A DNA stretch of 64,000 nt, from positions 1-64,000 of IMG/VR virus record IMGVR_UViG_3300011113_000581; one strand, written 5' to 3'. The notes under the pieces are model-generated. The model did not search any database and was not told where the DNA came from. It saw only the letters and a program-made list of their open reading frames with translations. The position numbers and the translations under genes are program-made. Numbering within the stretch: the first letter of the stretch is position 1; each line of letters starts with the position of its first letter. The DNA comes from a virus. Shown here one piece after another: positions 1 to 64,000 of the stretch.

Positions 1-2
1 AC

Positions 3-839
3 TTTACCGAACCATTTGGCGGCAGTGGTGTGGAAGCCATGCTGTGCGGTACACCGTTAATCGCAGTTGACTACGGTGCGTTCACAGAAACAGTTATTGA
101 TGGTGTCACGGGATTTCGTTGTCATACGCTCCAGGATTGGATTGATGCTGTTGATCACACAACAGATATTGATCGTTCTGTTGTGGCCAGTACGGCAAGA
201 TCACGATACAGTCTTGAAGCCTGCGGTAAGAAATACGATAAGATTTTTAAAGACATTAACGCTCTTTGGGACAAAGGTTGGTATCAATTACGTGAAACAA
301 ATCAAATTAATTACACATATCTACACAATGAAGAGCTACCTTTTGCTAAGCGTTTAGCGGCGTGGATCAAAGATAATCTAAATCCACAAAAGGTTTTGGA
401 CCTAGGTTGCGGCCCTGGAACGTATGTAAATTGTTTTCAAGAGCTAGGCATCGACGCCACTGGATATGATACAGATATTCGAGTTGAAAACAATGATCAT
501 TTAATTTGCAAAAGCTTGTTTGACGTAGAAGAAGTAGGCGATGTTGTACTTTGTTTAGAAGTAGCTGAACATATTGAGTCTTGTAAAAATTTAAAAATTA
601 TTGAAGCAATGACAAGAACTTTGGCACCTAAAGGAACGTTAATATGGACCGCAGCAAAACCTGGTCAAGGTGGAGTAGGACACATCAATTGTCAAACAAA
701 AGACTACTGGATTGAGTTGTTTAAATCTCAACCACTAAAACGGTGTAATGGCATGGAATTAATTCTTGCTGAAGAAATGAAAAAAGATTATCACATGGGT
801 TGGTTTGTCCAGAATTTGTTGATCTATACAAAGACATAA
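3..839 (+). CDS. Glycosyltransferase GT4 C-terminus fused to SAM methyltransferase (5' truncated)
   Basis: The reading frame is open to the window edge, so the N-terminus is missing. The first 50 residues (TEPFGGSGVEAMLCGTPLIA, then a conserved E and a VTGF turn) are the C-terminal nucleotide-sugar-binding part of a GT-B fold, family 4 glycosyltransferase. After a linker comes a class I methyltransferase domain with motif I VLDLGCGPGTY and a later acidic LCLEVAEHIE segment. A GT plus methyltransferase in one chain suggests glycan extension and methyl capping. It is the first of at least four glycosyltransferase-type genes in the window. Acceptor and sugar donor cannot be read from the sequence. 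Confidence 0.8.
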   Translation, partial: FTEPFGGSGVEAMLCGTPLIAVDYGAFTETVIDGVTGFRCHTLQDWIDAVDHTTDIDRSVVASTARSRYSLEACGKKYDKIFKDINALWDKGWYQLRETNQINYTYLHNEELPFAKRLAAWIKDNLNPQKVLDLGCGPGTYVNCFQELGIDATGYDTDIRVENNDHLICKSLFDVEEVGDVVLCLEVAEHIESCKNLKIIEAMTRTLAPKGTLIWTAAKPGQGGVGHINCQTKDYWIELFKSQPLKRCNGMELILAEEMKKDYHMGWFVQNLLIYTKT

Positions 840-868
840 AAAAACAGCCCCACTGAAGAGGCTGTTTA
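835..868. terminator. Bidirectional stem-loop terminator
   Basis: Stem AACAGCC/GGCTGTT closes a 10-nt loop between two convergent genes. An A-run on the left gives a U-run for the leftward transcript; the rightward side has a weaker T-rich tail. Confidence 0.65.
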
Positions 869-884
869 CATTTGATTAATAAAA

Positions 885-1097
885 TTAAACAGCTGCTGCT
901 GCCATCTTTTTGAGATGCTTGCGAACTTTCTCTACATTCCACAAGTAGCTGTCTCGTGACCGGGTAGACGGAAATGCAGCAAAATGGGGTCCCAATTTAA
1001 GGGTACCGTCATCTCGCATCTTGAACAGTTGTTTTTTGTCGAGTCCAAGAAGCTCGCACGCTTTATTGGCTGTGACCCAGCCGGTAGAAGCTGTCAT
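885..1097 (-). CDS. Small helix-turn-helix DNA-binding protein
   Basis: A 70-aa protein whose N-terminal half (WVTANKACELLGLDKKQLFK) has the pattern of a MerR/excisionase-type winged helix: a helix, a turn at LGL, then a recognition helix. A basic helix near the C-terminus (EKVRKHLKK) follows. Such single-domain proteins act as phage transcription regulators or excisionases; no integrase is seen here, so regulator is more likely. It converges with the methyltransferase gene across a shared terminator. Which promoter it controls is unknown. Confidence 0.6.
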   Translation of the reverse strand: MTASTGWVTANKACELLGLDKKQLFKMRDDGTLKLGPHFAAFPSTRSRDSYLWNVEKVRKHLKKMAAAAV

Positions 1098-1222
1098 AAA
1101 GAACAGGGAGTGTTCAGATATACACTACCGACAAACCGCTATGCGTCAAGGATTTTTAGCAAATCTTAAACTTTGGAGCTTGGCTTAGCAATCTTAAAAT
1201 AAGGTAACGGCAACTTAAGAGT

Positions 1223-1585
1223 ATGTTCAGTGACGAGAACGCACCACTCGCCCTACTGATCGAAGTAACTCCAAGGTTAGCAAAAAAACGGTTTAGAGAT
1301 GATATTTATAAATCCTGGGATTACAAATGTGGCTATTGTGAAGATGTAGCTACAAGTCTTGATCACATTGTTCCAAGGTTTAAATCTGGTTCTAGCAATA
1401 GAAACAATCTGATTCCAGCTTGTCGTCGTTGTAACAGCAACAAGGGAAGTACAGAAGTAGAGACCTGGTACAAACAGCAAGATTTCTTTACTCAAGCTAG
1501 GATGGAAAGAATTAAATCTTGGATGTCGCAAGAAGTTATCGACATCTTCTCTTGTCAATTAGAAGCTTTGCAGGTGGCTGTTTGA
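1223..1585 (+). CDS. HNH endonuclease
   Basis: The 120-aa product carries a complete HNH nuclease core: CGYCED, then LDHIVPRFKSG, then an Asn-rich strand and CRRCNSNKG. The two CxxC pairs bind structural zinc and DH plus the later N/N form the ββα-metal site. It is followed after one base by the next ORF, so the two are probably co-transcribed. It may be a homing-type nuclease or a packaging-associated HNH; no terminase lies nearby, favouring homing. Confidence 0.85.
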   Translation: MFSDENAPLALLIEVTPRLAKKRFRDDIYKSWDYKCGYCEDVATSLDHIVPRFKSGSSNRNNLIPACRRCNSNKGSTEVETWYKQQDFFTQARMERIKSWMSQEVIDIFSCQLEALQVAV

Positions 1586-1586
1586 G

Positions 1587-4199
1587 ATGGGACTTTCATA
1601 TAATCCAGGGGCACGCAAGTGGAATTTAGTATATGAAAAAACGGATTACAAAACTGATAATCCAACGAATCTCCCTGAAACTAAGTTAGTTCAAAAAACT
1701 TTTGCAGATGTTCTTGAGGATCTTCGATCAGATCCTGACATTTATGTTTATAATGACGAGTACGGAGGAGAAAGATATTTTAGTAGATCTCGAGAAAGTT
1801 TTCTTCTCCCGGAAGAGCTACAAGAACGACAAGAAGCTTTAAAAACCGTACCAGATGAAGACAATATAGAAACCAATAAACGAAATAAAGAGTTAAACGA
1901 TTTAAATGCTTCTTTAAATACTGCTAATACAGATAGAAATAAAGCATATGATAAAACATTGCAAACAGTTAATTCAACCCGTGGTGGCGATTATGTTGCA
2001 CAACGTGATTTGATTAGAAATATTGAAGGTATTGATAACACTTTAAAAACAGCTTTAGAAGATTATTACAAAGCTTATTACAGTAACGAAAAACTTCAAC
2101 AATGGGATTCAAATCTTGGAGCCAAACCACCTTACGGTGAGTTTGATCCTTCCTATTACAAAAAGCAAAATCCAGTTGCCGCCCAACAATGGCAAGCTGC
2201 TGTAGCTAATGATGATATTGACATTACTCAAAGATATGGTGAGAATGGTTTTTATTTAAATCACTACACAACACAAGGCAAGCCAGCAGGTGCACGTGGT
2301 AATAAAGAAGAAGCGCTTGTTGCAGCAGAACGATATGTAGAACGCAAACTAACTGATGCTGATTTAGAGCAAGCACGTACAATTCAGCTTGGAGTCAACA
2401 CAGATACTCAAACAGAACGTCTTCTAAAAGTACCAGAGGTTGCCTCCGCCTGGGAAGCTGCCAAAGCTGGTGATTCTTACTGGAAATCAAAAGGAAAAGA
2501 ATTCTTCTTGGATGTAAATAAACCAGATGAATTTGCCGTTCTTTTTCGGATGTCAGATCGGCCGGAAGATAAGGAAGTTGCTTTCAAATACAACATTAAT
2601 GCTGGGTACGGCATTACGGAATTAGAAGACGCACTCAATACTGCGGTTGGCGAAAAAGCAATTGTTGACGTTAAGCGTTTTGGTGCGTTAACTCAAGACG
2701 TTTTAAAAGAAACAATTAAACAAATGAAAAAAGCTAAAGGCATGGAACAAGAGATTGCTATTTTTAACAACTTTGGTGCCTTTGGTGAAATTACAAATAT
2801 CAATCAAGATTTAACAAGTTCGATTCTTGGTGACTCTGGCATTGGTGGCGTACTCTCCTTTATGGGTGGCAATAAAACACAAGAATCATTAGAAAAATCT
2901 TTACGCGGAATTACAGGTATTAATAATGAAGTAACTTACAATTGGCAACAATGGTTTGATAACACACTTAAACAAAAGTATCAAACTGACTTAGAGCTGG
3001 GTCTTACAAAAGAAGAAGCAGAAGAACAAGTAAAAGTGCAAGGACAATTTGCACGTGACTTTATTGATCAATATTTGATTCCTCGATTTAATGAATCTAA
3101 ATCAATGAATGAATTCGTTGATTATCTTGACGTGCGTCAATCAGAACAAAACCCGTTCCAAACACAAGATATTCTCAATGCCGTTAAGCTGGTTGCTGAT
3201 ATAAAAGCCAATCAATACATTGAAGAATTACGCAAGACACCAGAGCGTTATTTTGATTCTCAATTCTATTTCAATCCAACAGGAGACAAAGCCAGGGAAG
3301 CTGCTTATACAACACAAGCAAACACAGTAAATGCTGATTGGGAAGCGGCCAAAGCTGGAGATTCCTATTGGAAGTCACAAGCGTATCGCTTTGGTATAGA
3401 TGTAAACGATAAAGATGCTTTTGCCAGGATGCATTTCCAGGTAAAAGGACAGGGGCAGGGTTATGATCCAGCAGATGATATCCTTACTGCTTCTAAAGTT
3501 AGTGACTACATCTATACAAAAATTCTTCCGGCACTTAACGAAGAAGCTTTGGCACAAGGAACTGTCTTCGGTCAGTTTTTAAAACCAGAAGAATTTGCTG
3601 ATGAGATGTTAAAAGGACTAGATCCAGCGGATAAAAAAACTTGGGACGAGGTATTAAAAACATATGGCCTTGATAATTTTGGTGGCTCTATTGAAGAGTT
3701 AAAAAATTACATCACAGAAGCGGTAAGAACAGGTTCAGCCCAGGACATCAGAGAACAGATCAAGTATTTAAATAAGAAAAAAGAAAAACCAACGCAAGAA
3801 ATTTTAGGTGTTACTTACATCCAAAGAGAAGAAGACTACAAACCAGCTAAAACAATTGAAGGGGAGTCCCAGCTTTACAAGGTGTTTCAATCCGCTGGAT
3901 ATCAAGGAACAGAAGATGAGTTTTATGAAAACTTTTTTCCGGATTTAGATAGGTCTGAGCAAGTTGCTCTTACCAAAGCAGGTACAAATGAAGCATTGAA
4001 AACAACTGGACTTGATTTTTCTGACCCCTTTGCCTCCCTTGGTACCATTGAAAGTTTCTTTGGTGAGAACAAAACAGAAGAAGAACCAGCAAAAACTAGT
4101 TATTTTACAATTGATACAGATGAAGATCTTCCCACTAAAACAAAAGCTGGGCAAGGTTTCTTAGATGAATTCACATCCATGTTTAAAGGGTTTGGTTGA
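1587..4199 (+). CDS. Large acidic protein with repeated WEAAKAGDSYWKS domain, probable virion protein
   Basis: An 870-aa protein without a family I recognise. It contains a duplicated unit of at least 40 residues: WEAAKAGDSYWKS at about residues 287 and 584, each followed by a similar F-x-x-DVN-x-x-x-x-F strand. A weaker related stretch (QQWQAAVANDDIDI, then a YGENGFYLNHY segment) lies near residue 205. The rest is helical, Glu/Lys/Gln-rich with no membrane segment or signal peptide. Size, repeats and position among plus-strand lysis and virion genes suggest an internal or tail structural protein, but this is inference. Start ATG is one base after the HNH stop. Confidence 0.7.
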   Translation: MGLSYNPGARKWNLVYEKTDYKTDNPTNLPETKLVQKTFADVLEDLRSDPDIYVYNDEYGGERYFSRSRESFLLPEELQERQEALKTVPDEDNIETNKRNKELNDLNASLNTANTDRNKAYDKTLQTVNSTRGGDYVAQRDLIRNIEGIDNTLKTALEDYYKAYYSNEKLQQWDSNLGAKPPYGEFDPSYYKKQNPVAAQQWQAAVANDDIDITQRYGENGFYLNHYTTQGKPAGARGNKEEALVAAERYVERKLTDADLEQARTIQLGVNTDTQTERLLKVPEVASAWEAAKAGDSYWKSKGKEFFLDVNKPDEFAVLFRMSDRPEDKEVAFKYNINAGYGITELEDALNTAVGEKAIVDVKRFGALTQDVLKETIKQMKKAKGMEQEIAIFNNFGAFGEITNINQDLTSSILGDSGIGGVLSFMGGNKTQESLEKSLRGITGINNEVTYNWQQWFDNTLKQKYQTDLELGLTKEEAEEQVKVQGQFARDFIDQYLIPRFNESKSMNEFVDYLDVRQSEQNPFQTQDILNAVKLVADIKANQYIEELRKTPERYFDSQFYFNPTGDKAREAAYTTQANTVNADWEAAKAGDSYWKSQAYRFGIDVNDKDAFARMHFQVKGQGQGYDPADDILTASKVSDYIYTKILPALNEEALAQGTVFGQFLKPEEFADEMLKGLDPADKKTWDEVLKTYGLDNFGGSIEELKNYITEAVRTGSAQDIREQIKYLNKKKEKPTQEILGVTYIQREEDYKPAKTIEGESQLYKVFQSAGYQGTEDEFYENFFPDLDRSEQVALTKAGTNEALKTTGLDFSDPFASLGTIESFFGENKTEEEPAKTSYFTIDTDEDLPTKTKAGQGFLDEFTSMFKGFG

Positions 4200-4498
4200 T
4201 GTCAGATAAACATCAAAAAGCAGCAAAAGCGGCTAAGCTAGCTAAAGATGATATGGCTTGCAACAAGCCTAAAAGGACACCTAATCATCCCACCAAATCA
4301 CACGTTGTAAAAGCGTGTAAAGATGGAGAAGAAAAAATTATTAGGTTTGGCCAACAAGGCGTGGAAGGTGCAGGTAAAAACCCTAAGACTGAAAAAGATA
4401 AAGCCAGACGCAAGTCTTATTACGCACGTCATAATGCTCAAGATGCCAATCCAGACATCATGTCGGCGAGATATTGGAGTCATAAAACGAAATGGTAG
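4199..4498 (+). CDS. Small basic conserved phage protein
   Basis: A 99-aa, strongly basic protein. The pattern THVV-like SHVVKACKDGEEKIIRFGQQG, then Lys/Arg-rich RRKSYYARHNAQ and MSARYWSHKTKW, recalls a family common in large phages and some giant viruses whose function is not known to me. The ATG overlaps the preceding stop (TGATG), implying translational coupling. An upstream TTG is possible but less likely. Confidence 0.7.
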   Translation: MSDKHQKAAKAAKLAKDDMACNKPKRTPNHPTKSHVVKACKDGEEKIIRFGQQGVEGAGKNPKTEKDKARRKSYYARHNAQDANPDIMSARYWSHKTKW

Positions 4499-4538
4499 AT
4501 AGCGTTAAGTGGTAAAATAATTGGGTTGCTTGAACCCA

Positions 4539-5123
4539 ATGTCTAACGCAAACAGACGTTTTGTTTCTGTGCAGTGTGAAGTGTGTGCGTGTGATGGGTC
4601 TATTCGCATAGATCAATATAAGCGTCGACAAGGACTATGGAAGTGCAGATCTTGCAATAAAAAGGGGCAAGTACCAAGTAATAAAGGCACCGGGGTAAAG
4701 AATAATCCTGAACTTTTAAGAACGCGTTCTAGTTATGACAAAGCAAAATATCGTTGCAAGACAGGTCACAGAGGATACTACGTAAATGTTGAATTTCGTT
4801 TTACGTCTCTTCAACAATTAATCGATGAGATTGGGACAAGGCCAAAAGGGCATAGTTTAGATCGTATTAATAATTTGGGTCATTATGAACCTGGTAATGT
4901 AAGATGGGCTACCCACAAAGAACAATGTAGAAATAAACGAAACAATATATTAGTTGAATACAAAGGTAAAATAATGTGCTTAACAGATGCAGCAAAAATT
5001 TCTGGTTTGAATCTTAATACTTTACAAAGAAGGCTTAAAGCTGGTTGTCCATCAAGCCATCTTTTCATGAAAGGACGATGGCGCTATAAAAATGGAAAAT
5101 TAGCTGAACTTAAATTGGAATAA
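4539..5123 (+). CDS. HNH homing-type endonuclease with zinc ribbon and C-terminal DNA-binding helix
   Basis: N-terminal zinc ribbon (CEVCACDG ... CRSCNKKG) is followed by the phage homing HNH signature: SLDRINNLGHYEPGNVRWAT and EQCRNKRNN. The C-terminal 45 residues (DAAKISGLNLNTLQRRLKAG) look like a NUMOD/HTH specificity module. I chose the ATG giving MSNANRR; an upstream TTG lies in a small hairpin (GGGTT-gctt-GAACCC). The gene is probably a free-standing homing endonuclease; its cleavage site is unknown. Confidence 0.85.
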   Translation: MSNANRRFVSVQCEVCACDGSIRIDQYKRRQGLWKCRSCNKKGQVPSNKGTGVKNNPELLRTRSSYDKAKYRCKTGHRGYYVNVEFRFTSLQQLIDEIGTRPKGHSLDRINNLGHYEPGNVRWATHKEQCRNKRNNILVEYKGKIMCLTDAAKISGLNLNTLQRRLKAGCPSSHLFMKGRWRYKNGKLAELKLE

Positions 5124-5145
5124 ATAATTATAAATGGTAATCTAA

Positions 5146-5274
5146 ATGGGAAAAGTAAAAGGCAACACTTCAATCAAGAAAGAGTCTCGTCCTAAGCTAA
5201 CAAAACAAGGACAAGGACAAAACTCCAAACCTTCTCATGGACGCAAGAAGTCTCGTGGGCAAGGCAAAGGCTAA
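5146..5274 (+). CDS. Tiny Lys/Gln-rich basic protein
   Basis: A 42-aa ORF made mainly of Lys, Gly, Gln and Ser (ends with KKSRGQGKG). It resembles in composition the Lys-rich small protein at 30604-30774. It could bind DNA or RNA. The gap between HNH and lysozyme holds no other candidate, and codon use matches neighbours, but evidence is compositional only. Confidence 0.5.
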   Translation: MGKVKGNTSIKKESRPKLTKQGQGQNSKPSHGRKKSRGQGKG

Positions 5275-5323
5275 CAGTTTGTTTTAATTAAGACTATTAT
5301 GGGAAATAGCTGAACTATTTCTC

Positions 5324-5989
5324 ATGTCCGATTTTTCGCGGGCAATTAAACTTATTAAAAAATATGAGGGGTTTAGCGAAAAAGCTTACCCAGATCCTTG
5401 TACTGGAATAGCTCCCTACACTATTGGGTTTGGTACACAATATTACCCCGATGGTACACCAGTAAAAAAAGAACACTGCTGCACAGAACGTAAAGCATTG
5501 GAGTATTTGAACCACGAAGTGGAAGTCATCAATGATGAATTGATGCGACTTAATCTTGGGCTTGATGAGTCAATGCTTAATGCGTTGATTTCTTTTGTGC
5601 ATTCCATCGGATGGGAACCCTTTTTATATAGCCCCATCATTGACGCAATTGAGATTGAAGATTGGCGTGAAGCGGCAGAACAAATTACGCAATGGGTCTT
5701 TGATCCTTATTACAAAGTAGTTGGCGGCCTCTTGGATCGACGCAGAGAAGAATCGTCGCTTTTCTTATCGGAAATACGTTCTTCCTTGTCGCCCACGGGG
5801 GGCATCTTGCTGAGAGCTTTCTCAAACTTTGGTGGTGCTGAACATCAAATCAAAGCTGTTGAAGCCCTAGAACAAAAAATCAATCCTTATGTATTGGCTG
5901 AATTTGCCAACCAGTACGATCTGGAAACTTGTTTTGATTTTTGCCGGGAATATCCATGGAAGGATTCAGTATTTGAATCTTGGGATTAG
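5324..5989 (+). CDS. GH24 lysozyme-type endolysin
   Basis: N-terminal 150 residues are a T4-lysozyme-like (GH24) muramidase: catalytic Glu in KKYEGF (E15), the following D24 and the YTIGFGT strand with a catalytic Thr. It cleaves the N-acetylmuramic acid to N-acetylglucosamine bond of peptidoglycan. The 221-aa length exceeds the T4 enzyme, with a C-terminal helical extension of unknown role. No signal peptide is seen, so a holin is expected. A short hairpin (GAAATAG/CTATTTC) ends two bases before the ATG. A second, unrelated lysin is at 14336. Confidence 0.88.
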   Translation: MSDFSRAIKLIKKYEGFSEKAYPDPCTGIAPYTIGFGTQYYPDGTPVKKEHCCTERKALEYLNHEVEVINDELMRLNLGLDESMLNALISFVHSIGWEPFLYSPIIDAIEIEDWREAAEQITQWVFDPYYKVVGGLLDRRREESSLFLSEIRSSLSPTGGILLRAFSNFGGAEHQIKAVEALEQKINPYVLAEFANQYDLETCFDFCREYPWKDSVFESWD

Positions 5990-6013
5990 AATATTTAAAG
6001 CCAAACGAATGAA

Positions 6014-6313
6014 ATGGAAAACTCAGTGCAGCCCCGTGAGTTAGAACTTCCTCTTCAGTTGCAGTTTGCAATGCGTAAAGCTGAACTTGAAGCCCAGGAA
6101 ATGACCTGGGACCAACTTTACGCAGCTCTTTTAAACCTGTACCAACGTCGTTTAATTGAGTGGGCTGCCGTGAAAGACATCCTTCAAGACGAAAATATTG
6201 AACTTGAATTTGACTGCCCGACTCAACTTGAACTTATGGAATTGGCCATGATGTGCCAAGGTGATGACGATGATGAAGAAGAAGATGATGACGAACCGAT
6301 GTCAGTCTTCTAA
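6014..6313 (+). CDS. NblA-like phycobilisome-degradation protein with acidic tail
   Basis: Residues about 10-56 (starting ELPLQLQFAMRKAELEAQEM, then T-x-x-QLYAALLNLYQRRL and a final VKDIL) match, without gaps as far as I can recall, the two-helix layout of NblA: L-x-L-x-QQF, an M-S/T turn, Q-x-x-x-x-L-x-x-LY-x-x-x-x-x-R/E, then Y/V-x-x-LL. NblA binds phycobiliproteins and hands phycobilisomes to Clp protease; phage copies are known from cyanophages. Unlike the usual 60-aa protein, this one is 99 aa and ends with a run of about 13 Asp/Glu. Identity is low, so the call needs a profile search. It directly follows the lysozyme gene. Confidence 0.5.
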   Translation: MENSVQPRELELPLQLQFAMRKAELEAQEMTWDQLYAALLNLYQRRLIEWAAVKDILQDENIELEFDCPTQLELMELAMMCQGDDDDEEEDDDEPMSVF

Positions 6314-6532
6314 AAACTGAATCAATCGACCCAAGTACCACTGAGCTTTTTTGAGGGACTCAACACCACCCTTGTGACGCTCCCTCCATAAATATTTCAC
6401 GCAATTTCCTTTCAAATAACCACGATATTCTTCTGCGGTTAGCTGCGCTTCAATAGCTTCAATAGTTTCAATACCACCTTTTGTGTAGTGCGGGGGGTGG
6501 TTCACCACATCTACAGTTTTACGTTGAGGCAT
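6302..6532 (-). CDS. DUF3310 protein
   Basis: A 76-aa protein consisting of a DUF3310 domain: VNHPPHYTKGGIETIEAI, then GYLKGNCVKYLWR and KKAQWYLGRLI. This family is common in phages and sometimes fused to nucleotide-kinase-like proteins; its activity is not established. The ORF is open 180 bases further upstream, but that extension overlaps the next minus-strand gene, so I place the start at MPQRK. Its 3' end overlaps the NblA-like gene by 12 bases tail to tail. Confidence 0.8.
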   Translation of the reverse strand: MPQRKTVDVVNHPPHYTKGGIETIEAIEAQLTAEEYRGYLKGNCVKYLWRERHKGGVESLKKAQWYLGRLIQFLED

Positions 6533-6567
6533 GGGACAGAAACCGTCCTTGCATCCGTCTTCCGAAT

Positions 6568-6930
6568 CTACCGGCTCAAACCACGTCTTTTCTTCGACAA
6601 TTCGATCTCGCTCTCCGGCATCCCCTCCAGTTCCAAGACTAAAGACCTGGGCTTCGGATTGGCGCCCATCTTCATCCCTTCTTCCATACTCGGAATATAC
6701 CCCGTCAGTCCGCATCGCTCTCCTCCTTCAAGTTGTAGGTTCTGGCGCTCACGGCCTTCTTGGGTGAGCACTAAACCCCGATTATAAAGGTCTTGAAGTG
6801 GAACGTCGTGTTTTTCGTTGTCTAGTTCTTGACCAAAATCCATCAGGCTTAAACACCTGTTTTTTACTTCATTATTCGTAACAATGAAGTTATCTAAGAA
6901 GTCGCTCATAGATGACGCAGCGTGCATCAT
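6568..6930 (-). CDS. Hypothetical protein
   Basis: Up to 120 aa, acidic, without recognised motif. Either ATGATG at the 5' end or the internal ATG giving MSDFLDN may be the start. Its last 147 bases are also open in the frame of the DUF3310 gene, so the exact junction of the two genes is uncertain; a frameshifted single product cannot be excluded. Together they form a two-gene leftward unit facing the gene at 6972. Confidence 0.5.
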   Translation of the reverse strand: MMHAASSMSDFLDNFIVTNNEVKNRCLSLMDFGQELDNEKHDVPLQDLYNRGLVLTQEGRERQNLQLEGGERCGLTGYIPSMEEGMKMGANPKPRSLVLELEGMPESEIELSKKRRGLSR

Positions 6931-6971
6931 TGTTATATCTTGGCCTGAATTCCTTCAAGTAAAATAATAAC

Positions 6972-7364
6972 ATGGCAAGATTTTTAGACCCCACATACGA
7001 TCCCAGGAATCAGTCCGGTACCTCTGGAGCTGAGGTAACAGACCTTAATCCTGAGCAAGCGTATGATACCGATATTCGTCGTCTTGATGAAACAGGACGA
7101 GCAATTGCAGAAGAAACTGACGTAAGAAATGTCAGGCAACAAGAACGAGTTGCCAAGTTTATGGCAGCAGCTAAAACCGCTGGTGCATATAAACAAAAAG
7201 CTTCGATTGACGAACCACAGATCCGTGGTAGAACCCCTAGAAACGAAGCAAATATTGATGGTGTAGTTCTTCCCAGCCAGGGGGACTCCGGTGGTAAAGC
7301 AGGTGGTGTCAGTTACGCACGGAAGCCCCAACCATCTGCTGGTACCTTTAGAGGTTTCAGTTAA
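6972..7364 (+). CDS. Hypothetical protein, probably disordered
   Basis: A 130-aa, Gly/Ala/Arg-rich protein with few hydrophobic residues and no recognised domain. It stands alone between leftward genes and overlaps the dCTP deaminase gene by four bases tail to tail. Charge pattern in its middle (VRNVRQQERVAKFMAAAKTA) could form one amphipathic helix. Function unknown. Confidence 0.6.
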   Translation: MARFLDPTYDPRNQSGTSGAEVTDLNPEQAYDTDIRRLDETGRAIAEETDVRNVRQQERVAKFMAAAKTAGAYKQKASIDEPQIRGRTPRNEANIDGVVLPSQGDSGGKAGGVSYARKPQPSAGTFRGFS

Positions 7365-7948
7365 ACCTGACTGAATACAACTTCTTTCTTTTGGTCTTGG
7401 TACTTGCCTTTCCTCATTTGGTAATCAGTTTCACACTCATTACCACGGAAGAACAGCAACTGGCAGATACCCTCGTTTGCATAGATGCGATTAAAGAGAG
7501 CAGTGCAATTACTGATCTCAAGAGTTAAGTGTCCTTTCCACCGTGCTTCTGCAGGTGTAATATTTGCCATAATCCCCGATCGGGCATACGTACTTTTCCC
7601 TACGGCAACTACAGTCACATCTTTAGGTAGCTCTAGGTATTCTTCTGCAACACCCAGGCAATAACCAAAAGGAGGGAGTAGAAAGTACTGACCTTTCTCA
7701 TCTTCCAGCAATTCGGCTGGCTTAAGAATATTTGCATCAAATGCTTTGGGATCACAATCTCCTGATTGAGTGCGACCAAAAATCAAACACTGCTTAGGCG
7801 AAAGACGAATATCGTATCCGTACGAACTCAACCCATAGCTCAGTAAACGGCGACCATCTTGTTCATTAATCAACCGATCCTGGAATGGCTGAATCATTCC
7901 CTCTTCAAGGGCAAGCTGCTTGATTTCTTTGTCTGAAAGAATGCTCAT
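7361..7948 (-). CDS. dcd: dCTP deaminase
   Basis: The 195-aa protein has the dCTP deaminase/dUTPase fold motifs in order: SSYGYDIRLS, a GKSTYARSGI nucleotide-binding loop, and TPAEARWKGHLTLEISN holding the catalytic Glu. It converts dCTP to dUTP (and ammonia) for dTMP synthesis. Length agrees with the family. It is the first gene of a leftward group followed by no thymidylate synthase in this window. The mono- versus bifunctional (deaminase-dUTPase) form cannot be settled by eye. Confidence 0.88.
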   Translation of the reverse strand: MSILSDKEIKQLALEEGMIQPFQDRLINEQDGRRLLSYGLSSYGYDIRLSPKQCLIFGRTQSGDCDPKAFDANILKPAELLEDEKGQYFLLPPFGYCLGVAEEYLELPKDVTVVAVGKSTYARSGIMANITPAEARWKGHLTLEISNCTALFNRIYANEGICQLLFFRGNECETDYQMRKGKYQDQKKEVVFSQV

Positions 7949-7980
7949 AACGTCAACTAAGCTTTCAAAGTGTAGCTTAC

Positions 7981-8574
7981 TTAGACAAGAACGCGGCCCT
8001 TGGGACTGTAAATCTCAACAAAATTTTCCGTCGCTTCCGTCACGTTTGTCTTGGGTTGAAGATATACAACAAAAGAAGCACACGTGTTCCTCACTTTGAT
8101 TTCACCTGTGTTAATGAAATGCTGATGTAGCATCGGTCTTGTCTTTAAGATACAGACCGGATGATCAAAAATGTCCTGGCAATACAAGAACATATCAGGT
8201 GCATTAGCAAAATAAACACCTTGTTCAATTTCACCAGAAAGCCACTTTCTTTTCAAAGCTCGCCACCAAAGTGCATAAGCGGAAGTCAACGTGGGAGATA
8301 AACCTCTAGTCATCTTCCACCGCTGGGACTTTTCATGCCAAAAATAAGAATGGCGTGGTGGAAATACGTACACATTTCCGTACCACTCCATCTCGTTTAA
8401 ACCATCCTCCTTAGGTGTATAGAATTTTTTTGCATTGACATACTCATTTGCTTTTGCTGAACTTGCTGGATCAAGATCAATACCTCCCATAAGTAAATGG
8501 GCGGAGTCAATCATGTCACGATTGCTGATCCATTCGTAATTTTCAACTTTTTTGTTGCCGAGAAAACCAGGCAT
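7981..8574 (-). CDS. Dam-like N6-adenine methyltransferase with altered catalytic motif
   Basis: Layout matches phage Dam-type methyltransferases: GIDLDPASSAKANEYV, then YFT-like KKFYTPKEDGL, W-x-G-N-V-Y-V and the motif IV position. There, the usual (D/N)PPY is FPPRHS (residues 71-76). The C-terminal half keeps the ALWW...GVYFANAPDMF and CILKTRPML strands. Loss of Asn and Tyr predicts reduced or absent adenine methylation, or a different target. It is overlapped by one base by its upstream neighbour. Confidence 0.65.
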   Translation of the reverse strand: MPGFLGNKKVENYEWISNRDMIDSAHLLMGGIDLDPASSAKANEYVNAKKFYTPKEDGLNEMEWYGNVYVFPPRHSYFWHEKSQRWKMTRGLSPTLTSAYALWWRALKRKWLSGEIEQGVYFANAPDMFLYCQDIFDHPVCILKTRPMLHQHFINTGEIKVRNTCASFVVYLQPKTNVTEATENFVEIYSPKGRVLV

Positions 8575-8972
8575 CAGTCTTTAATCACTCCATCTTTAGC
8601 TTGGTCATATGCTATTTCCAAATAGCGAATACCATCTTGATCGTTTAAGACGTAACCAGCCTTTTCTTCTGGATCAATCTTTTGTGCAGCATTAAGAATG
8701 CGCCTGAAAGTCTCGGCTAGGTCACCATTATTCTCGCGTTCACACTCTTCTTGTGCAGCGTGAAGCTCCTTAAGCGTCAAATAGAACATAGAACGTTCTA
8801 CTTGCTGTGGCTGGAAACACATAACCCCAGGTCCTTCCGTTTCCCAAAATTTTGCAAACATGCCGCCCATATCTCCAAGAATTAAACGGAGCGTTGTATC
8901 CAGCATCTTTGCTTTATCTTCTTCCAGCTCTGGGCCAATTACAGAGGCAATTAATTTTTCACGTCTATTCAT
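8574..8972 (-). CDS. Hypothetical protein
   Basis: A 132-aa, mostly helical acidic protein with no motif I recognise. It overlaps neighbours on both sides by one to four bases, so it belongs to a translationally coupled leftward operon with the HTH regulator upstream and the Dam-like gene downstream. C-terminus (YLEIAYDQAKDGVIKD) is strongly charged. Confidence 0.65.
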   Translation of the reverse strand: MNRREKLIASVIGPELEEDKAKMLDTTLRLILGDMGGMFAKFWETEGPGVMCFQPQQVERSMFYLTLKELHAAQEECERENNGDLAETFRRILNAAQKIDPEEKAGYVLNDQDGIRYLEIAYDQAKDGVIKD

Positions 8973-9427
8973 TTTTTTACCAGTCCCTGACGAATAAGTG
9001 TATCACGCATCTTGGGTAATGGTTGGTAAATGACCACCAACTTACCAAGAACACCGCGTTTCTTTAGTAATTTACCGTTTTCGTCCCTCATCTTGTCAAA
9101 TTCTCCAGCCCTGATAAGGTATTCCGCTACGCAACGTAATCTTCTTTTTAAAGGAAGATCTGCATTAGGGAATTTCCCGCAAATTGTATCAGGCGTCATG
9201 TCCTGGAACGCCATTCGCAACCTGTTTGCCAGAGTCATAGCAAAACTGGGGTCCTCTTCTTCATAGTTTTTTAAGTTTTCCAAGTATCTGCGTAGAGTCG
9301 GTTCATCAAAAGAGCCTGAGGGAGGCAGAAACATCTCAACTTGGACTGCAAGAGACTCGGGTAAAGTTTCTTTATAATTTTTTAAGGTTACGATGCTGAT
9401 TTCTAAGTCTGTAAAACGGTTCTTCAT
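8969..9427 (-). CDS. Hypothetical protein
   Basis: A 152-aa protein with repeated Leu-rich helices and a basic centre (PLKRRLRCVAEYLIRAGEF). No family recognised; a DNA- or RNA-associated role is possible given the basic helix and the coupled HTH gene. Start ATG overlaps the preceding stop as TGATG. Confidence 0.6.
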   Translation of the reverse strand: MKNRFTDLEISIVTLKNYKETLPESLAVQVEMFLPPSGSFDEPTLRRYLENLKNYEEEDPSFAMTLANRLRMAFQDMTPDTICGKFPNADLPLKRRLRCVAEYLIRAGEFDKMRDENGKLLKKRGVLGKLVVIYQPLPKMRDTLIRQGLVKK

Positions 9428-9912
9428 CAACCCTCCTCGTTTAAATCTTCATCAAAATCTGGGGTTTTAGGTACCGTAGGGTCTGGAATGTGCTCGTCTT
9501 TCCGATCTCGAGCGTAAGTATCGTATAAAGTGTTACCACCACTGCCCGAAAAAGTTAAATAACTTGGTTTTGTGTCTCGAATAAATGTTTGAATCAACCG
9601 ATTCCAAGGAATACGGATCGTCTGTTTGCGTCCCTTGGTGGCTTCAATATTGATATAGTGAACGCCATAGATCCAGCCTTTTTCAGGATTCTTTTTACCA
9701 GCAAGAATCCAATTACGAATCGTTTGGTCTGAAATACCCAGCCTGCGAGCACATTCTTCAGTAGAAATGTACTCATCTGCGTAAACTTCAGGGGATATAC
9801 GGTCGGTTTCTCCATCTTGGTACCGTGCATGCCACATAGCCGCAAGAATATGCTTAATACTTTGAAGCTCATGCGCAATGTCTTCAAGTCCTTTCCGTAA
9901 TCCGTGTGTCAT
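9427..9912 (-). CDS. MerR/excisionase-like HTH protein
   Basis: Residues about 48-75 (YISTEECARRLGISDQTIRN) form a clear helix-turn-helix of the excisionase/MerR type, followed by a wing-like GWIYGVHYINIE and IRIPWNRLI segment. The N-terminus is helical; the C-terminal 50 residues are acidic and probably disordered. As first gene of a four-gene leftward unit it may autoregulate the divergent region before 9968. Confidence 0.7.
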   Translation of the reverse strand: MTHGLRKGLEDIAHELQSIKHILAAMWHARYQDGETDRISPEVYADEYISTEECARRLGISDQTIRNWILAGKKNPEKGWIYGVHYINIEATKGRKQTIRIPWNRLIQTFIRDTKPSYLTFSGSGGNTLYDTYARDRKDEHIPDPTVPKTPDFDEDLNEEG

Positions 9913-9967
9913 ACCAACAATTAATCTGATTAAATGCTAGTCTTTTTACAGATAATCTGCTTGTTTC

Positions 9968-10354
9968 ATGGAAGATCTTTTTTCCGCTCCTGCCAATAGT
10001 CAAGAGCCGCCGCAATCACAGATTCCAATTGGAGCGGGCGTCCGATTTGACGGCCGTGCCGTACCCAGTCAAATCACTCCTGAAGACCTGGAACGCATGA
10101 AACAACAGGCCCGTGAACTAGCTGTGGCACAGTATTACGCTCAACAACAAGCCCAAGAATCAAAACCCAAAGTTACATATGAAATTAATCCGCCGCTGCA
10201 GATTCCTGAAAAAATTGTTTATGTTCGCCGTAACCTAACGATTGCAGAGCTTCTGGTTATTTTTGCAGTTTCCTGTGGTTTGGTTTACGGTGTACCAGCA
10301 GCCTGGAACTTTGTCTCACAAAATTTACCGCGAATTGAAGTACGCGTAAAGTAA
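9968..10354 (+). CDS. Single-span membrane protein
   Basis: A 128-aa protein with a Pro/Gln-rich N-terminal 70 residues, a PP motif, one transmembrane helix at about 93-112 (IAELLVIFAVSCGLVYGVPA) and a short basic C-terminus. Topology with cytoplasmic N-terminus is plausible. It precedes the tail fibres; it could be a virion membrane protein or a pinholin/spanin-like accessory protein, but there is no specific motif. Confidence 0.65.
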   Translation: MEDLFSAPANSQEPPQSQIPIGAGVRFDGRAVPSQITPEDLERMKQQARELAVAQYYAQQQAQESKPKVTYEINPPLQIPEKIVYVRRNLTIAELLVIFAVSCGLVYGVPAAWNFVSQNLPRIEVRVK

Positions 10355-10368
10355 GAAGTTAGATCTCC

Positions 10369-10404
10369 TATAATCACTTATAAGGCTTCGTATTTTTATA
10401 AGTG
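10369..10404 (+). promoter_or_regulatory. -10-like box and hairpin covering the tail-fibre start
   Basis: A TATAAT hexamer (10369-10374) runs into an inverted repeat CACTTATAA/TTATAAGTG (10375-10383 and 10396-10404). The right arm contains the GTG start codon of the next gene, so the start would be buried if the hairpin forms. No convincing -35 box is seen. Confidence 0.4.
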
Positions 10405-11472
10405 GCAAACAGGAGAATTACCGAACTGCCCTCAATTGCAGGAGCAGATTTAAGCGAGTTAGATCTGCTCACTCTCGTTCGGGTGTTTGAAGTTGACCCG
10501 ACTTTAAAAAATAAAAAAATTACTCTTTCAGAATTTAGTAATTACCTTAACACAAAGTATTTAACGCTTAGTGGCGGGACCATGACTGGTCCGCTTACTA
10601 TCAACGCACCATTAACGGTTACTGGTCTTACCACTCTCAACACTGTCACTTCTACCGGTGTAGCAAACTTCAGTGGGGTTTACGTTCAAACCACACTAAA
10701 CGTCAGTGGGACTTTAAGCGGTGTCACGATTACCGGTACAACGGTAAACGCAACAAACGCAACGTTCCAAAATTTAACCACCAGTGGACATAACATTCAA
10801 GGAAACTTGACTGTCTCTGGTACTCTTTTAACTCGCGGAAATGCAACTTTTTCTTCTGGCGTAACAGTCACAGGTGCTTTAACTGGCACTACGGTTACTG
10901 GCACAATTGCTAACTTTTCTTCTGGTGTGTTTACTGAGCAAATTTCAGGAGCTACTATTACTGGTAACTCTGGAAGATTTACACAACTATCCGGAATTTC
11001 CGGAATATTTACAAATCAAATTTCAGGTGCCACTATTACAGGTAATTTAGTTCAAGGTACGTCTGGTGCTTTTGCAAATCTTCAAGCAACAAACCTTTCT
11101 TTTGCTTCTGCCACAATTAGCGGAGACTTTTTTGTACTTGGATCTGGTTATGTTAGCTCAGGATTTAGTGTCACTGGAACTATCTCAGGACAAACAATTA
11201 CTGGAACTACGGGGAGATTTAATTCTGTAACAGGGAATACAGCGGGTTTTACCACAATTACAGGAGTTACCGTCACTGGAACTACTGGAAACTTTATTAC
11301 AGCATCGGGTGCAACAGTTACTGGTAACACGGGTCTTTTTACAAACATTACAGGAAGCACTCTTTATATAACCATGCCTCCTGATGGACCTGCAGCAATT
11401 GTATGTACAGGTGTTGTTTCTGGAGATGCTACAGGATTTCAAATTCGAGGGCCATTAATTATTTTGCCCTGA
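10402..11472 (+). CDS. Tail fibre/adhesin with repetitive TG-rich shaft
   Basis: The N-terminus (RITELPSIAGADLSELDLLT, then a KKITLSEF strand) is a common phage tail-fibre attachment domain, followed by LTLSGGTMTGPLTI as in many collar/fibre proteins. Residues about 75-330 are a degenerate repeat of TGTTVTG-N-x-G-x-F units of 20-25 residues, expected to form a trimeric beta-helical shaft. It ends with a short hydrophobic cap. Start is GTG inside a hairpin. The next gene shares the same repeat type. Confidence 0.8.
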   Translation: MANRRITELPSIAGADLSELDLLTLVRVFEVDPTLKNKKITLSEFSNYLNTKYLTLSGGTMTGPLTINAPLTVTGLTTLNTVTSTGVANFSGVYVQTTLNVSGTLSGVTITGTTVNATNATFQNLTTSGHNIQGNLTVSGTLLTRGNATFSSGVTVTGALTGTTVTGTIANFSSGVFTEQISGATITGNSGRFTQLSGISGIFTNQISGATITGNLVQGTSGAFANLQATNLSFASATISGDFFVLGSGYVSSGFSVTGTISGQTITGTTGRFNSVTGNTAGFTTITGVTVTGTTGNFITASGATVTGNTGLFTNITGSTLYITMPPDGPAAIVCTGVVSGDATGFQIRGPLIILP

Positions 11473-11505
11473 GTTACAATTAAAGAAAGATTTTTGTAGA
11501 GACAA

Positions 11506-13404
11506 ATGCCATACGGTATCATCAAAGTTGATCAAGTTACGTTCACTAATGCTGGCGTAGATCAGACTATCTCTGTTTCTGGAATTGTTGCTTCTATTTC
11601 GGGGAATATTACTGCAACCGGAACGATTTCTGGTAACGTGATTCGCGGTGGTACCACAGTTTCTGGTGCAACCGTTACTGGTACTGCAGGTCAATTTGGT
11701 ACCATCACAGGTAACACTGCAGGATTTACTACTGTCACCGGGACGACCGTTACTGGAATTACAGCAACGTTTACCTCAGGCGTATTTACCAATATTAGTG
11801 GTGGAACTCATACGATTACCTCTGGTGTGTTTGCTTCGGGTACTGCTGCTAACCCAAGTATTACTTTCCAAGGTGACGTTAATACAGGTATTTACAGTCC
11901 TGGCGCAGAACAAGTAGCCATCAGCACTAATGGGTCGGGGAGGCTGTTTGTTAATAGTCTGGGTAATATCGGAGTTGGATCGTCTCCGACATCGATTGGA
12001 AGTAATATCTCAACTATTCATGCTAAAGGAATTAATGGTGCTGGTATTGGACTTGGCTCAACCAGTTATGATCAGTCTCTTGTGCTCTTTACCAATGGTG
12101 ATGGTGCAGCCGGCTATTTAGGTACTTATGCCAATATGCCGTTGGTTTTTACAACAAACAGCACAGAGCGCCTTCGCATCACCTCCACCGGCAACGTCGG
12201 CATTGGGACGAGTGCTCCGGGCGTTGCACTCGACGTAGTAGGCGAGGGTCGCTTTTATTCAACCAGCAGCAACATTAATCTGCAGGTGGGGCGACTGGGT
12301 GACGCTTTGTTTAACAATAGTTTCAGCATTTACAGTGGTTATGTAACCACAGCGGCGTCATACCTTATTCAGACTGATCTGAATGGAGTCAACACAAATT
12401 ACTTTGGCGCTCTGAGGTTTAATCAGTATTCGTCTGGCACAACATTCACCGAACGCCTCCGCATCGACAACTCTGGTCGCCTCTTAGTTGGTACGTCTAC
12501 GGCGCGAAGCAATTTCTTCAACACTACACAGTCAGCAAACATTCAACTTGAAGGAACCTCTGGCACTGCGTTGATGTCGTTGGTATCAAACGCCAATGAC
12601 GTAGGTAGCAATGCTGCTTTAATACTTGGCAAAACAAGAGGAACAGCAGTTGGAAGCACAACCGTTGTTCAATCGGGCGATGTCCTTGGTCGAATCACAT
12701 TCCAAGGATCAGATGGCACTGAGTTTGTGCAAGCTGCTGATATTTACGCAGAAGTAGACGGCCCCCCTGGCGCTAATGACATGCCAGGCCGTCTAGTGTT
12801 CTCCACTACCGCCGACGGGGCGAGTTCTCCGACGGAGCGGATGAGGCTGGACAATGCTGGGGAGGTCAACATTTTTGCCGCCACAGGTCGAACGGTATTT
12901 GGCGCAAGAAGCGCAACAGGTGCTGGCACCACTGATCGCACTATTACTGGTATTCACAGTGCCACATCAACAACAGCTACAGGAACAATTTCATTCCAAG
13001 TATTCACAAACGGCAACACCCAGAACACCAACAACAGCTATGCTGGCATTTCGGACATCAAGCTAAAAGAAAACATTGTTGATTCTGGCTCTCAATGGGC
13101 CGACATCAAGGCGCTACAAGTTCGTAAGTACAACTTCAAGGAAGAGACAGGCCAAGAGACTCACACTCAAATTGGCCTTGTCGCTCAGGAGGTTGAGCTG
13201 GTCTCGCCAGGCATCGTTTTTGAGTCCCCCGACCGCGACGCCGAAGGCAACGAGCTTGGCACCGTCACCAAGAGCGTCAACTATTCGGTGCTCTACATGA
13301 AAGCCGTCAAGGCACTGCAGGAAGCAATGGAGCGGATCGAAACTCTTGAGGCGAGCAATGCCGATCTGCTGGTACGAGTTTCTGCACTTGAATCAAAGCC
13401 GTAA
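11506..13404 (+). CDS. Tail fibre with S74 intramolecular chaperone
   Basis: 632 aa in three parts: a repeat shaft like the upstream gene (residues about 1-120), a middle with endosialidase/fibre-like strands such as ERLRITSTGNVGIGTSAPG and ERLRIDNSGRLLVGT, and a C-terminal peptidase S74 domain beginning SDIKLKENI. The Ser of SDIKLKEN is the predicted self-cleavage residue; the domain folds the trimer then is released. It ends with a coiled coil (ALQEAMERIETLEASNADLL). The last 600 bases are GC-richer than the 5' part, indicating a mosaic, exchangeable tip. Confidence 0.87.
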   Translation: MPYGIIKVDQVTFTNAGVDQTISVSGIVASISGNITATGTISGNVIRGGTTVSGATVTGTAGQFGTITGNTAGFTTVTGTTVTGITATFTSGVFTNISGGTHTITSGVFASGTAANPSITFQGDVNTGIYSPGAEQVAISTNGSGRLFVNSLGNIGVGSSPTSIGSNISTIHAKGINGAGIGLGSTSYDQSLVLFTNGDGAAGYLGTYANMPLVFTTNSTERLRITSTGNVGIGTSAPGVALDVVGEGRFYSTSSNINLQVGRLGDALFNNSFSIYSGYVTTAASYLIQTDLNGVNTNYFGALRFNQYSSGTTFTERLRIDNSGRLLVGTSTARSNFFNTTQSANIQLEGTSGTALMSLVSNANDVGSNAALILGKTRGTAVGSTTVVQSGDVLGRITFQGSDGTEFVQAADIYAEVDGPPGANDMPGRLVFSTTADGASSPTERMRLDNAGEVNIFAATGRTVFGARSATGAGTTDRTITGIHSATSTTATGTISFQVFTNGNTQNTNNSYAGISDIKLKENIVDSGSQWADIKALQVRKYNFKEETGQETHTQIGLVAQEVELVSPGIVFESPDRDAEGNELGTVTKSVNYSVLYMKAVKALQEAMERIETLEASNADLLVRVSALESKP

Positions 13405-13440
13405 GTCCCCTTCACCTGTGACCCTGGCTCGGTGTAACAA

Positions 13441-13468
13441 ACCATTTTGTTGACCCTACCAAAATGGT
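13441..13468 (+). terminator. Perfect 9-bp stem-loop after tail-fibre gene
   Basis: ACCATTTTG/CAAAATGGT with a 10-nt loop, 36 bases after the tail-fibre stop. There is no T-tract, so it may stabilise the 3' end rather than terminate. The 194-base gap also holds a second hairpin (CTCCTAATTT/AAAATTAGGAG, about 13557-13581), which carries the AGGAGG of the next gene. Confidence 0.5.
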
Positions 13469-13598
13469 CTACCGGGCCCAGTAGTCTTTGACGTTACCGA
13501 TCAGGATTAAAAGCTATAAATCCTGGCACAAACCTAAAAACTATTACCGCTCGGGAACTCCTAATTTGGTTAAAATTAGGAGGTAATTAGGAGTTGGC

Positions 13599-13736
13599 AT
13601 GAACGATCCTGTTGACGATCTTCTTAATGATCTGTTTGACATGTATGCAGAACCAGGGACCTTTGGCCTGGAGATGAATCGAAACGAATTTATTGCTGCA
13701 TGTGAAGATCTCTTGGAACGCATTAAAGATTTATGA
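13599..13736 (+). CDS. Tiny acidic hypothetical protein
   Basis: A 45-aa acidic ORF (starts MNDPVDDLLNDLFDMY) preceded by AGGAG seven bases before the ATG, the strongest ribosome site nearby. Its stop overlaps the start of the next small gene (ATGA), a coupled pair. No domain recognised. Confidence 0.6.
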   Translation: MNDPVDDLLNDLFDMYAEPGTFGLEMNRNEFIAACEDLLERIKDL

Positions 13737-13897
13737 CCGAACAACAAAAGGCTGTGCTGACCGCCGCAGTAGATCTTGTTAATGGTGGGCAAGACATGGA
13801 AGAAGCACTCGGTTGTTATCGGGTCATTTCCCAGTATGTGTTGAATACCGTACCGCCAGACGCAGAAGACCTTGATGCACTAGGGTTGACCAAGTAG
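13733..13897 (+). CDS. Small hypothetical protein
   Basis: A 54-aa acidic ORF (MTEQQKAVLTAAVDLVNGGQ...) overlapping the previous gene by four bases. Amphipathic helices, no recognised motif. Evidence is the overlap and codon pattern. Confidence 0.55.
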   Translation: MTEQQKAVLTAAVDLVNGGQDMEEALGCYRVISQYVLNTVPPDAEDLDALGLTK

Positions 13898-13947
13898 TGT
13901 AACCCACTTTTATTTAAGCTATAATTATACAGAGGTTTTGTTTTTTT

Positions 13948-14250
13948 ATGGCTACCACAACTACCTGGCATATTGCTCAACTCGAGAGGGAGACGAGTGA
14001 CGGTTACGTTTTTACCGCTCACTATACAATTGATTCCAAAAATGAGGCGTATAGTGCTGGAGCCTATGGAAGTATTGGTTTCCAGCGTCCCGAAAACCTC
14101 ATTCCATACTCAGATTTGACTGAAGATCTGGTCATCTCTTGGGTAAAAGAAACTCTCGGTGACGACAAAGTTACCGAAATTGAAGCTGCTCTCCAGGCTC
14201 AACTGGATGAACAAGCACATCCCACCAAACAAGCTGGTGTTCCCTGGTAA
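13948..14250 (+). CDS. Conserved cyanophage-type small protein
   Basis: A 100-aa protein with the layout WHIAQLERETSDGYVFTAH ... SAGAYGSIGF ... LIPYSDLTEDLVISWV ... GVPW. I recall proteins with this pattern (T-x-x-I-x-x-L-x-R, YG-x-x-x-F, PY-x-DLTE, C-terminal G-x-PW) as frequent uncharacterised genes in marine and freshwater cyanophages. Function unknown. A TATAAT hexamer lies at about 13920 and a terminator follows, so it is probably transcribed alone. Confidence 0.65.
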   Translation: MATTTTWHIAQLERETSDGYVFTAHYTIDSKNEAYSAGAYGSIGFQRPENLIPYSDLTEDLVISWVKETLGDDKVTEIEAALQAQLDEQAHPTKQAGVPW

Positions 14251-14269
14251 TTACTGACACATAATTAAG

Positions 14270-14294
14270 TGCGGTCCAAGAGGCCGCATTTTTT
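14270..14294 (+). terminator. Rho-independent terminator
   Basis: Stem TGCGG(T)CC/GGCCGCA with an AAGA loop followed by six T residues, 20 bases after the preceding stop codon. Confidence 0.85.
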
Positions 14295-14335
14295 ATTGGT
14301 CATTTTATAGTAGTAATGACCTGGTACAAGGGAAT

Positions 14336-15448
14336 ATGACGATTAATTTACTAGATGCTGTTCGTTATTTCAAAGGTTTGTCGCACCAGGTAGATGCTTT
14401 TGTGTGGTTAGATAAACAACTAAGTCCAGAACAAAAGGTTGAATTTGCACGTCTGTATCGAGAAGAAAAAAATCCACCGAAAGAAACAGTTACCAATGAT
14501 TGGGCAGGAATCTTAGGAGCTGCACGTAAAGCCGGTGCAAAATTTCCAGAAGTTGTTGCTGCTCAATGGGCACTTGAATCGGGATATGGTAAGCACACCT
14601 CAGGTAAAAATAATTTCTTTGGCTTGAAAGGAACAGGAAGTGCAGTAGGAACTAAAGAATTTATTAATGATCGTTGGATTGAAATTACAGCAAGCTTTAT
14701 TGATTTTCCAACTATTCAAACCTGTGTTCAATACCTTGTTGACCGCTGGTACAAAGACTACCGACATTTCAAAGGTGTCAACAGGGCCAACAACAGAAAT
14801 GAATGCGCAAATCTTCTTGTAGCAGAACGCTACGCAACTGATCCTGATTACGCAACCAAGCTGATTCAAATCATGGATCGGGAAATTGGTACAGTACCGA
14901 ACGCACCAGAAGTAATTACAGATAAATCTTTAGTTGTACCTTACTTTTATCAACTAGACAACTCAAGCGGGACTGGTTATCGCGAATGTTTCTCGTCATC
15001 TTGTGCGATGATTGCCGCTTATTACGGTTTAATCGGCTCAGATGACGAATACAACAACATTCGTAAAAAGTTTGGTGATACAACTGATAACACTGTCCAA
15101 TTAAAAACACTCAGGCACCTGGGACTAACAGCAAGATTTATCACCAATGGAAATGCTGCTGTTCTTGAAAATGAAATTCGCAATGGTAGACCAGTTGCTG
15201 TCGGTTGGTTACATCACGGGAATGTAAGCAGGCCAACAGGTGGCGGACATTGGACAGTAGTTCGTGGATTCACACCAACACACTTTGTTCACAATGATCC
15301 CTATGGAGAATGTGACATGGTAAACGGTGGATATATCTCAACCAAATCTAAAGCTGGTAACGGAATTAAGTATTCGCGTAAAAATTGGTTACGTCGCTGG
15401 GAAGTCGATGGTCCTAGTACGGGATGGGCAATTCTTGTAAACAAATGA
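14336..15448 (+). CDS. Bifunctional endolysin: glucosaminidase plus C39-like peptidase
   Basis: Residues about 60-185 form an endo-beta-N-acetylglucosaminidase (GH73-type) domain: VVAAQWALESGYGKHTSGKN with catalytic Glu, then NNFFGLKG. Residues about 195-370 form a C39-family-like cysteine peptidase: VPYFYQLDN, ECFSSSCAMIAAYY with the Cys nucleophile, GHWTVVRGF with His and HNDPYGE with Asp. The protein would cut both glycan strand and peptide cross-link. An N-terminal helical segment precedes the catalytic parts. It lies next to a possible holin-like gene at 15604. Confidence 0.83.
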   Translation: MTINLLDAVRYFKGLSHQVDAFVWLDKQLSPEQKVEFARLYREEKNPPKETVTNDWAGILGAARKAGAKFPEVVAAQWALESGYGKHTSGKNNFFGLKGTGSAVGTKEFINDRWIEITASFIDFPTIQTCVQYLVDRWYKDYRHFKGVNRANNRNECANLLVAERYATDPDYATKLIQIMDREIGTVPNAPEVITDKSLVVPYFYQLDNSSGTGYRECFSSSCAMIAAYYGLIGSDDEYNNIRKKFGDTTDNTVQLKTLRHLGLTARFITNGNAAVLENEIRNGRPVAVGWLHHGNVSRPTGGGHWTVVRGFTPTHFVHNDPYGECDMVNGGYISTKSKAGNGIKYSRKNWLRRWEVDGPSTGWAILVNK

Positions 15449-15603
15449 AAGTAAAAAGAGATCCACCTATCAAAGTAAATATCTGTTGGGAAGTAGGTGA
15501 TGAAAAAAAATGCGTAACACTTCCAAAAGAGGAAGCGTACGCAACAAGGGATTGGGCTGAACGAGAAGGTGGTGTAGTGTTCTGGTTTCAACCAGTTAAC
15601 TGA
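15445..15603 (+). CDS. Small hypothetical protein coupled to endolysin
   Basis: A 52-aa ORF starting in the endolysin stop codon (ATGA). Sequence MKVKRDPPIKVNICWEVGDE, with one DWAERE segment; no motif recognised. It meets the next minus-strand gene without a gap. Confidence 0.55.
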   Translation: MKVKRDPPIKVNICWEVGDEKKCVTLPKEEAYATRDWAEREGGVVFWFQPVN

Positions 15604-15768
15604 TTAACGTTGTTTGGCACGTCCAATAACAAGACCAAGGACTTCAATTACTTTGTACAACTTACCAACCAATTTATCATCGGAAGGAGTTGGGGTCAAA
15701 GCGCAAATAGCAGATGCTGCTGCATGAATAGCAAGAGCAACTTCTAGGTATTCATTAAGTTTATGCAT
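15604..15768 (-). CDS. Small hydrophobic protein next to endolysin, conserved in cyanophages
   Basis: A 54-aa protein (HKLNEYLEVALAIHAAASAI, then CALTPTPSDDKLVGK and IEVLGLVIGRAKQR) of a type I recall beside lysis genes in cyanophages. The N-terminal half is a moderately hydrophobic helix. A holin role is conceivable but the hydrophobicity is lower than usual. It converges with the endolysin operon. Confidence 0.6.
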   Translation of the reverse strand: MHKLNEYLEVALAIHAAASAICALTPTPSDDKLVGKLYKVIEVLGLVIGRAKQR

Positions 15769-15789
15769 GAGTATTCAGTAACTCTTCTT

Positions 15790-16023
15790 TTATTCTACGT
15801 ACCTTTGTTTATAGAAGGTGTAACACTTTAATTCTGGATTTCCAACCCATTGGTACTGAGCATCTTTACGTGCCAGCCATTTACCCCACACTCGATACTG
15901 CTTATCAGGATTGGCACTCTCACAACGGAAAGCAATCATATCCCCTGGCTCTAACTCCTCACACCACTTGCGAAGAGTATCAATAACAGTACGGTAATAA
16001 TGAAGAGTAACTTTACCGGTCAA
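15790..16023 (-). CDS. Hypothetical protein
   Basis: 77 aa when started at TTG overlapping the end of the upstream gene; the longer open frame would overlap the upstream gene by 220 bases and is rejected. Sequence contains a basic YRVWGKWLARKDAQYQWVG segment with aromatic strands suggesting a small beta-barrel-like fold. Function unknown. Confidence 0.5.
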   Translation of the reverse strand: MTGKVTLHYYRTVIDTLRKWCEELEPGDMIAFRCESANPDKQYRVWGKWLARKDAQYQWVGNPELKCYTFYKQRYVE

Positions 16024-16903
16024 ATTTAGTCCCAAGCGCCTTACGCATGTTCTCCTCCCACGCTTCTCCAGCCAATCGTTTATCTGGCGCATACTCTTTC
16101 CAGTGGCTAATGAGGCAAGCCATATCGTCTCCGTATTGTTTCGTAGATAAGGAACCAGTCTCATCTTCAATAGCCAATTGTTCGGCAATTGTTTTGTTAA
16201 CAGCTTTTTCTTTGGCCTGGGACATCTGCTCATTTTCTTTTTCTACTGGAGTTTTCCAAAAGTAATCGTCGCATTCGCCCAAGCGGCCCCATTTTAACGC
16301 TTTCTCGGAGTCAAAGTAACGAGTAGATACTTTAAAATCAGGCGTCTTGAGATCATGATAGGTCAGTGATGGGTCAACCATTCGACAGCGATTATTAGGA
16401 TAAGCCCCAATTTGGCCGTTGTCCAAAGCCACAATGTTGTGAGATTTGTGTTCATCTGGAAACTCCGAGAAATAAAAATCGGGTTCGTTACGATGTGGAT
16501 GGTAGTTGTCAATTGTAAATAAGTATGTGCCCTGCATTACACCATGCTCTCTTGTCAGCACCTCAAAACGCATATTGTAAATTAAATTCTTTTCAACAAT
16601 GGTTAGGCCGTGGTCAAAACCATTCCAGTACTGAAGATCTGTTAGCGGAAGATCGGGCGTGGGTTCAACAGGTTTATCTGGGTTGTCTGAGTCCCAAGAT
16701 AAAAATGCACTGATAGGTAACTTATCGTATAAAGCGCCGTACTCGGTTAAATAAGTTTCGAAATACAGTGCTCTACCCGTAAGAGATTTGCAAGTAACCC
16801 AGTAGCCAGGAGTGTACTCACCATGCCCCTTCTGGAGATCATACAAATATTCTTTTCTAATCCACACCTTAACGGGTGGTACATTGGCTACAAGTGTAGT
16901 CAT
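16013..16903 (-). CDS. Conserved cyanophage-type protein of unknown function
   Basis: A 296-aa protein rich in aromatic residues, with a DHGLTIVEKNLIYNMRFEVL core and a C-terminal acidic/helical part containing WKEYAPDKRLAGEAWEENM. No catalytic motif recognised. It is part of a leftward group with the beta-rich 307-aa protein upstream. The 3' end overlaps the next gene by 11 bases. Confidence 0.65.
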   Translation of the reverse strand: MTTLVANVPPVKVWIRKEYLYDLQKGHGEYTPGYWVTCKSLTGRALYFETYLTEYGALYDKLPISAFLSWDSDNPDKPVEPTPDLPLTDLQYWNGFDHGLTIVEKNLIYNMRFEVLTREHGVMQGTYLFTIDNYHPHRNEPDFYFSEFPDEHKSHNIVALDNGQIGAYPNNRCRMVDPSLTYHDLKTPDFKVSTRYFDSEKALKWGRLGECDDYFWKTPVEKENEQMSQAKEKAVNKTIAEQLAIEDETGSLSTKQYGDDMACLISHWKEYAPDKRLAGEAWEENMRKALGTKFDR

Positions 16904-16936
16904 AAATCTCTTTTCTGTTGAAAAGAGTCTAGCAAC

Positions 16937-17860
16937 TTATTGGCGGGTAACAAGCGGAATGAATACGTCCGGGAACCTATCCGTATCCTGGTGTTCACGC
17001 TCCCATGCTTCACGCCATTCCGTTAGCGAATGTTCGTGAATTGAGTTAAAATCGTAAGTAGGAGAAGGATCCAGAAGGAATTTATCCTGGGGTTCCTGTG
17101 CTGGTGGAACAACATCACCGATTAACCAAGTGGATCCAGTGGGAATTTCAACAGTCACACCAAATGCAATTGTTGCAAGTGTTTTAGTGAAGCCATTGAA
17201 GCCAGCAGGAAGAGTGTAATTAACAGAAAAAACAGGTCCAATTTCAACCGTATTAGCTGTATCAATACCATCCTCTAGGCAAAGGAAACTACCATCTGGA
17301 TCTTCTAAAAGAATAAATAAGTCTTCAGTAGGAAACTCAATTACAACACCAACGTTGTAATCAAGAGGTTCGTTGCGAGTACTGGAAACACAAATTAAAT
17401 ACTTACCAGCCCCCAGGGGATAGTAACGATCATCCCCTTTATCAAGTCGGTATTGATTAAAAGTGTTGTAAAGATCAGACTGAGCACCCATCGCATGACC
17501 AACATAAGGATGATAAACCTCATCCTCTGCGTCATAGAAGAAATCTCCACGTACACTATCAGCCTGGAAGATTGACCTTCCTTGAATAGGAACTTGATTT
17601 AGGTCATAGAAAGAAATCTGAACATACTTAGAACGATCCCCATCTTTTGACAAGATAATCCAAGCGGGGTTAGTAATTTCAACAGAGAACCAATGGTTGT
17701 AAGTACCACCACCCCAGCCATCTTTTTGAACGTAGTAAGTGGCTTCTAGGGTTCCTTGGAGATAACGTAAAGATGTTTCAGAAAACGTACCAAGAAACAA
17801 AGGATTGTTTCGAGTACGTGCTCTTTGTGTTAAGCCAACTTGATTGCTATAACGAGCCAT
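16937..17860 (-). CDS. Beta-rich probable virion protein
   Basis: A 307-aa protein with alternating hydrophobic and aromatic residues, e.g. YYVQKDGWGGGTYNHWFSVE and LGAGKYLICVSSTRNE, typical of beta-sandwich structural or receptor-binding proteins. The N-terminus (MARYSNQVGLTQRARTRNNP) is basic and may attach to the virion. Tail or decoration protein is my inference. It heads a leftward pair. Confidence 0.6.
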   Translation of the reverse strand: MARYSNQVGLTQRARTRNNPLFLGTFSETSLRYLQGTLEATYYVQKDGWGGGTYNHWFSVEITNPAWIILSKDGDRSKYVQISFYDLNQVPIQGRSIFQADSVRGDFFYDAEDEVYHPYVGHAMGAQSDLYNTFNQYRLDKGDDRYYPLGAGKYLICVSSTRNEPLDYNVGVVIEFPTEDLFILLEDPDGSFLCLEDGIDTANTVEIGPVFSVNYTLPAGFNGFTKTLATIAFGVTVEIPTGSTWLIGDVVPPAQEPQDKFLLDPSPTYDFNSIHEHSLTEWREAWEREHQDTDRFPDVFIPLVTRQ

Positions 17861-17883
17861 CTATTTTTATCTTTTTTTCTATT

Positions 17884-18528
17884 TTACTCTTCGGGATACT
17901 CCACCAAAGTTGGGTAGGTAATTGATTTTTTAAATTGAAGCTGGGTTGGTACATCAAGTGCAAACCCTTGAGTCTCACGAGACGCAGCATGAGCAAGTTT
18001 TGCGTACTCGAACGTCGTGAAGAAAGGTGTTATCCGATCAGGAGGGACATTGTTGTTCCATTTTGAGACCATATGGAGAGGATTGAGACAGTCAGGATTT
18101 GCACACAATCGCTTGACCGTAAGGGAACCAACGTCTCCCCAGGCGCACTGGTACACCAACTTATGAGTACATACGTTCTCTGATTTCTGCTTGCTCCAGG
18201 AGGACCTGTAGGAGGGGAAGCAGAAGCGTGGCTTGATCTCCTGCTTGTCCCAACAGTCGCTGAAGGAGCCGATCTGGAGGCGCTTCCAGAGGGTCTCGTA
18301 CTTGACCTTGTAATCGACGTGGAAGTAGTTGATGTCGAACCCACAGACGTTGCTGACGATCTTCTGGACGCAGTGGTAGCACCAGTGATCGTTCACATCT
18401 CTGATGACGTGACCGTGTGTACAGGGTGCTCCACGGTAGTACAGATGTTTCCTTAGCTCCAGAGTAGACAGCCCGTCGATCCCTGGGACAAAACGGAAGA
18501 GTGAGTTGTAGGCGGGTGTTTTTTTCAT
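17884..18528 (-). CDS. His-Me finger (HNH-type) zinc-binding endonuclease
   Basis: The 214-aa protein carries CTHKLVYQCAWGD followed by the zinc-binding loop RLCANPDCLNPLHMVS-x-W-NNN, the pattern of I-PpoI-like or zinc-binding-loop HNH nucleases (C-x4-C-x-NP-x-H-x7-N). Further Cys/His pairs (CTHGHVI, HWCYHC) sit in the N-terminal half. The middle is GC-richer than neighbours, suggesting recent arrival. It is preceded by the long inverted-repeat region. Confidence 0.75.
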   Translation of the reverse strand: MKKTPAYNSLFRFVPGIDGLSTLELRKHLYYRGAPCTHGHVIRDVNDHWCYHCVQKIVSNVCGFDINYFHVDYKVKYETLWKRLQIGSFSDCWDKQEIKPRFCFPSYRSSWSKQKSENVCTHKLVYQCAWGDVGSLTVKRLCANPDCLNPLHMVSKWNNNVPPDRITPFFTTFEYAKLAHAASRETQGFALDVPTQLQFKKSITYPTLVEYPEE

Positions 18529-18542
18529 GAGTTGGGTGCGGA

Positions 18543-18862
18543 GGTCGGACTTTGGCCGAAAAGTCGGACTTGACCCCCCTTTTTATCTTTATAGCACCGA
18601 AATTAAAATTTTACCCTTTTTGTACGTACTAGCAGTATGCCTGTACTACTGATAGTACACCTTTACCACTACCAATGAAAATTTCACCCTTTTTGTACGA
18701 GACCCCCTTCCTCCTTCGGAATGATGCAACGTAGTTAACCATTAGCAGTGTGCAACCAGGACATCCGTACTATTAACACGTACAAAAAGGGTAAAATTTT
18801 AATTTCGCTGTACTAAAGATAAAAAGACCCCCAAAGTCCGACTTTTTGCCCAAAGTCCGACC
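18543..18862. repeat. Imperfect 85-bp inverted repeat around a 150-bp core
   Basis: Arm 1 is 18543-18627 and arm 2 is 18778-18862, nearly perfect reverse complements (shared blocks include GTCGGACTT, TTTTTATCTTTA, CGAAATTAAAATTTTACCC and TTTTTGTACGT). Each arm also has GTCGGACTT twice in tandem, separated by 9-10 bases. A third partial copy (GAAAATTTCACCC plus TTTTTGTACG) sits in the core at about 18675-18700. No ORF is seen in the 460-base gap between the nuclease and glycosyltransferase genes. It could be a MITE-like element, an origin-like structure or a regulatory region. Confidence 0.85.
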
Positions 18863-18937
18863 TGGACCCCACTCAATCTCAATATCGTCTCAATTCCGTA
18901 TCACAACGAGACACCCTCCTCCCCCTCTGGTACGCAC

Positions 18938-18964
18938 AAAAAAAGACCCCGCCGAAGCGAGGTC
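18938..18964 (-). terminator. Rho-independent terminator of the GT4 gene
   Basis: On the minus strand, GACCTCGC-TTCG-GCGGGGTC, an 8-bp stem with a UUCG tetraloop, is followed by seven U residues, just past the glycosyltransferase stop. Confidence 0.9.
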
Positions 18965-18988
18965 CCACCCTTCACACCCGAAACATCC

Positions 18989-20275
18989 TTACACAGCCAC
19001 CAACTCCCCGGCACTTCCTTTACGTTTCTTTCCTTTCTTACTCTTCTTCTCAAATGCGACAGGTGATACCGCCTGGGGGGTGTCATCAAACGTACCCTCC
19101 AGCACCTCCTGAAACACCTTGTGAAACTCAGCAGCCACCGTTCCCCATTCAAAGCACACGTCCGTAACCCGCTGATAGCAGAGATCTCCAACCCTCTTCA
19201 ACCTCTCCCGATCCTGGTACAGACCGTCCAGAAGCTCTGCCAGGTGGTCATCAGAGGGGCAGGGCATCTCTCGTGCGTAGTTCACGTCCACGTTGATGTG
19301 ATCGCATCTGATTAGCTCCCCATACCCTTCAAAGATCTCCTTACAAGATGTGTGATCCGGAACAATTTGAGCAACTTTGCAACCGGCATGTTCAAAATTA
19401 CAAAGTCCCCAACCTTCTCCAGTAGCAGTGTTGACCCCAACGTCACATGCGTTGTAGATTGTATTAAGCATTTCGACAGAAACAGAAGGAGGATTAGGCC
19501 CCGGTGCCGTCATGATGATCCTTCCGTTTGGATCTAAACCCTGCTTTACCATTTCTCTACCAAACAGTTCAAGAATATCCCACCCTTGGTCCTTAAGACC
19601 CATGTGAAGATAGAGTTTTACGTCAGGCTTACCAACGGCAAACTTTGCAAAACCTGAGATCGTAATGTCAATCCTTTTTCTTGGCTGGTTCCTGTTCCCG
19701 TTAAACACAATAAAATCATCGGGTTGAAGATTAAGTGCTTTACGCGCCTCTTGTTTATCCATAGGATAAAATTGACCCGCAGTAAGTCCGTGTGGAATAA
19801 CGCTTATCGGTTTGCGCACACCACCCTTGATAAATTCGTACGCACCAAACTCTGTGTATGAGACAAGTGCGTCCCAATCATTGGCCGTATCCGAAATAGC
19901 ACCAATCCAGTTGTAGCTATCCATAGGGCAGTACCCCACAAACTTAAATTTCCCAGCTTTGTGTAGATCTTGGATGCGCCTGTACTGCTCGTTAACAATC
20001 CAAATATCATTCATTGTAAAAACAATATCCGGATTTTCACGTTCTACAATCTCTCGAATTCGATCTTCTCCAAACGGAGCCTGTTGAAACCGGTTTGTAG
20101 CCGGGTACATTTTGTATTCAGACTGCAAAGCATCTGGATCTCCGTGCCAGTTGCACCCGAGCACTACAATTTCATATTCATCTTTTAAACGCTCAAGTAC
20201 ATTTTCAGTAACACGAGCAAAACCAGTGGTGGCAATAATGTCGCCGATCCAAAGCAGTTTTTGTTTTTGAGGCAT
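18989..20275 (-). CDS. GT4 family glycosyltransferase
   Basis: A 428-aa GT-B glycosyltransferase: N-terminal LLWIGDIIATTGFARVTENV, a mid-protein NRNQPRKRIDI, and the donor-binding GEGWGLCNFEHAGCKVAQIV with the EX7E-like Glu pair. The C-terminus ends in a Lys-rich stretch. It transfers a sugar from a nucleotide donor, probably in the cytoplasm. I use the internal ATG (MPQKQK); the longer frame adds ten residues without a ribosome site. It has its own terminator and is separated from SpeD by an inserted endonuclease. Confidence 0.83.
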   Translation of the reverse strand: MPQKQKLLWIGDIIATTGFARVTENVLERLKDEYEIVVLGCNWHGDPDALQSEYKMYPATNRFQQAPFGEDRIREIVERENPDIVFTMNDIWIVNEQYRRIQDLHKAGKFKFVGYCPMDSYNWIGAISDTANDWDALVSYTEFGAYEFIKGGVRKPISVIPHGLTAGQFYPMDKQEARKALNLQPDDFIVFNGNRNQPRKRIDITISGFAKFAVGKPDVKLYLHMGLKDQGWDILELFGREMVKQGLDPNGRIIMTAPGPNPPSVSVEMLNTIYNACDVGVNTATGEGWGLCNFEHAGCKVAQIVPDHTSCKEIFEGYGELIRCDHINVDVNYAREMPCPSDDHLAELLDGLYQDRERLKRVGDLCYQRVTDVCFEWGTVAAEFHKVFQEVLEGTFDDTPQAVSPVAFEKKSKKGKKRKGSAGELVAV

Positions 20276-20320
20276 GACGATATGCAATCTTTCTGTACTA
20301 TACAAAATTAAACAGCTTTG

Positions 20321-20773
20321 TTAAGTCTTTTGTAAATATTGAGAGGCAGTTAACAGATACATAGCGTTGTCTTGAAACAGTCCCAAACCTCGGTTGCAGT
20401 TTGAACATAAAATTCCTCTTACTTTTCCCGTCTTATGGCAATGATCAACATCCCACTCTCTGCCTCTTGTATTAATTTTACTTTTGCAGATAGCGCAACA
20501 GTATCCTTGTGTCACAAATAATGCATTTTTTTCTTGTGTAGTTATTCCGAATTTTCTTTTTGTTTTTGTATTTTTAACTTTATCTTTATTGTTTAAATAC
20601 CAGTTTTTGTTTGTTTTTTTAACTTTTTCTTTATTGGTCGTGTAATAATTTCTGTTACGTTGAGAACAACACTCTTTACATTTGCTTCTTAAACCGTTGC
20701 CGTTCTTGTAAAAATTTGTTTTTGCTAACTTTTTTTTACATCCTGAGCAGGTTTTTAGCTCTAAAATACTCAT
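20321..20773 (-). CDS. Recombination endonuclease VII family protein (copy 1)
   Basis: Zinc-site Cys pairs (CSGCKKK..., CKECC) in the N-terminus, then the endonuclease VII core AICKSKIN ... DVDHCHKTGKVRGILCSNC and NRGLG. The His-Me site (DHCH ... N) is intact. In T4, endonuclease VII resolves branched DNA; free-standing copies are also mobile genes. The gene is much more AT-rich than SpeD and the glycosyltransferase around it. Two paralogues lie at 24033 and 32896. Confidence 0.88.
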   Translation of the reverse strand: MSILELKTCSGCKKKLAKTNFYKNGNGLRSKCKECCSQRNRNYYTTNKEKVKKTNKNWYLNNKDKVKNTKTKRKFGITTQEKNALFVTQGYCCAICKSKINTRGREWDVDHCHKTGKVRGILCSNCNRGLGLFQDNAMYLLTASQYLQKT

Positions 20774-20872
20774 GTGACCATCTGGTTGGTTGCCGTGGGC
20801 AGGGAGTTGGCGCTCCGCTGCCCTTATATTTTACCAGTTTTAACAGGAAAATCGGAACTTATCCGAGTATAC

Positions 20873-21229
20873 CTAACTATTCAAACATGTTGACCTAAGT
20901 AATTCCCGTTCTACCGCAGTCTTCGCCTGTAACTTCTCTTTCCAATATTCGACAGCTCTCCTTGTATTCATATTCTCTCCGCAGGTATACACATCTAACG
21001 CCGCATACTCTTCCTGGGGCCAGGTATGAATAGACGCATGAGACTCAGCCAGTAGTGCCAATAGCGTCACACCTTGCGGTTCAAACTTATGGCCAGCTAA
21101 ATTCAACATGTGTGCATTAGCCAAACTCATGGCATCACACATAACCTCATACAAGTAGTCATAGTCATCCAAGACGTACGGATCACAGCCGTACAAATCA
21201 AGGATGACATGATGCCCCTGGTTACCCAT
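20873..21229 (-). CDS. speD: S-adenosylmethionine decarboxylase proenzyme
   Basis: 118 aa with the prokaryotic AdoMetDC signature LLAESHASIHTWP. Counting from my start, the predicted self-cleavage is E62-S63, giving the pyruvoyl group, with catalytic H68 and C83 (DVYTCG) at the expected spacing. It makes decarboxylated AdoMet for spermidine synthesis. The ATG overlaps the last codons of the primase-helicase gene (ATGGGTAA), so it is translationally coupled. SpeD is a known cyanophage auxiliary gene; no spermidine synthase is in the window. Confidence 0.92.
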   Translation of the reverse strand: MGNQGHHVILDLYGCDPYVLDDYDYLYEVMCDAMSLANAHMLNLAGHKFEPQGVTLLALLAESHASIHTWPQEEYAALDVYTCGENMNTRRAVEYWKEKLQAKTAVERELLRSTCLNS

Positions 21230-23849
21230 CAAACATATTTTCGTCAATATCTTCCATTCTCGCATTAGGATCCGCTTTTATCTTCACTCCATAATCCAAT
21301 TCAAATTTATCCGGGTTGGCAGCCACCGTTACAGCACTTGGATAGTTCTCATACTTTGGATCTGAATCCCTTACTACCACATTGAATACCCTCATTCCTT
21401 TCGTATTCCGTTTGCTGTAAACATTCAGATTCAACTGATGCCTACAAATATCAAGGAACAGTGGCTCAAATCGGTTTCTTGACATGACGTTCACATTACA
21501 CTGTTTACAGAACTCTGCGTAACTGGCATACAACCACTTATCTTGATTTGTATACAGATGTGAACTCCCCTGTGGCGCAGGCTTCACAAACCCAACAGCA
21601 GCCGACACCCCTGGTTCGTAAACAACCCTATGTTCCATCCAATCCAGGATTGAGTTAGAACGCAGGTTTTGTGTATGCGAATACTTCTTAAAGAACTCCA
21701 CTTTTTGGTTGGTTTCCATCAGATACTCCCGCATTTCCGCTTCGGTCATATCCAATAACCAGTTCACCAACCCTGGCAACAGAGCAGCAAATTCACCTTG
21801 CGGTTCACCCTTAGTGTTGAACTTAATCAAATCACGCTGCTCCCTGGAACTACCAGTAAATGGACGATCGAATGGAACAGTAAGCCTCCGTCGTGCCAGA
21901 CCAGATGTGTAATCAGTTGACTGGATGGCCTCATTAGCTGTAACAATTACCAACCCCTTGAACTGAAAGGGTTCATAATTCTCGTTCTGATACTTACGTT
22001 CTGCACGAATCCAGTCGTTACCCGTAATCGCTTTTAACCTAGAGACCGAACCACCCCACCTATCCGCATCCTGGAACAACAGTAGTTTTTTACCCATGTA
22101 ACTAGCTGCTTCAAAACGGTTCTTCTCCAGATTCTCAAAGTCTGTCGAGTACACGTTCTTCTTTCCAACCAGTGCTACAGCCAAGTTTGCATAAGTAGAC
22201 TTACCTGATTTTCCCGGACCGACAATCTCAATAAACTTCTGGATTTCATAGGTACTCAATAGTGTGGCTCTTAACCAAGCCCTTAGTACTTGAGTCCTTT
22301 GCCAGTTATCAAACTGTGTATGCTTCAGCCACTTAACGATTGGTTCACAAGTAGCTGCAGGGTTATAGGCATACGGAATCTGCTGGGTCAAATAAAGATC
22401 CCTTCTAAATGGAAGAAGTTCTCTCGTTTCAACATCCAACACCCCATTAGTAAACAACAGATACCTATTCCCTTCATACCAATCTTTCATACACAGAACC
22501 GCCTGGAGCTGCTCATGTATGTCGTTTAGCATCCGCGCAGTAAACCCTTTTGGCAACAAGCTTTTTATTCCAGGACTTTGTAACTTGTCACGAATATCTC
22601 CAATCATTTCCACTTTCATAATTGGAGACCAAAGACCAGCACGTTCCCTTTGATACATAAAGAACTGGCCGTGTGGGATGCTATACCTCAGATCCCCTTT
22701 ATAACTACTTAACAAAAGATCAGAAATTTCACTAGCTGATTTATTTTCTGTTTTACTATCTTTCTCATTTTCTTCTCTACCTTTTATCCGTTTTTGCTGT
22801 TTAGTTTCTTTTACCTCTTTTACTGCAGGCTCCATATTGGATTCAACTTCCTCTAAAACTTTGGTGATACGATCAAGCATGTCATCAGACACATTAAGTG
22901 CCGCAGGGTGTTCTTCTTTGGGTTGCCAGCCAGTCTCTTTAGCAATGTGGATAAGAGAGCCAATACCCCTGCCACCACCTTTTGAAAAAGACTTCCATCT
23001 CCTCTGGCACTCGCCAGGTTTGTACTTATCACTCTGCTTGGACCAATCATCCCAAACATCAAGGAGTGATTCATCAAGTGAATGAAGTGCTTGCCCTGCT
23101 GTAATCCAGATGTCATAATCATCTGCTGCCTCTGGAGGCATTGCCCAAGTAGCTTCAATTGCTAATTGAATGTCCCTCTCCAACGAGATCCGAGTATTAA
23201 TAGCGAACCCTGGACCTACAACACGACCATTCTCTTCTGCTGGTAAACCTTGCTTTTCGTTCTTACTCTTAATCCCTTCCAGAATCCAGGATGGCAGTTC
23301 AGGAATCCTGGAACACCACTCAAAACCCAACCCTTCTGGCGTAAAGTAACCATCAGTCTGCGGGTGAGAACCCATCAACACCCCCTGGTGCCGCTTCCAA
23401 AGGATCTCTAATTTTTCTTTTTCTTTTTCTGCATGCCAGACGTACTTATTACGGACAACATGAACCCAATCTTTTTGTAGCAATTTATACAGTCGGCGTT
23501 CCCTACCTTCCTTACCGCTACAAATTGTTAGGGTCGGCGGGAGTGCTTGTTCAAACACATAGCCCGACACTTCTTCAACTAACTGATAAACACTCGGTCC
23601 ATCTACGTCAACCCAAATAAAACCATAAGGATTGTTGTAGCAAGGACCACCAATCAAACCAACTGCATGGCAATTACCGCCTTCAATTTCTGCAGCAATT
23701 TCTTCTTTGGTTTGTGGTTTATTCTGCCACCCAGTCAGATATGGATTTTTATTTTCACCCAACGGAGTAAGGGGCCATTCCATTGGCACCCAATCCAAAT
23801 TAATTTCCCCAGGTAGTAACTTCATACTATTAGCGTTAGTCATACGCAT
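21222..23849 (-). CDS. Primase-polymerase/SF3 helicase
   Basis: 875 aa. The N-terminus is an archaeo-eukaryotic primase-like domain with the DxD motif in GFIWVDVDGPS (about residues 77-86) and GLIGG upstream. A D5-type linker leads to an SF3 helicase with Walker A GPGKSGKST at about 545, Walker B-like LLLFQDADRW, and GLVIVTANE as motif C. It unwinds and primes DNA at the phage fork. The enzyme type is that of P4/D5-like and NCLDV-like replicases rather than the DnaB/DnaG-like T7 gp4, although the polymerase at 42224 is T7-like. A charged low-complexity spacer lies around residues 340-370. Confidence 0.88.
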   Translation of the reverse strand: MRMTNANSMKLLPGEINLDWVPMEWPLTPLGENKNPYLTGWQNKPQTKEEIAAEIEGGNCHAVGLIGGPCYNNPYGFIWVDVDGPSVYQLVEEVSGYVFEQALPPTLTICSGKEGRERRLYKLLQKDWVHVVRNKYVWHAEKEKEKLEILWKRHQGVLMGSHPQTDGYFTPEGLGFEWCSRIPELPSWILEGIKSKNEKQGLPAEENGRVVGPGFAINTRISLERDIQLAIEATWAMPPEAADDYDIWITAGQALHSLDESLLDVWDDWSKQSDKYKPGECQRRWKSFSKGGGRGIGSLIHIAKETGWQPKEEHPAALNVSDDMLDRITKVLEEVESNMEPAVKEVKETKQQKRIKGREENEKDSKTENKSASEISDLLLSSYKGDLRYSIPHGQFFMYQRERAGLWSPIMKVEMIGDIRDKLQSPGIKSLLPKGFTARMLNDIHEQLQAVLCMKDWYEGNRYLLFTNGVLDVETRELLPFRRDLYLTQQIPYAYNPAATCEPIVKWLKHTQFDNWQRTQVLRAWLRATLLSTYEIQKFIEIVGPGKSGKSTYANLAVALVGKKNVYSTDFENLEKNRFEAASYMGKKLLLFQDADRWGGSVSRLKAITGNDWIRAERKYQNENYEPFQFKGLVIVTANEAIQSTDYTSGLARRRLTVPFDRPFTGSSREQRDLIKFNTKGEPQGEFAALLPGLVNWLLDMTEAEMREYLMETNQKVEFFKKYSHTQNLRSNSILDWMEHRVVYEPGVSAAVGFVKPAPQGSSHLYTNQDKWLYASYAEFCKQCNVNVMSRNRFEPLFLDICRHQLNLNVYSKRNTKGMRVFNVVVRDSDPKYENYPSAVTVAANPDKFELDYGVKIKADPNARMEDIDENMFDG

Positions 23850-24028
23850 GCCTCCTGGGAAGTAACTTGTACTTTAAAATCTTTCCCTTGAAACTGTGTT
23901 TCTTTTAATAGATTGAAAGCATGGAGGTGCATTTCAGTCGGGAGAAGAAAACAATCTCCTTCCATCGCATTATTCATGCGAAGACAAAGGGATTGCATCC
24001 ACTCCCCAGTTGCAACATGGATGTTCAT
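23840..24028 (-). CDS. Small hypothetical protein
   Basis: 62 aa (starts MNIHVATGEWMQSLCLRMNN), overlapping the primase-helicase start by ten bases (ATGCGTATGA), so it is coupled. No motif recognised; possible replication accessory from position only. Confidence 0.55.
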   Translation of the reverse strand: MNIHVATGEWMQSLCLRMNNAMEGDCFLLPTEMHLHAFNLLKETQFQGKDFKVQVTSQEACV

Positions 24029-24032
24029 TTTT

Positions 24033-24476
24033 TTAAAAGTTTTTGTTTAAATACTGAATTGCTTGAAATAAAATTTCATCATTATCTTTAAAAAACCCAA
24101 GACCCCGGTTGCAGTTTAAACACAATAAACCTCTTATTTCACCTGTTGTGTGACAATGGTCTACTGCAAATCTTTTTATGTGACCGCCCCCTGGCACATT
24201 TGTTTTACAGATTGCACATTTATTGTCTTGTTTTTTTAATTGTTTATTATATTCAACAAGTGAAAAATTATAACGTTTTTTAAGTTGCGCATTGGTTTGT
24301 GTTTTTAAATATTTTTCTTTATTTTTAATACGATATTCTTTTGATTCTTTAGCTGCACATTTTTTACATTCTGATCTATGTTTTTTATCTCTACTATGAA
24401 AACCGTATTCATTAAGATTTTTTTCTTGCCCGCAAAGACGACAAATTTTTAGCAGACCGACATCGGCTGTTTCCAT
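24033..24476 (-). CDS. Recombination endonuclease VII family protein (copy 2)
   Basis: 147 aa, same architecture as copy 1: CRLCGQEKN and CKKCAAKE zinc pairs, Lys-rich linker, then AICKTNVPGG and VDHCHTTGEIRGLLCLNCNR plus GLGFF. Very AT-rich. It splits the exonuclease side of the operon from the primase side, as expected for a mobile endonuclease. Confidence 0.88.
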   Translation of the reverse strand: METADVGLLKICRLCGQEKNLNEYGFHSRDKKHRSECKKCAAKESKEYRIKNKEKYLKTQTNAQLKKRYNFSLVEYNKQLKKQDNKCAICKTNVPGGGHIKRFAVDHCHTTGEIRGLLCLNCNRGLGFFKDNDEILFQAIQYLNKNF

Positions 24477-24585
24477 GGGGCGGATTTGTTTTCAGTCTCT
24501 TTATCCTACGTCTCCCAACCTTATGGGAACCTTATAACTTAACTAAGATCAGCAAGTCTTATTAGACTCAATTCTGGATGAGGAT

Positions 24586-24903
24586 TCAACTGCCAGTTGT
24601 ATTTTCATTTGTTTCTCCTCTTCCGTTAAGTTTTTCCACTTCTGCTTCAGCCTCTGCAACCCATTTGGCAACGAGTCGCATTTCTCCTCCGAGCAACCGT
24701 GACTCTCCTGTTTGCAATTCATTGTCAACTTCCTTCTCCTGGTAGATCGGTTCAAATCTTTCCTTTCGTTCTTGCTCTGATTCCCACTGGTTCTCAAGTT
24801 CGATCATCTTGAGACGAGCCGTTAGTTTGGCTTCAAACCAAACTTTCTTCCACCATTTAATTACTTCTTTCCAAATCTCAAACCAGATCTGGGTCATAAT
24901 CAT
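24586..24903 (-). CDS. Charged helical hypothetical protein
   Basis: Up to 105 aa, starting inside the nuclease stop region (ATGATTATGACC; the second ATG is equally possible). Tryptophan-rich N-terminus (QIWFEIWKEVIKWWKKVW) then a long Glu/Lys helix, probably amphipathic or coiled. Function unknown; coupling suggests a partner of the exonuclease. Confidence 0.6.
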   Translation of the reverse strand: MIMTQIWFEIWKEVIKWWKKVWFEAKLTARLKMIELENQWESEQERKERFEPIYQEKEVDNELQTGESRLLGGEMRLVAKWVAEAEAEVEKLNGRGETNENTTGS

Positions 24904-25729
24904 CTACCTCTTTAATTTGATCATAGTATTCTTTTACTACCTTCAACCACTTTTCCCTCATAATATTGAGATGATTCCTGGTGATAATGAAGAGTTGCGT
25001 ACGTTCTTCCGTTGCGACCAAAATGGCCCCCTGCTGGACCTTCATCCCCAACGTTTGTTCAATCCCAAGGTCATATGCACCCAATTGAAGACAACACTTA
25101 TTAAATTTCATATATCCGCCCAGCCCTTGTCTCCATTCAGGCGAACCTTTCTCCAGATGTTTAGGCCATCGCCTGTGGTACGGACCAGTCGAAGTTTTTA
25201 GATCTGCTAACGTCAGTTTATTTCCAGCCACTCCAATAATATCTGGTGATCCAGCCCATGCTCTTCCGTCATCATCACAACCCCACACCCTACCAACACC
25301 ATCATCTGATAATGCAAACTTATGTTTTTCCCACAGCGGCGTCTCAGCCCAGATAACTTCCTGGAACTGATCCAACATTGGTGGCATCCCATCCCAAAAC
25401 TTTGCATACTCCTCTGGTACAGAGAATTCTTCCCGCTTGAGGTAGTGCTCCATACAAGAGTGAATTGAAGTACCACGCTCTGCAGCCGCTTCTTTTACCC
25501 CTGGATTATTTTTAGCCCACATCTCCAACTTTTTCTTGTTGGCTTCTGATGCAGTTTGTCCAATAATGGTCGTAACCGATGGTGCTGGACCAGTTAGGAA
25601 AGGAGTATGATAATGGCGCTTACCATTTATTTCTACTCGCGCAGGCTTAGCGTTTAACTCTTCAAGAAGCTCAGGTTCTTCAACGTAACGCTGGTACCAA
25701 GGTTCGGTCGGAATATCAGCTACAACCAT
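24878..25729 (-). CDS. PD-(D/E)XK exonuclease (RecB/YqaJ-like)
   Basis: 283 aa with the nuclease core: a GTSIHSCMEHYLK helix, WAGSPDIIGVAGNKLTLADLKTS giving the D ... D-x-K catalytic strand pair, and a following GYMKFNKCCLQLGAY helix. Family members are 5'-3' exonucleases for recombination or host DNA recycling. It opens the leftward replication operon (nuclease, small proteins, prim-pol helicase, SpeD). Confidence 0.83.
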   Translation of the reverse strand: MVVADIPTEPWYQRYVEEPELLEELNAKPARVEINGKRHYHTPFLTGPAPSVTTIIGQTASEANKKKLEMWAKNNPGVKEAAAERGTSIHSCMEHYLKREEFSVPEEYAKFWDGMPPMLDQFQEVIWAETPLWEKHKFALSDDGVGRVWGCDDDGRAWAGSPDIIGVAGNKLTLADLKTSTGPYHRRWPKHLEKGSPEWRQGLGGYMKFNKCCLQLGAYDLGIEQTLGMKVQQGAILVATEERTQLFIITRNHLNIMREKWLKVVKEYYDQIKEVDDYDPDLV

Positions 25730-25809
25730 GAAAGATTGTGTGTATTCCTTACATTCTAATTCTTTTTTAAAATTTTGCGCTACGCTATAGGCACTGGGAC
25801 TCCAGAAAA

Positions 25810-25965
25810 ATGACCACCAATTTTACCCGTTTTTACTACGAGGACTTAACAGATGAGCCCCCTCGTCTAGATCAAGTGTTTGAAGATATTGACAAAGAAG
25901 AGGCAGATGCACACGAAGCAATGCTCATCAACCAAAAAATTGATTACATTCGTATTGAATTGTGA
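25810..25965 (+). CDS. Small acidic hypothetical protein
   Basis: 51 aa (MTTNFTRFYYEDLTDEPPRL...), ends IDYIRIEL. Its TGA overlaps the next ATG (TGATG), so it is coupled to the glycosyltransferase gene. No motif recognised. Confidence 0.6.
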   Translation: MTTNFTRFYYEDLTDEPPRLDQVFEDIDKEEADAHEAMLINQKIDYIRIEL

Positions 25966-26807
25966 TGGCTACTGTTGCAGTCCTTGCTCTTTGGCGTGAT
26001 TCCGAATCCTATCTCAAGTATTCCCTTGCACAATTTGATGCAATGGAAGAAGCCCTCCTGGAGAAAGGAATCAATACTATTTACGCATTTTTTGAAAATG
26101 ATTCAACGGACAAAACTCCTCAACTCCTCCAATCCTGGCTGCAAGACCGAATGGGTTTTGTAATTTCAGAGCATATTGGCGCACCCAAATGGGGAAGTGT
26201 TGCCTCCCTGGAGCGTGTTCGTTACCAAGCTAGGTACCGAAACATGGCACTTCAACTTGTAACCAATTATTACAACTTTGATTATCTCTTGGTTGCAGAC
26301 AGTGATGTGCAATGGGAACCGTCTCTCATCACTGGAATGATTGAACACCTGGATTCGAATGAAAACTGGGGGATGGTCTCACCTAATACCACGCAAAATG
26401 TGCGTGATTTCATTGAGGATACAGATCGTCCCTCCTACTTTGACAGTTGGTCCCTCCTTGATTCCCATGGGACACAGTGTATGACATTTGCTGCCAACCC
26501 ATTTCTTACCAAAGAAGATCGCGACTTGTGGGATCAAGGCAAACCAGTTGCTTGCAATAGTGCATTTGGTTCTATTGCCATGGTTAAAGCAGAAGCTCTT
26601 GATGAAGTGGACTGGTCGGTCATCGACGGCGTGGAGCATTGGGAATTTTGTAAGGGTATCCGTTTGAATGGCTACCTTGTCATTGCAGACCCCACCCTCC
26701 ATGCCAAAGTAACCCACAAAAAAGAGGTGGTTCCCCACCCCGATGTAGTACGAAGGCACCAGGAAAGGCTCTCAAGTAGCCTCATGGCAACATTCGTCAG
26801 ACGTTAA
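25965..26807 (+). CDS. Glycosyltransferase, CAP59/GT69-like or GT2-like (copy 1)
   Basis: 280 aa. Motifs: FENDSTDKTPQLLQ, VRYQARYRNMALQ, then a DSDVQ acidic metal-binding motif in LLVADSDVQWEPS and a later WEFCKGIRLNG. This order (E-N-D-S-T-D, R-x-x-x-RN-x-A, D-x-D) recalls alpha-mannosyltransferases of the CAP59 group. It is paralogous to 29039. It converges with the GDP-mannose dehydratase gene, overlapping by 11 bases. Confidence 0.65.
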   Translation: MATVAVLALWRDSESYLKYSLAQFDAMEEALLEKGINTIYAFFENDSTDKTPQLLQSWLQDRMGFVISEHIGAPKWGSVASLERVRYQARYRNMALQLVTNYYNFDYLLVADSDVQWEPSLITGMIEHLDSNENWGMVSPNTTQNVRDFIEDTDRPSYFDSWSLLDSHGTQCMTFAANPFLTKEDRDLWDQGKPVACNSAFGSIAMVKAEALDEVDWSVIDGVEHWEFCKGIRLNGYLVIADPTLHAKVTHKKEVVPHPDVVRRHQERLSSSLMATFVRR

Positions 26808-27828
26808 CTTGCCGAAGATCGTGGTCAACCATTTCAAACACCAACTCATCCAACGAAATTTCTGGCACCCAACCAAGCAATTCTTCTGCTTGTTTTGAAT
26901 CCCCAAGGAGTGTATCTACTTCTGCTGGACGATAGTACTCAGGATTAATCTTAATTACTTCTTTACCCAGTCGATAACAGTACCCAACTTCATCAACACC
27001 TTTTCCTCGCCAACTCAGATCAAGACCCGCAGCTTTAAACGCTTTCTCACAAAAGGAACGAACACTAGTCTGAATCCCAGTTGCCACAACGTAATCCAAC
27101 GGTCCCTCTTCCCTCTGGAGCATGAGGTACATTGCTCTCACATAGTCTTTTGCATGACCCCAATCCCTACGTGCATCTAAATTTCCCAACTCAATCCAAT
27201 CCCTGGTACCAGACCAAACATCTGCTACACCCTTTGTAATCTTCCGAGTAACAAACTCTTCCCCCCTAATCGGAGACTCGTGATTAAAGAGGATGCCATT
27301 ACATCCGAACAATCCGTAGCTCTCTCGATAATTGACCGTCAACCAATACCCAAATAACTTGGCGACACCATATGGACTACGCGGATGGAAGTACGTCCCC
27401 TCATTCTGTGGCACTTCTCTTACCTTACCAAACATCTCCGATGTCGACGCCTGGTAAAACTTAGGCATGTGTTTTGTATTACGACATGCTTCCAAAATAT
27501 TGAGAACGCCAAGTGCATTGATGTGTGCCGTACTACCTGGAGACTTAAAGCTGACACCAACATGACTCTGGGCCGCCAAATTGTACACCTCATCTGGACC
27601 AAAAGAATCCACAAGCCGATGCATTGATGTTGCATCAGTCATATCCGAATATTCAAACTGCACTTCCTGTGGGATAGACCCATCAAAGATCCATTTCAAT
27701 TTATTCAATTTGCCTGGATTTGCATTATTCCTAACCAACCCCATCACCTGGTAGCCTTCATCCACCAACAACTTGGTTAAATAAGCACCATCTTGGCCAG
27801 TAATTCCTGTCACCAAAGCTTTTTTCAT
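26797..27828 (-). CDS. gmd: GDP-mannose 4,6-dehydratase
   Basis: 343 aa, extended SDR family: N-terminal ALVTGITGQDGAYLTKLL (NADP-binding G-x-x-G-x-x-G), VYNLAAQSHVGVSF, STSEMFGKV with the catalytic Ser/Thr and Glu, and SPYGVAKLFGYW with Y-x-x-x-K. RRDWGHAKDYV is characteristic of Gmd. It turns GDP-D-mannose into GDP-4-keto-6-deoxy-D-mannose. Divergent from the ColD-like gene over a 50-base region; the product is the ColD substrate. Confidence 0.93.
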   Translation of the reverse strand: MKKALVTGITGQDGAYLTKLLVDEGYQVMGLVRNNANPGKLNKLKWIFDGSIPQEVQFEYSDMTDATSMHRLVDSFGPDEVYNLAAQSHVGVSFKSPGSTAHINALGVLNILEACRNTKHMPKFYQASTSEMFGKVREVPQNEGTYFHPRSPYGVAKLFGYWLTVNYRESYGLFGCNGILFNHESPIRGEEFVTRKITKGVADVWSGTRDWIELGNLDARRDWGHAKDYVRAMYLMLQREEGPLDYVVATGIQTSVRSFCEKAFKAAGLDLSWRGKGVDEVGYCYRLGKEVIKINPEYYRPAEVDTLLGDSKQAEELLGWVPEISLDELVFEMVDHDLRQVNV

Positions 27829-27878
27829 TGGAATTATTCCTTATACTGGCAGTATAACGAATGAAAAAGGTTTGAGGA
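27829..27878. promoter_or_regulatory. Divergent promoter with palindromic -10 region
   Basis: TTATACT-GGC-AGTATAA (27841-27857) is a perfect inverted repeat that offers a TATACT-type -10 box in each direction. It lies between the gmd and ColD-like genes. GAGG precedes the rightward ATG. Confidence 0.45.
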
Positions 27879-29051
27879 ATGACCAAATTTAATTGGCCCC
27901 TCCAAAAAAACACTATTGGTTTTGACGAGAAGTTTGCACTAATCAAATTTATTCTTACCTCTAGCCGTTTTACCAACGGTCCTAAGTGCCGTCAATTTGA
28001 AGAAGCCTGGTCCAAATGGCAAGGACGTAAATATTCCTTGTTTGTCAGCAGTGGCACAACAGCCAACACCCTCCTCCTGGATGCAGTACGCGATTTGTAT
28101 TTTGGTAAGAAACGCAAATTAAAAATCTTGTGCCCTGCCGTCAACTGGGCAACCAACATCTCAACGTTTAAGCAGCAAGGTCACGATATTTTCTTTTATG
28201 ACATTGATTACACCAACTACTCACCTACCTATTCTTCTCTCAAAAGATACCATGATGTAGGCATTGAACCAGATGTTGTGTACGTAACACACATCATGGG
28301 GTTTGCCAATGAACTAGCTAACGTCAAAAAGTTCTGGCCCGATGCCATCATCCTGGAAGACTGCTGTGAATCCCATGGAGCAGAGAATAGCAATTTTAAA
28401 AAAGTAGGTAATGAAGGATTAGGTTCAACTTTCTCCTTTTACTTTGGTCATCATATGACAACAATTGAAGGAGGCATGGTCTGTACAGATGACCAGGATC
28501 TTTACAATCTAATGAGAGCCAAACGATCTCATGGCATGTCTCGTGAGATGCTTGGTAACTACCGTGACCTGGAGGAACGCCTAGCACCCGACATTGATCC
28601 GTCCTTCCTCTTCCCAACCGAAGGATACAACTTCCGCAACACTGAGATTGGAGCTGTCCTTGGCCTGGTTCAACTTAAAAAACTCGATTTATTTATCCAG
28701 AAAAGACAAGATAACTACACGCTTTTCTTGGATTGTTTAGTTGGCCATCCCTGGATTAAATCTTTACCTTCTCCTATTGGCAACAGTGCAATGACACTTC
28801 CATTCCATTGCAAGTCACCTGAAACAAAACAAATTCTTAAAAGCAGGCTCAAAGAGATGGGTGTAGAAACACGTCCGTTTCTTGTTGGTAATCTACTCAG
28901 ACAGCCTTTTATGTCTGACTACAAACAACAACCATACTTACCCAACAGTGAAGAAATTCACACCCATGCTTTCTACATTGGTAACAACCATTTTGTAAAT
29001 CAATTTCAAATTCTTTCTCTTAGCGAGGAGCTTTACAAATGCGTTTCTTGA
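27879..29051 (+). CDS. ColD-like PLP-dependent sugar 3-dehydratase (DegT/DnrJ/StrS fold)
   Basis: 390 aa with the sugar aminotransferase fold: SSGTTANTLLLDA, ILEDCCESHGAE, and the PLP strand STFSFYFGHHMTTIEGGM. Ordinary aminotransferases have Lys at the first His of GHH; His there (H191) is the hallmark of ColD, GDP-4-keto-6-deoxymannose 3-dehydratase, and of RfbH-type E1 enzymes. ColD removes the C3 hydroxyl on the way to GDP-colitose. With Gmd next door, the pathway assignment is strong; a reductase/epimerase (ColC) is not visible here. Confidence 0.78.
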   Translation: MTKFNWPLQKNTIGFDEKFALIKFILTSSRFTNGPKCRQFEEAWSKWQGRKYSLFVSSGTTANTLLLDAVRDLYFGKKRKLKILCPAVNWATNISTFKQQGHDIFFYDIDYTNYSPTYSSLKRYHDVGIEPDVVYVTHIMGFANELANVKKFWPDAIILEDCCESHGAENSNFKKVGNEGLGSTFSFYFGHHMTTIEGGMVCTDDQDLYNLMRAKRSHGMSREMLGNYRDLEERLAPDIDPSFLFPTEGYNFRNTEIGAVLGLVQLKKLDLFIQKRQDNYTLFLDCLVGHPWIKSLPSPIGNSAMTLPFHCKSPETKQILKSRLKEMGVETRPFLVGNLLRQPFMSDYKQQPYLPNSEEIHTHAFYIGNNHFVNQFQILSLSEELYKCVS

Positions 29052-29773
29052 TTTCCACCATCATTCGCAACCGTGGCATCCACATCCCAACCTGGTGTGA
29101 GCAATTAATTTCTCTTACCAAACACAACAAACAACATCAATTTGACTTATATGTATTTGAGAATGATTCAACAGACAACACCAAACAAGTTCTCAACCTA
29201 ATCCAAAAAAAATTAAAACCGTACTTTGGAGTTCTCTCAATTGAGATTGAGGATTGTGGTTGGCCATACTTTGGTTCAATCAAAGCAGAAGAACGTGTCC
29301 GTTACTTAGCTAAGGCAAGGAACCGCACTCTTGAAAAAGCTAACGAACTTGTTGGCCTGGAGGAATATGACAAAGTAATATGCATTGAACCAGACATTTC
29401 CTATTCTCCCAAAGAGGTTAGTTTGCTTCTTGATACATCTCATCACATTGTTTCTGGATACAGCGTTCTCCCCCCTGGTCACGGAGTACCTGATTGGATC
29501 TACGATAGCTGGGCCACAAGAATTAACCCAGAAGACTCAGAGTATTTTGGTCCAAAAATTTCTGATCTCCCAATTGCCCTAAAAACTGCATCAACCTTTA
29601 ATTGTTTTTGTGTGTATGACGCAAAACCATTTATGATTGGATTGCGTTTTTCGGATATTAACCCATTAACAAATCAGTGGGATTGCGACACTACAAACAT
29701 TTGTTTCGCATTTACCGCACTTGGATGCGACGATATTGTTATGTATAGGATTCCTATACTACATAAAGTTTGA
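29039..29773 (+). CDS. Glycosyltransferase, CAP59/GT69-like or GT2-like (copy 2)
   Basis: 244 aa. Same motif order as the gene at 25965: FENDSTDNTKQVL, ERVRYLAKARNRTLE, CIEPDIS as the acidic site, and a final D-C-D-T-T-N strand. It overlaps the ColD-like gene by 13 bases, so the dideoxy sugar is its likely donor sugar or linked to its product. No membrane segment is seen. Confidence 0.65.
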   Translation: MRFLISTIIRNRGIHIPTWCEQLISLTKHNKQHQFDLYVFENDSTDNTKQVLNLIQKKLKPYFGVLSIEIEDCGWPYFGSIKAEERVRYLAKARNRTLEKANELVGLEEYDKVICIEPDISYSPKEVSLLLDTSHHIVSGYSVLPPGHGVPDWIYDSWATRINPEDSEYFGPKISDLPIALKTASTFNCFCVYDAKPFMIGLRFSDINPLTNQWDCDTTNICFAFTALGCDDIVMYRIPILHKV

Positions 29774-29776
29774 TCG

Positions 29777-29806
29777 TTGACATCAAGTGCTCACAAATAC
29801 GATTAT
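29777..29806 (+). promoter_or_regulatory. Sigma-70-like promoter
   Basis: TTGACA (29777-29782), an 18-base spacer and GATTAT (29801-29806), directly after the glycosyltransferase stop and upstream of the small-gene cluster at 29832. Confidence 0.55.
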
Positions 29807-29831
29807 ATTAAAAGCACCGAGCGAATCTCAA

Positions 29832-30041
29832 ATGTCTCTTAGCACTCAAGTAAAAGAATCTATTAATCAAGCAGCAACTCATTTACGTGATGCCCTTGCA
29901 TTTGCTGCACGCTCTGAGCATCCAATTTGTATTACTACTATTTCTGAGTTGTTGATGCGCGTGGAATCTATTGAACAGATGGACGAGATTATGCAGAAGT
30001 TTGGTGGCACTAATAAATCTTCTGGACCTACTCCCCATTAA
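29832..30041 (+). CDS. Small conserved cyanophage-type protein
   Basis: 69 aa, all-helical (MSLSTQVKESINQAATHLRD ... then CITTISELLMRVESI). I recall closely similar small proteins in many cyanophages; function unknown. The ATG is chosen over an upstream in-frame start that lies in the promoter. Confidence 0.7.
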   Translation: MSLSTQVKESINQAATHLRDALAFAARSEHPICITTISELLMRVESIEQMDEIMQKFGGTNKSSGPTPH

Positions 30042-30080
30042 CCTCAGGTACAATAAATACATAGTTGGTTAAATTTGTGC

Positions 30081-30365
30081 GTGGCACAAGACGATAGTAA
30101 GTATACAAAACCAGAGTTACGTGAGCGCATCAAAGATCGCGTAATGGCTGGTACCCGTGGCGGTAAAGCAGGTCAATGGAGTGCCCGCAAGGCCCAGCTT
30201 GTGGCACAAGAATACAAAGAAGCAGGCGGTGGGTACAAAGGTGGTAAAGGTGAGAAACAAAAAGATTTAGAGAAATGGGGCCAAGAGAAATGGTCCACTA
30301 AAGATGAATATGAGAAACGGCAGAAAGCTAAATCTGCTGCCAAAAAATACAAGGAGTCAAAGTAA
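30081..30365 (+). CDS. DUF5872-like basic protein, N-terminal part
   Basis: About 94 aa, Lys-rich: KYTKPELRERIKDRVMAGTR, then GGKAGQWSARKAQLVAQEYK and GGGYKGGKGEKQKDLEKW. This is the first half of the DUF5872 pattern known from phages and algal viruses. Start is GTG (MAQDDSK) or an upstream TTG. Its stop overlaps the next start (TAATG). Confidence 0.65.
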   Translation: MAQDDSKYTKPELRERIKDRVMAGTRGGKAGQWSARKAQLVAQEYKEAGGGYKGGKGEKQKDLEKWGQEKWSTKDEYEKRQKAKSAAKKYKESK

Positions 30366-30574
30366 TGGCTGCTGACAAAGCTATACAACCTGGGTATACC
30401 AAACGGTATTTACCAGAAAAAGCATGGGCTTCTTTATCAAAAGAAGAACGTGAAAAAACTGATCGCAAGAAGAGAGAAGCTAGTAAGTCCGGCAAACAAT
30501 TTGTACCTAACACAAAGGCTGCCAAAGAAGCTGGTAAAAAAGCAAGACAATCTAAACCAACAAAGAAAAAGTAA
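30365..30574 (+). CDS. DUF5872-like basic protein, C-terminal part
   Basis: 69 aa: TKRYLPEKAWASLSKEE, then DRKKREASKSGKQFVPNTKA, the usual second half of DUF5872. In other genomes the two halves are one chain, so this is a natural gene split (or fission) with a one-base TAATG overlap. Lys/Arg content suggests nucleic-acid binding in the virion or host. Confidence 0.65.
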   Translation: MAADKAIQPGYTKRYLPEKAWASLSKEEREKTDRKKREASKSGKQFVPNTKAAKEAGKKARQSKPTKKK

Positions 30575-30603
30575 CCTATAATTAAAAGAGAATAAATATT
30601 CCA

Positions 30604-30774
30604 ATGGAAAAGAAAAAAGCTGTTGCTCCTAAGGGTAAAGCAATGCCTGCCAAGGGTAAAGAAGCTGCTGCCCCCAAGGGTAAGGGTGGTGCATCCAAAG
30701 GTCAAATGGAAGCACGCGACAAGTTTAAAGAAATGATTGCCAAGAAAAAAGAAGCTGCAGCCAAGAAAAAATAA
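30604..30774 (+). CDS. Lys/Ala-rich small basic protein
   Basis: 56 aa built of AxPKGK-type repeats (VAPKGKAMPAKGKEAAAPKG) and a final KKKEAAAKKK, like the Lys-rich tails of histone H1 or phage DNA-condensing proteins. It follows the DUF5872 pair. Function inferred from composition only. Confidence 0.6.
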   Translation: MEKKKAVAPKGKAMPAKGKEAAAPKGKGGASKGQMEARDKFKEMIAKKKEAAAKKK

Positions 30775-30823
30775 GGTATACTTAACCTGCTCAAAATCCT
30801 AAGGAGGGATTCCGAAAGTTGAT

Positions 30824-30852
30824 ATCCTGGCTTGAGCAACCAGGATTTTTTT
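30824..30852 (+). terminator. Rho-independent terminator
   Basis: ATCCTGG/CCAGGAT with a 9-nt loop and seven T residues, ending the small basic gene cluster. It overlaps the next promoter. Confidence 0.85.
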
Positions 30853-30860
30853 GTTATAAT
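30832..30860 (+). promoter_or_regulatory. Sigma-70 promoter for structured RNA segment
   Basis: TTGAGC (30832-30837), 17-base spacer, perfect TATAAT (30855-30860). The -35 box lies in the loop of the upstream terminator. Predicted start near 30867 leads into a non-coding structured region. Confidence 0.65.
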
Positions 30861-30866
30861 TTGAAA

Positions 30867-31205
30867 GATAGAGGCCAGGTCCCTGTGCGCGTTGGGCACA
30901 TAGCTCAGAAGGCGACACACCTGGTCCATCTATCCGTCACTCATCACGTACGAGAGGGTTGCGCTTGTTGGCCTTACTGACAAGCCCAGTGGGGATGGGA
31001 CCCGCAAACCGCCCCTACCGCTCTGCCGGTAGGGTTCCAGCTCAGATACGCTTTATCGTTTTTGAGTCTGTGGTTCCCGCTCTGCACGTACTGGAAATTT
31101 CTGGTCGAAGCATCGGGCTAAGTCCTGTGTTTGCAGGCCGGGGATTTGATCACCCCCGCGTTGACCCCCTATGCCTCTCAACGATGCACAAACCTGGGGG
31201 CACAC
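30867..31205 (+). ncRNA. Structured RNA segment with tRNA-like pieces
   Basis: No credible protein is encoded. 30867-30937 can close on itself: GATAGA...CCAGGT pairs with ACCTGG...TCTATC, around a TGTGC/GCACA hairpin and a D-arm-like ATAGCTCAG. Further hairpins include CCCTACCG/CGGTAGGG (about 31013-31034) and CCCCC/GGGGG (about 31165-31200). A T-arm-like GGGGA-TTTGATC stretch is near 31140. I read this as degenerate or unusual tRNA genes or another ncRNA cluster. Confidence 0.4.
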
Positions 31206-31277
31206 CGACCGTTAGTCTATTGGTAAGGACACCCCGACAAGGGAGTTGGATAGCTGGTTCGATTCCAGCCCGGTCGA
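31206..31277 (+). tRNA. tRNA-like gene with abnormal anticodon arm
   Basis: Acceptor CGACCG/CGGTCG plus A73, D-stem GTC/GAC with GG in the loop, and a perfect T-arm GCTGG-TTCGATT-CCAGC are present. The anticodon arm is not standard: the best 5-bp stem is CCGAC/GTTGG with a 6-nt AAGGGA loop lacking U33 (opening one pair gives an 8-nt loop with AGG or GGG in the middle). It may be a pseudo-tRNA, a processed odd tRNA or a tRNA mimic. Amino acid not assigned. Confidence 0.5.
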
Positions 31278-31281
31278 TTAT

Positions 31282-32100
31282 TTAGTTACCAAGAAAAGAT
31301 ATAAAATCTTGTGGATTATCAACAGTTGCATATACATATTTATCAGCTGCAATGGGTTTTTTAATTTTTTGCAATCTTGATAAACCTTGTTTAGCAACGT
31401 CAAGCGCCGTAACAGGATCTGTATATAAAAGATCTGCAACCACTCCATTAAATATCATTGCTTCTTCTTTTAAGCCTGCTGCATGCAAACCTTGTGAAAC
31501 AGCTAAAGAAAGACTAGCTGCTTTTTGTCTTTCATTTTTAATTTGTCCAGCCATACCAAAATCTAATTGTATAGGCCTTCCTGTCATTTTATTAAACATG
31601 ACATTGCCAGGATGCCGGTCACCTAGGTTGATGTTATTAAGAGCAAGTAAACTCATTTGTTTTGCTTGATTTAATCGTTGTTTGTTAGTTAATTGATCTG
31701 TTGTTATATCTGCGGTTCCAGCGTGTGTATAATTTGATCGTAAATCTTGCATTATAATTTCACCACGCATATTAGGATTTATTCCTGGCTCTAAAACAAT
31801 TGTTTTTTCTCCAATTTTTGGGGGCATTAAAAATGCTTCTGTAATTTGAGGTGCAACACCTAATTCAGCAGCTCTTGCTTGTGCATTAATTTCATTTAAA
31901 AGATTTTGTTTTTTTTCTAAAGTAATTTCTTTAGTAACTAAACCCGGTGCAGTTTCATAGACTTGACCAAATTGACCGCTACCAATTCTTTGTTGTGCAC
32001 GTTTAGCCGCTTCTGCAGCCATCGCACGAACTTCTTCAGGACCAACACCAGAAGTAACAGGTCTTTTTTTTGCTAGAATATTTTTAACTACGTTAAACAC
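31282..32100 (-). CDS. Protein-kinase-like protein
   Basis: 272 aa with the kinase fold signatures in order: glycine-rich loop IGSGQFGQV (residues 39-47), VTKEI with the ATP-binding Lys (K57), NINLGDRHPGNVMFN as catalytic loop (D161, N166), and QLDFG as the metal-binding DFG (D180). All key residues are kept, so activity is plausible. The small size and HPGN loop resemble ABC1/UbiB- or aminoglycoside-kinase-like groups as much as Ser/Thr kinases. Phage kinases such as T7 gp0.7 modify host machinery; target here unknown. Confidence 0.7.
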   Translation of the reverse strand: MFNVVKNILAKKRPVTSGVGPEEVRAMAAEAAKRAQQRIGSGQFGQVYETAPGLVTKEITLEKKQNLLNEINAQARAAELGVAPQITEAFLMPPKIGEKTIVLEPGINPNMRGEIIMQDLRSNYTHAGTADITTDQLTNKQRLNQAKQMSLLALNNINLGDRHPGNVMFNKMTGRPIQLDFGMAGQIKNERQKAASLSLAVSQGLHAAGLKEEAMIFNGVVADLLYTDPVTALDVAKQGLSRLQKIKKPIAADKYVYATVDNPQDFISFLGN

Positions 32101-32139
32101 TGTGTTGTTATTAGATCTATTTTAATTATATTTTGTTTA

Positions 32140-32240
32140 CATTTAGTCTAAGTTAATTAAACAAGACGGCACCTACTAACGTACTAGACGCAGTACTATA
32201 AGTAGACAATGCAATGTAGGTTCAAATCCTAGCTAGATGT
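32140..32240 (+). ncRNA. Cloverleaf-like RNA candidate
   Basis: CATTTAG (32140-32146) pairs with CTAGATG (32233-32239); a T-arm-like GTAGG-TTCAAAT-CCTAG (one mismatch) sits in the tRNA position; GTC/GAC could be a D-stem. The middle is a long arm CTACT-x3-GTACT-AGACGC-AGTAC-x4-AGTAG. At 101 nt it is too long for a normal tRNA. Either a tRNA relic or a tRNA-like RNA. The gap holds no ORF. Confidence 0.3.
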
Positions 32241-32576
32241 TTACTTACCAAACAATCGCTTAACGCAATTAATAGCATCCATTACACGTCCTGTAATATT
32301 GACGCTACGTTTCCAACTACCTAACTCTGGTTGATAACAAATAATTTCCCAGTCAGGAAAGTTGTGATCATTATCAAATTTACCAGTAAATTGATCATAT
32401 GATCTGTAGTATGCCATTCCTAATTCCCAGTATTTACCCCAACCTAAGTAAAAAGATCCATCATCACACCCATCTGGATTAAACCAAGTTAACTCTAATT
32501 GTCCAAGTTTAATCTTCCCATAATCTGCCCCTGGGTCAATACGCAGAAATAGTAAGTAGGTGTCTTCAGATTCCAT
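32241..32576 (-). CDS. Hypothetical protein
   Basis: 111 aa, Trp/Tyr/Asp-rich (LELTWFNPDGCDDGSFYLGW) with an amphipathic C-terminal helix. No family recognised. It is isolated between an RNA candidate and an HNH gene of opposite strand. Confidence 0.55.
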   Translation of the reverse strand: MESEDTYLLFLRIDPGADYGKIKLGQLELTWFNPDGCDDGSFYLGWGKYWELGMAYYRSYDQFTGKFDNDHNFPDWEIICYQPELGSWKRSVNITGRVMDAINCVKRLFGK

Positions 32577-32620
32577 GTGAATAAAGTAGCTATACTCAGT
32601 GTACTTGTTTTAAGAAGTTT

Positions 32621-32866
32621 GTGCCATCCACCAAAAGCACACTTCAGAAAAATAAAAAAAAAATGCTGGAGTACAAAAAAACGTTGTGTTGCAAACGATG
32701 TGGAACAGATGATTATCGACTGTTAGATTTTCATCACGAAAGAGAAAAGGATAACAAAGTATCAGCTCTTTTACATGGAGGATACGCTTGGCAGCGCATC
32801 CAAAAAGAAATTGATAAATGTATTCCTTTATGTGCTAACTGTCATAGGCTTGAGCACTGGCAATGA
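32621..32866 (+). CDS. Small HNH endonuclease
   Basis: 81 aa: CCKRCGTDDYRLLDFHHERE, then EIDKCIPLCANCHRLEH, a compact HNH pattern (CxxC, FHH, CxxCH, H). Start appears to be GTG. Probably a mobile nuclease; it is followed at once by an endonuclease VII gene. Confidence 0.7.
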   Translation: MPSTKSTLQKNKKKMLEYKKTLCCKRCGTDDYRLLDFHHEREKDNKVSALLHGGYAWQRIQKEIDKCIPLCANCHRLEHWQ

Positions 32867-32895
32867 TAAAATATTCGTAGTTAAAATTTTTCGTA

Positions 32896-33351
32896 ATGTC
32901 AAAAAAAGTTTGCAGTGTCTGCAATGAACTAAAACTACTTGAAGATTTTTACAAAGAATCAAGGGTAAAAGATGGACGAGCAAGACGTTGCAAGCTTTGT
33001 CATACAAAAATAACAAATGAATATCGCAAAAAAAATCCTGAAATATATCGCAAAGCAAGTTTAAAGCATTGGCATGGTCTAAATCAAAAGGAAAAACAAG
33101 AAAAATGGATAAAACGTTATGGGTTATCAGCTAAAGAATATTACAAAATGCTTGAAAAACAAAAAGAAGTATGTAAAATATGCAACAAAAAATGTTCAAG
33201 TAAACAAACTTTATCCGTAGATCATTGCCACAAAACAGGAAAAGTAAGAGGGTTATTGTGTATAAAATGTAATACTTCTTTAGGAATGCTTAATGATGAT
33301 GTAAGTTTATTTTACTCAGCCATTAAGTATCTTAAGAGTTTCGAAGAGTAG
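32896..33351 (+). CDS. Recombination endonuclease VII family protein (copy 3)
   Basis: 151 aa, same layout as the copies at 20321 and 24033: CSVCNELKLLEDFYKES and CKLCHTK, a Lys-rich linker, CKICNKKC, then SVDHCHKTGKVRGLLCIKCN. It overlaps the Dps gene by 20 bases tail to tail. AT-rich. Confidence 0.88.
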   Translation: MSKKVCSVCNELKLLEDFYKESRVKDGRARRCKLCHTKITNEYRKKNPEIYRKASLKHWHGLNQKEKQEKWIKRYGLSAKEYYKMLEKQKEVCKICNKKCSSKQTLSVDHCHKTGKVRGLLCIKCNTSLGMLNDDVSLFYSAIKYLKSFEE

Positions 33352-33883
33352 CTTTAATCATCCATGCCGCTTTAAACGCTTCCCCACACAGCTCAGCCAT
33401 GTAATTCTGGATATCAATGGCACCTACCTTGGCAGCAATAGGCTCTAGTTTTTTAGTCTTCATGCCCAACTCCTCAAGATTTTTGTAGTACACACCTAGC
33501 ATCTCAGTTGCTTTATAGCTGGTGCAGTGCTTGAACTCTGGGCTTGCTTCCATCAAACCGTTGTGGCAGGAAGGGAGCAGATAGTCCATGCTGCGAATAA
33601 ATTCCCCAAGTTTATCAAACTGTTCGATGTGTGCTTCATATTGATCTTTTAAAAACTTGTGTACACCTAAAAAATTTGACCCTTCTATATTCAAATGAAT
33701 CAAATGACTTTGCACCTGGAGCTGGTGCACATAAGCCATCAGTGAAATCAACTGCTGAATAAAAGAACCAACGTCCCCACCCTTAGATTTGCCAGGTGCT
33801 TTGGGTTTTTCTTGTGCCTGAGGAACCGCTTGAAGGGGAGGGGTTTGTGGTTCTTGCACCAGTTGAGGACCGGGGGTATACAT
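33332..33883 (-). CDS. Dps-family ferritin-like protein
   Basis: 183 aa. After a Pro/Gln-rich N-terminal 40 residues, the helix pair with HLIHLNIEGSNFLGVHKFL matches the Dps ferroxidase region. H63, H75, D90 and E94 fall at the exact Dps spacing (12, 15, 4), so the inter-subunit iron site is predicted complete. Dps oligomers oxidise iron with peroxide and protect DNA. A phage copy could guard the genome or sequester iron; the disordered N-terminus may be a virion or DNA tether. Confidence 0.75.
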   Translation of the reverse strand: MYTPGPQLVQEPQTPPLQAVPQAQEKPKAPGKSKGGDVGSFIQQLISLMAYVHQLQVQSHLIHLNIEGSNFLGVHKFLKDQYEAHIEQFDKLGEFIRSMDYLLPSCHNGLMEASPEFKHCTSYKATEMLGVYYKNLEELGMKTKKLEPIAAKVGAIDIQNYMAELCGEAFKAAWMIKATLRNS

Positions 33884-33924
33884 AATCTTTAGTCGGTAGT
33901 TCCAGTTTATCAGCCGTTAACACC

Positions 33925-35244
33925 TCATCTTGATATTTCCTCCCAATCCATAGATGCAAGAACATCAGCACCAGCAGAAGCACTGCTGCACACCAAGGTT
34001 AATTCTGTAGGAGTACTGGTAAGACCATTACGTTCCAGCTGGAATGCAAACAATGCTTCTTTCAAGATATCAATAACGGTTGAGCCTTGGTTAGAGCCAA
34101 TAGCAAAACCACCAGCTAAAGAACGTCCTGTGCCAACAGCAAAGGATGTGCCAGTAATGTTGTATTCAACAGAAGAATTTGCAGAGGTGGTATCCCAAGA
34201 TCCGCCAGTGGTTGTACCACCAACAATTACTTTCCAGTTGTAGTTTGCATTATTTGTAATACCCAAAATTGACAAAGCAGTTAAAATAACAATCGCATCA
34301 AGACGAGTTGACTTAAGACGAATCGAGATAACAGGATAATCAGTTGACGCGTTTGTTAAATCACGCGGAGATGCAACCGGAGTTCCAACTGTTGACTGGG
34401 CACCACGCAATTCATATCCACCTTCCGACAATACGGTTGAGCAAACTTGCTTTAAGGTACTGCTACTTGCCGTAGTACCTACATTAGTAATTTCATAACG
34501 CAACGGCAAGGATGCCGTTGTAATGTAGGTGGATGTGATTAAGTTGGCATGGTGAAATGAATGGCAGTGAATAAACGCACCATTAATTACAAATCCTGCA
34601 CGCACAGTACCAAGGCCAAGCCATTCAATATCAAACCAAAGGATTTGAGCCTTAGTAATATCAAGCGTAAATCCTGATGGTCCACTGCCGTTTAATGTAT
34701 CAATATTCCAATTAGTTTGTAGTACTCGTGTTTCGGCAAGGCTTCCACTTACTGAACTACGCTCAACAAAAGCTGGGCCCGTAGTTCCACTGACCTCCAG
34801 GTACATACCATTAGCAGCGCCGTAGTAACCAACTCGCTGCCGCAGGTTGGCTTTTGCAGGATTCATTACAAAGGTTGACATAAACAACAAGGATTTTCCT
34901 GGTTGATATGAACAAACTTTGTTAGTTTCTCGGATGATTTCAGATCCAGATGTAGTTGTTACATTAAGATCAACCAGGCCTTGGTTTGCATTAAATGCGT
35001 ACGTAGCACCAGTGCCACTGGAAGTAGACCACAGACCATTATCGTTGTAACGATGGCTTGAATCAAATAAAGTTAAAGGTGCTGATACACGTGTCCTACC
35101 AAATGCATCACCCGCCATACCAGCAGGTTGACTATACACAGTATTACCGCTTGAAGTTGTTACCTCAAGCGGCCTTCCACTGCACGTTTGTACTTTAATT
35201 ACTTCATACAGATTGGTATCTGTCGGATCTCTATATAACGGCAT
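33925..35244 (-). CDS. Beta-rich virion structural protein
   Basis: 439 aa, Ser/Thr/Gly-rich, e.g. FGRTRVSAPLTLFDSSHRYN, then QGLVDLNVTTTSGSE and RQRVGYYGAANGMYLEV. This layout is one I recall from uncharacterised structural proteins of several phages. No enzyme motif. Tail or head decoration is possible. It is followed by Dps in the same direction, 41 bases apart. Confidence 0.65.
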   Translation of the reverse strand: MPLYRDPTDTNLYEVIKVQTCSGRPLEVTTSSGNTVYSQPAGMAGDAFGRTRVSAPLTLFDSSHRYNDNGLWSTSSGTGATYAFNANQGLVDLNVTTTSGSEIIRETNKVCSYQPGKSLLFMSTFVMNPAKANLRQRVGYYGAANGMYLEVSGTTGPAFVERSSVSGSLAETRVLQTNWNIDTLNGSGPSGFTLDITKAQILWFDIEWLGLGTVRAGFVINGAFIHCHSFHHANLITSTYITTASLPLRYEITNVGTTASSSTLKQVCSTVLSEGGYELRGAQSTVGTPVASPRDLTNASTDYPVISIRLKSTRLDAIVILTALSILGITNNANYNWKVIVGGTTTGGSWDTTSANSSVEYNITGTSFAVGTGRSLAGGFAIGSNQGSTVIDILKEALFAFQLERNGLTSTPTELTLVCSSASAGADVLASMDWEEISR

Positions 35245-35264
35245 GTAACTAAGTCAAGTTACAT

Positions 35265-35456
35265 TCATTCTATTTCAACTAAATAACCAAAGTCTCTTGG
35301 TTCAGTCACAGCTACATTTTTTGTACCGCATACATCACACGTATTCATGTGATAAGTAGCACAATGTGTTTTGGGAAATAACCCTCCAGGTTGGTACCAC
35401 TTACCATACTTAACACCACAGTCGTTGCAGACCCAGTCAACTTGTTTACTTTTCAT
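35265..35456 (-). CDS. Small zinc-ribbon protein
   Basis: 63 aa with CNDCG near the N-terminus and CDVCG in the second half, plus a CATYH between them: a four-Cys zinc ribbon. Regulatory or structural role unknown. It overlaps the next upstream gene by about ten bases. Confidence 0.65.
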   Translation of the reverse strand: MKSKQVDWVCNDCGVKYGKWYQPGGLFPKTHCATYHMNTCDVCGTKNVAVTEPRDFGYLVEIE

Positions 35457-35802
35457 TAAGCTTAAACCGAAGAGTTGTTTTAAGGTTGTTGTAAAAATTT
35501 TCTTTGCTTTTGTAAAACTGACGTTGTTCTTCTAGTGATTCAATAAGTGCTTTAGCAATTTCTTCTTCAGTAAACATGTCTTCTGCAATAGCAAGCGTGT
35601 CACAAAAGCCATCCATCATTTGCTTGTAGCCAGTTGCTTTAAGATCCATTGATGTTAACTCTTGAATAGTTTGCATAACATTAGTTGTATCATGCATGTG
35701 TTCACGTAGATGTTTAGCATCCCCTGGAGCAGCCGTCGCAGGATTCCCCAATCGTTTTGTTGCGTTGTACTCTTGGATTAAATCCGAGTCTTTGAGTTTC
35801 AT
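35446..35802 (-). CDS. Hypothetical helical protein
   Basis: 118 aa (MKLKDSDLIQEYNATKRLGN...), helical and acidic. The start is preceded by GAGG nine bases upstream. It overlaps the upstream gene by 89 bases in another frame. No family recognised. Confidence 0.55.
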   Translation of the reverse strand: MKLKDSDLIQEYNATKRLGNPATAAPGDAKHLREHMHDTTNVMQTIQELTSMDLKATGYKQMMDGFCDTLAIAEDMFTEEEIAKALIESLEEQRQFYKSKENFYNNLKTTLRFKLNEK

Positions 35803-35956
35803 TAATAAAATCCTCAATACATTTGTGGTATCCCTGAAGGAATTCTTCAGGATAAGGAACTTCGTCGTCAGGCGGATACCCTACGTACGAAAGAAAGTTA
35901 AGATCAAGAGTTTGTGTGATTCTTTTTAATACTTGTTCAGTAGTAAGTTCATTCAT
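35714..35956 (-). CDS. Hypothetical protein
   Basis: 80 aa, acidic N-terminal part (EQVLKRITQTLDLNFLSYVG then PPDDEVPYPEEF). The last 30 residues overlap the downstream gene; their Cys-rich tail may be a by-product of that overlap. Function unknown. Confidence 0.5.
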   Translation of the reverse strand: MNELTTEQVLKRITQTLDLNFLSYVGYPPDDEVPYPEEFLQGYHKCIEDFINETQRLGFNPRVQRNKTIGESCDGCSRGC

Positions 35957-35973
35957 AAGCCTGGTTCAAACTA

Positions 35974-35993
35974 GGCCCACCTTACGATGGGCC
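35974..35993 (-). other. Stem-loop in spacer
   Basis: GGCCCA/TGGGCC with an 8-nt loop between two leftward small genes. No U-run, so a processing or stabilising hairpin rather than a terminator. Confidence 0.5.
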
Positions 35994-36002
35994 ATTAATT
36001 TG

Positions 36003-36263
36003 TCAAGTAGTAATTGTTTCTTTTAATGATTGTTCATAAGCATCTACGGCAGCTTTAAATTCAAAGTACTGATCGCGCATAGCGGGACCAGCTTCTTGTA
36101 TACAAAAGTCTTGCCAGAGCCCAGTGTATAAGCTGTGCATTGGATGGCTTTTGTTTTGCCGTCCAGAACAATTGTACATGTGCTCGAGGAAATCAGATCG
36201 TTGTTGTTCTTTTTCAACGCTCCAATTGTCGAGGATTACTTGATAGTCAAATGAGTTAGACAT
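36003..36263 (-). CDS. Hypothetical protein
   Basis: 86 aa, acidic with His/Cys (EHMYNCSGRQNKSHPMHSLY). It starts in the stop codon region of the upstream gene (one-base overlap). No motif recognised. Confidence 0.55.
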   Translation of the reverse strand: MSNSFDYQVILDNWSVEKEQQRSDFLEHMYNCSGRQNKSHPMHSLYTGLWQDFCIQEAGPAMRDQYFEFKAAVDAYEQSLKETITT

Positions 36264-36451
36264 TAGCGCTCTTGAGTTTGCATACGGTAAATCTCTTGAA
36301 CTTCTGGACGTGCATCTCGGATGGCATCATGAATGTCATCTTCTACCATCTGAATGAATTGTTCCTTGGTACGCCCTTTAAAAGCGTCCCATTCAATCTC
36401 CAGATCAATAGTGAGCCTTAGATCCAAAAGGTTCTTAACAGGTGCTTCCAT
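36263..36451 (-). CDS. Hypothetical protein
   Basis: 62 aa, acidic and helical (TKEQFIQMVEDDIHDAIRDA). Coupled to the gene downstream. No motif recognised. Confidence 0.55.
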   Translation of the reverse strand: MEAPVKNLLDLRLTIDLEIEWDAFKGRTKEQFIQMVEDDIHDAIRDARPEVQEIYRMQTQER

Positions 36452-36482
36452 TTCTAGAAGTGAGGTACCTGATTAGGCTACA

Positions 36483-36746
36483 TCATTTTTCTAGTAAACG
36501 CTCAAGTGAGTGCATTTGATTTTGCTGGTAGTACCCAAGTCGTTCTTGGATTATGTGTGTGTAATTGATGGCTGCATCAACCATTTCTGTTGCATCCATA
36601 GAAGCAGCAAGGTTTTCATTGGCTAACATTGCAGCAGTTAATACTGTTGTTTGCCATTCCAACTTACTTCCAATTAGTGCGGGTAAAGGAGTACCACCTT
36701 GCGTAAACGATTCAATTAATCGCATTAATCCATCGTCCGTAGCCAT
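36483..36746 (-). CDS. Hypothetical protein
   Basis: 87 aa, helical and Met-rich (MATDDGLMRLIESFTQGGTP...). No membrane segment or motif. Part of the leftward small-gene run. Confidence 0.55.
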   Translation of the reverse strand: MATDDGLMRLIESFTQGGTPLPALIGSKLEWQTTVLTAAMLANENLAASMDATEMVDAAINYTHIIQERLGYYQQNQMHSLERLLEK

Positions 36747-36779
36747 GGTACTCCTTACTTTTTCTTTAGTTTACCGCGA

Positions 36780-37001
36780 TCAGTTTTTACCTTTCATCAA
36801 GTAATACCAATAAGCATTTCTTGAATTTTGGTGGAACCGTTTGCCGCTAAGCAACTTAAGCTTTCGTTCTTCCAGCTCTTGTGCTTTTGATTCGTTATAC
36901 GGAAGTGTATCTCCGTTATCACAAAGCATTGCCAACTCCAAATCAACCATCTCAATCTGAAGCTGGAAGTCATCTACTGCTTGCTCATGACAGCGACACA
37001 T
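36780..37001 (-). CDS. Hypothetical protein
   Basis: 73 aa from the ATG giving MCRCHEQAVDDFQLQIEMVD; a GAGG lies upstream. The open frame extends 64 codons further but that part overlaps the Gp157-like gene. Predicted coiled coil then a basic Tyr/Trp tail. Confidence 0.5.
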   Translation of the reverse strand: MCRCHEQAVDDFQLQIEMVDLELAMLCDNGDTLPYNESKAQELEERKLKLLSGKRFHQNSRNAYWYYLMKGKN

Positions 37002-37020
37002 GATGTGCGCATCCTCAAGA

Positions 37021-37749
37021 TCAGTCGGTGGCGTCAGATTCTGATAAAAGCTCTTTTGGATATTCGGATGAAAGATCGTCCATTCCCTTGGTGTGGACAA
37101 TTCGATTTCGTTTGATGTTGTAGTCCTGGTAGATTTTGACGCCTTGGGGGAGGTTGATTCCTTCTTGGTAAGCACAGCAGAGTTTGTCGACATTTAAAAT
37201 AATTTCGGTTTTTGTGACAGGTTTAATAGTTTGTTCAACCATCTCCCCTTCCATAGAAGTTACCACAACTTCTTTCGTAGTTCTGATCGTTTGTTTTAAA
37301 CAGTACTTAACCTGGTCCTGCTCGTCCCACTCCTCTACAGGAATGGACAGTTCAACGGTCAGCTCTTTCTTTTTACTTAACACAAACTCATAGTTTTTTC
37401 CAACAATACGATTTGAATCTAGTGGTGCAGAACGACGTAACCAGTTAATCAAACCTTTGATTTGATTGACTTGAGACTCGTGATGTTTACGAGCAGCCAT
37501 TAAAAGATCTTGCTCTTTCTTGGCACGCTCTACTGCATCCTCGTGGTGCGCCCATGCATAGTACAGTCGATCTATTTTTTCAGATCGAAGATTCCTGCAT
37601 TGCTCAAGCTCAGCCTGCACCAACTCCTGGGACTCAAGAGATAGCAAAGGAGCAGAGCGTTCCAGGGTAACATGATGCTCGTACAGTTTTAATATGGATA
37701 GTTCATTTAGTTTAGTTTGTGTAACTTGTTTTTGTTGAGTTAAGTTCAT
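37021..37749 (-). CDS. Siphovirus Gp157-like protein
   Basis: 242 aa. A long coiled coil including RAKKEQDLLMAARKHHESQV, then IKGLINWLRRSAPL, followed by a beta-strand block NYEFVLSKKKELTVELS. This helix-then-KNYEF-type layout is that of the Gp157 family, reported to affect phage resistance or replication; the match is by pattern only. The C-terminal part holds the VTKTEIILNV strand and ends acidic. Confidence 0.5.
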   Translation of the reverse strand: MNLTQQKQVTQTKLNELSILKLYEHHVTLERSAPLLSLESQELVQAELEQCRNLRSEKIDRLYYAWAHHEDAVERAKKEQDLLMAARKHHESQVNQIKGLINWLRRSAPLDSNRIVGKNYEFVLSKKKELTVELSIPVEEWDEQDQVKYCLKQTIRTTKEVVVTSMEGEMVEQTIKPVTKTEIILNVDKLCCAYQEGINLPQGVKIYQDYNIKRNRIVHTKGMDDLSSEYPKELLSESDATD

Positions 37750-37753
37750 TGAT

Positions 37754-37867
37754 TTAAGCAAAATGATTTGTAAGTTTGTTCATTACATAGGCCAGCATTG
37801 CTCCGCATGCTGCCCAAAGAATGTCCTTGAGAACAGGAATAACAATACCAAGAAGCGTTTCAAACAT
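37754..37867 (-). CDS. Tiny membrane protein
   Basis: 37 aa, mostly one hydrophobic helix (LLGIVIPVLKDILWAACGAM, then LAYVMNKL). It lies between the second pseudoknot-type leader element and the Gp157-like gene. Holin-like or membrane anchor; not in any family I recognise. Confidence 0.5.
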   Translation of the reverse strand: MFETLLGIVIPVLKDILWAACGAMLAYVMNKLTNHFA

Positions 37868-37890
37868 TAATCTGTGTTGTGTTAGTTGGA

Positions 37891-37920
37891 TAGGCAGTTT
37901 AACGTCATACCCAGGACGTT
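37891..37920 (-). promoter_or_regulatory. Pseudoknot-type leader element, copy 1
   Basis: On the minus strand AACGTC-CTGGGTAT-GACGTT-AAAC-TGCCTA. The outer stem is AACGTC/GACGTT; loop TGGGTA can pair with downstream TGCCTA (with two G-T pairs). It begins three bases after the upstream stop and ends 24 bases before the next ATG. Confidence 0.7.
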
Positions 37921-37923
37921 AGC

Positions 37924-38217
37924 TTACTCTTTAATTTGCTTAGCTTCTTCTTCCATAGTTTCTTCAAAAGTATATCGACGCCGTTTAATAGCGTCAGGGT
38001 TCTTTTCTTTTTGAATTACACGTGCATCTTCTGATGCAGCATACAACACCTCCTGGAAAGAATCCCAAACAAACTTAGGATCTTTTAAGTATCCAGTAAA
38101 TCCAAAAGCATCTAATGTAATAACATGTTGTTTAAGTAGTTCACAAAGCAAATCAGATTTACTTTGAACCAAATGCTTAAACTGTTCTTCGGGTAAATCG
38201 TAAGTATCAAGATTCAT
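37924..38217 (-). CDS. Hypothetical protein
   Basis: 97 aa (MNLDTYDLPEEQFKHLVQSK...), helical with a charged C-terminus (RRRYTFEETMEEEAKQIKE). The ATG lies inside the last codons of the upstream gene. No motif. Confidence 0.55.
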   Translation of the reverse strand: MNLDTYDLPEEQFKHLVQSKSDLLCELLKQHVITLDAFGFTGYLKDPKFVWDSFQEVLYAASEDARVIQKEKNPDAIKRRRYTFEETMEEEAKQIKE

Positions 38218-38464
38218 AACTAAAATCCTCATCAGGAAAAGCTTTTTCAATAGCAGCAGTTAATGCATCTATCATGAATTGTTTTTGCAATTGTTCTCCA
38301 AGGTTTGTCCACCACTGAAGGTCTGCATCTGTTTCATCCCATTCAATTTGAATAGTACCAGATCCATCTTCTTCAGAAGTGTATTTAATATTGAGTTTAA
38401 AAATAGAGTTTGAATCTACGGTTGAGGCACAAAGTTCTGCTCTGTATTCTTTTTGGTTTTCCAT
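38207..38464 (-). CDS. Hypothetical acidic protein
   Basis: 85 aa with a beta-strand pattern (SIFKLNIKYTSEEDGSGTIQ) then an amphipathic helix ending DEDFSYES. Overlaps the upstream gene by 49 bases and the downstream gene by 11. Confidence 0.55.
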   Translation of the reverse strand: MENQKEYRAELCASTVDSNSIFKLNIKYTSEEDGSGTIQIEWDETDADLQWWTNLGEQLQKQFMIDALTAAIEKAFPDEDFSYES

Positions 38465-39402
38465 GCATTAGATAGTTGAGGTAAGGCTGTCCCTGGGAAA
38501 GGAACAAAGCCATTGTCTAACATGTTATCAAAAAGATCCCATGCATTGTGTTGCGTAAATACTTCTTTAGGTTTGTAGGTTTTCCATGCAGGCAACGGAG
38601 CCATAGAACCATGTTTGGTATACAGAACAAGGAATCGACCTTTATCTGATTTACCTTCTGGTGGTGCGTACCACCAAGCCGTAGCATCTCTTGGTGCTTG
38701 ACCACGGCAATTGTTACGTACCTCAGTCCTTTTAACAAGAAGCTGACGATAACGTTTCATCCAAGTTAAGTGAATACACCAAGGTTGATACCCTTCAATC
38801 TCAGCCTGGAACTCAGACAAATTATTTAGTTGTCTTTGGAAAGAACCGCAAGAGCAGTATGGTGTTTTCTGAAGTTCTTTATTGCAATTAACTTCATTGC
38901 TTTCATTATCCTCACTTGGATCCAAATAGCTTTCATTAATGATGTGGAAACCGTCAGGGGCAACCAAATGTCCCAGGTCAGCCTGATCACTCTGTAAAAG
39001 TGTCTCAAGTTTAATCCGATCCGATATGTGAATAAATTTATCTGCCCACGAACGCTGAGCTTGCGCCGCAAACGAGAGGTGCCCAAGTGCGTGGCTGTAG
39101 TGCCAACCCTTGAACATGATGTATGCATTGTTATGCCAAATGGATGGACCACGGTAGTTAGGACCTAGGTAAGAGAAAAAGTCTTTAAGGCGAAAAGTAA
39201 ATTGCTGGTATGCAGCCTTGACTAAGTTCCTGTCATAAGTTTGCTCAGTACCATCGTTACGCACCACGATAACAGAATCATCTCGCAAATAAATTGCGGA
39301 GATTTCCGTGTCATCAAATTCCGGAAACGCACGTCTGATGTTACTCCGTGTGTAAATAATTTGTTGAGCCTGGTTAAGTTCTTTGATGAGTTTAGTGGTC
39401 AT
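38416..39402 (-). CDS. SWIM zinc-finger-like protein
   Basis: 328 aa. The segment YCSCGSFQ ... PWCIHLTWM fits a SWIM-type C-x-C ... C-x-H zinc finger. The N-terminal part is mixed alpha/beta with EQTYDRNLVKAAY. SWIM fingers bind DNA or protein. An upstream in-frame ATG is inside the preceding hairpin and is less likely than MTTKLIKEL, whose leader is A/C-rich. Function otherwise unknown. Confidence 0.6.
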   Translation of the reverse strand: MTTKLIKELNQAQQIIYTRSNIRRAFPEFDDTEISAIYLRDDSVIVVRNDGTEQTYDRNLVKAAYQQFTFRLKDFFSYLGPNYRGPSIWHNNAYIMFKGWHYSHALGHLSFAAQAQRSWADKFIHISDRIKLETLLQSDQADLGHLVAPDGFHIINESYLDPSEDNESNEVNCNKELQKTPYCSCGSFQRQLNNLSEFQAEIEGYQPWCIHLTWMKRYRQLLVKRTEVRNNCRGQAPRDATAWWYAPPEGKSDKGRFLVLYTKHGSMAPLPAWKTYKPKEVFTQHNAWDLFDNMLDNGFVPFPGTALPQLSNAWKTKKNTEQNFVPQP

Positions 39403-39437
39403 AATTGAATTGAGTTTGTGTTGATTTCCTGACATGC

Positions 39438-39608
39438 TCAGGATTTGGATTTAAATTTTTCAGCCTGGTACACACCGGTAGTAATTTTGTATGTACCAAA
39501 GACTGCTGTTGCAAGGGCGATGGGCGTGCCAATCATAGCAGCAATTCCACCTGCAATCAAACCAGTTGCAACTCCTGTAACAAACGCAACTTTTTCTTCA
39601 TGTTTCAT
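39438..39608 (-). CDS. Small membrane protein
   Basis: 56 aa with a Gly/Ala-rich hydrophobic span (VTGVATGLIAGGIAAMIG, then TPIALATAVFG). Could be a two-helix hairpin membrane protein. No family recognised. Confidence 0.55.
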   Translation of the reverse strand: MKHEEKVAFVTGVATGLIAGGIAAMIGTPIALATAVFGTYKITTGVYQAEKFKSKS

Positions 39609-39651
39609 TTGATTATTGTGAGTAGAATTAATTATCTTCAAATAAAAACTT

Positions 39652-39906
39652 ATGGAAGAAACTTACATTCCACTGCATAAGTTTGAAATAGATCCTTCAA
39701 TGGATGATTTGTTTTGGGAAGAAAAAATTAAACGTACAATTCAAGAGTGTAATTCGGTTAGTACTTTAAAAGAAATGGCAACCCTCTTGGCGAGGATTGC
39801 CACGCAACGTCAAGGTGTAATTCGTGGGTTAATCAAAGACATTCACGTTTTTAACAATATGTTAATTGATGTAAATGAAATTGCTAACCCAGAAATTAAA
39901 CCTTAG
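39652..39906 (+). CDS. Hypothetical protein, lone plus-strand gene
   Basis: 84 aa, helical (TLKEMATLLARIATQRQGVI). It is the only rightward gene between 33.4 and 57.6 kb and overlaps the DUF5895-like gene by four bases tail to tail. Codon use agrees with a real gene, but there is no motif. Confidence 0.5.
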   Translation: MEETYIPLHKFEIDPSMDDLFWEEKIKRTIQECNSVSTLKEMATLLARIATQRQGVIRGLIKDIHVFNNMLIDVNEIANPEIKP

Positions 39907-41030
39907 AAACTGTAGTTTTCACCAGTATCAGGATCTTGTGCAGATGCAAGAGCTTTCACTTCGACATCTACATCTGCAGTTCTAGACACCGGAAGAATTT
40001 GTACACCTTCTTTGATTCCGTAAGCACCACCAAGACGTTGTGCATCTTGATATGCATGTTGGTTAATGTAGTCTACAAATATTTCTTGGCATTTCCAAGT
40101 TGATTCACGATCTTCATCAGGAATTGAAAGACGATTCAGTGATTCAATTGCATTTTCTTGAGAACTGTAATCAGGAATTTCAAAAGATTCGATAGCGCAG
40201 ATTTCAACATTATTAGCACCGCGCATTTCATTAGCAAGTACAGGTATAAACACCGTAGTAGCATAAAACTTTTCGTTAAATGCTAAAGGTACTTCAGCTC
40301 CTAACGCTTTACTTAAACACTTAGACATTTCTTTTTCATACAACTTAATTTTATCTGCTGCATCAGTACCATTCAAACCTTTGAGTGTTAGTACAATTGG
40401 AATCTTGTGCGCACGTTTGTTGTCCTGGGTCAGGATATAAACTAGATATTTAGTACGAACACTATACTTACGGCGGTACATTTCACCTTTGCTGTTAGCA
40501 AGATCAGATGCAACTTTATCTGCATCCCAAAGTTTTTTGATTTCAGGATCATCAAATGAACCAATTGTCTGTTTCATCCCTGTGGTTTCTTCTACCATCA
40601 AAGGAGAACGTAACAAAATTTGCATGCGTGGCTCAGTAAAATTCAAGCCTTCTTCAACAGAAGTATTAGGTGCTATACCAAAGGTTTGTTTGTAATTCCA
40701 GATAACTGAATCTTTAGCAAATTGATCTTCTGTTGCAGTCCATCCGCATGTATCTAAATCAATTTTGCGGACAAACCATCCACGTACTTTAGATTTGTTT
40801 AAAGGTTGAATTGTAACAATACCTTGATAGCCAGTAATAAACTCTTTAGATTGAAAAAGTTTAAAGGAATCAAGCCCTCTAGTTGCAATCGCAGATGTTT
40901 CCTTAGTAGCAAGTGCAGATGTTTTCTTAGTAGTCATAACTTTAGTCGGAAGTTTTTCAGAAATAGTTTCTTTGGTAGGCTCTTCAGTTGGATCAGGTTT
41001 TTTTAGTAGATCAAGGACTGATTCAGTCAT
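39903..41030 (-). CDS. DUF5895-like protein
   Basis: 375 aa. A Thr/Lys-rich, probably disordered N-terminal 50 residues precede a domain with KVRGWFVRKIDLDTCGWTAT and a conserved-looking KYSVRTKYLVYILTQ strand. The pattern reminds me of DUF5895 of cyanobacteria, not characterised. Neighbours are SSB and DNA polymerase, so a replication link is possible. Leader carries pseudoknot element copy 2 on its downstream side. Confidence 0.5.
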   Translation of the reverse strand: MTESVLDLLKKPDPTEEPTKETISEKLPTKVMTTKKTSALATKETSAIATRGLDSFKLFQSKEFITGYQGIVTIQPLNKSKVRGWFVRKIDLDTCGWTATEDQFAKDSVIWNYKQTFGIAPNTSVEEGLNFTEPRMQILLRSPLMVEETTGMKQTIGSFDDPEIKKLWDADKVASDLANSKGEMYRRKYSVRTKYLVYILTQDNKRAHKIPIVLTLKGLNGTDAADKIKLYEKEMSKCLSKALGAEVPLAFNEKFYATTVFIPVLANEMRGANNVEICAIESFEIPDYSSQENAIESLNRLSIPDEDRESTWKCQEIFVDYINQHAYQDAQRLGGAYGIKEGVQILPVSRTADVDVEVKALASAQDPDTGENYSF

Positions 41031-41050
41031 TGTGTTGTTGAGTTGGTGAG

Positions 41051-41080
41051 TGGGCAGTTTAACGTCGTACCTAGGACGTG
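41051..41080 (-). promoter_or_regulatory. Pseudoknot-type leader element, copy 2
   Basis: Minus strand ACGTC-CTAGGTAC-GACGT-TAAAC-TGCCCA. Loop TAGGTA can pair with TGCCCA except at one position. It starts just after the stop of the 89-aa gene and precedes the 375-aa gene. Confidence 0.65.
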
Positions 41081-41082
41081 CC

Positions 41083-41352
41083 TCACTCTAGATCAAGGTC
41101 AAGGTTTGGCTTAGGAAGATTAAAGGTTTTTAACAATTCATTGTTACGCTTTTCTTCTAAATCAAAATATTCTTCTGAGATAGAAGACATGTGTTCATAA
41201 ATTGCTTTGTTGTAATGACCACAACCAAGAAGAAAACAAACAAATTGATCAATGACATCAGTAACATACATAGAAGTAAGTGTATGTATTGTTGATCTAT
41301 CACCGTCAATATGTTTGAATTCAAAGTAATTAAACTGTTCTGTTTCAGTCAT
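41083..41352 (-). CDS. Hypothetical protein
   Basis: 89 aa (MTETEQFNYFEFKHIDGDRS...) with Cys/His-containing middle (VCFLLGCGHYNK) and acidic end. Starts two bases after the SSB stop. Function unknown. Confidence 0.55.
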   Translation of the reverse strand: MTETEQFNYFEFKHIDGDRSTIHTLTSMYVTDVIDQFVCFLLGCGHYNKAIYEHMSSISEEYFDLEEKRNNELLKTFNLPKPNLDLDLE

Positions 41353-41354
41353 AA

Positions 41355-42170
41355 TCAAAAGGGAGGTTCGCCATCGTCATCTGTAGGAGAGTTTAGTGTA
41401 TAGCCTGGGAGGTCAGGCAGGTTGGTTCCCGTTTGGGCACCCCAAGGTTCAGCAAGATCTTCAGCGACCTTACCGCCCCACAGGCTAGCTACTCCAGTGC
41501 CAGATGCAACAGTTGTTTGTGGTTGAATAGATTTATTTTCGCTATTGTCTTTAGGTGACAAAGTCATAGATACCAATTGAATCTTGGTAGCAACTTTGCG
41601 CTCTTTAGTTTCTTTATCAGTCCAAGCATCAGTTACCAATCTGCCCTGGATCGTAAGACCTACACCTTTACGCGTGAAGTTAACAAGAAGTTCAGCATTG
41701 TTTAACTTATCTTCTGCAGTATTAATTGCATAGAAGTTAAACAGATCTGACTGATTTCTACCCATATAAACACCAAGGGTTTGATTGCAAATCATTAACC
41801 CATCCGGTGTAGTTTTAAATGCACGTGCATCATTTTGGTCGATGTCTTTAACACACCTTCCACTGAGAATGATTGTATTAAGGATTGGGAATGATGCGTC
41901 AACTTGTGTAACAATTCCTCCATGCAAGGAATACGTTTTTGTATTGATGTCGTATCGCAGCTTGGCGCCGTGAATGTAGATTTGTGCATTTGCTGGTACA
42001 CGGGCAAACCGTTCAGCAGCCTTGCCATAAACATTTAGTTGAATTGGAGTTGGTGCTTTATTACCTACTGGAGGCAACAACACATTACATACAGTTGCAA
42101 AAGAGCTTTCGCTAATTGCTTTTTCTTTAGGTGCTTCAGTTGTCTGGGCACAAAGGAATGAAAGATTCAT
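41355..42170 (-). CDS. ssb: Single-stranded DNA-binding protein
   Basis: 271 aa. Residues about 150-215 show the OB-fold SSB pattern LVNFTRKGVGLTIQGRLVTD, W-x-D-K-E-T-K-E-R and a following IQLVSMTL strand. A flexible Gly/Thr/Pro linker ends in TDDDGEPPF, the acidic-Pro-Phe tail through which SSBs recruit partners. The N-terminal half seems to hold a second OB-like domain. The start is the ATG after the pseudoknot element; the longer open frame translates the element itself and is rejected. Confidence 0.83.
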   Translation of the reverse strand: MNLSFLCAQTTEAPKEKAISESSFATVCNVLLPPVGNKAPTPIQLNVYGKAAERFARVPANAQIYIHGAKLRYDINTKTYSLHGGIVTQVDASFPILNTIILSGRCVKDIDQNDARAFKTTPDGLMICNQTLGVYMGRNQSDLFNFYAINTAEDKLNNAELLVNFTRKGVGLTIQGRLVTDAWTDKETKERKVATKIQLVSMTLSPKDNSENKSIQPQTTVASGTGVASLWGGKVAEDLAEPWGAQTGTNLPDLPGYTLNSPTDDDGEPPF

Positions 42171-42184
42171 TAGATTAAACAGTT

Positions 42185-42220
42185 GGTGGTAAAACAGTTT
42201 AACGTCATACCTGGGACGGT
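42185..42220 (-). promoter_or_regulatory. Pseudoknot-type leader element, copy 3
   Basis: Minus strand CCGTC-CCAGGTAT-GACG-TTAAAC, with GGTA of the loop able to pair with TACC nine bases downstream. It lies between the DNA polymerase stop and the SSB start. Confidence 0.6.
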
Positions 42221-42223
42221 ACA

Positions 42224-44089
42224 TCAGTGTGTATCAAACCAGGTGTAGCCTACCTTAGCATCGCCATCGATAGGACAACGGAAGTTAAAGAAGTGTTGAG
42301 CTTTTGGAAAAGCTTCCAATGCTACAGACTTAAGTGTATCCGTTAGCTCTGGTTTGCAAGCCAACTGGACTTCATCATGGATCATAGCTGCTTGTTGCCA
42401 ATCAATACCATGGACATAACCAAGTTCATCCATATCTGTATGAATGTTAATAACAACTTGTTTCATAATTAATGCACCTGCTGATTGCAATAAAACATTC
42501 AATGCTTTGAAATCAGACCTGCAATAAAGAATACGTTTATCTAAACCACGCAACCAGTTATTTTGTTGTAGTGTTTTTGCAAGATGTTCTTTAAGTTTAC
42601 GTAGTGCTGGGACACCATCCATGAATGAATTAATTGCAGTACTACCTAGTTTGCGCAGTATTATTTCATTTTTTTCATTCGGATCAATAACAGTTCCTGC
42701 TTTAAGTGCACCGGCTCCATAGGCTACAGCGTATAGAAGACGCTTTGAAATATCTCTGGTAGCTACACCAAAACGTTCTTGATTATAAACATGAATGTCG
42801 ATTGATTCATCTGTTACTACACGTGCGTACTCACCGTTATCCCAGTATGCAAGATAACCAGCAAGACACCTAAGTTCCAAAGCTTTGGCATCTACACCAA
42901 TTAACTCCCAACCATCTGGTGCATGAAACAAAGATCTACATTCTTTACCATAGGGTGAATATGCTGCTGGCACTTGAGCCATATTTGGATCACGATGGCT
43001 ACAACGTCCAGTAATACAACCATTAGTTATTACATCACCATGTACACAACCAGTGTCATTATTAACTAACTTAAGCCAAGCATTTTTACCATCAGCAATT
43101 TGACCAAGACGTTTCTCAATCAACATATATTCAGCTAAAGGTTTGGCTTCTGGATACGGAAGCTTTTCAAGTACGTCATCATCAAGGACAGGGTTTCCTT
43201 TTTCAGTTGACTTACTTGGTTTCCATCCATATTTTTGTTGGAGCCGCTGAACAATTTGCTGTCTGGATCCAGGATTAAATTCTTCCAGTCGAACTTTTTC
43301 AAACGGAACTCCTTTTACATAACCACGTGCTTTGTTATTAACCTTTGGTATAAATACTTCTTTATGTTCAATAGGTGGAAAAATTTCTTTTAGATGTGTT
43401 TGTAGTTCTGTTTCTTTTGCTCTGAGACTATCCACCAGATCAAGAGCTGCATCCACATCAAAAGGAAAACCTGCTCGCACTTGTGACTCAATACATCTAG
43501 CAAAGTCATGTTCAAGCTTAAGTGCTGGCTCTGGATAGTTTTGATTTTGAATTTTTTCAAATAATTTTGTAGTAACTGCAACGTCTTGCCTACAATACTC
43601 AGCCATTGCTTCCGAGTATTCTGAGAAGTCTTTGAAGTCAATCTTGTAATCAGCCAACCGATAGCCCCATGCCTTAAGTGAGGCTGAACCACGGAGATTC
43701 TTTGGAACCTCCGTATATTGTTCTTCATCAAGTTCATAAAGTTTTTCTTTGGGCCAAATGAGTCGAGTACAAATGAGTGTGTCAATAACTCGTGCAGCTT
43801 TAAACGTATAAAACGGATAGAGCTTACGAATTACAGGCAAGTCGTAGAACAAGATGTTATGGCCAATGAGCACATGAGCCCGAGCCAAATGCTCGAGACC
43901 ACTAGCAATATCATCAGGCCCATAAGTAAAAGTTTGTTTTCGCTGGACATCATACAGTACCAAGCAATGTATCTTTGTAACCTTGTCATAAAGATTATCA
44001 GTTTCTAAATCAAACACATACCAGTTCTCAACCTCTGAACTTGCCTTCAGCGGAAACTTCAAGGTTTTGACTAGCGAGGTCTGTGTCAT
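42224..44089 (-). CDS. Family A DNA polymerase, T7-like
   Basis: 621 aa. 3'-5' exonuclease motifs: YVFDLETDNL (D27, E29), LIGHNILFYD and YCRQDVAVT. Polymerase motif A LIGVDAKALELRCLAGY (around residue 398), motif B SKRLLYAVAYGAG, motif C MIHDEVQL (around 571). Order and spacing match T7 gene 5-type polymerases. It copies the phage genome, working with SSB next door. Start ATG is within the end of the 77-aa gene upstream. Length is shorter than T7 gp5 (about 700 aa). Confidence 0.93.
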   Translation of the reverse strand: MTQTSLVKTLKFPLKASSEVENWYVFDLETDNLYDKVTKIHCLVLYDVQRKQTFTYGPDDIASGLEHLARAHVLIGHNILFYDLPVIRKLYPFYTFKAARVIDTLICTRLIWPKEKLYELDEEQYTEVPKNLRGSASLKAWGYRLADYKIDFKDFSEYSEAMAEYCRQDVAVTTKLFEKIQNQNYPEPALKLEHDFARCIESQVRAGFPFDVDAALDLVDSLRAKETELQTHLKEIFPPIEHKEVFIPKVNNKARGYVKGVPFEKVRLEEFNPGSRQQIVQRLQQKYGWKPSKSTEKGNPVLDDDVLEKLPYPEAKPLAEYMLIEKRLGQIADGKNAWLKLVNNDTGCVHGDVITNGCITGRCSHRDPNMAQVPAAYSPYGKECRSLFHAPDGWELIGVDAKALELRCLAGYLAYWDNGEYARVVTDESIDIHVYNQERFGVATRDISKRLLYAVAYGAGALKAGTVIDPNEKNEIILRKLGSTAINSFMDGVPALRKLKEHLAKTLQQNNWLRGLDKRILYCRSDFKALNVLLQSAGALIMKQVVINIHTDMDELGYVHGIDWQQAAMIHDEVQLACKPELTDTLKSVALEAFPKAQHFFNFRCPIDGDAKVGYTWFDTH

Positions 44090-44261
44090 TTTCAAGAATC
44101 CATTGCAAGATCTGCGCTGCACCAACGCGATACGGATGACAAAAAACTTTTGACAAATCCGAATCAGATTCTACAGGAATCAAAACAAATTTGTTTGTTT
44201 CTAAATCAGCACGTACACAGTAATTAACACCATCTTTACATGTTGAAATAACGTACGACAT
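44028..44261 (-). CDS. Hypothetical protein preceding DNA polymerase
   Basis: 77 aa (MSYVISTCKDGVNYCVRADL...) overlapping the polymerase start by 62 bases. Its ATG comes only four bases after a very long hairpin, whose 3' arm holds the GGAA that could serve as ribosome site. Confidence 0.6.
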   Translation of the reverse strand: MSYVISTCKDGVNYCVRADLETNKFVLIPVESDSDLSKVFCHPYRVGAAQILQWILENDTDLASQNLEVSAEGKFRG

Positions 44262-44265
44262 AAAA

Positions 44266-44313
44266 ATTCCAAAAGAAAGAACAGTTAAATAATACTGTCT
44301 TTCTTTTGGAATG
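44266..44313 (-). terminator. Long stem-loop abutting a start codon
   Basis: ATTCCAAAAGAAAGA...CAGT pairs with ACTG...TCTTTCTTTTGGAAT, about 20 bp with one bulge, followed on the minus strand by TTTTT then ATG. Shape of a strong terminator, or a translation-blocking hairpin for the polymerase-proximal gene. Confidence 0.75.
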
Positions 44314-44337
44314 CAAGAATGTCAGCCAATAAATATT

Positions 44338-45108
44338 TTATTTTTTGTAACCAGTCCATTGACCATTCTTACGTCTAGCTGCCAATGCTTTGGATGCTTC
44401 GGAGCCAGCACGCTGAACATTATGAACAAGTAAAGCAAAAGAGCTGGGACCAAAGCAATGACTGTCATCGTGGTCAATCTCAAGTCCCATTTGCTCAGCT
44501 TGTTTTTCTGTGTATACAACATAAGCTACACGATAAAAAACTTCTGGATACCTGGGAATTAAATAGTCAAGCGTACCGCCAACCGATGCAGTCAAATAAA
44601 AGTTATCCGGGATTACATGACGTGATTCATACCACATACCCAAAGATTTTGTGTAGGCATAAAACTTGATATCAGGATTTTGCCTAGCAACCTGGAGCCA
44701 GGCACGGAAATACAATTCAGTATAAAAATCACCACTCTCATGCACACGTACAAGATCACAAGGTTCACGTACAGGTTGTGCAGCTTGAATAGAGTCATGA
44801 ATAAGTTGAGTTAGTAATGTAAGTTTTTCTTCTGGTCGATCAACAGAATACATTACTTCTTTAATCAGATCCCAGTTACTCCAACGTGATTCGCGTACGC
44901 CTGGCCTAGTTTCTGCCATTGCAGCAAAGCAACGATAGTCTTGCCAGCTTGGCCCGTTCTCTTGTGGCAGATCAGTAATCTTCCCTGTGGTGCGATCAGC
45001 CATTGTCTTACACACACCAGCGTGTGGACAAGAATAACCTGCTGGCAAACTAAAAATCAAACGTTTACCAAGTTTGGCATTACCTGTGGAAAAGTTAAGT
45101 AAGTTCAT
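44338..45108 (-). CDS. Phage GP88-like protein
   Basis: 256 aa. The N-terminus (NFSTGNAKLGKRLIFSLPAG) followed by SCPHAGVCK, a middle RVHESGDFYTELYFRAW and FYAYTKS match the mycobacteriophage gp88-type family found in many phages and plasmids; function not established. Cys residues of CPHAGVCK may bind metal. Start chosen at MNLLNF after an A/C-rich leader; the upstream extension reads through the pseudoknot element. Confidence 0.7.
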   Translation of the reverse strand: MNLLNFSTGNAKLGKRLIFSLPAGYSCPHAGVCKTMADRTTGKITDLPQENGPSWQDYRCFAAMAETRPGVRESRWSNWDLIKEVMYSVDRPEEKLTLLTQLIHDSIQAAQPVREPCDLVRVHESGDFYTELYFRAWLQVARQNPDIKFYAYTKSLGMWYESRHVIPDNFYLTASVGGTLDYLIPRYPEVFYRVAYVVYTEKQAEQMGLEIDHDDSHCFGPSSFALLVHNVQRAGSEASKALAARRKNGQWTGYKK

Positions 45109-45130
45109 AGTTGTGTTGAGTTGAGTGAAC

Positions 45131-45157
45131 AGGTAGTTTAATGTCATACCCAGGACA
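45131..45157 (-). promoter_or_regulatory. Pseudoknot-type leader element, copy 4
   Basis: Minus strand TTGTC-CTGGGTAT-GACAT-TAAAC-TACCT. Relative to other copies the outer stem changes from CGTC/GACG to TGTC/GACA, a compensatory change; loop GGGTA pairs with TACCT. Confidence 0.7.
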
Positions 45158-45179
45158 AGTCAATTAAATTTTATACAAC

Positions 45180-45527
45180 TTAAATATGTTTCCAAGCATC
45201 ATATCTGAGTATGCGATTGATATGTGATTGAGACATCCCAAAAACTTTTGCAAGTTCTGTAGATGTTGCACCTTGTTTAGACATTGTTCTTAATCGAATA
45301 ACATCTTGTTCTTGTAATACAGCGGCATGGTTACTAACACTCTGTTGCTTTTGTGTTACAACTTTATGTTTATTAAGTATGTCAGCTTTAACTAAATAAT
45401 ACTTTTCAATAGTTCTAAATTTAAATTTACAATTGTTACAAACTAACCAACGATGAATTTCTGTTGGTGTTTGTTCTGTTGATTTAGTACGTGTCTTTTG
45501 TTGACACTTTGGACAAGTTAAGTTCAT
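45180..45527 (-). CDS. NrdR-like zinc ribbon plus HTH protein (copy 1)
   Basis: 115 aa. N-terminus MNLTCPKCQQKTRTKSTEQT and RWLVCNNCKFKFRTIEKY is an NrdR-type four-Cys zinc ribbon; the C-terminal half has a helix-turn-helix (GATSTELAKVFGMSQSHINRIL). No ATP-cone is present, so it is not a true NrdR. A DNA-binding regulator or a fragment of a homing-type protein. Paralogue at 46985. Confidence 0.7.
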   Translation of the reverse strand: MNLTCPKCQQKTRTKSTEQTPTEIHRWLVCNNCKFKFRTIEKYYLVKADILNKHKVVTQKQQSVSNHAAVLQEQDVIRLRTMSKQGATSTELAKVFGMSQSHINRILRYDAWKHI

Positions 45528-45799
45528 TAATTGCTCCGTCTACGAGGGCGGCCCCAGCGGGCTAAGACGGCGCGGGCGAAGGCAACGGCAGTCGCGTTCA
45601 TGCTGTCGCCAGGCAGCTTTAGAAGTGCTCTCCCGAACTCTTCCTCTAGCTTCTCATCCGTCGGCCCCTCCGGCTCGGGCTCGGCCAAAGCAGCGCAGGC
45701 GCGGTCAATGGCACGTTGTACCCCTGGCGGCTTGTACTGATTTGCGTCAAGCACTTCCTCGACCAGATTCTCAAGCAGTGTACGGAAGTCAGTGGTCAT
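45527..45799 (-). CDS. Hypothetical protein in GC-rich patch
   Basis: 90 aa, Ala/Glu/Arg-rich (ALAEPEPEGPTDEKLEEEFG, later FARAVLARWGRPRRR). I recall this type from marine Synechococcus phages. Base composition is far GC-richer than flanking genes, as for the next two genes. Function unknown. Confidence 0.65.
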   Translation of the reverse strand: MTTDFRTLLENLVEEVLDANQYKPPGVQRAIDRACAALAEPEPEGPTDEKLEEEFGRALLKLPGDSMNATAVAFARAVLARWGRPRRRSN

Positions 45800-46035
45800 T
45801 GCGCACCCTCCAGCTCGGCGGCGATGGCTTGCAGTTGGTGGTGAACGATTTGCTTGGCGTCTCTGAAGCCTTCCATGTATTCATTCATGGGGTAGCGCCC
45901 TGGGAAAGGCGCGACTTCATGCGCAGCAGCACGCAGGGCGGCGGCGGCAATCTCGTCAGCGGGGGCTGGGCAGATTTCAGTGACTACATCCAACACCGCC
46001 TGCGCGGCGGGACTCAGTGGGGTGGGGTTAGTCAT
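45796..46035 (-). CDS. Hypothetical protein in GC-rich patch
   Basis: 79 aa (MTNPTPLSPAAQAVLDVVTE...), coupled ATGA overlap with the downstream gene. The ALRAAAHEVAP ... EYMEGFRDAKQ layout recalls small Synechococcus phage proteins. No known function. Confidence 0.65.
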   Translation of the reverse strand: MTNPTPLSPAAQAVLDVVTEICPAPADEIAAAALRAAAHEVAPFPGRYPMNEYMEGFRDAKQIVHHQLQAIAAELEGAQ

Positions 46036-46405
46036 CAAGTTGCTCCAGGGCACAGAGAATAATTTTGTACTTGGCTCTTAAATCAGCGTTGACATTGATG
46101 CCTTCAATCAATACAGGATCAATGCGCATTGATTGTAACGCTTCCAGCGCCTGCTCTTTCAAGCTCAACGGCTTCGGGCGGCGGGCGGCGCGGAGATGCT
46201 TAGCGGCCTCTTGAGAGTCGTCAACGTCTGTGTTGTCCAACCACTCACAGCAAGCCTCCAGCTCCTGGTCGGCGCCAGTGCAAAAACCATCCCTCCAGGC
46301 GCAGTCCAACACATGATCAACGTTGTCTCGTTCGTTGAGGATGTTGTCTTCCCACTGCTTGAACAGCTCCGGCGGTGGGATGATCGAATGTTGTTGGTTA
46401 GTCAT
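46028..46405 (-). CDS. Hypothetical protein in GC-rich patch
   Basis: 125 aa. Pattern IIPPPELFKQWEDN, GADQELEACCEWL, LRAARRPKPLSLKEQALEAL, a type often met in cyanophages. The C-terminal 30 residues are AT-richer than the rest. Function unknown. Confidence 0.7.
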   Translation of the reverse strand: MTNQQHSIIPPPELFKQWEDNILNERDNVDHVLDCAWRDGFCTGADQELEACCEWLDNTDVDDSQEAAKHLRAARRPKPLSLKEQALEALQSMRIDPVLIEGINVNADLRAKYKIILCALEQLDD

Positions 46406-46662
46406 CGGTCGAAGTCCTTTCCACTTGTGGGTTTAGGAAGGTTGTCAAAACCATTAGGATTGATTGGATCAGGTAAGCCATCCTGGGGAAAGTTAAAAAA
46501 CTTTTCTACCCTGTAAACTTCATACTCAAAACATTCAGCAACCGCAAACGAATCTAGTTCATACTTGAAAGCTAATTCGTGTAGATCAAATGCTGTTATG
46601 TCTCGCATTTTGTTAAGCATGAATGTGCGAACAATTTGTTTTCCTTGATTTGATAAGGCCAT
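46402..46662 (-). CDS. Hypothetical protein
   Basis: 86 aa; helical N-terminus (LSNQGKQIVRTFMLNKMRDI, then DLHELAFKYELDSFAVAECF) which could be a small HTH. ATGA overlap with the downstream GC-rich gene. AT-rich itself. Confidence 0.55.
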   Translation of the reverse strand: MALSNQGKQIVRTFMLNKMRDITAFDLHELAFKYELDSFAVAECFEYEVYRVEKFFNFPQDGLPDPINPNGFDNLPKPTSGKDFDR

Positions 46663-46692
46663 TAGTCGCTTTCTCTTGTGTGTGTGGTTAAG

Positions 46693-46992
46693 TTACTCAA
46701 TTGCATTGCGGTAATCCTGGAGCACACCAGCTAGTTCATGTTCGTGGCACAAACGGAATTGTGCATGTGTTGATGACCTGCCATTGTCCCAAGCTACATC
46801 GTAGTAAGTGTAGGTGTGCTTGCGTGCATCTTTCTTTTCAAATACATTGGTTACAACACCAATGCGTTGAGTTGAATTATGCAATACAACAATTGCTTTC
46901 TCTGGTCTAATTGTTGGAATGTAATTGTCTTTTGGTTTTTCGGCAACGCGATCACCAACTTTGAATCGAATAATCTTGACGTGTTTAGACAT
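46693..46992 (-). CDS. Hypothetical protein with KOW/Tudor-like strand pattern
   Basis: 99 aa. IIRFKVGDRVAEKP ... RIGVVTNVFEKK ... YYDVAWDNGRSSTH is a small SH3-like barrel pattern. Such domains bind RNA, DNA or proteins. The start (MSKHVK) overlaps the stop of the upstream zinc-ribbon gene by eight bases. Confidence 0.6.
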   Translation of the reverse strand: MSKHVKIIRFKVGDRVAEKPKDNYIPTIRPEKAIVVLHNSTQRIGVVTNVFEKKDARKHTYTYYDVAWDNGRSSTHAQFRLCHEHELAGVLQDYRNAIE

Positions 46993-47323
46993 GAGCCCAG
47001 ACTTTGTGGTTGACAATTCGTGATACATGACCACGGTTGATTCCATAAATTACAGAGATTGCAAAGTTTGATTTGCCTTCTGTTTTTAATTTACGGATAT
47101 CTAAAATGTTTTGTTCAGTTAAAACTGCATTACCATTTTTAGATCCTTGTGTGTCAGCTAGGTTACCACCACGTTTAGGACCACGGTGGTACTTGACGTA
47201 ACGCTCAATAGTTTGAAACTTTTGATTGCAATCAAGGCATCGGCAATAACGTTTAGTGTTTGTTTCTGAATGAACAGTGCAAGTAACACGGGTGTTTTTA
47301 CTGTCACACTTCAGACATTTCAT
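46985..47323 (-). CDS. NrdR-like zinc ribbon plus HTH protein (copy 2)
   Basis: 112 aa. MKCLKCDSKNTRVTCT and YCRCLDCNQKFQTIERY give the zinc ribbon; ILDIRKLKTEGKSNFAISVI and GINRGHVSRIVNHKVW give the HTH. It matches the gene at 45180 in layout. Single-copy relatives would be regulators; here two copies within 2 kb suggest duplication. Confidence 0.7.
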   Translation of the reverse strand: MKCLKCDSKNTRVTCTVHSETNTKRYCRCLDCNQKFQTIERYVKYHRGPKRGGNLADTQGSKNGNAVLTEQNILDIRKLKTEGKSNFAISVIYGINRGHVSRIVNHKVWAHV

Positions 47324-47594
47324 TAGTAGTTACAGGAACTTTGTTGAGTTGAAGTGAATCTAATGTGTGTACTGCTATGTCAATACCAACGAATGAAACA
47401 AGATCTTGAATGATCTCATCTTTGTGCTCGTGGTAGTACTCAGACAGTGACAGCTCTGCAAGCTTAAACAAAGTATTGAGATCCATTAGATCTACAATCT
47501 GTGCAATAGCTGCATCTCTTACTAGATCCCATGTGTGCTCAGGAATGTTGTCATTGATTTGTTGAATGAGTTGTTGTAGTTCTTCAGGTTGCAT
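47304..47594 (-). CDS. Hypothetical acidic helical protein
   Basis: 96 aa from MQPEELQQLIQQINDNIP. The longer open frame would translate a GC-rich hairpin and the end of the upstream gene, so this start is preferred. No motif. Confidence 0.55.
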   Translation of the reverse strand: MQPEELQQLIQQINDNIPEHTWDLVRDAAIAQIVDLMDLNTLFKLAELSLSEYYHEHKDEIIQDLVSFVGIDIAVHTLDSLQLNKVPVTTNEMSEV

Positions 47595-47604
47595 AAAAGA
47601 AAGA

Positions 47605-47622
47605 CCCCCGTTTACACGGGGG
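47605..47622 (-). terminator. GC-rich stem-loop directly before a gene
   Basis: CCCCCG/CGGGGG with a 6-nt loop and a T-rich tail (TCTTTCTTTT) that runs into the ATG of the 96-aa gene. Terminator or attenuator between leftward genes. Confidence 0.65.
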
Positions 47623-47646
47623 CTGGCTTGCACTTCGTTAGTTAGT

Positions 47647-48003
47647 TTAAGCTGCTTGAGCACTGGTGTCAATGATGTTATCCATCATGCCAGCCTCACG
47701 CATTTTATCTAGCATTGCGCACATAACAGTTGCATGCTCATGTGTTTTATCCATAAAAGCTTTGGCACGTTCAGCAGTAATGGTATGAACGGTACCATTA
47801 GCTTCAATGTATTGCCAGCTACCATCAGGCATTGGCTGCCCTTGGAGCGCAAGACGTTCTGAGTTACGTACGTACCTGAACTCAAGATTGTGACAATCAG
47901 TAAGACCGTCTACATCAGTCCAAGTTAGGCCAAGATTGTAACGCTTATCCTCATCCATGTAACCATGGGGCTGAGGAATAAGATGTTTGAAGTAGGAAAG
48001 CAT
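47647..48003 (-). CDS. Hypothetical protein
   Basis: 118 aa (MLSYFKHLIPQPHGYMDEDK...) with a WQYIEANGTVHTITAERAKA segment. No recognised family. Its leader carries the second structured motif (copy 1). Confidence 0.6.
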   Translation of the reverse strand: MLSYFKHLIPQPHGYMDEDKRYNLGLTWTDVDGLTDCHNLEFRYVRNSERLALQGQPMPDGSWQYIEANGTVHTITAERAKAFMDKTHEHATVMCAMLDKMREAGMMDNIIDTSAQAA

Positions 48004-48031
48004 GGTTTTAAATTAAGTGTGGATTGGTACC

Positions 48032-48059
48032 CTGGGACTTATACCTTACGGATGCCCAG
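48032..48059 (-). promoter_or_regulatory. CTGGG/CCCAG leader motif, copy 1
   Basis: Minus strand CTGGGCATC-CGTAAGG-TATAAGTCCCAG. Outer stem CTGGG/CCCAG, conserved CATC and TAAGT sides, smallest inner hairpin of the four (CC-GTAA-GG). Lies 29 bases before the ATG of the 118-aa gene. Confidence 0.65.
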
Positions 48060-48062
48060 TTT

Positions 48063-48563
48063 TTATGTTACATATTTATTATTAAGAATATAATGCAATG
48101 TTCCTTTAGAACTAATATTAAATTTTTCCATTAAAGCTTTATATCCTAAACCATTTGAATGATCGTTTTTAATCTGATTAATTTGATCTTTTGTGTATTT
48201 GCGTATACAACTTGATGCTTTAATTGCATGATTCAATCGTTGTTTTGAACATCTGTCTAACATGTTTTCTGTTTGAGTTCCAATGCAAATATTGTCAAAC
48301 GAATTATCTTTACTATTTCCATTTAAATGTCTAACAACTATGCCAACTTCAAATAATTTTTCTTGATATTTTTCATACGCAACTAAACGATGCAGAAATA
48401 CTTTATGTGTTTTTGTACTTATTTTTAAATTAAAAAATAAATAGCCAGACTGAGAGCAACTTAATTTTAAAGGTTCTTTCTTGCGAATACCATAAACAAT
48501 ATTATTTTTTACTCGATAGCCTTTTCGATAAGCACATATTAAAGCGGTTTGAGCTTGATTCAT
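48063..48563 (-). CDS. HNH homing endonuclease with HTH
   Basis: 166 aa. HNH_3-type core VFLHRLVAYEKY ... VVRHLNGNSKDNSFDNICIG ... NMLDR, then a C-terminal HTH (KYTKDQINQIKNDHSNGLGY then KALMEKFNISSKGTLHYIL). It begins 16 bases downstream of a tRNA gene, a typical place for homing nucleases. AT-rich. Confidence 0.83.
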   Translation of the reverse strand: MNQAQTALICAYRKGYRVKNNIVYGIRKKEPLKLSCSQSGYLFFNLKISTKTHKVFLHRLVAYEKYQEKLFEVGIVVRHLNGNSKDNSFDNICIGTQTENMLDRCSKQRLNHAIKASSCIRKYTKDQINQIKNDHSNGLGYKALMEKFNISSKGTLHYILNNKYVT

Positions 48564-48578
48564 AAATAATAAAAAGAC

Positions 48579-48653
48579 TGCCGACGACAGGATTCGAACC
48601 TGCACTTGAGTGATTTTAAGTCACTTACCTTCTTCCAATTGGGTTACGTCGGC
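48579..48653 (-). tRNA. tRNA with UAA anticodon and short variable loop (tRNA-Leu-like)
   Basis: 75 nt. Acceptor GCCGACG/CGTCGGC with A73, T-arm GCAGG-TTCGAAT-CCTGT, anticodon stem AGTGA/TCACT and loop CTTAAAA, giving UAA (codon UUA, Leu). Bacterial tRNA-Leu normally has a long variable arm; here only five bases separate anticodon and T stems. No CCA is encoded. The first 33 nt overlap the 3' end of the gene at 48621, whose TGA stop lies in the anticodon stem. Confidence 0.75.
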
Positions 48654-48860
48654 ATTACTTGGATTTACACTCACATCTATTGATGTGTGATACCAAGTGT
48701 GATCATGAGGTAATGGTTCACAGCCGTAGTCCCACGTATCGTAATCATCTTCGTTACGTGGATCCTCAATCAATATGTATTGAGGTGAATGATCATGGAT
48801 GTATTCACCAAGGTTTGCCATGGCCATGGCAAGTAATTGTTCGTCTGTGTAGTTAGTCAT
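48621..48860 (-). CDS. Hypothetical protein overlapping a tRNA
   Basis: 79 aa, acidic and His-rich (NLGEYIHDHSPQYILIEDPR). The last eleven codons are part of the tRNA gene. Function unknown. Confidence 0.55.
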   Translation of the reverse strand: MTNYTDEQLLAMAMANLGEYIHDHSPQYILIEDPRNEDDYDTWDYGCEPLPHDHTWYHTSIDVSVNPSNADVTQLEEGK

Positions 48861-48866
48861 TGGGTG

Positions 48867-48900
48867 TGACCCGCCCTATTGTCGAGGATAGGACGGGTCA
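48867..48900 (-). other. Long stem-loop in spacer
   Basis: GACCCGTCCTAT/ATAGGGCGGGTC (12 bp, one G-T) with a 10-nt loop, between the PcfJ-like gene stop and the next leftward start. No U-run. Confidence 0.65.
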
Positions 48901-48911
48901 GCCTGTGGGGG

Positions 48912-50666
48912 CTATGCAGATGCTAGCGCAGATTCGCGTTTGGTCAACGCTTTACTGAAAGCAGTTGTGTAAAGCTCACGTTCCTCATCCGTAAGCCTGG
49001 CATTACCAATACCAGCGATCTGTTTGACAGACATCATACCCATGTTTACTTCTAGTTGAATGGTAAACATTGGTTTGCCATCAATCATGCACAACACAAT
49101 GAAGTGTTTCTTTTTACGAACACCATCTGCATAACCACTGGCACTACCGACGCAATTACGTACGGCTTGTCCCCAAGCAGCTAGTTGATGCGTGTCAACT
49201 GGCTGGAAGAATGTCCACTTGCTGGAACCAAGTTCAAGTTTGACTGGTTCAGGAAACAAATCTTGGGGTAGTGATTCATTTTTGTTCTTAACTTTCCAGG
49301 CAACAGATTGGATGTGATCATGGAACTCCATAAGTCTCCAACGTTTTGGAACGTCAAGAGTCAATGGTTCTGTTGCGCACTCGTTGTGTGCAAGTACAGT
49401 ATCTAACATTGAAATAGTATCACCCCAGTTGGAATAATAAAAACGTGGATGCTGCAATTCTTCATCGTAAGTAAAACGAGTACGTGTGCTATTCATTTCT
49501 TTATCATATTCTTTTTCAAGGATAGAAAAGAAAGAAGCAACAGGCATATGTTTGTTTAACCAAGCTTGTGTTAGAAGTGAGCCATAACGTGTTGATTGAA
49601 AACTCAACAATTGATTAATGTGAGATTGATAATAATCAATAGGGCAGTTAGGCCAAACTTCATACACCCAATTAATCGTATTAAACAAAACATGGATTTG
49701 AGACCATGGTGCACGAATAGATTTAAGCAGTTGATTTTTAGAATTATAAAAGCTTGCATTAACTTCATCACATTTTGCTTGAATCCATTTTTTGAAGAAT
49801 GGAGTAGCAATAATGTGTAGTAGTTTATTTAGCCTTCGATAAATATCACCGTCATAACCACTACCGTGTGCATAGTGAGTAATAAGTTTGAACAATAAGT
49901 CATATGAAATTACAGCTTTAGTAATGTCATGTTGCTGCCAATAATCTTTGCATTGGTGTCCGTAACGATAGTCATTAGTAAAGATTACGCAAGCTGGATT
50001 GATTGCCTGGAGCCGAGCAAAGGTTGATCGACTATCAGACCACATAGGAATAGTGTTAAACAGTTGATCTTCAAATCCTTTTAGTTGTTGAGACAAGTTG
50101 CCAGACTTTTTATAATAGCTTTGAACACTTGGAATGTTCCAGTTTTTAGCATCGTGACCATCAATAATATCTTGTTTAGTTACTAGTTCGTTGTATGTAA
50201 AATATTGAACTCGACCAACATGATATGTAAATAGTTTGTTTGGATTGTCAATATTTAAATGTTGACGAATCTTATGTGGAAGCATCCTGTGTGCAGATGC
50301 ATTGTCTTTGAATGCATATGAGTAGCCATAAACATATTGATTTTCTTGTCCTTTGGGTGGTAACCATGCTGCATACCACACTTGCTCAAAGTGATACAAG
50401 ATTGCGTACGGTGTTACTACACGATCAATAATTCGTGTGAACAGTTGATAACGATCAGGTGCTGCCTGTGAGTTAATATTGTCAATAGCATCGTTATACA
50501 ATGATGCTGGCAATACTTCAGTTGGAATAAGTTGATTAGGTTTACCTAGTGGATGTGTAGCTTTCTTAGTTTTGTTAGTTGTTTTCTGCTGTTTAGCCAA
50601 TGCTTTAAGAGCTGGGTCATACGCCATCAACTCTTGTTGCAGTTGAGCAGGAAGACGGAATTGCAT
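48912..50666 (-). CDS. PcfJ-like protein
   Basis: 584 aa. The C-terminal 110 residues hold the PcfJ-like signature: TFFQPVDTHQLAAWGQAVRN then CVGSASGYADGVRKKKHFIV and KPMFTIQLEVN. Such proteins occur on conjugative elements and phages; role not established. The long N-terminal part is aromatic-rich and not recognised. Start chosen at MQFRLPAQ after an A/C-rich leader and the pseudoknot element copy 5. Confidence 0.65.
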   Translation of the reverse strand: MQFRLPAQLQQELMAYDPALKALAKQQKTTNKTKKATHPLGKPNQLIPTEVLPASLYNDAIDNINSQAAPDRYQLFTRIIDRVVTPYAILYHFEQVWYAAWLPPKGQENQYVYGYSYAFKDNASAHRMLPHKIRQHLNIDNPNKLFTYHVGRVQYFTYNELVTKQDIIDGHDAKNWNIPSVQSYYKKSGNLSQQLKGFEDQLFNTIPMWSDSRSTFARLQAINPACVIFTNDYRYGHQCKDYWQQHDITKAVISYDLLFKLITHYAHGSGYDGDIYRRLNKLLHIIATPFFKKWIQAKCDEVNASFYNSKNQLLKSIRAPWSQIHVLFNTINWVYEVWPNCPIDYYQSHINQLLSFQSTRYGSLLTQAWLNKHMPVASFFSILEKEYDKEMNSTRTRFTYDEELQHPRFYYSNWGDTISMLDTVLAHNECATEPLTLDVPKRWRLMEFHDHIQSVAWKVKNKNESLPQDLFPEPVKLELGSSKWTFFQPVDTHQLAAWGQAVRNCVGSASGYADGVRKKKHFIVLCMIDGKPMFTIQLEVNMGMMSVKQIAGIGNARLTDEERELYTTAFSKALTKRESALASA

Positions 50667-50693
50667 AGTGAGTTCGGAGTGAGTGTGTGGTGT

Positions 50694-50723
50694 TGAGCAG
50701 TTTAACGTCATGCTCAGGACGTT
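50694..50723 (-). promoter_or_regulatory. Pseudoknot-type leader element, copy 5
   Basis: Minus strand AACGTC-CTGAGCAT-GACGTT-AAAC-TGCTCA. Here loop TGAGCA and downstream TGCTCA are perfectly complementary, the best example of the proposed pseudoknot. Confidence 0.75.
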
Positions 50724-50726
50724 GGA

Positions 50727-50927
50727 TCAGATGCGCATTATTTCTTCACCATTACGGGTAAAGACAATGGCATCATCATAATCATCCATGTACTCTTGCA
50801 AAGTCATGGTCTTGTCTGGTGTAAAGACAGGCATCTGGTTTGCAAACCCAAATGCACTATATACACGACCTTTAGGACCACGGATAACAAGGTACCAACG
50901 TTTAAATTCAATAGAGAAACCAATCAT
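50727..50927 (-). CDS. Hypothetical protein
   Basis: 66 aa (MIGFSIEFKRWYLVIRGPKG...), a small beta-rich protein ending NGEEIMRI. Adjacent to, but not overlapping, the next upstream gene. No family recognised. Confidence 0.55.
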   Translation of the reverse strand: MIGFSIEFKRWYLVIRGPKGRVYSAFGFANQMPVFTPDKTMTLQEYMDDYDDAIVFTRNGEEIMRI

Positions 50928-50929
50928 GA

Positions 50930-51187
50930 TTAATAGTAATCAGAGTTGTCTACAACGATAGGATGCCACTGGAGACCCAAGCTGTTAAGGTAGTCAATAA
51001 AGCTGCCTTCGTTAGTTGGAATAGTTTGGTCAGCATCAACATAGAAAGATGCTTGACATAATCCAGGAACATATTCAGGTGGATCAATATGCGTTGCTTG
51101 ATATTTGAGATGTGCATCTTCAACCATTGCAGTAACTGTGACATGATCATCTTTGATGGTTGTTTCTTCAATTGAAATAATTGACAT
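50930..51187 (-). CDS. Hypothetical protein
   Basis: 85 aa with alternating strands (SIISIEETTIKDDHVTVTAM) and a C-terminal YLNSLGLQWHPIVVDNS. Function unknown. Confidence 0.55.
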   Translation of the reverse strand: MSIISIEETTIKDDHVTVTAMVEDAHLKYQATHIDPPEYVPGLCQASFYVDADQTIPTNEGSFIDYLNSLGLQWHPIVVDNSDYY

Positions 51188-51267
51188 GAGTAGTGTGAAT
51201 AGATGAAGTGTTGTTGTTACTAATAGTATCTACGTGGTACAGGTTTTGAGGGGGGTCCTAGGGGGGA

Positions 51268-51471
51268 TTATTTGTTTGCAGTAGTTAGTTGCTCTGTTTT
51301 AGCAAACATTCCATTAGGACCATACTTCTCAACAACATCAGGAAATGTGTCGAGTAAACGCTGACGGTTTTTAGGATCTGCATATCGGAGAGCAAGTCCC
51401 AATGCAGAGATGAATGAACCACCCATAGTTTCCATACGGGTGACAAGTTCAGTGAATTGAATTGGTGTCAT
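51268..51471 (-). CDS. Small conserved phage-type protein
   Basis: 67 aa, helical (FTELVTRMETMGGSFISALG then LALRYADPKNRQRLLDTFPD). I recall similar small proteins in cyanophages. Leader has the CTGGG/CCCAG motif copy 2 on the far side. Confidence 0.6.
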   Translation of the reverse strand: MTPIQFTELVTRMETMGGSFISALGLALRYADPKNRQRLLDTFPDVVEKYGPNGMFAKTEQLTTANK

Positions 51472-51493
51472 AGTTGTTAAGGTTGAGGTGAAT

Positions 51494-51533
51494 GCTGGGA
51501 CTTACACACTATACTTACGTTAGTGATGCCCAG
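51494..51533 (-). promoter_or_regulatory. CTGGG/CCCAG leader motif, copy 2
   Basis: Minus strand CTGGGCATC, inner hairpin CACTA/TAGTG, then TGTAAGTCCCAG. Lies between the DUF4236-like gene and the 67-aa gene start, 22 bases before the latter. Confidence 0.65.
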
Positions 51534-51540
51534 TGTTTCT

Positions 51541-51738
51541 TTAAAATAATTTAATATTTCGTTTACTCAATCCTGTGCCTGGGATACTAATAGATCCAAG
51601 GACACCAGATTTGCGAGCGTTAAGTGTTAGCTGGAATGGACCAAGTTTGAATGATTTGGTATACGATTTGATACCATGTTCAGTTAAGTTAAAGCCAGCG
51701 ATAGTGCGGTCAAAGTTAATAGGTGATTTCTTTGTCAT
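51541..51738 (-). CDS. DUF4236-like small protein
   Basis: 65 aa ending with SFKLGPFQLTLNARKSGVLG then SISIPGTGLSKRN, a pattern matching DUF4236 (R/K-x-x-x-x-G-x-R-x-N-x-x-x-x-G, final PGTGLS). Function unknown. Start overlaps the upstream stop (TAATG). Confidence 0.6.
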   Translation of the reverse strand: MTKKSPINFDRTIAGFNLTEHGIKSYTKSFKLGPFQLTLNARKSGVLGSISIPGTGLSKRNIKLF

Positions 51739-52061
51739 TACCAATCTCCATTACTAAAAGATTGAGTTACAACAAATGAAAGACTAAAAGCTTCTTCTTC
51801 AATTTCATTATCATCTGGTGTATAGTATCGAGCTTCAAAGCCACCAGATCCTGTTGTCTTACATTCAATAGCTCGATATAAAAGATTACGACATGAATTT
51901 TTCATGCGATTAATAGTTGGTACAGAGTGACCAGGCTCACCAATTGTATTAACCCATTTCCAATCCAAGGCATGCATTGTAATCAAAACTTTCTCAAAGT
52001 TAAAACGTTCGAGAAGATCTTCGATGAGTTCGGATTGATGATCAGTAATTGTGAAAGTCAT
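51738..52061 (-). CDS. Hypothetical protein
   Basis: 107 aa: MTFTITDHQSELIEDLLERF, WKWVNTIGEPGHSVPTI and a C-terminal acidic helix and strand. A helix-plus-strand alpha/beta protein; no known family. Coupled on both sides through overlapping start and stop codons. Confidence 0.6.
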   Translation of the reverse strand: MTFTITDHQSELIEDLLERFNFEKVLITMHALDWKWVNTIGEPGHSVPTINRMKNSCRNLLYRAIECKTTGSGGFEARYYTPDDNEIEEEAFSLSFVVTQSFSNGDW

Positions 52062-52141
52062 ACTGATTTAATGAATTGAATGATTAAGTATGTGCCACAT
52101 ATAAAGAATGTGCACAATACAAATGCTTCAGGCCAGCTCAT
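52058..52141 (-). CDS. 27-aa transmembrane microprotein
   Basis: MSWPEAFVLCTFFICGTYLI followed by IQFIKSV: one membrane helix with a basic end. It exactly fills the gap between two genes, with four-base ATGA overlaps at both ends, strong evidence of translation by coupling. Confidence 0.6.
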   Translation of the reverse strand: MSWPEAFVLCTFFICGTYLIIQFIKSV

Positions 52142-52419
52142 GGTTTGTTGTAGATAGTTCCTTTACGTTTGTAAAGGTCAAACCCTTCCATTGTCTTGGT
52201 GTCAAGAAATGTCCAAGGCCCAATGTTGGCACAGCCAATTAAGTAGTAGAACCGATAGAAGCCTGGGTTTTCATCCCACTCTTCATCGGTACACATGAGT
52301 TTAGATCCAACGCCAAGACTATTCTTGCGTTGGGTAACCCATATGTCACCTGGCTGAGCAGGCAGGTGACGTGTATTAGGTTGAGTCTTTGTTTGAGTCT
52401 TTGGTTTAGTTATGGTCAT
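52138..52419 (-). CDS. Hypothetical protein
   Basis: 93 aa. Lys/Thr-rich N-terminus then QPGDIWVTQRKNSLGVGSKL, CANIGPWTFLD: a small beta-barrel-like pattern. Overlaps neighbours by four bases each. Function unknown. Confidence 0.6.
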   Translation of the reverse strand: MTITKPKTQTKTQPNTRHLPAQPGDIWVTQRKNSLGVGSKLMCTDEEWDENPGFYRFYYLIGCANIGPWTFLDTKTMEGFDLYKRKGTIYNKP

Positions 52420-52634
52420 TGCAGATCTCCAGGTATGAGTGCATTGGTGTCTTCATCAGACATATTTGTCATAACAAATTTATTTCCATCGGCGTCTACA
52501 AAGCCGCCGACAAAACCAATACCATGTCGATCAGCAGATTCTTTCATCTTGGCAACGATTGACATAGCTTGCAATCGCTGACTATCAATTGCATCAGGGA
52601 TGCGTGGTTTAGGTGCGTCGTTAAGTGCGGTCAT
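52416..52634 (-). CDS. Hypothetical protein
   Basis: 72 aa with GIGFVGGFVDADGNKFVMTN (beta hairpin pattern). First gene of a four-gene overlapping unit, with motif copy 3 in its leader. Confidence 0.6.
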   Translation of the reverse strand: MTALNDAPKPRIPDAIDSQRLQAMSIVAKMKESADRHGIGFVGGFVDADGNKFVMTNMSDEDTNALIPGDLQ

Positions 52635-52662
52635 AGTGAATTAAGTGTGGAATAGTTGAGCA

Positions 52663-52704
52663 AGCTGGGACTTACACGCTTTCTGTCAGAACGATGCCCA
52701 GCTT
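52663..52704 (-). promoter_or_regulatory. CTGGG/CCCAG leader motif, copy 3
   Basis: Minus strand AGCTGGGCATC, inner hairpin around TTCT/AGAA, then GTGTAAGTCCCAGCT. The outer stem is extended to seven pairs here. The remaining 100 bases up to 52803 hold a large inverted ATAAGCTT pair and no ORF. Confidence 0.65.
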
Positions 52705-52803
52705 GTGTTCATAAGCTTACTACTCTCTGTCAAGGGTAAGCACCCCGTTCATGAGTTGTAACACTCACGTTGAGGGTGAAAGCTTATTGAGAATAGTTCG
52801 CAA

Positions 52804-53127
52804 TTACCGATGCATCTCTTGATGTTCTTTCCATGCAGCGGCATGCATCTCAGCCATGGTAATAGGTGGTTCACCATAAGAATCTTCTGGCTCACCAGGC
52901 CATTCAATTGCTTTCTCTAGGTAGCCAATAGCTTCCAATAGATATTCATCTGAACCATACGGAAGATCGTTGTATCCCATAGGACGTTTCTCTTCTCGTT
53001 GGTAGATAGCTTTAAGTTCTTCGATGATTAGCGTGATGCGCATATCATCGTTGAGGCGTGGGGTGTATTCACTGCCATCGTGACGAGTATACGTCTGGCT
53101 AGTGAAGTAAAGTTCGTGTTTGCCCAT
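52804..53127 (-). CDS. Hypothetical protein
   Basis: 107 aa, helical and acidic; contains ITMAEMHAAAWKEHQEMHR at the C-terminus, resembling the SEMHAAMVDYYNY tail of the gene at 55013, so the two may share a small domain. Function unknown. Confidence 0.6.
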   Translation of the reverse strand: MGKHELYFTSQTYTRHDGSEYTPRLNDDMRITLIIEELKAIYQREEKRPMGYNDLPYGSDEYLLEAIGYLEKAIEWPGEPEDSYGEPPITMAEMHAAAWKEHQEMHR

Positions 53128-53155
53128 AGTGTGATTGCTGTAGGTTTGGGTTGAT

Positions 53156-53196
53156 GCTGGGACTTACACCACGTACTTATGTAGTGGATGCCCAGC
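53156..53196 (-). promoter_or_regulatory. CTGGG/CCCAG leader motif, copy 4
   Basis: Minus strand GCTGGGCATC, inner hairpin CACTAC/GTGGTG (6 bp), then TAAGTCCCAGC. Lies 27 bases before the ATG of the 107-aa gene. Confidence 0.65.
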
Positions 53197-53261
53197 TTGT
53201 AGTATTGGCACTATTACCAATACATGGGTAGTATTGGCAAATCTTACGTGCTATTCAATAT

Positions 53262-53615
53262 TTAAATTAGACCAAGCAATGAGAGCCAGGAGTCTGGATG
53301 GTCGGGTTCTACTTCGTCATCACCTGGGGTGAAACAGACTGAGTCGAACGCCCACTCCTCAATGTCCTCGTTGCTTGGGATTTCGTACCAACCCTGGAGG
53401 TCTTCGTCAGCGTACTTGGGTTTCCAGTAGAGCTGGAGTACGCCATGCTTGTCGCGGTAAACGCTGCCGTTTTTGGGGTAGGTGCTGAGGTCTCCAAGCT
53501 TGATTCCCTTTGGATCAAAGGTGATGTCAGCTTGGAACTGCTCTGTTCCTTCTTCTTCTGAGAAGGGAACATAACCGAAGGACTCAGCGATTTGTTGGGT
53601 GACGGGGTGAAGCAT
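53262..53615 (-). CDS. Hypothetical protein
   Basis: 117 aa, acidic; VTQQIAESFGYVPFSEEEGT at the N-terminus, then DKHGVLQLYWKPKY and GWYEIPSNED strands. A competing longer frame (53309-53704, 131 aa, N-terminal membrane helix) overlaps most of it and is less protein-like. Function unknown. Confidence 0.55.
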   Translation of the reverse strand: MLHPVTQQIAESFGYVPFSEEEGTEQFQADITFDPKGIKLGDLSTYPKNGSVYRDKHGVLQLYWKPKYADEDLQGWYEIPSNEDIEEWAFDSVCFTPGDDEVEPDHPDSWLSLLGLI

Positions 53616-53696
53616 AAGATTAGTTCTGTGATAAGGATGGAAATGATTGCGATGATGTGAATAAACACATCGTCTTCATGTTGTGTAATTGGTTGA

Positions 53697-53891
53697 TTAG
53701 TCATAGTTAGAAATTACGTAACGTTCGTTGTAATAATCACAAGCATTGCGTTCGGCACTAGAGATTTCATCAATGCCATCCCATTCGCTTTGCTCGGATT
53801 CACGCATAGCTTGCTCTTGCTGGTACGCAAAATCAGCCCATGCATCTAGAAAATCTGCATTGTAGTTCTCATCAAATGGTTGAGTTGTCAT
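53697..53891 (-). CDS. Hypothetical acidic protein
   Basis: 64 aa (MTTQPFDENYNADFLDAWAD...) with SEWDGIDEISSAERNACDYY. Its 3' end overlaps an ORF start (ATGACTAATC). Leader holds pseudoknot element copy 6. Confidence 0.55.
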   Translation of the reverse strand: MTTQPFDENYNADFLDAWADFAYQQEQAMRESEQSEWDGIDEISSAERNACDYYNERYVISNYD

Positions 53892-53910
53892 GCAATGAAT
53901 TGACAAAGGA

Positions 53911-53940
53911 CTAAGCAGTTTAACGTCATACTCAGGACGA
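53911..53940 (-). promoter_or_regulatory. Pseudoknot-type leader element, copy 6
   Basis: Minus strand CGTC-CTGAGTAT-GACG-TTAAAC-TGCTTAG. Loop CTGAGTA pairs with TGCTTAG over seven positions allowing G-T; bases differ from copies 1 and 5 but pairing is kept. Confidence 0.7.
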
Positions 53941-53988
53941 GTATCAGGAACATGAATAAATGACGTTTATCAGGATTACAAGTAATAG

Positions 53989-54354
53989 TTAATCAAATGG
54001 CACAAAATCTGTATCTTCTATAAGTTTTGAAATGTGGATACAATCTTCTTTAATAGCTTCTTCATCACCATCCCATTCGCTAGTCTGGTTCTCAATTACT
54101 TCGCATCCAATATCTTCCAGTTGATCAGTAAATGATTTCCAACTGTTTGAGTTGCCGTAAACATGAGCGTAGCGCCCAGTTTGATCAGCAACAAGTGCTA
54201 CGTATGTCATAGGTTGAGTTTCTGGTAGTGTGAATGGTCTTTGTTCAAAGGCCATTAACTTTGCAGTGATGGCTCGTAGATCATGATCAGATAGTTCTCC
54301 GTTAGATCTCCATTTCAACGAGGTGTTGTTGCATTGTGTCGTTGTGTTGACCAC
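53989..54354 (-). CDS. Hypothetical protein
   Basis: Up to 121 aa. Core: DHDLRAITAKLMAFEQRPFT, TYVALVADQTGRYAHVYGNS, ECEV-like strand, acidic C-terminus. Start is uncertain: GTG as annotated, or a TTG 13 codons later; the 5' end overlaps the next gene by 40 bases within a CAACACAACGACACAATG leader-like stretch. Confidence 0.55.
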   Translation of the reverse strand: MVNTTTQCNNTSLKWRSNGELSDHDLRAITAKLMAFEQRPFTLPETQPMTYVALVADQTGRYAHVYGNSNSWKSFTDQLEDIGCEVIENQTSEWDGDEEAIKEDCIHISKLIEDTDFVPFD

Positions 54355-54536
54355 TGGAGTAACGGTTTGGTGAAATCGGTACCAAGCATAGCGCCCGTTA
54401 ATACAAACACAATGCCAGTAACAATGGTCACAGATAAGAAGTTACAAAAGTAACGACTTAGTCTGTGCTGCTGGTACTCAGGGTACATATCAGTGTGAAT
54501 GAATTGTTTGGGTCCAAGTTTAGTAATCTGTTTCAT
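54315..54536 (-). CDS. Small membrane protein
   Basis: 73 aa with one hydrophobic helix (FLSVTIVTGIVFVLTGAMLG). N-terminal part is basic (QHRLSRYFCN). It ends in the start region of the downstream gene. The 140-base leader to 54682 has hairpins (ATCAACC/GGTTGAT; CTCATCA/TGATGAG) but no ORF. Confidence 0.55.
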   Translation of the reverse strand: MKQITKLGPKQFIHTDMYPEYQQHRLSRYFCNFLSVTIVTGIVFVLTGAMLGTDFTKPLLQWSTQRHNATTPR

Positions 54537-54682
54537 AATAGTTGTGTCAATGTAAAGGGAATCAACCTGACGGTTGATGGGGGGACTAGTACTACTGTAC
54601 TACGTTGCGGTAGGCAGGAGGGGAGGGGAGATCTCCTGCAGAAAACCCACTCATCATTGATGAGAAGGGTTAAGTGCAGGAA

Positions 54683-54922
54683 TCAATCGTCAAGATGCTC
54701 TTGTTCCCATTTAATAAGAGCGTGGTTTAATCTCACCTTTCGTTCAAGTACCACGCAAAAAGGAACAATATCTTGAAATTCTGTTAGGCCATCTTGCCAT
54801 TTATAAAAGATCTCTAATGCAGCTTGGCGCTGCTGTTCAATCTCCTGGTCAATAACATTGTCTCTACGTGCAAGAAGACGAGCTTCTTGGGTGAGGAGAC
54901 GTTCAACAGCTTTAGGAGTCAT
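54683..54922 (-). CDS. Hypothetical helical protein
   Basis: 79 aa, long charged helices (AVERLLTQEARLLARRDNVI then DQEIEQQRQAALEIFYKW). Possible coiled-coil oligomer. Leader contains a two-part stem-loop at 54965-55006. Confidence 0.55.
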   Translation of the reverse strand: MTPKAVERLLTQEARLLARRDNVIDQEIEQQRQAALEIFYKWQDGLTEFQDIVPFCVVLERKVRLNHALIKWEQEHLDD

Positions 54923-54964
54923 GATGAATCCAGGTGGAGTTGCGTTAAGTTGTGCAGATGTAAA

Positions 54965-55006
54965 GTCTGCAGAAACCCATCTTGTTACAGATGGGAAATT
55001 GCAGAC
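54965..55006 (-). other. Two-tier stem-loop in spacer
   Basis: Outer stem GTCTGCA/TGCAGAC and inner stem CCCATCT/AGATGGG separated by ATTT and TTTC internal loops. Its shape resembles the CTGGG/CCCAG motif but the sequence differs. Between two leftward genes. Confidence 0.6.
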
Positions 55007-55012
55007 ATTGTG

Positions 55013-55249
55013 TTAGTCGGCCATTGCTTGACGCCGTTCACACTCCATAGTTTGGCAATAGTTGTAGTAATCCACCATCGCAGCATGCATCTCTGACATG
55101 CCACTGGGAATACCACTGCCAAGAGTCTGAACAGCTCGATCCCACCAATGTCCATCAATGCATTGTTGCTCGTAATGAAGCTGAGTTGATTCACCACCAT
55201 ACCAGACGACACGATCGCTGGAATTAACAAGAGGTTGATAGATAAACAT
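55013..55249 (-). CDS. Hypothetical protein
   Basis: 78 aa from MFIYQPLVNSS. Contains GMSEMHAAMVDYYNYCQTME, shared in part with the C-terminus of the gene at 52804. The longer open frame overlaps the small upstream gene and lacks support. Confidence 0.55.
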   Translation of the reverse strand: MFIYQPLVNSSDRVVWYGGESTQLHYEQQCIDGHWWDRAVQTLGSGIPSGMSEMHAAMVDYYNYCQTMECERRQAMAD

Positions 55250-55265
55250 GAGTTGAGTAAGTAAA

Positions 55266-55421
55266 TTAACGATGAACAGGGGGGACTTTCGGCATAATCG
55301 CATTAGCAAGTGCAAAGCGAACAGCCTTGATTGTTGTTCCCACCTTCTCTTTGCTTTGGTCACGCTCCAGCCTATTAGCTGTAGCTACCAGTAATGACGC
55401 AATTGATTTGCGAATAGCCAT
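55266..55421 (-). CDS. Small basic protein
   Basis: 51 aa (MAIRKSIASLLVATANRLER...), amphipathic helices. Just upstream is a hairpin CCACTC/GAGTGG and tRNA-like element A. No recognised family. Confidence 0.5.
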   Translation of the reverse strand: MAIRKSIASLLVATANRLERDQSKEKVGTTIKAVRFALANAIMPKVPPVHR

Positions 55422-55454
55422 GAGTAACATAAGCCACTCTTAGTGAGTGGCAAT

Positions 55455-55501
55455 AACTGCCAGGGGAGTTGAACCCCTGGTACGGCCTAGAACCGTCAGT
55501 T
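55455..55501 (-). ncRNA. tRNA-like minihelix A over a stop codon
   Basis: Minus strand AACTG (closing stem with CAGTT), small hairpin ACGG-TTCTAGG-CCGT, then a 7-bp/7-nt T-arm mimic CCAGGGG-TTCAACT-CCCCTGG. The TGA of the 56-aa gene is part of AACTGA. The inner hairpin loop would read as an anticodon CUA with U33. Confidence 0.6.
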
Positions 55502-55666
55502 TGTGCGATAGCCATTAGCTGCGCACCAAGCCATATGGACTTGATGCTTATCAGCAGGCCATGCATGTGTGCTGCATTGTTGTGCAGTAGCTTTGTCAAG
55601 CTGGTGCACGGTTACTTGTGATGCAATACCAAAGATTGCAAGTGTAATAGCAATTGACTTGATCAT
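55496..55666 (-). CDS. Small secreted or membrane protein
   Basis: 56 aa with a signal-like N-terminus (MIKSIAITLAIFGIASQVTV) and a mature part QQCSTHAWPADKHQVHMAWC that could form a disulphide. I recall similar small proteins in cyanophages. Stop codon lies in tRNA-like element A. Confidence 0.6.
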   Translation of the reverse strand: MIKSIAITLAIFGIASQVTVHQLDKATAQQCSTHAWPADKHQVHMAWCAANGYRTN

Positions 55667-55701
55667 TGAGTTGAAGTAAGCCACACTCAGTGTGTAGCAA
55701 T

Positions 55702-55748
55702 AACTGTGGGAGGGTTTGCACCTCCCAACCCGCTTTAACGGATCAGTT
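55702..55748 (-). ncRNA. tRNA-like minihelix B over a stop codon
   Basis: Minus strand AACTG/CAGTT closing stem, inner ATCCG-TTAAAG-CGGGT hairpin, then TGGGAGG-TGCAAAC-CCTCCCA (7 bp, 7-nt loop). Overlaps the TGA of the 50-aa gene. Confidence 0.6.
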
Positions 55749-55895
55749 GCGAACTAATTCCTCACTAACGAGGAACCGTTCACCTTCCCCTGGTTCTTGG
55801 GATTGAACATATTTGTCAGCCGCTTCACGGCTAGCAAATACACCCAAGAAGTGATCCTGGTACAGATCACAGAGGATAACAACGTAAACCGACAT
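55743..55895 (-). CDS. 50-aa hypothetical protein
   Basis: MSVYVVILCDLYQDHFLGVF then ASREAADKYVQSQ...: a strand-strand-helix protein. Strong AGGAG six bases before the ATG, within a duplicated leader. Ends AACTGA inside minihelix B. Function unknown. Confidence 0.65.
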   Translation of the reverse strand: MSVYVVILCDLYQDHFLGVFASREAADKYVQSQEPGEGERFLVSEELVRN

Positions 55896-55901
55896 GGTTT
55901 A

Positions 55902-55938
55902 CTCCTGTTATGCGGTACCCATCTCCGCTGGGGGTAAT
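55902..55938 (-). repeat. Duplicated leader repeat, copy 1
   Basis: Thirty-seven bases almost identical to 56160-56196 (one difference): contains ACCC/GGGT hairpin, GGTACC and the AGGAG ribosome site for the following gene. Confidence 0.8.
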
Positions 55939-55985
55939 AACTGGGACAGGGTTTGCACCTGTCCACCCGCTTTAACGGATCAGTT
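55939..55985 (-). ncRNA. tRNA-like minihelix C over a stop codon
   Basis: Minus strand AACTG/CAGTT, inner ATCCG-TTAAAG-CGGGT, then GGACAGG-TGCAAAC-CCTGTCC. Compared with B, five of the seven T-arm pairs differ but stay complementary. Overlaps the TGA of the 57-aa gene. Confidence 0.6.
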
Positions 55986-56153
55986 GCTACGCACAATGCG
56001 CAGCTTTGGGTCTTGCTTACAAGCAAAAGATATTTGCTGAGGCGTTGCCGCCTCGCAAATGTAGTTGGGGTCACCCCCAAAAAACTTGTTGGTGACGCAT
56101 GTCACCTTCATGTCATCCATACGGATGACAAAGTAAAGATTGTTAAGGTTCAC
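55980..56153 (-). CDS. 57-aa hypothetical protein, GTG start
   Basis: VNLNNLYFVIRMDDMKVTCV then TNKFFGGDPNYICEAATP. Starts with GTG five bases after AGGAG in the second duplicated leader; the longer in-frame ORF runs through minihelix D and is rejected. Similar small-strand fold to the 50-aa protein possible. Function unknown. Confidence 0.6.
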   Translation of the reverse strand: MNLNNLYFVIRMDDMKVTCVTNKFFGGDPNYICEAATPQQISFACKQDPKLRIVRSN

Positions 56154-56159
56154 AGGAAT

Positions 56160-56196
56160 CTCCTGTTGTGCGGTACCCATCTCCGCTGGGGGTAAT
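56160..56196 (-). repeat. Duplicated leader repeat, copy 2
   Basis: See copy 1 at 55902-55938; lies between minihelix D and the GTG-start gene. Confidence 0.8.
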
Positions 56197-56235
56197 GCCT
56201 GGGGCTGGAGTCGAACCAGCCCTACACCTTCAGGC
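56197..56235 (-). ncRNA. tRNA-like minihelix D over a stop codon
   Basis: Minus strand GCCTG/CAGGC closing stem (compensatory change from AACTG/CAGTT), short AAGGTGTA spacer in place of the inner hairpin, then GGGCTGG-TTCGACT-CCAGCCC with a canonical T-loop. Overlaps the TGA of the 75-aa gene. Confidence 0.6.
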
Positions 56236-56457
56236 GGGATCAAATGGAGAAACCCATACCAAATCTTGAGGATCCAGTAAATACAAACTGCACATAGCGC
56301 AGTAGATCTTGTGTTCATCCCACTGCGCAGCAGTTGGATCTAGTTTCACCAATTCCATGAACTGATCAACAAACCACTGAGCAGTAACTCCATACACAGG
56401 TGCATCACCAATGGTGTCGCACCCAATAACCTTGTTAGCAATGTTGAGAAGAGTCAT
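56230..56457 (-). CDS. Hypothetical protein
   Basis: 75 aa (MTLLNIANKVIGCDTIGDAP...), CAMCSLYLLDPQDLVW near the end. Not recognised. First of the four genes whose stop codon is in a minihelix. Confidence 0.55.
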   Translation of the reverse strand: MTLLNIANKVIGCDTIGDAPVYGVTAQWFVDQFMELVKLDPTAAQWDEHKIYCAMCSLYLLDPQDLVWVSPFDPA

Positions 56458-56484
56458 GATGTTGATAAGTAATTAGAATGAACT

Positions 56485-56516
56485 TGCTACGGTTTAACGT
56501 CCATCAGCTAGACGTG
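56485..56516 (-). promoter_or_regulatory. Pseudoknot-type leader element, copy 7 (degenerate)
   Basis: Minus strand ACGTC-TAGCTGATG-GACGT-TAAAC keeps the outer stem and TAAAC but the second pairing is weak (about four pairs, GCTG with TAGC). 30-40 bases before the ATG of the 75-aa gene. Confidence 0.5.
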
Positions 56517-56617
56517 AATCGCTGAAAACCCTTGCGGCGCAATGGATCTCAACGATTAAACAACGACAGTCATCTCTGAACCGCGGTGTAGCGGGGAGAT
56601 TTCCTGTATCCACACAC

Positions 56618-56638
56618 TTTTCCACAGGCTGTGGAGAA
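56618..56638. other. Inverted DnaA-box-like pair
   Basis: TTTTCCACA and TGTGGAGAA face each other three bases apart. TTTTCCACA is the DnaA-box form I recall for cyanobacteria. A second TGTGGAGAA followed by AGTCAGAT occurs at 57119-57135, repeating 56630-56650. The surrounding 56458-56732 gap has no ORF. Possible origin or regulatory site. Confidence 0.4.
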
Positions 56639-56732
56639 CGTAGTCAGATGTGTGGGTTTGCTGACATACGCGTGCAGGTTGAGTGCTGCATGAACCCCTG
56701 CGTCACAAGGACGACAGGGGAAAAGGCAATAG

Positions 56733-57005
56733 TCAGTCCATATAGTTAACGGAGCCAAACTTCCAATCTGGGTAAAAGTGTTTCTCCCACAGATCAGGGG
56801 TTATAGTTCCCTTAGCAAGGACTTGCTGAACAAGTAACTTCGCTCGCTCCGGATTCCTTCCGTCGATTGATAAGCCAAGCTTATCGCTCCAACGGATGTA
56901 AACCCTGGAGCCGAAGCTCCACACCTTTGCGTAATCCTTCAGCCGCCATACGCGGCTAGTGTTGCTGGCGTAAGTTGTTGCTGTTGTCACGGTTGCTGTT
57001 GTCAT
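56733..57005 (-). CDS. Hypothetical protein
   Basis: 90 aa: Thr-rich start (MTTATVTTATTYASNTSRVW), then AKVWSFGSRVYIRWSDKLGL and RAKLLVQQVLAKGTI. Beta-beta-alpha pattern as in small DNA-binding proteins, but no family recognised. Near the DnaA-box-like sites and the transcription divergence. Confidence 0.6.
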   Translation of the reverse strand: MTTATVTTATTYASNTSRVWRLKDYAKVWSFGSRVYIRWSDKLGLSIDGRNPERAKLLVQQVLAKGTITPDLWEKHFYPDWKFGSVNYMD

Positions 57006-57077
57006 TGAACTAACTTGCAATGGAATTCCTGCGTTGCACGGATGCGCAGCCCCCGTTACACTTATATACCTACCCAC

Positions 57078-57260
57078 CTATTCTTTTTTTTCTACCCACA
57101 ATTCACTACGTATAGGTGTGTGGAGAACAGTCAGATAATTATTTCCCCAAACAGGTCAAAAAGTTGGCACCCTCATTTGAAATAATAGGTATTTATACTC
57201 AAAAAATATATAAAATACCCATTTGTATGTTAAAAGTCCACTTAGTCCAAATTTTGAGAC
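57078..57260. promoter_or_regulatory. AT-rich non-coding region with repeat and possible leftward promoter
   Basis: No ORF is seen. It contains the direct-repeat copy TGTGGAGAAC-AGTCAGAT, a pyrimidine tract (TTCTTTTTTTTCT) and AT-rich stretches between the 70-aa gene terminator and the leftward gene block, so leftward promoters probably lie here; no clear -35/-10 pair stands out. Confidence 0.4.
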
Positions 57261-57289
57261 AAAAATGCCGGGGTTGTTTATGCCCCGGC
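57261..57289 (-). terminator. Rho-independent terminator
   Basis: GCCGGGG/CCCCGGC with an 8-nt loop, then ATTTTTG on the minus strand, 25 bases after the stop of the 70-aa gene. Confidence 0.85.
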
Positions 57290-57313
57290 GTGTTTAATAA
57301 GTTTTAATTATGT

Positions 57314-57526
57314 TTACTTTTGTTTTTTACTCATGTAAGCCTTGGTTACATTCACTGCTTTTTTAAATGCATCTTCATCTGGAAGCTCATATGCCAATTC
57401 TTTCTTTGCTTCTGTTACAAAATCACGTACTTCAAAGGAATCTCGTCCCTCTTTAGCCATATTTAAAGCCCTATTTTTAATTTTTTCCAGGGCTTCGACT
57501 CGTTTTTGGCGCACTCCTGCGTCCAT
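57314..57526 (-). CDS. Small charged helical protein
   Basis: 70 aa, Lys/Glu-rich (RQKRVEALEKIKNRALNMAK), first leftward gene after the divergence point and with its own terminator. A regulator role is possible from position; no motif. Confidence 0.6.
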   Translation of the reverse strand: MDAGVRQKRVEALEKIKNRALNMAKEGRDSFEVRDFVTEAKKELAYELPDEDAFKKAVNVTKAYMSKKQK

Positions 57527-57628
57527 TTCACATATTTACTTCTGTATTTACATAATATACCGTACGTACATTCCAGATTTCTAAACAATAGAATGTAAAA
57601 AGATTAAAAGCTGGTTTAAAAGTAATAA
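57527..57628. promoter_or_regulatory. Divergent promoter region
   Basis: About 100 AT-rich bases between divergent genes, with a CGTACG/TACGTA palindromic patch near 57568 and several TATA-like hexamers (ATAATA, TATACC). Individual promoters cannot be assigned with confidence. Confidence 0.45.
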
Positions 57629-60600
57629 ATGGCGCTCTCTCAAGCTGATTTTTACGCTTATAGCCGTGCCACTGGTGCCCCAGTCCCCGAAGATCCCAGG
57701 GAACGGGCTGAAATGGCGCCTGAAGTACTTGCATTTCGCCGTAATCAGCTTAAAGCTCCTGAACAACAGGGTCCAGACCCCCTTTCTGTAGGTATTGGGG
57801 TAGGTTTGGCTCTTGCGGGAGCTGGTGGAGCCTTATTTGGCGCACGTCGTTTGATGCGTGGGAAAACTGTTGTTCCATCTCAAGCAGAATTTGATAGAGC
57901 AAAAGCTGCAACAGAAGAAAGAGTAAAAAGAGCAGCACCAACTACTACTGGTCCGGTTGGAAATGTACTTCGTGATTTGTCGTCTGTTTCCGCTCCACCT
58001 CCTTCTCGAATTGCCACTGCAGATACTCCAGTTAGTCGCCAGCAAGTTCCTTCTGGACAATTTAGTAATGTACCAACACGTGCAAATCAGCCCGGTTCTT
58101 TTAAAGATTTAACAGATATTCAAAGTGAAATTACGGCAGAAGCAAAAACAGATGACTTTTTAAATGCTTATTTAAAAGAACAACAGGAAGAACAGCAGGC
58201 AATTGATAAAGAAAACCGTTTTCAATCACGTATTGTTCAAGGTATCGAAAGCAAAGAAAAAGCTTTAGCTAAAAATATTCTTGCTGATTTGCGTCGAGAA
58301 GAACAAGAAGCTAAACAATTTACACCACGTTCTTATATTGAAGAAACAGGTGCTGTTGAAGCGCGTCCAACAACTACTCCATCAGCCTGGGACGATACAG
58401 AAGATTATCCTGAATTTGTTATTCCTGAAGGATCTAAACCTCCGTTAAGGTCTTCTGATCCTTCTAAGTTTTCTTTATCAAGTCTTGGTCAAGATCCCTG
58501 GTCGGATTTAACAGGTAAACAGCAAAATCAACAAAGTTCTGTTGTGCGTCAACAACAAGAAGCTGTTGACACAGGCTTAGATCAAACAATTCAAAATCTT
58601 AATTCTATTTCTCAACGTGACGTAGCCTCTGTTAAAGCAGGTGGATTTGTTTCTGCATCTGAAAGCCCTGCCAACCCTACACTAACTAGCTTAACAGTTA
58701 ATCCAAATGAATCTGTTGTTGCTCAATTAAACAAACGAAAAGCATTACGCCAACAAGTTTTAAATCAAACACGCACTTCTTTAGATCTTGAAGCAGGAGA
58801 TGCACCTCTTCCTGAAGGATTTGAGTTTCAAACAACTCAAGCTGAAGGACTTCAAGTTGATCCTGGGGCGGTAGGAAAATTAGCTGAACAAAAACTTGAA
58901 GAAGCTAAACAACGACGTCAAACTCCTCCTCCTGCTCCTATTTCTGAAAGTTATCGCCAAGCTTTATTTGATGATAAAGGTTTATTAAAGCCAGAAATTA
59001 TTGCTTTACATTTAGGAGATGAAAATGTATTTCCTGGTGCACTTGGGCAGGAGTTACGTGATTCTCTTACTACTGTTTCAACAATAGAAGCTAGAAAAAC
59101 AGGTAAGTTAGATAAAATTGTTATTGCAAATCCAGGTGCACATTTAAGAGCTACTCAACATGTTCGTAATAATTTGTTAGCGCAAGATAACGCTAATACC
59201 ATTAAAGAGTATTTGATTTCTGGTGGTGAACTTCAAACACCACGTACTAAAGGATTTGGCTATACAGGTACTCGTTCTATGAATACTGAAGTAGTCACAA
59301 TTACAAATAATCAAGGACAACAAAAAATTCTTGTGTCAGGTCCAAAAGCAGCGGCTCGTTATGATCGCAGTGACTTAGAACCTATTTATTATGATCCTGC
59401 AACTAAATCGTATGTACGTAAATCAGATATTGGCGCCACTCAGTCGGTAGAAGGAGAGGCTGGTAGTGGTATTGGTGAAGAGATAGGCCAGGCTATTGGA
59501 TTTGTCCCAAGAGAGCAAGTTGAAAAATTTACCACGCTTCCTGGCACATCGGCATCAGGTAAATATTTAGGAGAAGATCAACCTAAAACCACGTGGTCTG
59601 ATGACTTATTTGAAAATGCAATTAATGAAGAATTAGAAATACAAAATAAAAAACAAGGCGTAGACTATGCTATTGGTGGTGTTAAAGAATTTGGAAGTGG
59701 TAAAGAATCTACCAGTTTAGAAATACAGCCTCGTCCGTTGTTCAATACTCATTACGAAGCTCTTGATGCTAATAAAATTAAAATTACTAACAATGGTAAT
59801 GCATATTTAAAAGTTGACAAGTTAACCTTATTGGCTAACCCTGGTACAGAAAGGTACATTGATCCTCAATATGGAACTCTATTTGTAAATCCTTATACAG
59901 GCCGTCAATTTTCAAGTCCTCAAGAAGCAACAGACACGTATAATCGTTTAACTAACAATTTAAATGTAAAACTAATTGAACGCGCTGAAAAACGAATCAG
60001 TGGTTTAGAGCGTGGTGAAAATTTAAATCTTGAATTAAGTAAGAGTAAAACAGGTCAAAAAAATGTTGTTACTCGATTAAATCCAAATCTTGTTGTTGAA
60101 CAAGTTGTAACACGAGGTCCATCTGGTGAAACAAAAACCAGTAACGTAACTCTTTCTCAGGCTTTACGCAATGAACTTTTAAATGAAGGGTTGCTTCAAG
60201 AACATCGTATTATTAATGAGGATGGATCTGAAGGTGCTCGTTTCTTCAAGCAAACACGATATCAAGTTCCCCAAGATCGCACATATACTGATAAAACTAC
60301 AGGACAACAGAAAGCTTCAGTTCTTAGTTTTAAAGATGCCAATTTACCACCAGTTGATGTTAATAAAAGTGATGAAATTCTTTCGGCAAAAAACAATTAT
60401 TTATTCTTGCAAGGCGTAAATAATGCTCTTGAAAAAATTACGGGGCAACGCGTTAAAGTTATTGACCAAGCAATTACTTTAGGTCAAGATCCAGAAGTAG
60501 AGTTCCTTGGTGGCCCTGGAAAAAACCCTATACTTCGTGAAGCCTTAACGGTTGCAAATACCTTGGCTAATACTTCAGAAACTTCTCGCATCCGCATGCA

Positions 60601-61300
60601 AGAGCCTGGAGTTGATGCTGGGCTTGGAGAACGTTATGGATTAGGTGCACAAGAATCGCGTAGAGCACAGCCGAGTGTACCAAGCAGGGTACAGTCTGTT
60701 GAGTTTCCTGTTGCAAAAGTTGTAACTAGTACAATAAAAGATCCAGTTACAGAAGAACTTGAAGAAGTAAGTTCATTTATTTCAACAGGACAAACAAAAT
60801 CTGTTTCTAACGCTCCCGAAACAATTGGTGCTAAACGTTTAGTTAGTGCACTTAACGATTACAAACAAAGAACAGGTAAAGCTTTAAATAAAGCAAATGT
60901 TTTGCAATTTGCTTCAAGCATTGCTCAACAAGAACAAGCTGATGTTGACGAATTGTTAATACAAGCTTCAATTCTTGCTAAAGGTTCTGGTAAACAAGCA
61001 ACTGTTGGTAGGCAAATGAAGCAAGGGCGTCAAGCCCTTGGTTTAATGGATGTAATTTCTCCTGAAGAAGAAATTGCTCAAACAGTTTTAGAATATGATT
61101 TTGGCGAGACTGTTGGATCAGATTTAGCAGAAGCTTTAGCTGCCACTGAGTCTCAGTCGCCTAGGGCTACAATGACAGAAGCACAACAAAGACGAGCGCA
61201 AGTTGAACCTCCAGGTTTAAGTGCTGAAACTTTAGGTAATGTAATGGAACAATTAAGAGCACAAGCAAGTCGCCGCTCTGGTAAGCGCAGGAGTCGTTAA
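57629..61300 (+). CDS. 1223-aa protein, probable virion or injected protein
   Basis: N-terminus MALSQADFYAYSRATGAPVP, then a Gly/Ala hydrophobic segment (LSVGIGVGLALAGAGGALFG, about residues 52-71) that could cross a membrane. The remainder is Gln/Glu/Ser/Thr-rich, with predicted coiled coils (LNAYLKEQQEEQQAIDKENR) and beta patches, and ends Arg-rich (SRRSGKRRSR). Such size and a single membrane patch are usual for internal or ejected core proteins, which is my inference; no lytic transglycosylase or RNA polymerase motif was found. First gene of a rightward operon. Confidence 0.7.
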   Translation: MALSQADFYAYSRATGAPVPEDPRERAEMAPEVLAFRRNQLKAPEQQGPDPLSVGIGVGLALAGAGGALFGARRLMRGKTVVPSQAEFDRAKAATEERVKRAAPTTTGPVGNVLRDLSSVSAPPPSRIATADTPVSRQQVPSGQFSNVPTRANQPGSFKDLTDIQSEITAEAKTDDFLNAYLKEQQEEQQAIDKENRFQSRIVQGIESKEKALAKNILADLRREEQEAKQFTPRSYIEETGAVEARPTTTPSAWDDTEDYPEFVIPEGSKPPLRSSDPSKFSLSSLGQDPWSDLTGKQQNQQSSVVRQQQEAVDTGLDQTIQNLNSISQRDVASVKAGGFVSASESPANPTLTSLTVNPNESVVAQLNKRKALRQQVLNQTRTSLDLEAGDAPLPEGFEFQTTQAEGLQVDPGAVGKLAEQKLEEAKQRRQTPPPAPISESYRQALFDDKGLLKPEIIALHLGDENVFPGALGQELRDSLTTVSTIEARKTGKLDKIVIANPGAHLRATQHVRNNLLAQDNANTIKEYLISGGELQTPRTKGFGYTGTRSMNTEVVTITNNQGQQKILVSGPKAAARYDRSDLEPIYYDPATKSYVRKSDIGATQSVEGEAGSGIGEEIGQAIGFVPREQVEKFTTLPGTSASGKYLGEDQPKTTWSDDLFENAINEELEIQNKKQGVDYAIGGVKEFGSGKESTSLEIQPRPLFNTHYEALDANKIKITNNGNAYLKVDKLTLLANPGTERYIDPQYGTLFVNPYTGRQFSSPQEATDTYNRLTNNLNVKLIERAEKRISGLERGENLNLELSKSKTGQKNVVTRLNPNLVVEQVVTRGPSGETKTSNVTLSQALRNELLNEGLLQEHRIINEDGSEGARFFKQTRYQVPQDRTYTDKTTGQQKASVLSFKDANLPPVDVNKSDEILSAKNNYLFLQGVNNALEKITGQRVKVIDQAITLGQDPEVEFLGGPGKNPILREALTVANTLANTSETSRIRMQEPGVDAGLGERYGLGAQESRRAQPSVPSRVQSVEFPVAKVVTSTIKDPVTEELEEVSSFISTGQTKSVSNAPETIGAKRLVSALNDYKQRTGKALNKANVLQFASSIAQQEQADVDELLIQASILAKGSGKQATVGRQMKQGRQALGLMDVISPEEEIAQTVLEYDFGETVGSDLAEALAATESQSPRATMTEAQQRRAQVEPPGLSAETLGNVMEQLRAQASRRSGKRRSR

Positions 61301-61302
61301 TT

Positions 61303-61524
61303 ATGACCGAAGAAAAAAAGAAAAAAGAAAAGAAGTGGATTCAAGGGATGGAGATGAAGGAGGGTGCCTTCACTGCCAAAGCTAAAAAGAAAGGTATTAC
61401 TTCTGCTCAGCTCCAGGAGAATGTCCTTTCTAATCCTGAGAAGTATGATGAACGCACAGTAAAACAAGCACGCTTGCGTAAAACTCTTGTAGGATTACAC
61501 GGTAAAAAGAAAAATAAAGAATGA
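61303..61524 (+). CDS. Small Lys-rich conserved phage-type protein
   Basis: 73 aa. KKWIQGMEMKEGAFTAKAKK then ARLRKTLVGLHGKKK is a pattern met in many phages and giant viruses: W-I-Q-G, G-A-x-x-A-K-x-x-G, R-L-x-x-T-L. Function unknown, probably nucleic-acid or virion associated. Confidence 0.65.
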   Translation: MTEEKKKKEKKWIQGMEMKEGAFTAKAKKKGITSAQLQENVLSNPEKYDERTVKQARLRKTLVGLHGKKKNKE

Positions 61525-62168
61525 AAGATGCACGCCTGGAATTAGGTCGATATATTTCTAATCCTTTTGATAAAAAAGGAAGACGTATACCGTCTCAGTT
61601 AAGTTTTCGTGAATTATTTAGTAATCAATATGCTATTGAACACGGTGGTTCCCCCTGGGTACCATCTCGATATACTTTTGAAGATTTAACTAAAGCTATT
61701 CAAAACCGTAAAATAACTCATAACCCACGTCTTAATTACGTACCTAATTCTCCTTTCTGGGATGACAACAATGAGTTGCCTCCTGAAAAGTATGAGATGT
61801 TTGAGGGCCTGGGACGGTTTAAAAGAGAAGATTATAACTTTGATGAGGGTCGCGCTTTAACACGTGTCCGCCCAGAAGATCAACCAGATTTTGATCCTAG
61901 TTGGGTGGAAGCATATAAGTTAAGTCCTACGGTGCGTCCCGATAAGCGTGCTAAAAATCCTATGCCGCGTACCAGGAATCCAGATCCAAACGGGTTTATT
62001 ATGCAAATGGCAGAAAATCGTGCAGAAAATGAATTTAAAGATAATGTATCTGTTGCACAACTTCTTGCGGATAAAAAATTAAACCCGACAGAAGAGCGTG
62101 TTGGTCAAGAAAAAATTACGGAAGAAGAACAGAACATTTCGCCAGGCAAGACGATTACAACAACGTAA
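61521..62168 (+). CDS. Hypothetical protein, possible virion component
   Basis: 215 aa, Arg/Pro/Asn-rich, hydrophilic; ATGA overlap with the previous gene. Segment PWVPSRYTFEDLTKAIQNRK. No fold recognised. Co-linear with the putative internal virion genes. Confidence 0.65.
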   Translation: MKDARLELGRYISNPFDKKGRRIPSQLSFRELFSNQYAIEHGGSPWVPSRYTFEDLTKAIQNRKITHNPRLNYVPNSPFWDDNNELPPEKYEMFEGLGRFKREDYNFDEGRALTRVRPEDQPDFDPSWVEAYKLSPTVRPDKRAKNPMPRTRNPDPNGFIMQMAENRAENEFKDNVSVAQLLADKKLNPTEERVGQEKITEEEQNISPGKTITTT

Positions 62169-62198
62169 AATAAATAAAGAATTATAAGTTAGATATTT

Positions 62199-62807
62199 GT
62201 GGCTAACCCGCAAGCTATGAAAGGGTTACTTGGTTTTTTAGCAAAACCAAGTTCTGTTGCGGCAGCTAAAGCAGCTCTCCCTGGTGCGGGACTGAACGCG
62301 CTTATGGGCATGGTGACAGACGGTCCCATGGGGGCGCTTGCATATGGCTTGGGTGACTTTGCTTTGAATTACCCGGCCATTCGTGGCGCACGTCGAGTGT
62401 TCCCTGGTAGAGAAGTAGAAATTAAAAATTTAAAAACCGGAGAAATTGCTAAAGATTATCAACCTTCTTTTGGAGAAAATGCAATTAACTTTGGAGCTTC
62501 TATTGGTTCTAACTATGCAATTTCTAGTTTGATGCCACCGAGGGCACCTTCTGTTCAACCTGATGCTCAACAATTTTTAGCGCAACAAGCTCAACAAGTT
62601 GTTCCTCAAGTTGAATCACAAGTTGCTCAAAACGCTCAACAACTGGCTCAACGTTCTTATGTTAATGAACTACCTCAGGGGCAGTTAAATTTATCTCCTA
62701 ATACCATGTATCAAATGCAAGGTATTGAACATACAGCTTTTCATTATCCAGGTGTAACTCTTCCTCCTGAATTACTTGCACAGTTGAAGGAACAGGGGAT
62801 TATGTAA
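62199..62807 (+). CDS. Protein with hydrophobic Gly/Ala segments, possible internal virion protein
   Basis: 202 aa, GTG start. N-terminal Gly/Ala-rich hydrophobic region (LPGAGLNALMGMVTDGPMGA then LAYGLGDF), a conserved-looking middle (NFGASIGSNYAISSLMPP), then a Gln-rich coiled coil (QQFLAQQAQQVVPQVESQVA). Could insert in a membrane during ejection. Inference from composition and neighbours. Confidence 0.65.
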   Translation: MANPQAMKGLLGFLAKPSSVAAAKAALPGAGLNALMGMVTDGPMGALAYGLGDFALNYPAIRGARRVFPGREVEIKNLKTGEIAKDYQPSFGENAINFGASIGSNYAISSLMPPRAPSVQPDAQQFLAQQAQQVVPQVESQVAQNAQQLAQRSYVNELPQGQLNLSPNTMYQMQGIEHTAFHYPGVTLPPELLAQLKEQGIM

Positions 62808-62809
62808 CT

Positions 62810-63772
62810 ATGGCTCAACAATATCGTGGTTTTGGTGGTGGTGTTGAAGCTGCTAAACAATCTTTAAAACAATTAGGAACAGGTAAGTCTTATCGTCCAA
62901 AACGTAATATTTTTTACGATCCAGAATTTCGTAAAGATATTAAAGAAGCTGGTATTACAAGGGAAACACCTTTGGCTTTTCTTGGTGCATATGCAACAAG
63001 ACTAGGTGCTGATTTAACTACGGATGAATCACGTTCTTTGTATTGGCAATTTAGCCATCCGCTTGAGATGGCTGATCAAGCAATGCGTAAAATAGTTGAT
63101 CCAAATAAACAGCTTGGTTATGGACGAGGTTTAATTGCGTTAACTGCAGTTGCTCCAGCAGTTGCTCTTACCGGTGCATACAATCCATTAAACATTGGTG
63201 AGTTAGGCAGACCTACCGGATACAAGCAAAACGTTCCCGATTCAGAAGATCCTACAAAAACAGCCGAGCCTGGCACTGAACTATTTCAACGTTTTTTCCA
63301 GGGGAGAACAGGTCGTCCTTTGGCTTTTGAAAAAGCTCGAGAAGAGATTCCTGATCTCACAAAGCAACGGTATGCAAACTATATGAATTTTCTTTATAAC
63401 GATCCAGGTCCTATTGGTAAGGCAACCATGGGTATTGTTAAGGTCACACCAGAGAACCTTCAGGGAGATCCAGAGGCTCGTATTCTCGGTTACCCAGTCA
63501 GTATCCCTTCTGTTACTGCGTTAGCTGGTGGTCTTGCTGGTGCACGCATGGGAGTCCTTTCTTCTCCTACTGTTCAGACAACTATTCAACCAAGCTTACT
63601 TAAGGGTGAAAAAACAATTACTACTCGAACAATGGGAAGAAAAACCCCAGCTATTGTACGTGGCTTAGCAGGTGGAGCACTTGGTTCCGCCGCTGGTGCA
63701 ATTGCAGGTGTTCTTGCCAACCAAGCCATTGCTGCCGCTGGTAATACACAAGATAAACTACCAATGCAATAA
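62810..63772 (+). CDS. Protein with two Gly/Ala membrane segments, possible internal virion protein
   Basis: 320 aa. Hydrophobic segments at about residues 105-125 (GLIALTAVAPAVALTGAYNP) and 225-240, plus a C-terminal GGALGSAAGAIAGVLANQAI stretch with glycine-zipper spacing. Basic N-terminus. Same style as the preceding gene, suggesting a set of pore-forming or ejected proteins. Confidence 0.65.
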   Translation: MAQQYRGFGGGVEAAKQSLKQLGTGKSYRPKRNIFYDPEFRKDIKEAGITRETPLAFLGAYATRLGADLTTDESRSLYWQFSHPLEMADQAMRKIVDPNKQLGYGRGLIALTAVAPAVALTGAYNPLNIGELGRPTGYKQNVPDSEDPTKTAEPGTELFQRFFQGRTGRPLAFEKAREEIPDLTKQRYANYMNFLYNDPGPIGKATMGIVKVTPENLQGDPEARILGYPVSIPSVTALAGGLAGARMGVLSSPTVQTTIQPSLLKGEKTITTRTMGRKTPAIVRGLAGGALGSAAGAIAGVLANQAIAAAGNTQDKLPMQ

Positions 63773-63818
63773 ATGTTGCTTCTGGTAGAATTTAAACATC
63801 TCAAGAAATATTATTAAT

Positions 63819-64000
63819 ATGGACGACGGGTCCTCTTTTGGAAGTTTAAGAAATCTTATAGCATCGCGTGAACGCGGTGGCTTAGGTGTGGATCCACGTT
63901 TAGTGCGTGCTTTGGGTCCAGAAAGGGCAGCACGATTTCAACAGGGCGTTGAAAATATAGGTCCACAAGCAGAAGCAATACGTAAAGGATATATGAAGCA
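63819..64000 (+). CDS. Partial hypothetical protein (3' truncated by window)
   Basis: Starts MDDGSSFGSLRNLIASRERG and remains open for 60 codons to the window end. Basic, helical (LVRALGPERAARFQQGVENI). Probably another member of the rightward virion-gene operon. Confidence 0.6.
   Translation, partial: MDDGSSFGSLRNLIASRERGGLGVDPRLVRALGPERAARFQQGVENIGPQAEAIRKGYMK

Follow-up and report, generated by a model that had tools for sequence, protein, structure and literature searches.

Cyanobacteria take their light-harvesting antennae apart with the help of a small protein, NblA. Does a short open reading frame behind the lysozyme gene of a cyanophage encode a form of it, and what would its long acidic tail add? 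The window analysed here, 64,000 nucleotides in length, comes from a cyanophage record of 88,133 bases, and its closest DNA match among phage records was Synechococcus phage S-EIV1. The phage record gives Synechococcus sp. PCCC-A2c as the host of isolation of S-EIV1. The proposal in the initial annotation of a phycobilisome-bearing host is consistent with this, although the host of the window phage itself is not fixed by it. The genes of the window, as identified with Pfam, include those for lysozyme, DUF3310, dCTP deaminase, a family A DNA polymerase, SSB and primase. Sugar genes encoding glycosyltransferases, a GDP-mannose 4,6-dehydratase and a DegT-type aminotransferase lie at 18989-29051 and possibly change a surface glycan. 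Two HNH endonuclease-type genes were also seen, one at 4521-5123, shortly upstream of the lysozyme gene, and one at 48063-48605.

The gene under study and its two neighbours are arranged as follows.
5324-5989, + strand: lysozyme (endolysin) gene (Pfam Phage_lysozyme, 5.9e-19), the conserved neighbour directly upstream
6014-6313, + strand: NblA-like gene, 99 aa plus stop (open reading frame, Pfam NblA 15 bits, S-EIV1 homologue)
6302-6715, - strand: DUF3310 gene (Pfam, 4.5e-20), convergent, with a 12-base overlap with the end of the NblA-like gene

The reading frame is intact on the + strand, from an ATG at 6014 to a TAA at 6311-6313, and encodes a 99-aa protein of the sequence MENSVQPRELELPLQLQFAMRKAELEAQEMTWDQLYAALLNLYQRRLIEWAAVKDILQDENIELEFDCPTQLELMELAMMCQGDDDDEEEDDDEPMSVF. 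That it is a real gene was borne out by relatives in viral contigs, purifying selection and a conserved neighbour. One scan of IMG/VR returned at least 94 relatives and a second at least 565, with family members of 93-106 aa. The S-EIV1 homologue (AHV82245.1), annotated as 'hypothetical protein', is 81.5% identical over residues 1-81. When codons were compared with those of 114 relatives, pN/pS was 0.165 across residues 1-60 and 0.307 across residues 61-80; the gene evolves under purifying selection. A scan of a genome collection found no cyanobacterial homologue, the sole match lying in an archaeal MAG, on a contig that looks like phage DNA.

The relationship to NblA concerns the following part of the protein.
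6038-6190, + strand: NblA-like helix-loop-helix core, residues 9-59 (1OJH profile match, hhalign, AF2)

Family-level profiles were used to assess this relationship, since a search with a single sequence is weak evidence. By itself, the window protein scored 15.0 bits (E=0.034) against Pfam NblA (PF04485), or 16.9 bits when trimmed, and missed the cut-off of 25; the S-EIV1 homologue scored 17.4 bits. The cut-off was passed by two marine relatives, from G008 (27.5 bits) and G007 (25.6 bits). Similar scores of 28.0, 25.1 and 24.2 bits were obtained for S-TIP37, S-SRP01 and KBS-P-1A, which belong to the cyanopodoviruses, a group with reported nblA (PMC9602691). Across the family, 22 of 25 members matched Pfam NblA (best E 2.3e-5), as did 45 of 48 tail-trimmed members (best E 1.1e-6). 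The Pfam alignment of the window protein covers exactly 47 residues (12-58), placed without gaps on NblA positions 2-48 of 50, in agreement with the earlier description of its central 47 residues as NblA-like.

When a profile of 25 family members was searched against all PDB sequences, Anabaena NblA (1OJH) came first (E=3.3e-4), with residues 9-59 aligned to residues 4-54 of 1OJH over 51 residues and without a gap, and a tail-free profile of 48 members had 1OJH as its sole match at E<=10. An hhalign comparison of the family with nine cyanobacterial and phage NblAs gave a probability of 93% and a score of 39.4, against 20.6 or less in 200 column shuffles and 11.1 with a reversed profile. The NCBIfam NblA model, NF045916, did not match the window protein, L080 or the S-EIV1 homologue, and the window protein matched no other NCBIfam model. 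A Pfam NblA search of the phage's own genome at E<=0.001 returned nothing, so that annotation would miss this gene. S-SCSM1, S-TIM5 and Mic1 were also without a match to the Pfam NblA model, although nblA has been reported for the first two. Nothing meaningful was matched by the NblA-like protein in PHROGs or PADLOC. Weak matches to Pfam Dynactin_p62 and PHF12_MRG_bd, and those to HRD1 in the PDB, were set aside as noise, being short or caused by the tail.

For the trimmed core, AF2 predicted two helices, at residues 14-28 and 32-59, with a mean pLDDT of 88, and hence a monomer modelled as a two-helix hairpin. The model of the full protein has a third helix at residues 71-82 (mean pLDDT of 76 over residues 71-80) and a disordered tail. 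Foldseek searches of the PDB with the full and trimmed models did not return NblA, the short hairpin being a poor query that was run without an NblA control, and nothing useful was obtained from BFVD with either model. The initial annotation would have given up its NblA assignment had there been no profile hit together with a fold other than the NblA hairpin dimer; profile matches were found and a hairpin was predicted for the monomer. The assignment is supported by the family-level Pfam matches, the relatives above the cut-off, 1OJH as first PDB match and hhalign with its shuffle control, although the window protein alone remains under the Pfam cut-off. Overall, the comparison of sequences supports residues 9-59 as a remote homologue of NblA.

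The lysozyme gene was found directly upstream of the NblA-like gene in all 149 testable loci. In the window, the NblA-like start comes 25 bases after the lysozyme stop, and no promoter-like site was seen between the two genes. The DUF3310 neighbour was conserved in 139 of 142 loci, and gene order was kept. Neighbouring genes were chosen as anchors to guard against circularity in counting core genes, and the NblA-like gene was present in 66/66 testable contigs anchored on lysozyme and in 65/65 anchored on dCTP deaminase, two sets that overlap each other and the contigs in which the gene had been found, and are thus partly dependent, with a reach of fairly close relatives. Among the contigs checked, the NblA-like gene is a core gene of the S-EIV1-like lineage. 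A metabolic gene taken from a host would be expected to occur sporadically, so this status is unlike that of such a gene and is compatible with a different function as well. A DUF3310-like gene also adjoins the NblA gene in cyanopodoviruses (L083, L084 and L085, identified by reading the sequence and without a profile), where it lies behind nblA on the same strand, the arrangement in the S-EIV1 group being convergent; the two groups are otherwise different phages.

Beyond the core, three further segments were distinguished.
6191-6256, + strand: C-terminal extension absent from NblA, residues 60-81, DxPTxxELxELA (family alignment; AF2 helix 71-82)
6263-6295, + strand: acidic run, residues 84-94, 11 consecutive Asp/Glu, predicted disordered (pLDDT about 50 or below)
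6296-6310, + strand: C-terminal tip PMSVF, residues 95-99 (terminal Phe in relatives)

Within the extension, D67, P69, T70, E73, L77 and A78 are invariant in the family alignment. Neither the conservation of residues 60-81 nor the near-invariant C-terminal Phe had been mentioned in the initial annotation, which gave the acidic tail as ending the protein in about 13 Asp/Glu; the tail is present, but its run is of 11 (D84-E94, DDDDEEEDDDE) and is followed by PMSVF. All 92 distinct relatives carry an acidic tail, with 5-14 Asp/Glu after residue 80, and 91 of the 92 distinct members end in Phe (QPF 44, SVF 19, SPF 8, VPF 7), the exception being L088, on a contig in an archaeal MAG. Only this reading frame, out of 135 in the genome, has at least nine acidic residues among its last 20, far more than chance would produce. 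The 64 distinct NblAs of cyanopodoviruses inspected as a control had at most four acidic residues in the last 15, and a terminal Phe was seen in 0/64. The earlier view of an extended NblA with an unusual tail agrees with this control, although the variant is lineage-wide and not peculiar to the window. The acidic run is coded by GAT/GAC/GAA repeats, and tail length differs among relatives, a pattern expected from replication slippage, although the terminal Phe is retained.

NblA acts as an adaptor that links phycobilisome proteins to ClpC (PMC7966870), and expression of phage NblAs from other lineages leads to a loss of phycobilins (PMC9602691). The most economical interpretation is that the present protein works in the same way. 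We give a probability of about 0.58 to the NblA-like gene encoding a phage NblA-type proteolysis (Clp) adaptor for phycobiliproteins, fixed in the S-EIV1-like lineage. Judging from the sequence profile and predicted hairpin, the first 60 residues would form the NblA helix-loop-helix, which, by analogy with NblA, most likely dimerises. The protein would then bind phycobiliproteins, as NblA does, and present them to the host ClpC/ClpP-R protease; phycobilisomes would be dismantled during infection, which would free amino acids and reduce light stress. Most likely, the extra helix and the acidic, Phe-ended tail would serve either as a further docking site or for self-shielding, and so tune which partner is bound. 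In the initial annotation, the tail was suggested to make contacts with Clp or with phycobiliproteins, which it may do.

The sequence departs from NblA at positions that bear on this proposal. The L..EQ.F motif of NblA reads LPLQLQF in the window protein and LPLELQF in marine members; the Leu, the following Gln and the Phe are kept, and the Glu-Gln pair, invariant in the NblA comparison set, is lost (Q15-L16 in the window protein, Glu-Leu in the marine ones). Two residues that matter for phycobiliprotein binding by Anabaena NblA, Leu51 and Lys53, correspond in the gapless register to Ile56 and Gln58, and the lysine is missing. Loss of the Glu-Gln pair and of Lys53 counts against an NblA adaptor. 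Together with the retained core, it would suit an antagonist of host NblA, which would form a heterodimer with host NblA or occupy ClpC without delivering phycobiliproteins, and so preserve the antenna. Synechocystis NblA1 and NblA2 act as a heterodimer (Baier et al. 2014, as cited in PMC7966870), but the phage NblAs tested promote degradation (PMC9602691), albeit in different lineages, and we regard such an antagonist as improbable. It is slightly less improbable, though still unlikely, that an NblA-derived hairpin has been reused in late functions, for example as an assembly or lysis helper: the constant place behind lysozyme, the presence in every neighbour-anchored contig and the lack of a visible promoter-like site between the two genes form the pattern of a core late gene, whereas PHROGs offered no structural or lysis family match and no transmembrane segment is visible in the sequence. 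The sub-threshold Pfam score of the window protein alone and the Foldseek result would be explained if there were no true relation to NblA and an acidic, perhaps DNA-mimicking phage protein had acquired NblA-like helices by convergence. The gapless full-length match, the shuffle control, relatives above the Pfam cut-off and 1OJH as the sole tail-free PDB match all argue otherwise, as does the absence of a match in the PADLOC defence library, and we consider this very unlikely.

A further possibility concerns the tail, whose tip has a suggestive, though not established, likeness to that of a protein encoded elsewhere in the window.
41355-42224, - strand: phage SSB gene (Pfam SSB, 5.1e-7), C-terminus DDDGEPPF, used for comparison only

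SSBs of S-EIV1-type phages end in DDDGEPPF, DDSDPPF, DMEEVPF, DLEEVPF, DDENAPF or MTDEPF, and the E. coli SSB-Ct, DDDIPF, engages many partners, as quoted in PMC5872125 and PMC7145534. In three genomes of 130-144 reading frames each, 9-10 end in Phe. Under one fixed rule, an acidic tip with Phe was found in the NblA-like protein and SSB of the window genome (G000) and of G014, with one further reading frame in G000. In S-EIV1, where the NblA-like tip has basic residues (DDLRKELAPF), SSB alone satisfied the rule. The protein could on this basis be bifunctional, with a hairpin that engages the protease and a tail that, imitating SSB, recruits or competes for host DNA replication and repair proteins. 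The near-universal terminal Phe, mostly as QPF, SPF, VPF or TPF after the acidic run, speaks for this; most marine members (QPF, VPF) have a Pro-Phe end after acidic residues. The window tip, EPMSVF, however, lacks the Pro-Phe pair, the acidic stretch is longer than that of SSB, the S-EIV1 tip is partly basic, and slippage in GAT/GAA runs easily yields acidic tails. An SSB-like role of the tail seems unlikely. Like the tip of E. coli SSB, the NblA-like tail runs from acidic residues to a free C-terminal Phe, often as Pro-Phe; unlike SSB, the protein has no OB-fold, its acidic run is longer and its tip in the window is SVF.

The S-EIV1 group is widespread but has been little studied. A published survey places it in the top five of marine cyanophage groups by abundance and lists hli and ptoX, and no nblA, among its photosynthesis genes (PMC5332604, Table 2). 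In the open-licence literature, no paper was found that treats an acidic C-terminal extension of a phage NblA. If the core gene is an NblA adaptor, antenna dismantling would be built into the lineage's basic programme in freshwater as well as marine settings, and would not be an occasional extra. The conserved tail would then offer a direct way to study how a second binding site can be given to an adaptor only some 60 residues long. A MAG labelled Euryarchaeota (G009) holds two further NblA-like proteins on phage-like contigs C40 (L106, L197) and C39 (L110, L198), which are about 113-115 aa long, score 24.8 and 21.4 bits in Pfam NblA over 31-32 positions and have acidic C-terminal extensions; their genes adjoin an HNH gene seemingly similar to window 1223-1585. 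They may represent another extended phage NblA type.

Compared with known systems, the protein shares with cyanobacterial NblA/Ycf18 (PF04485; 1OJH, 2Q8V, 2QDO, 3CS5) a gapless helix-loop-helix register of about 50 aligned residues, together with the L..xQF start and +MS/T turn. In contrast, cyanobacterial NblA is about 60 aa long, tail-free and equipped with the Glu-Gln pair, whereas the NblA-like proteins are 93-106 aa long and carry a further helix and an acidic, Phe-ended tail. The NblAs of cyanopodoviruses (S-TIP37, KBS-P-1A, S-SRP01), a group for which Nadel et al. 2019 reported nblA (cited in PMC9602691), are likewise phage-encoded, score 24-28 bits in Pfam and have a DUF3310-like neighbour, but differ in their proline-rich N-terminus and in the position of the gene behind an exonuclease gene. 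Freshwater phage NblAs (Ma-LMM01, MaMV-DC, PaV-LD) have the core in common with the NblA-like protein; unlike it, they score 45-52 bits in Pfam, near cyanobacterial NblA, and are 54-65 aa long and without a tail.
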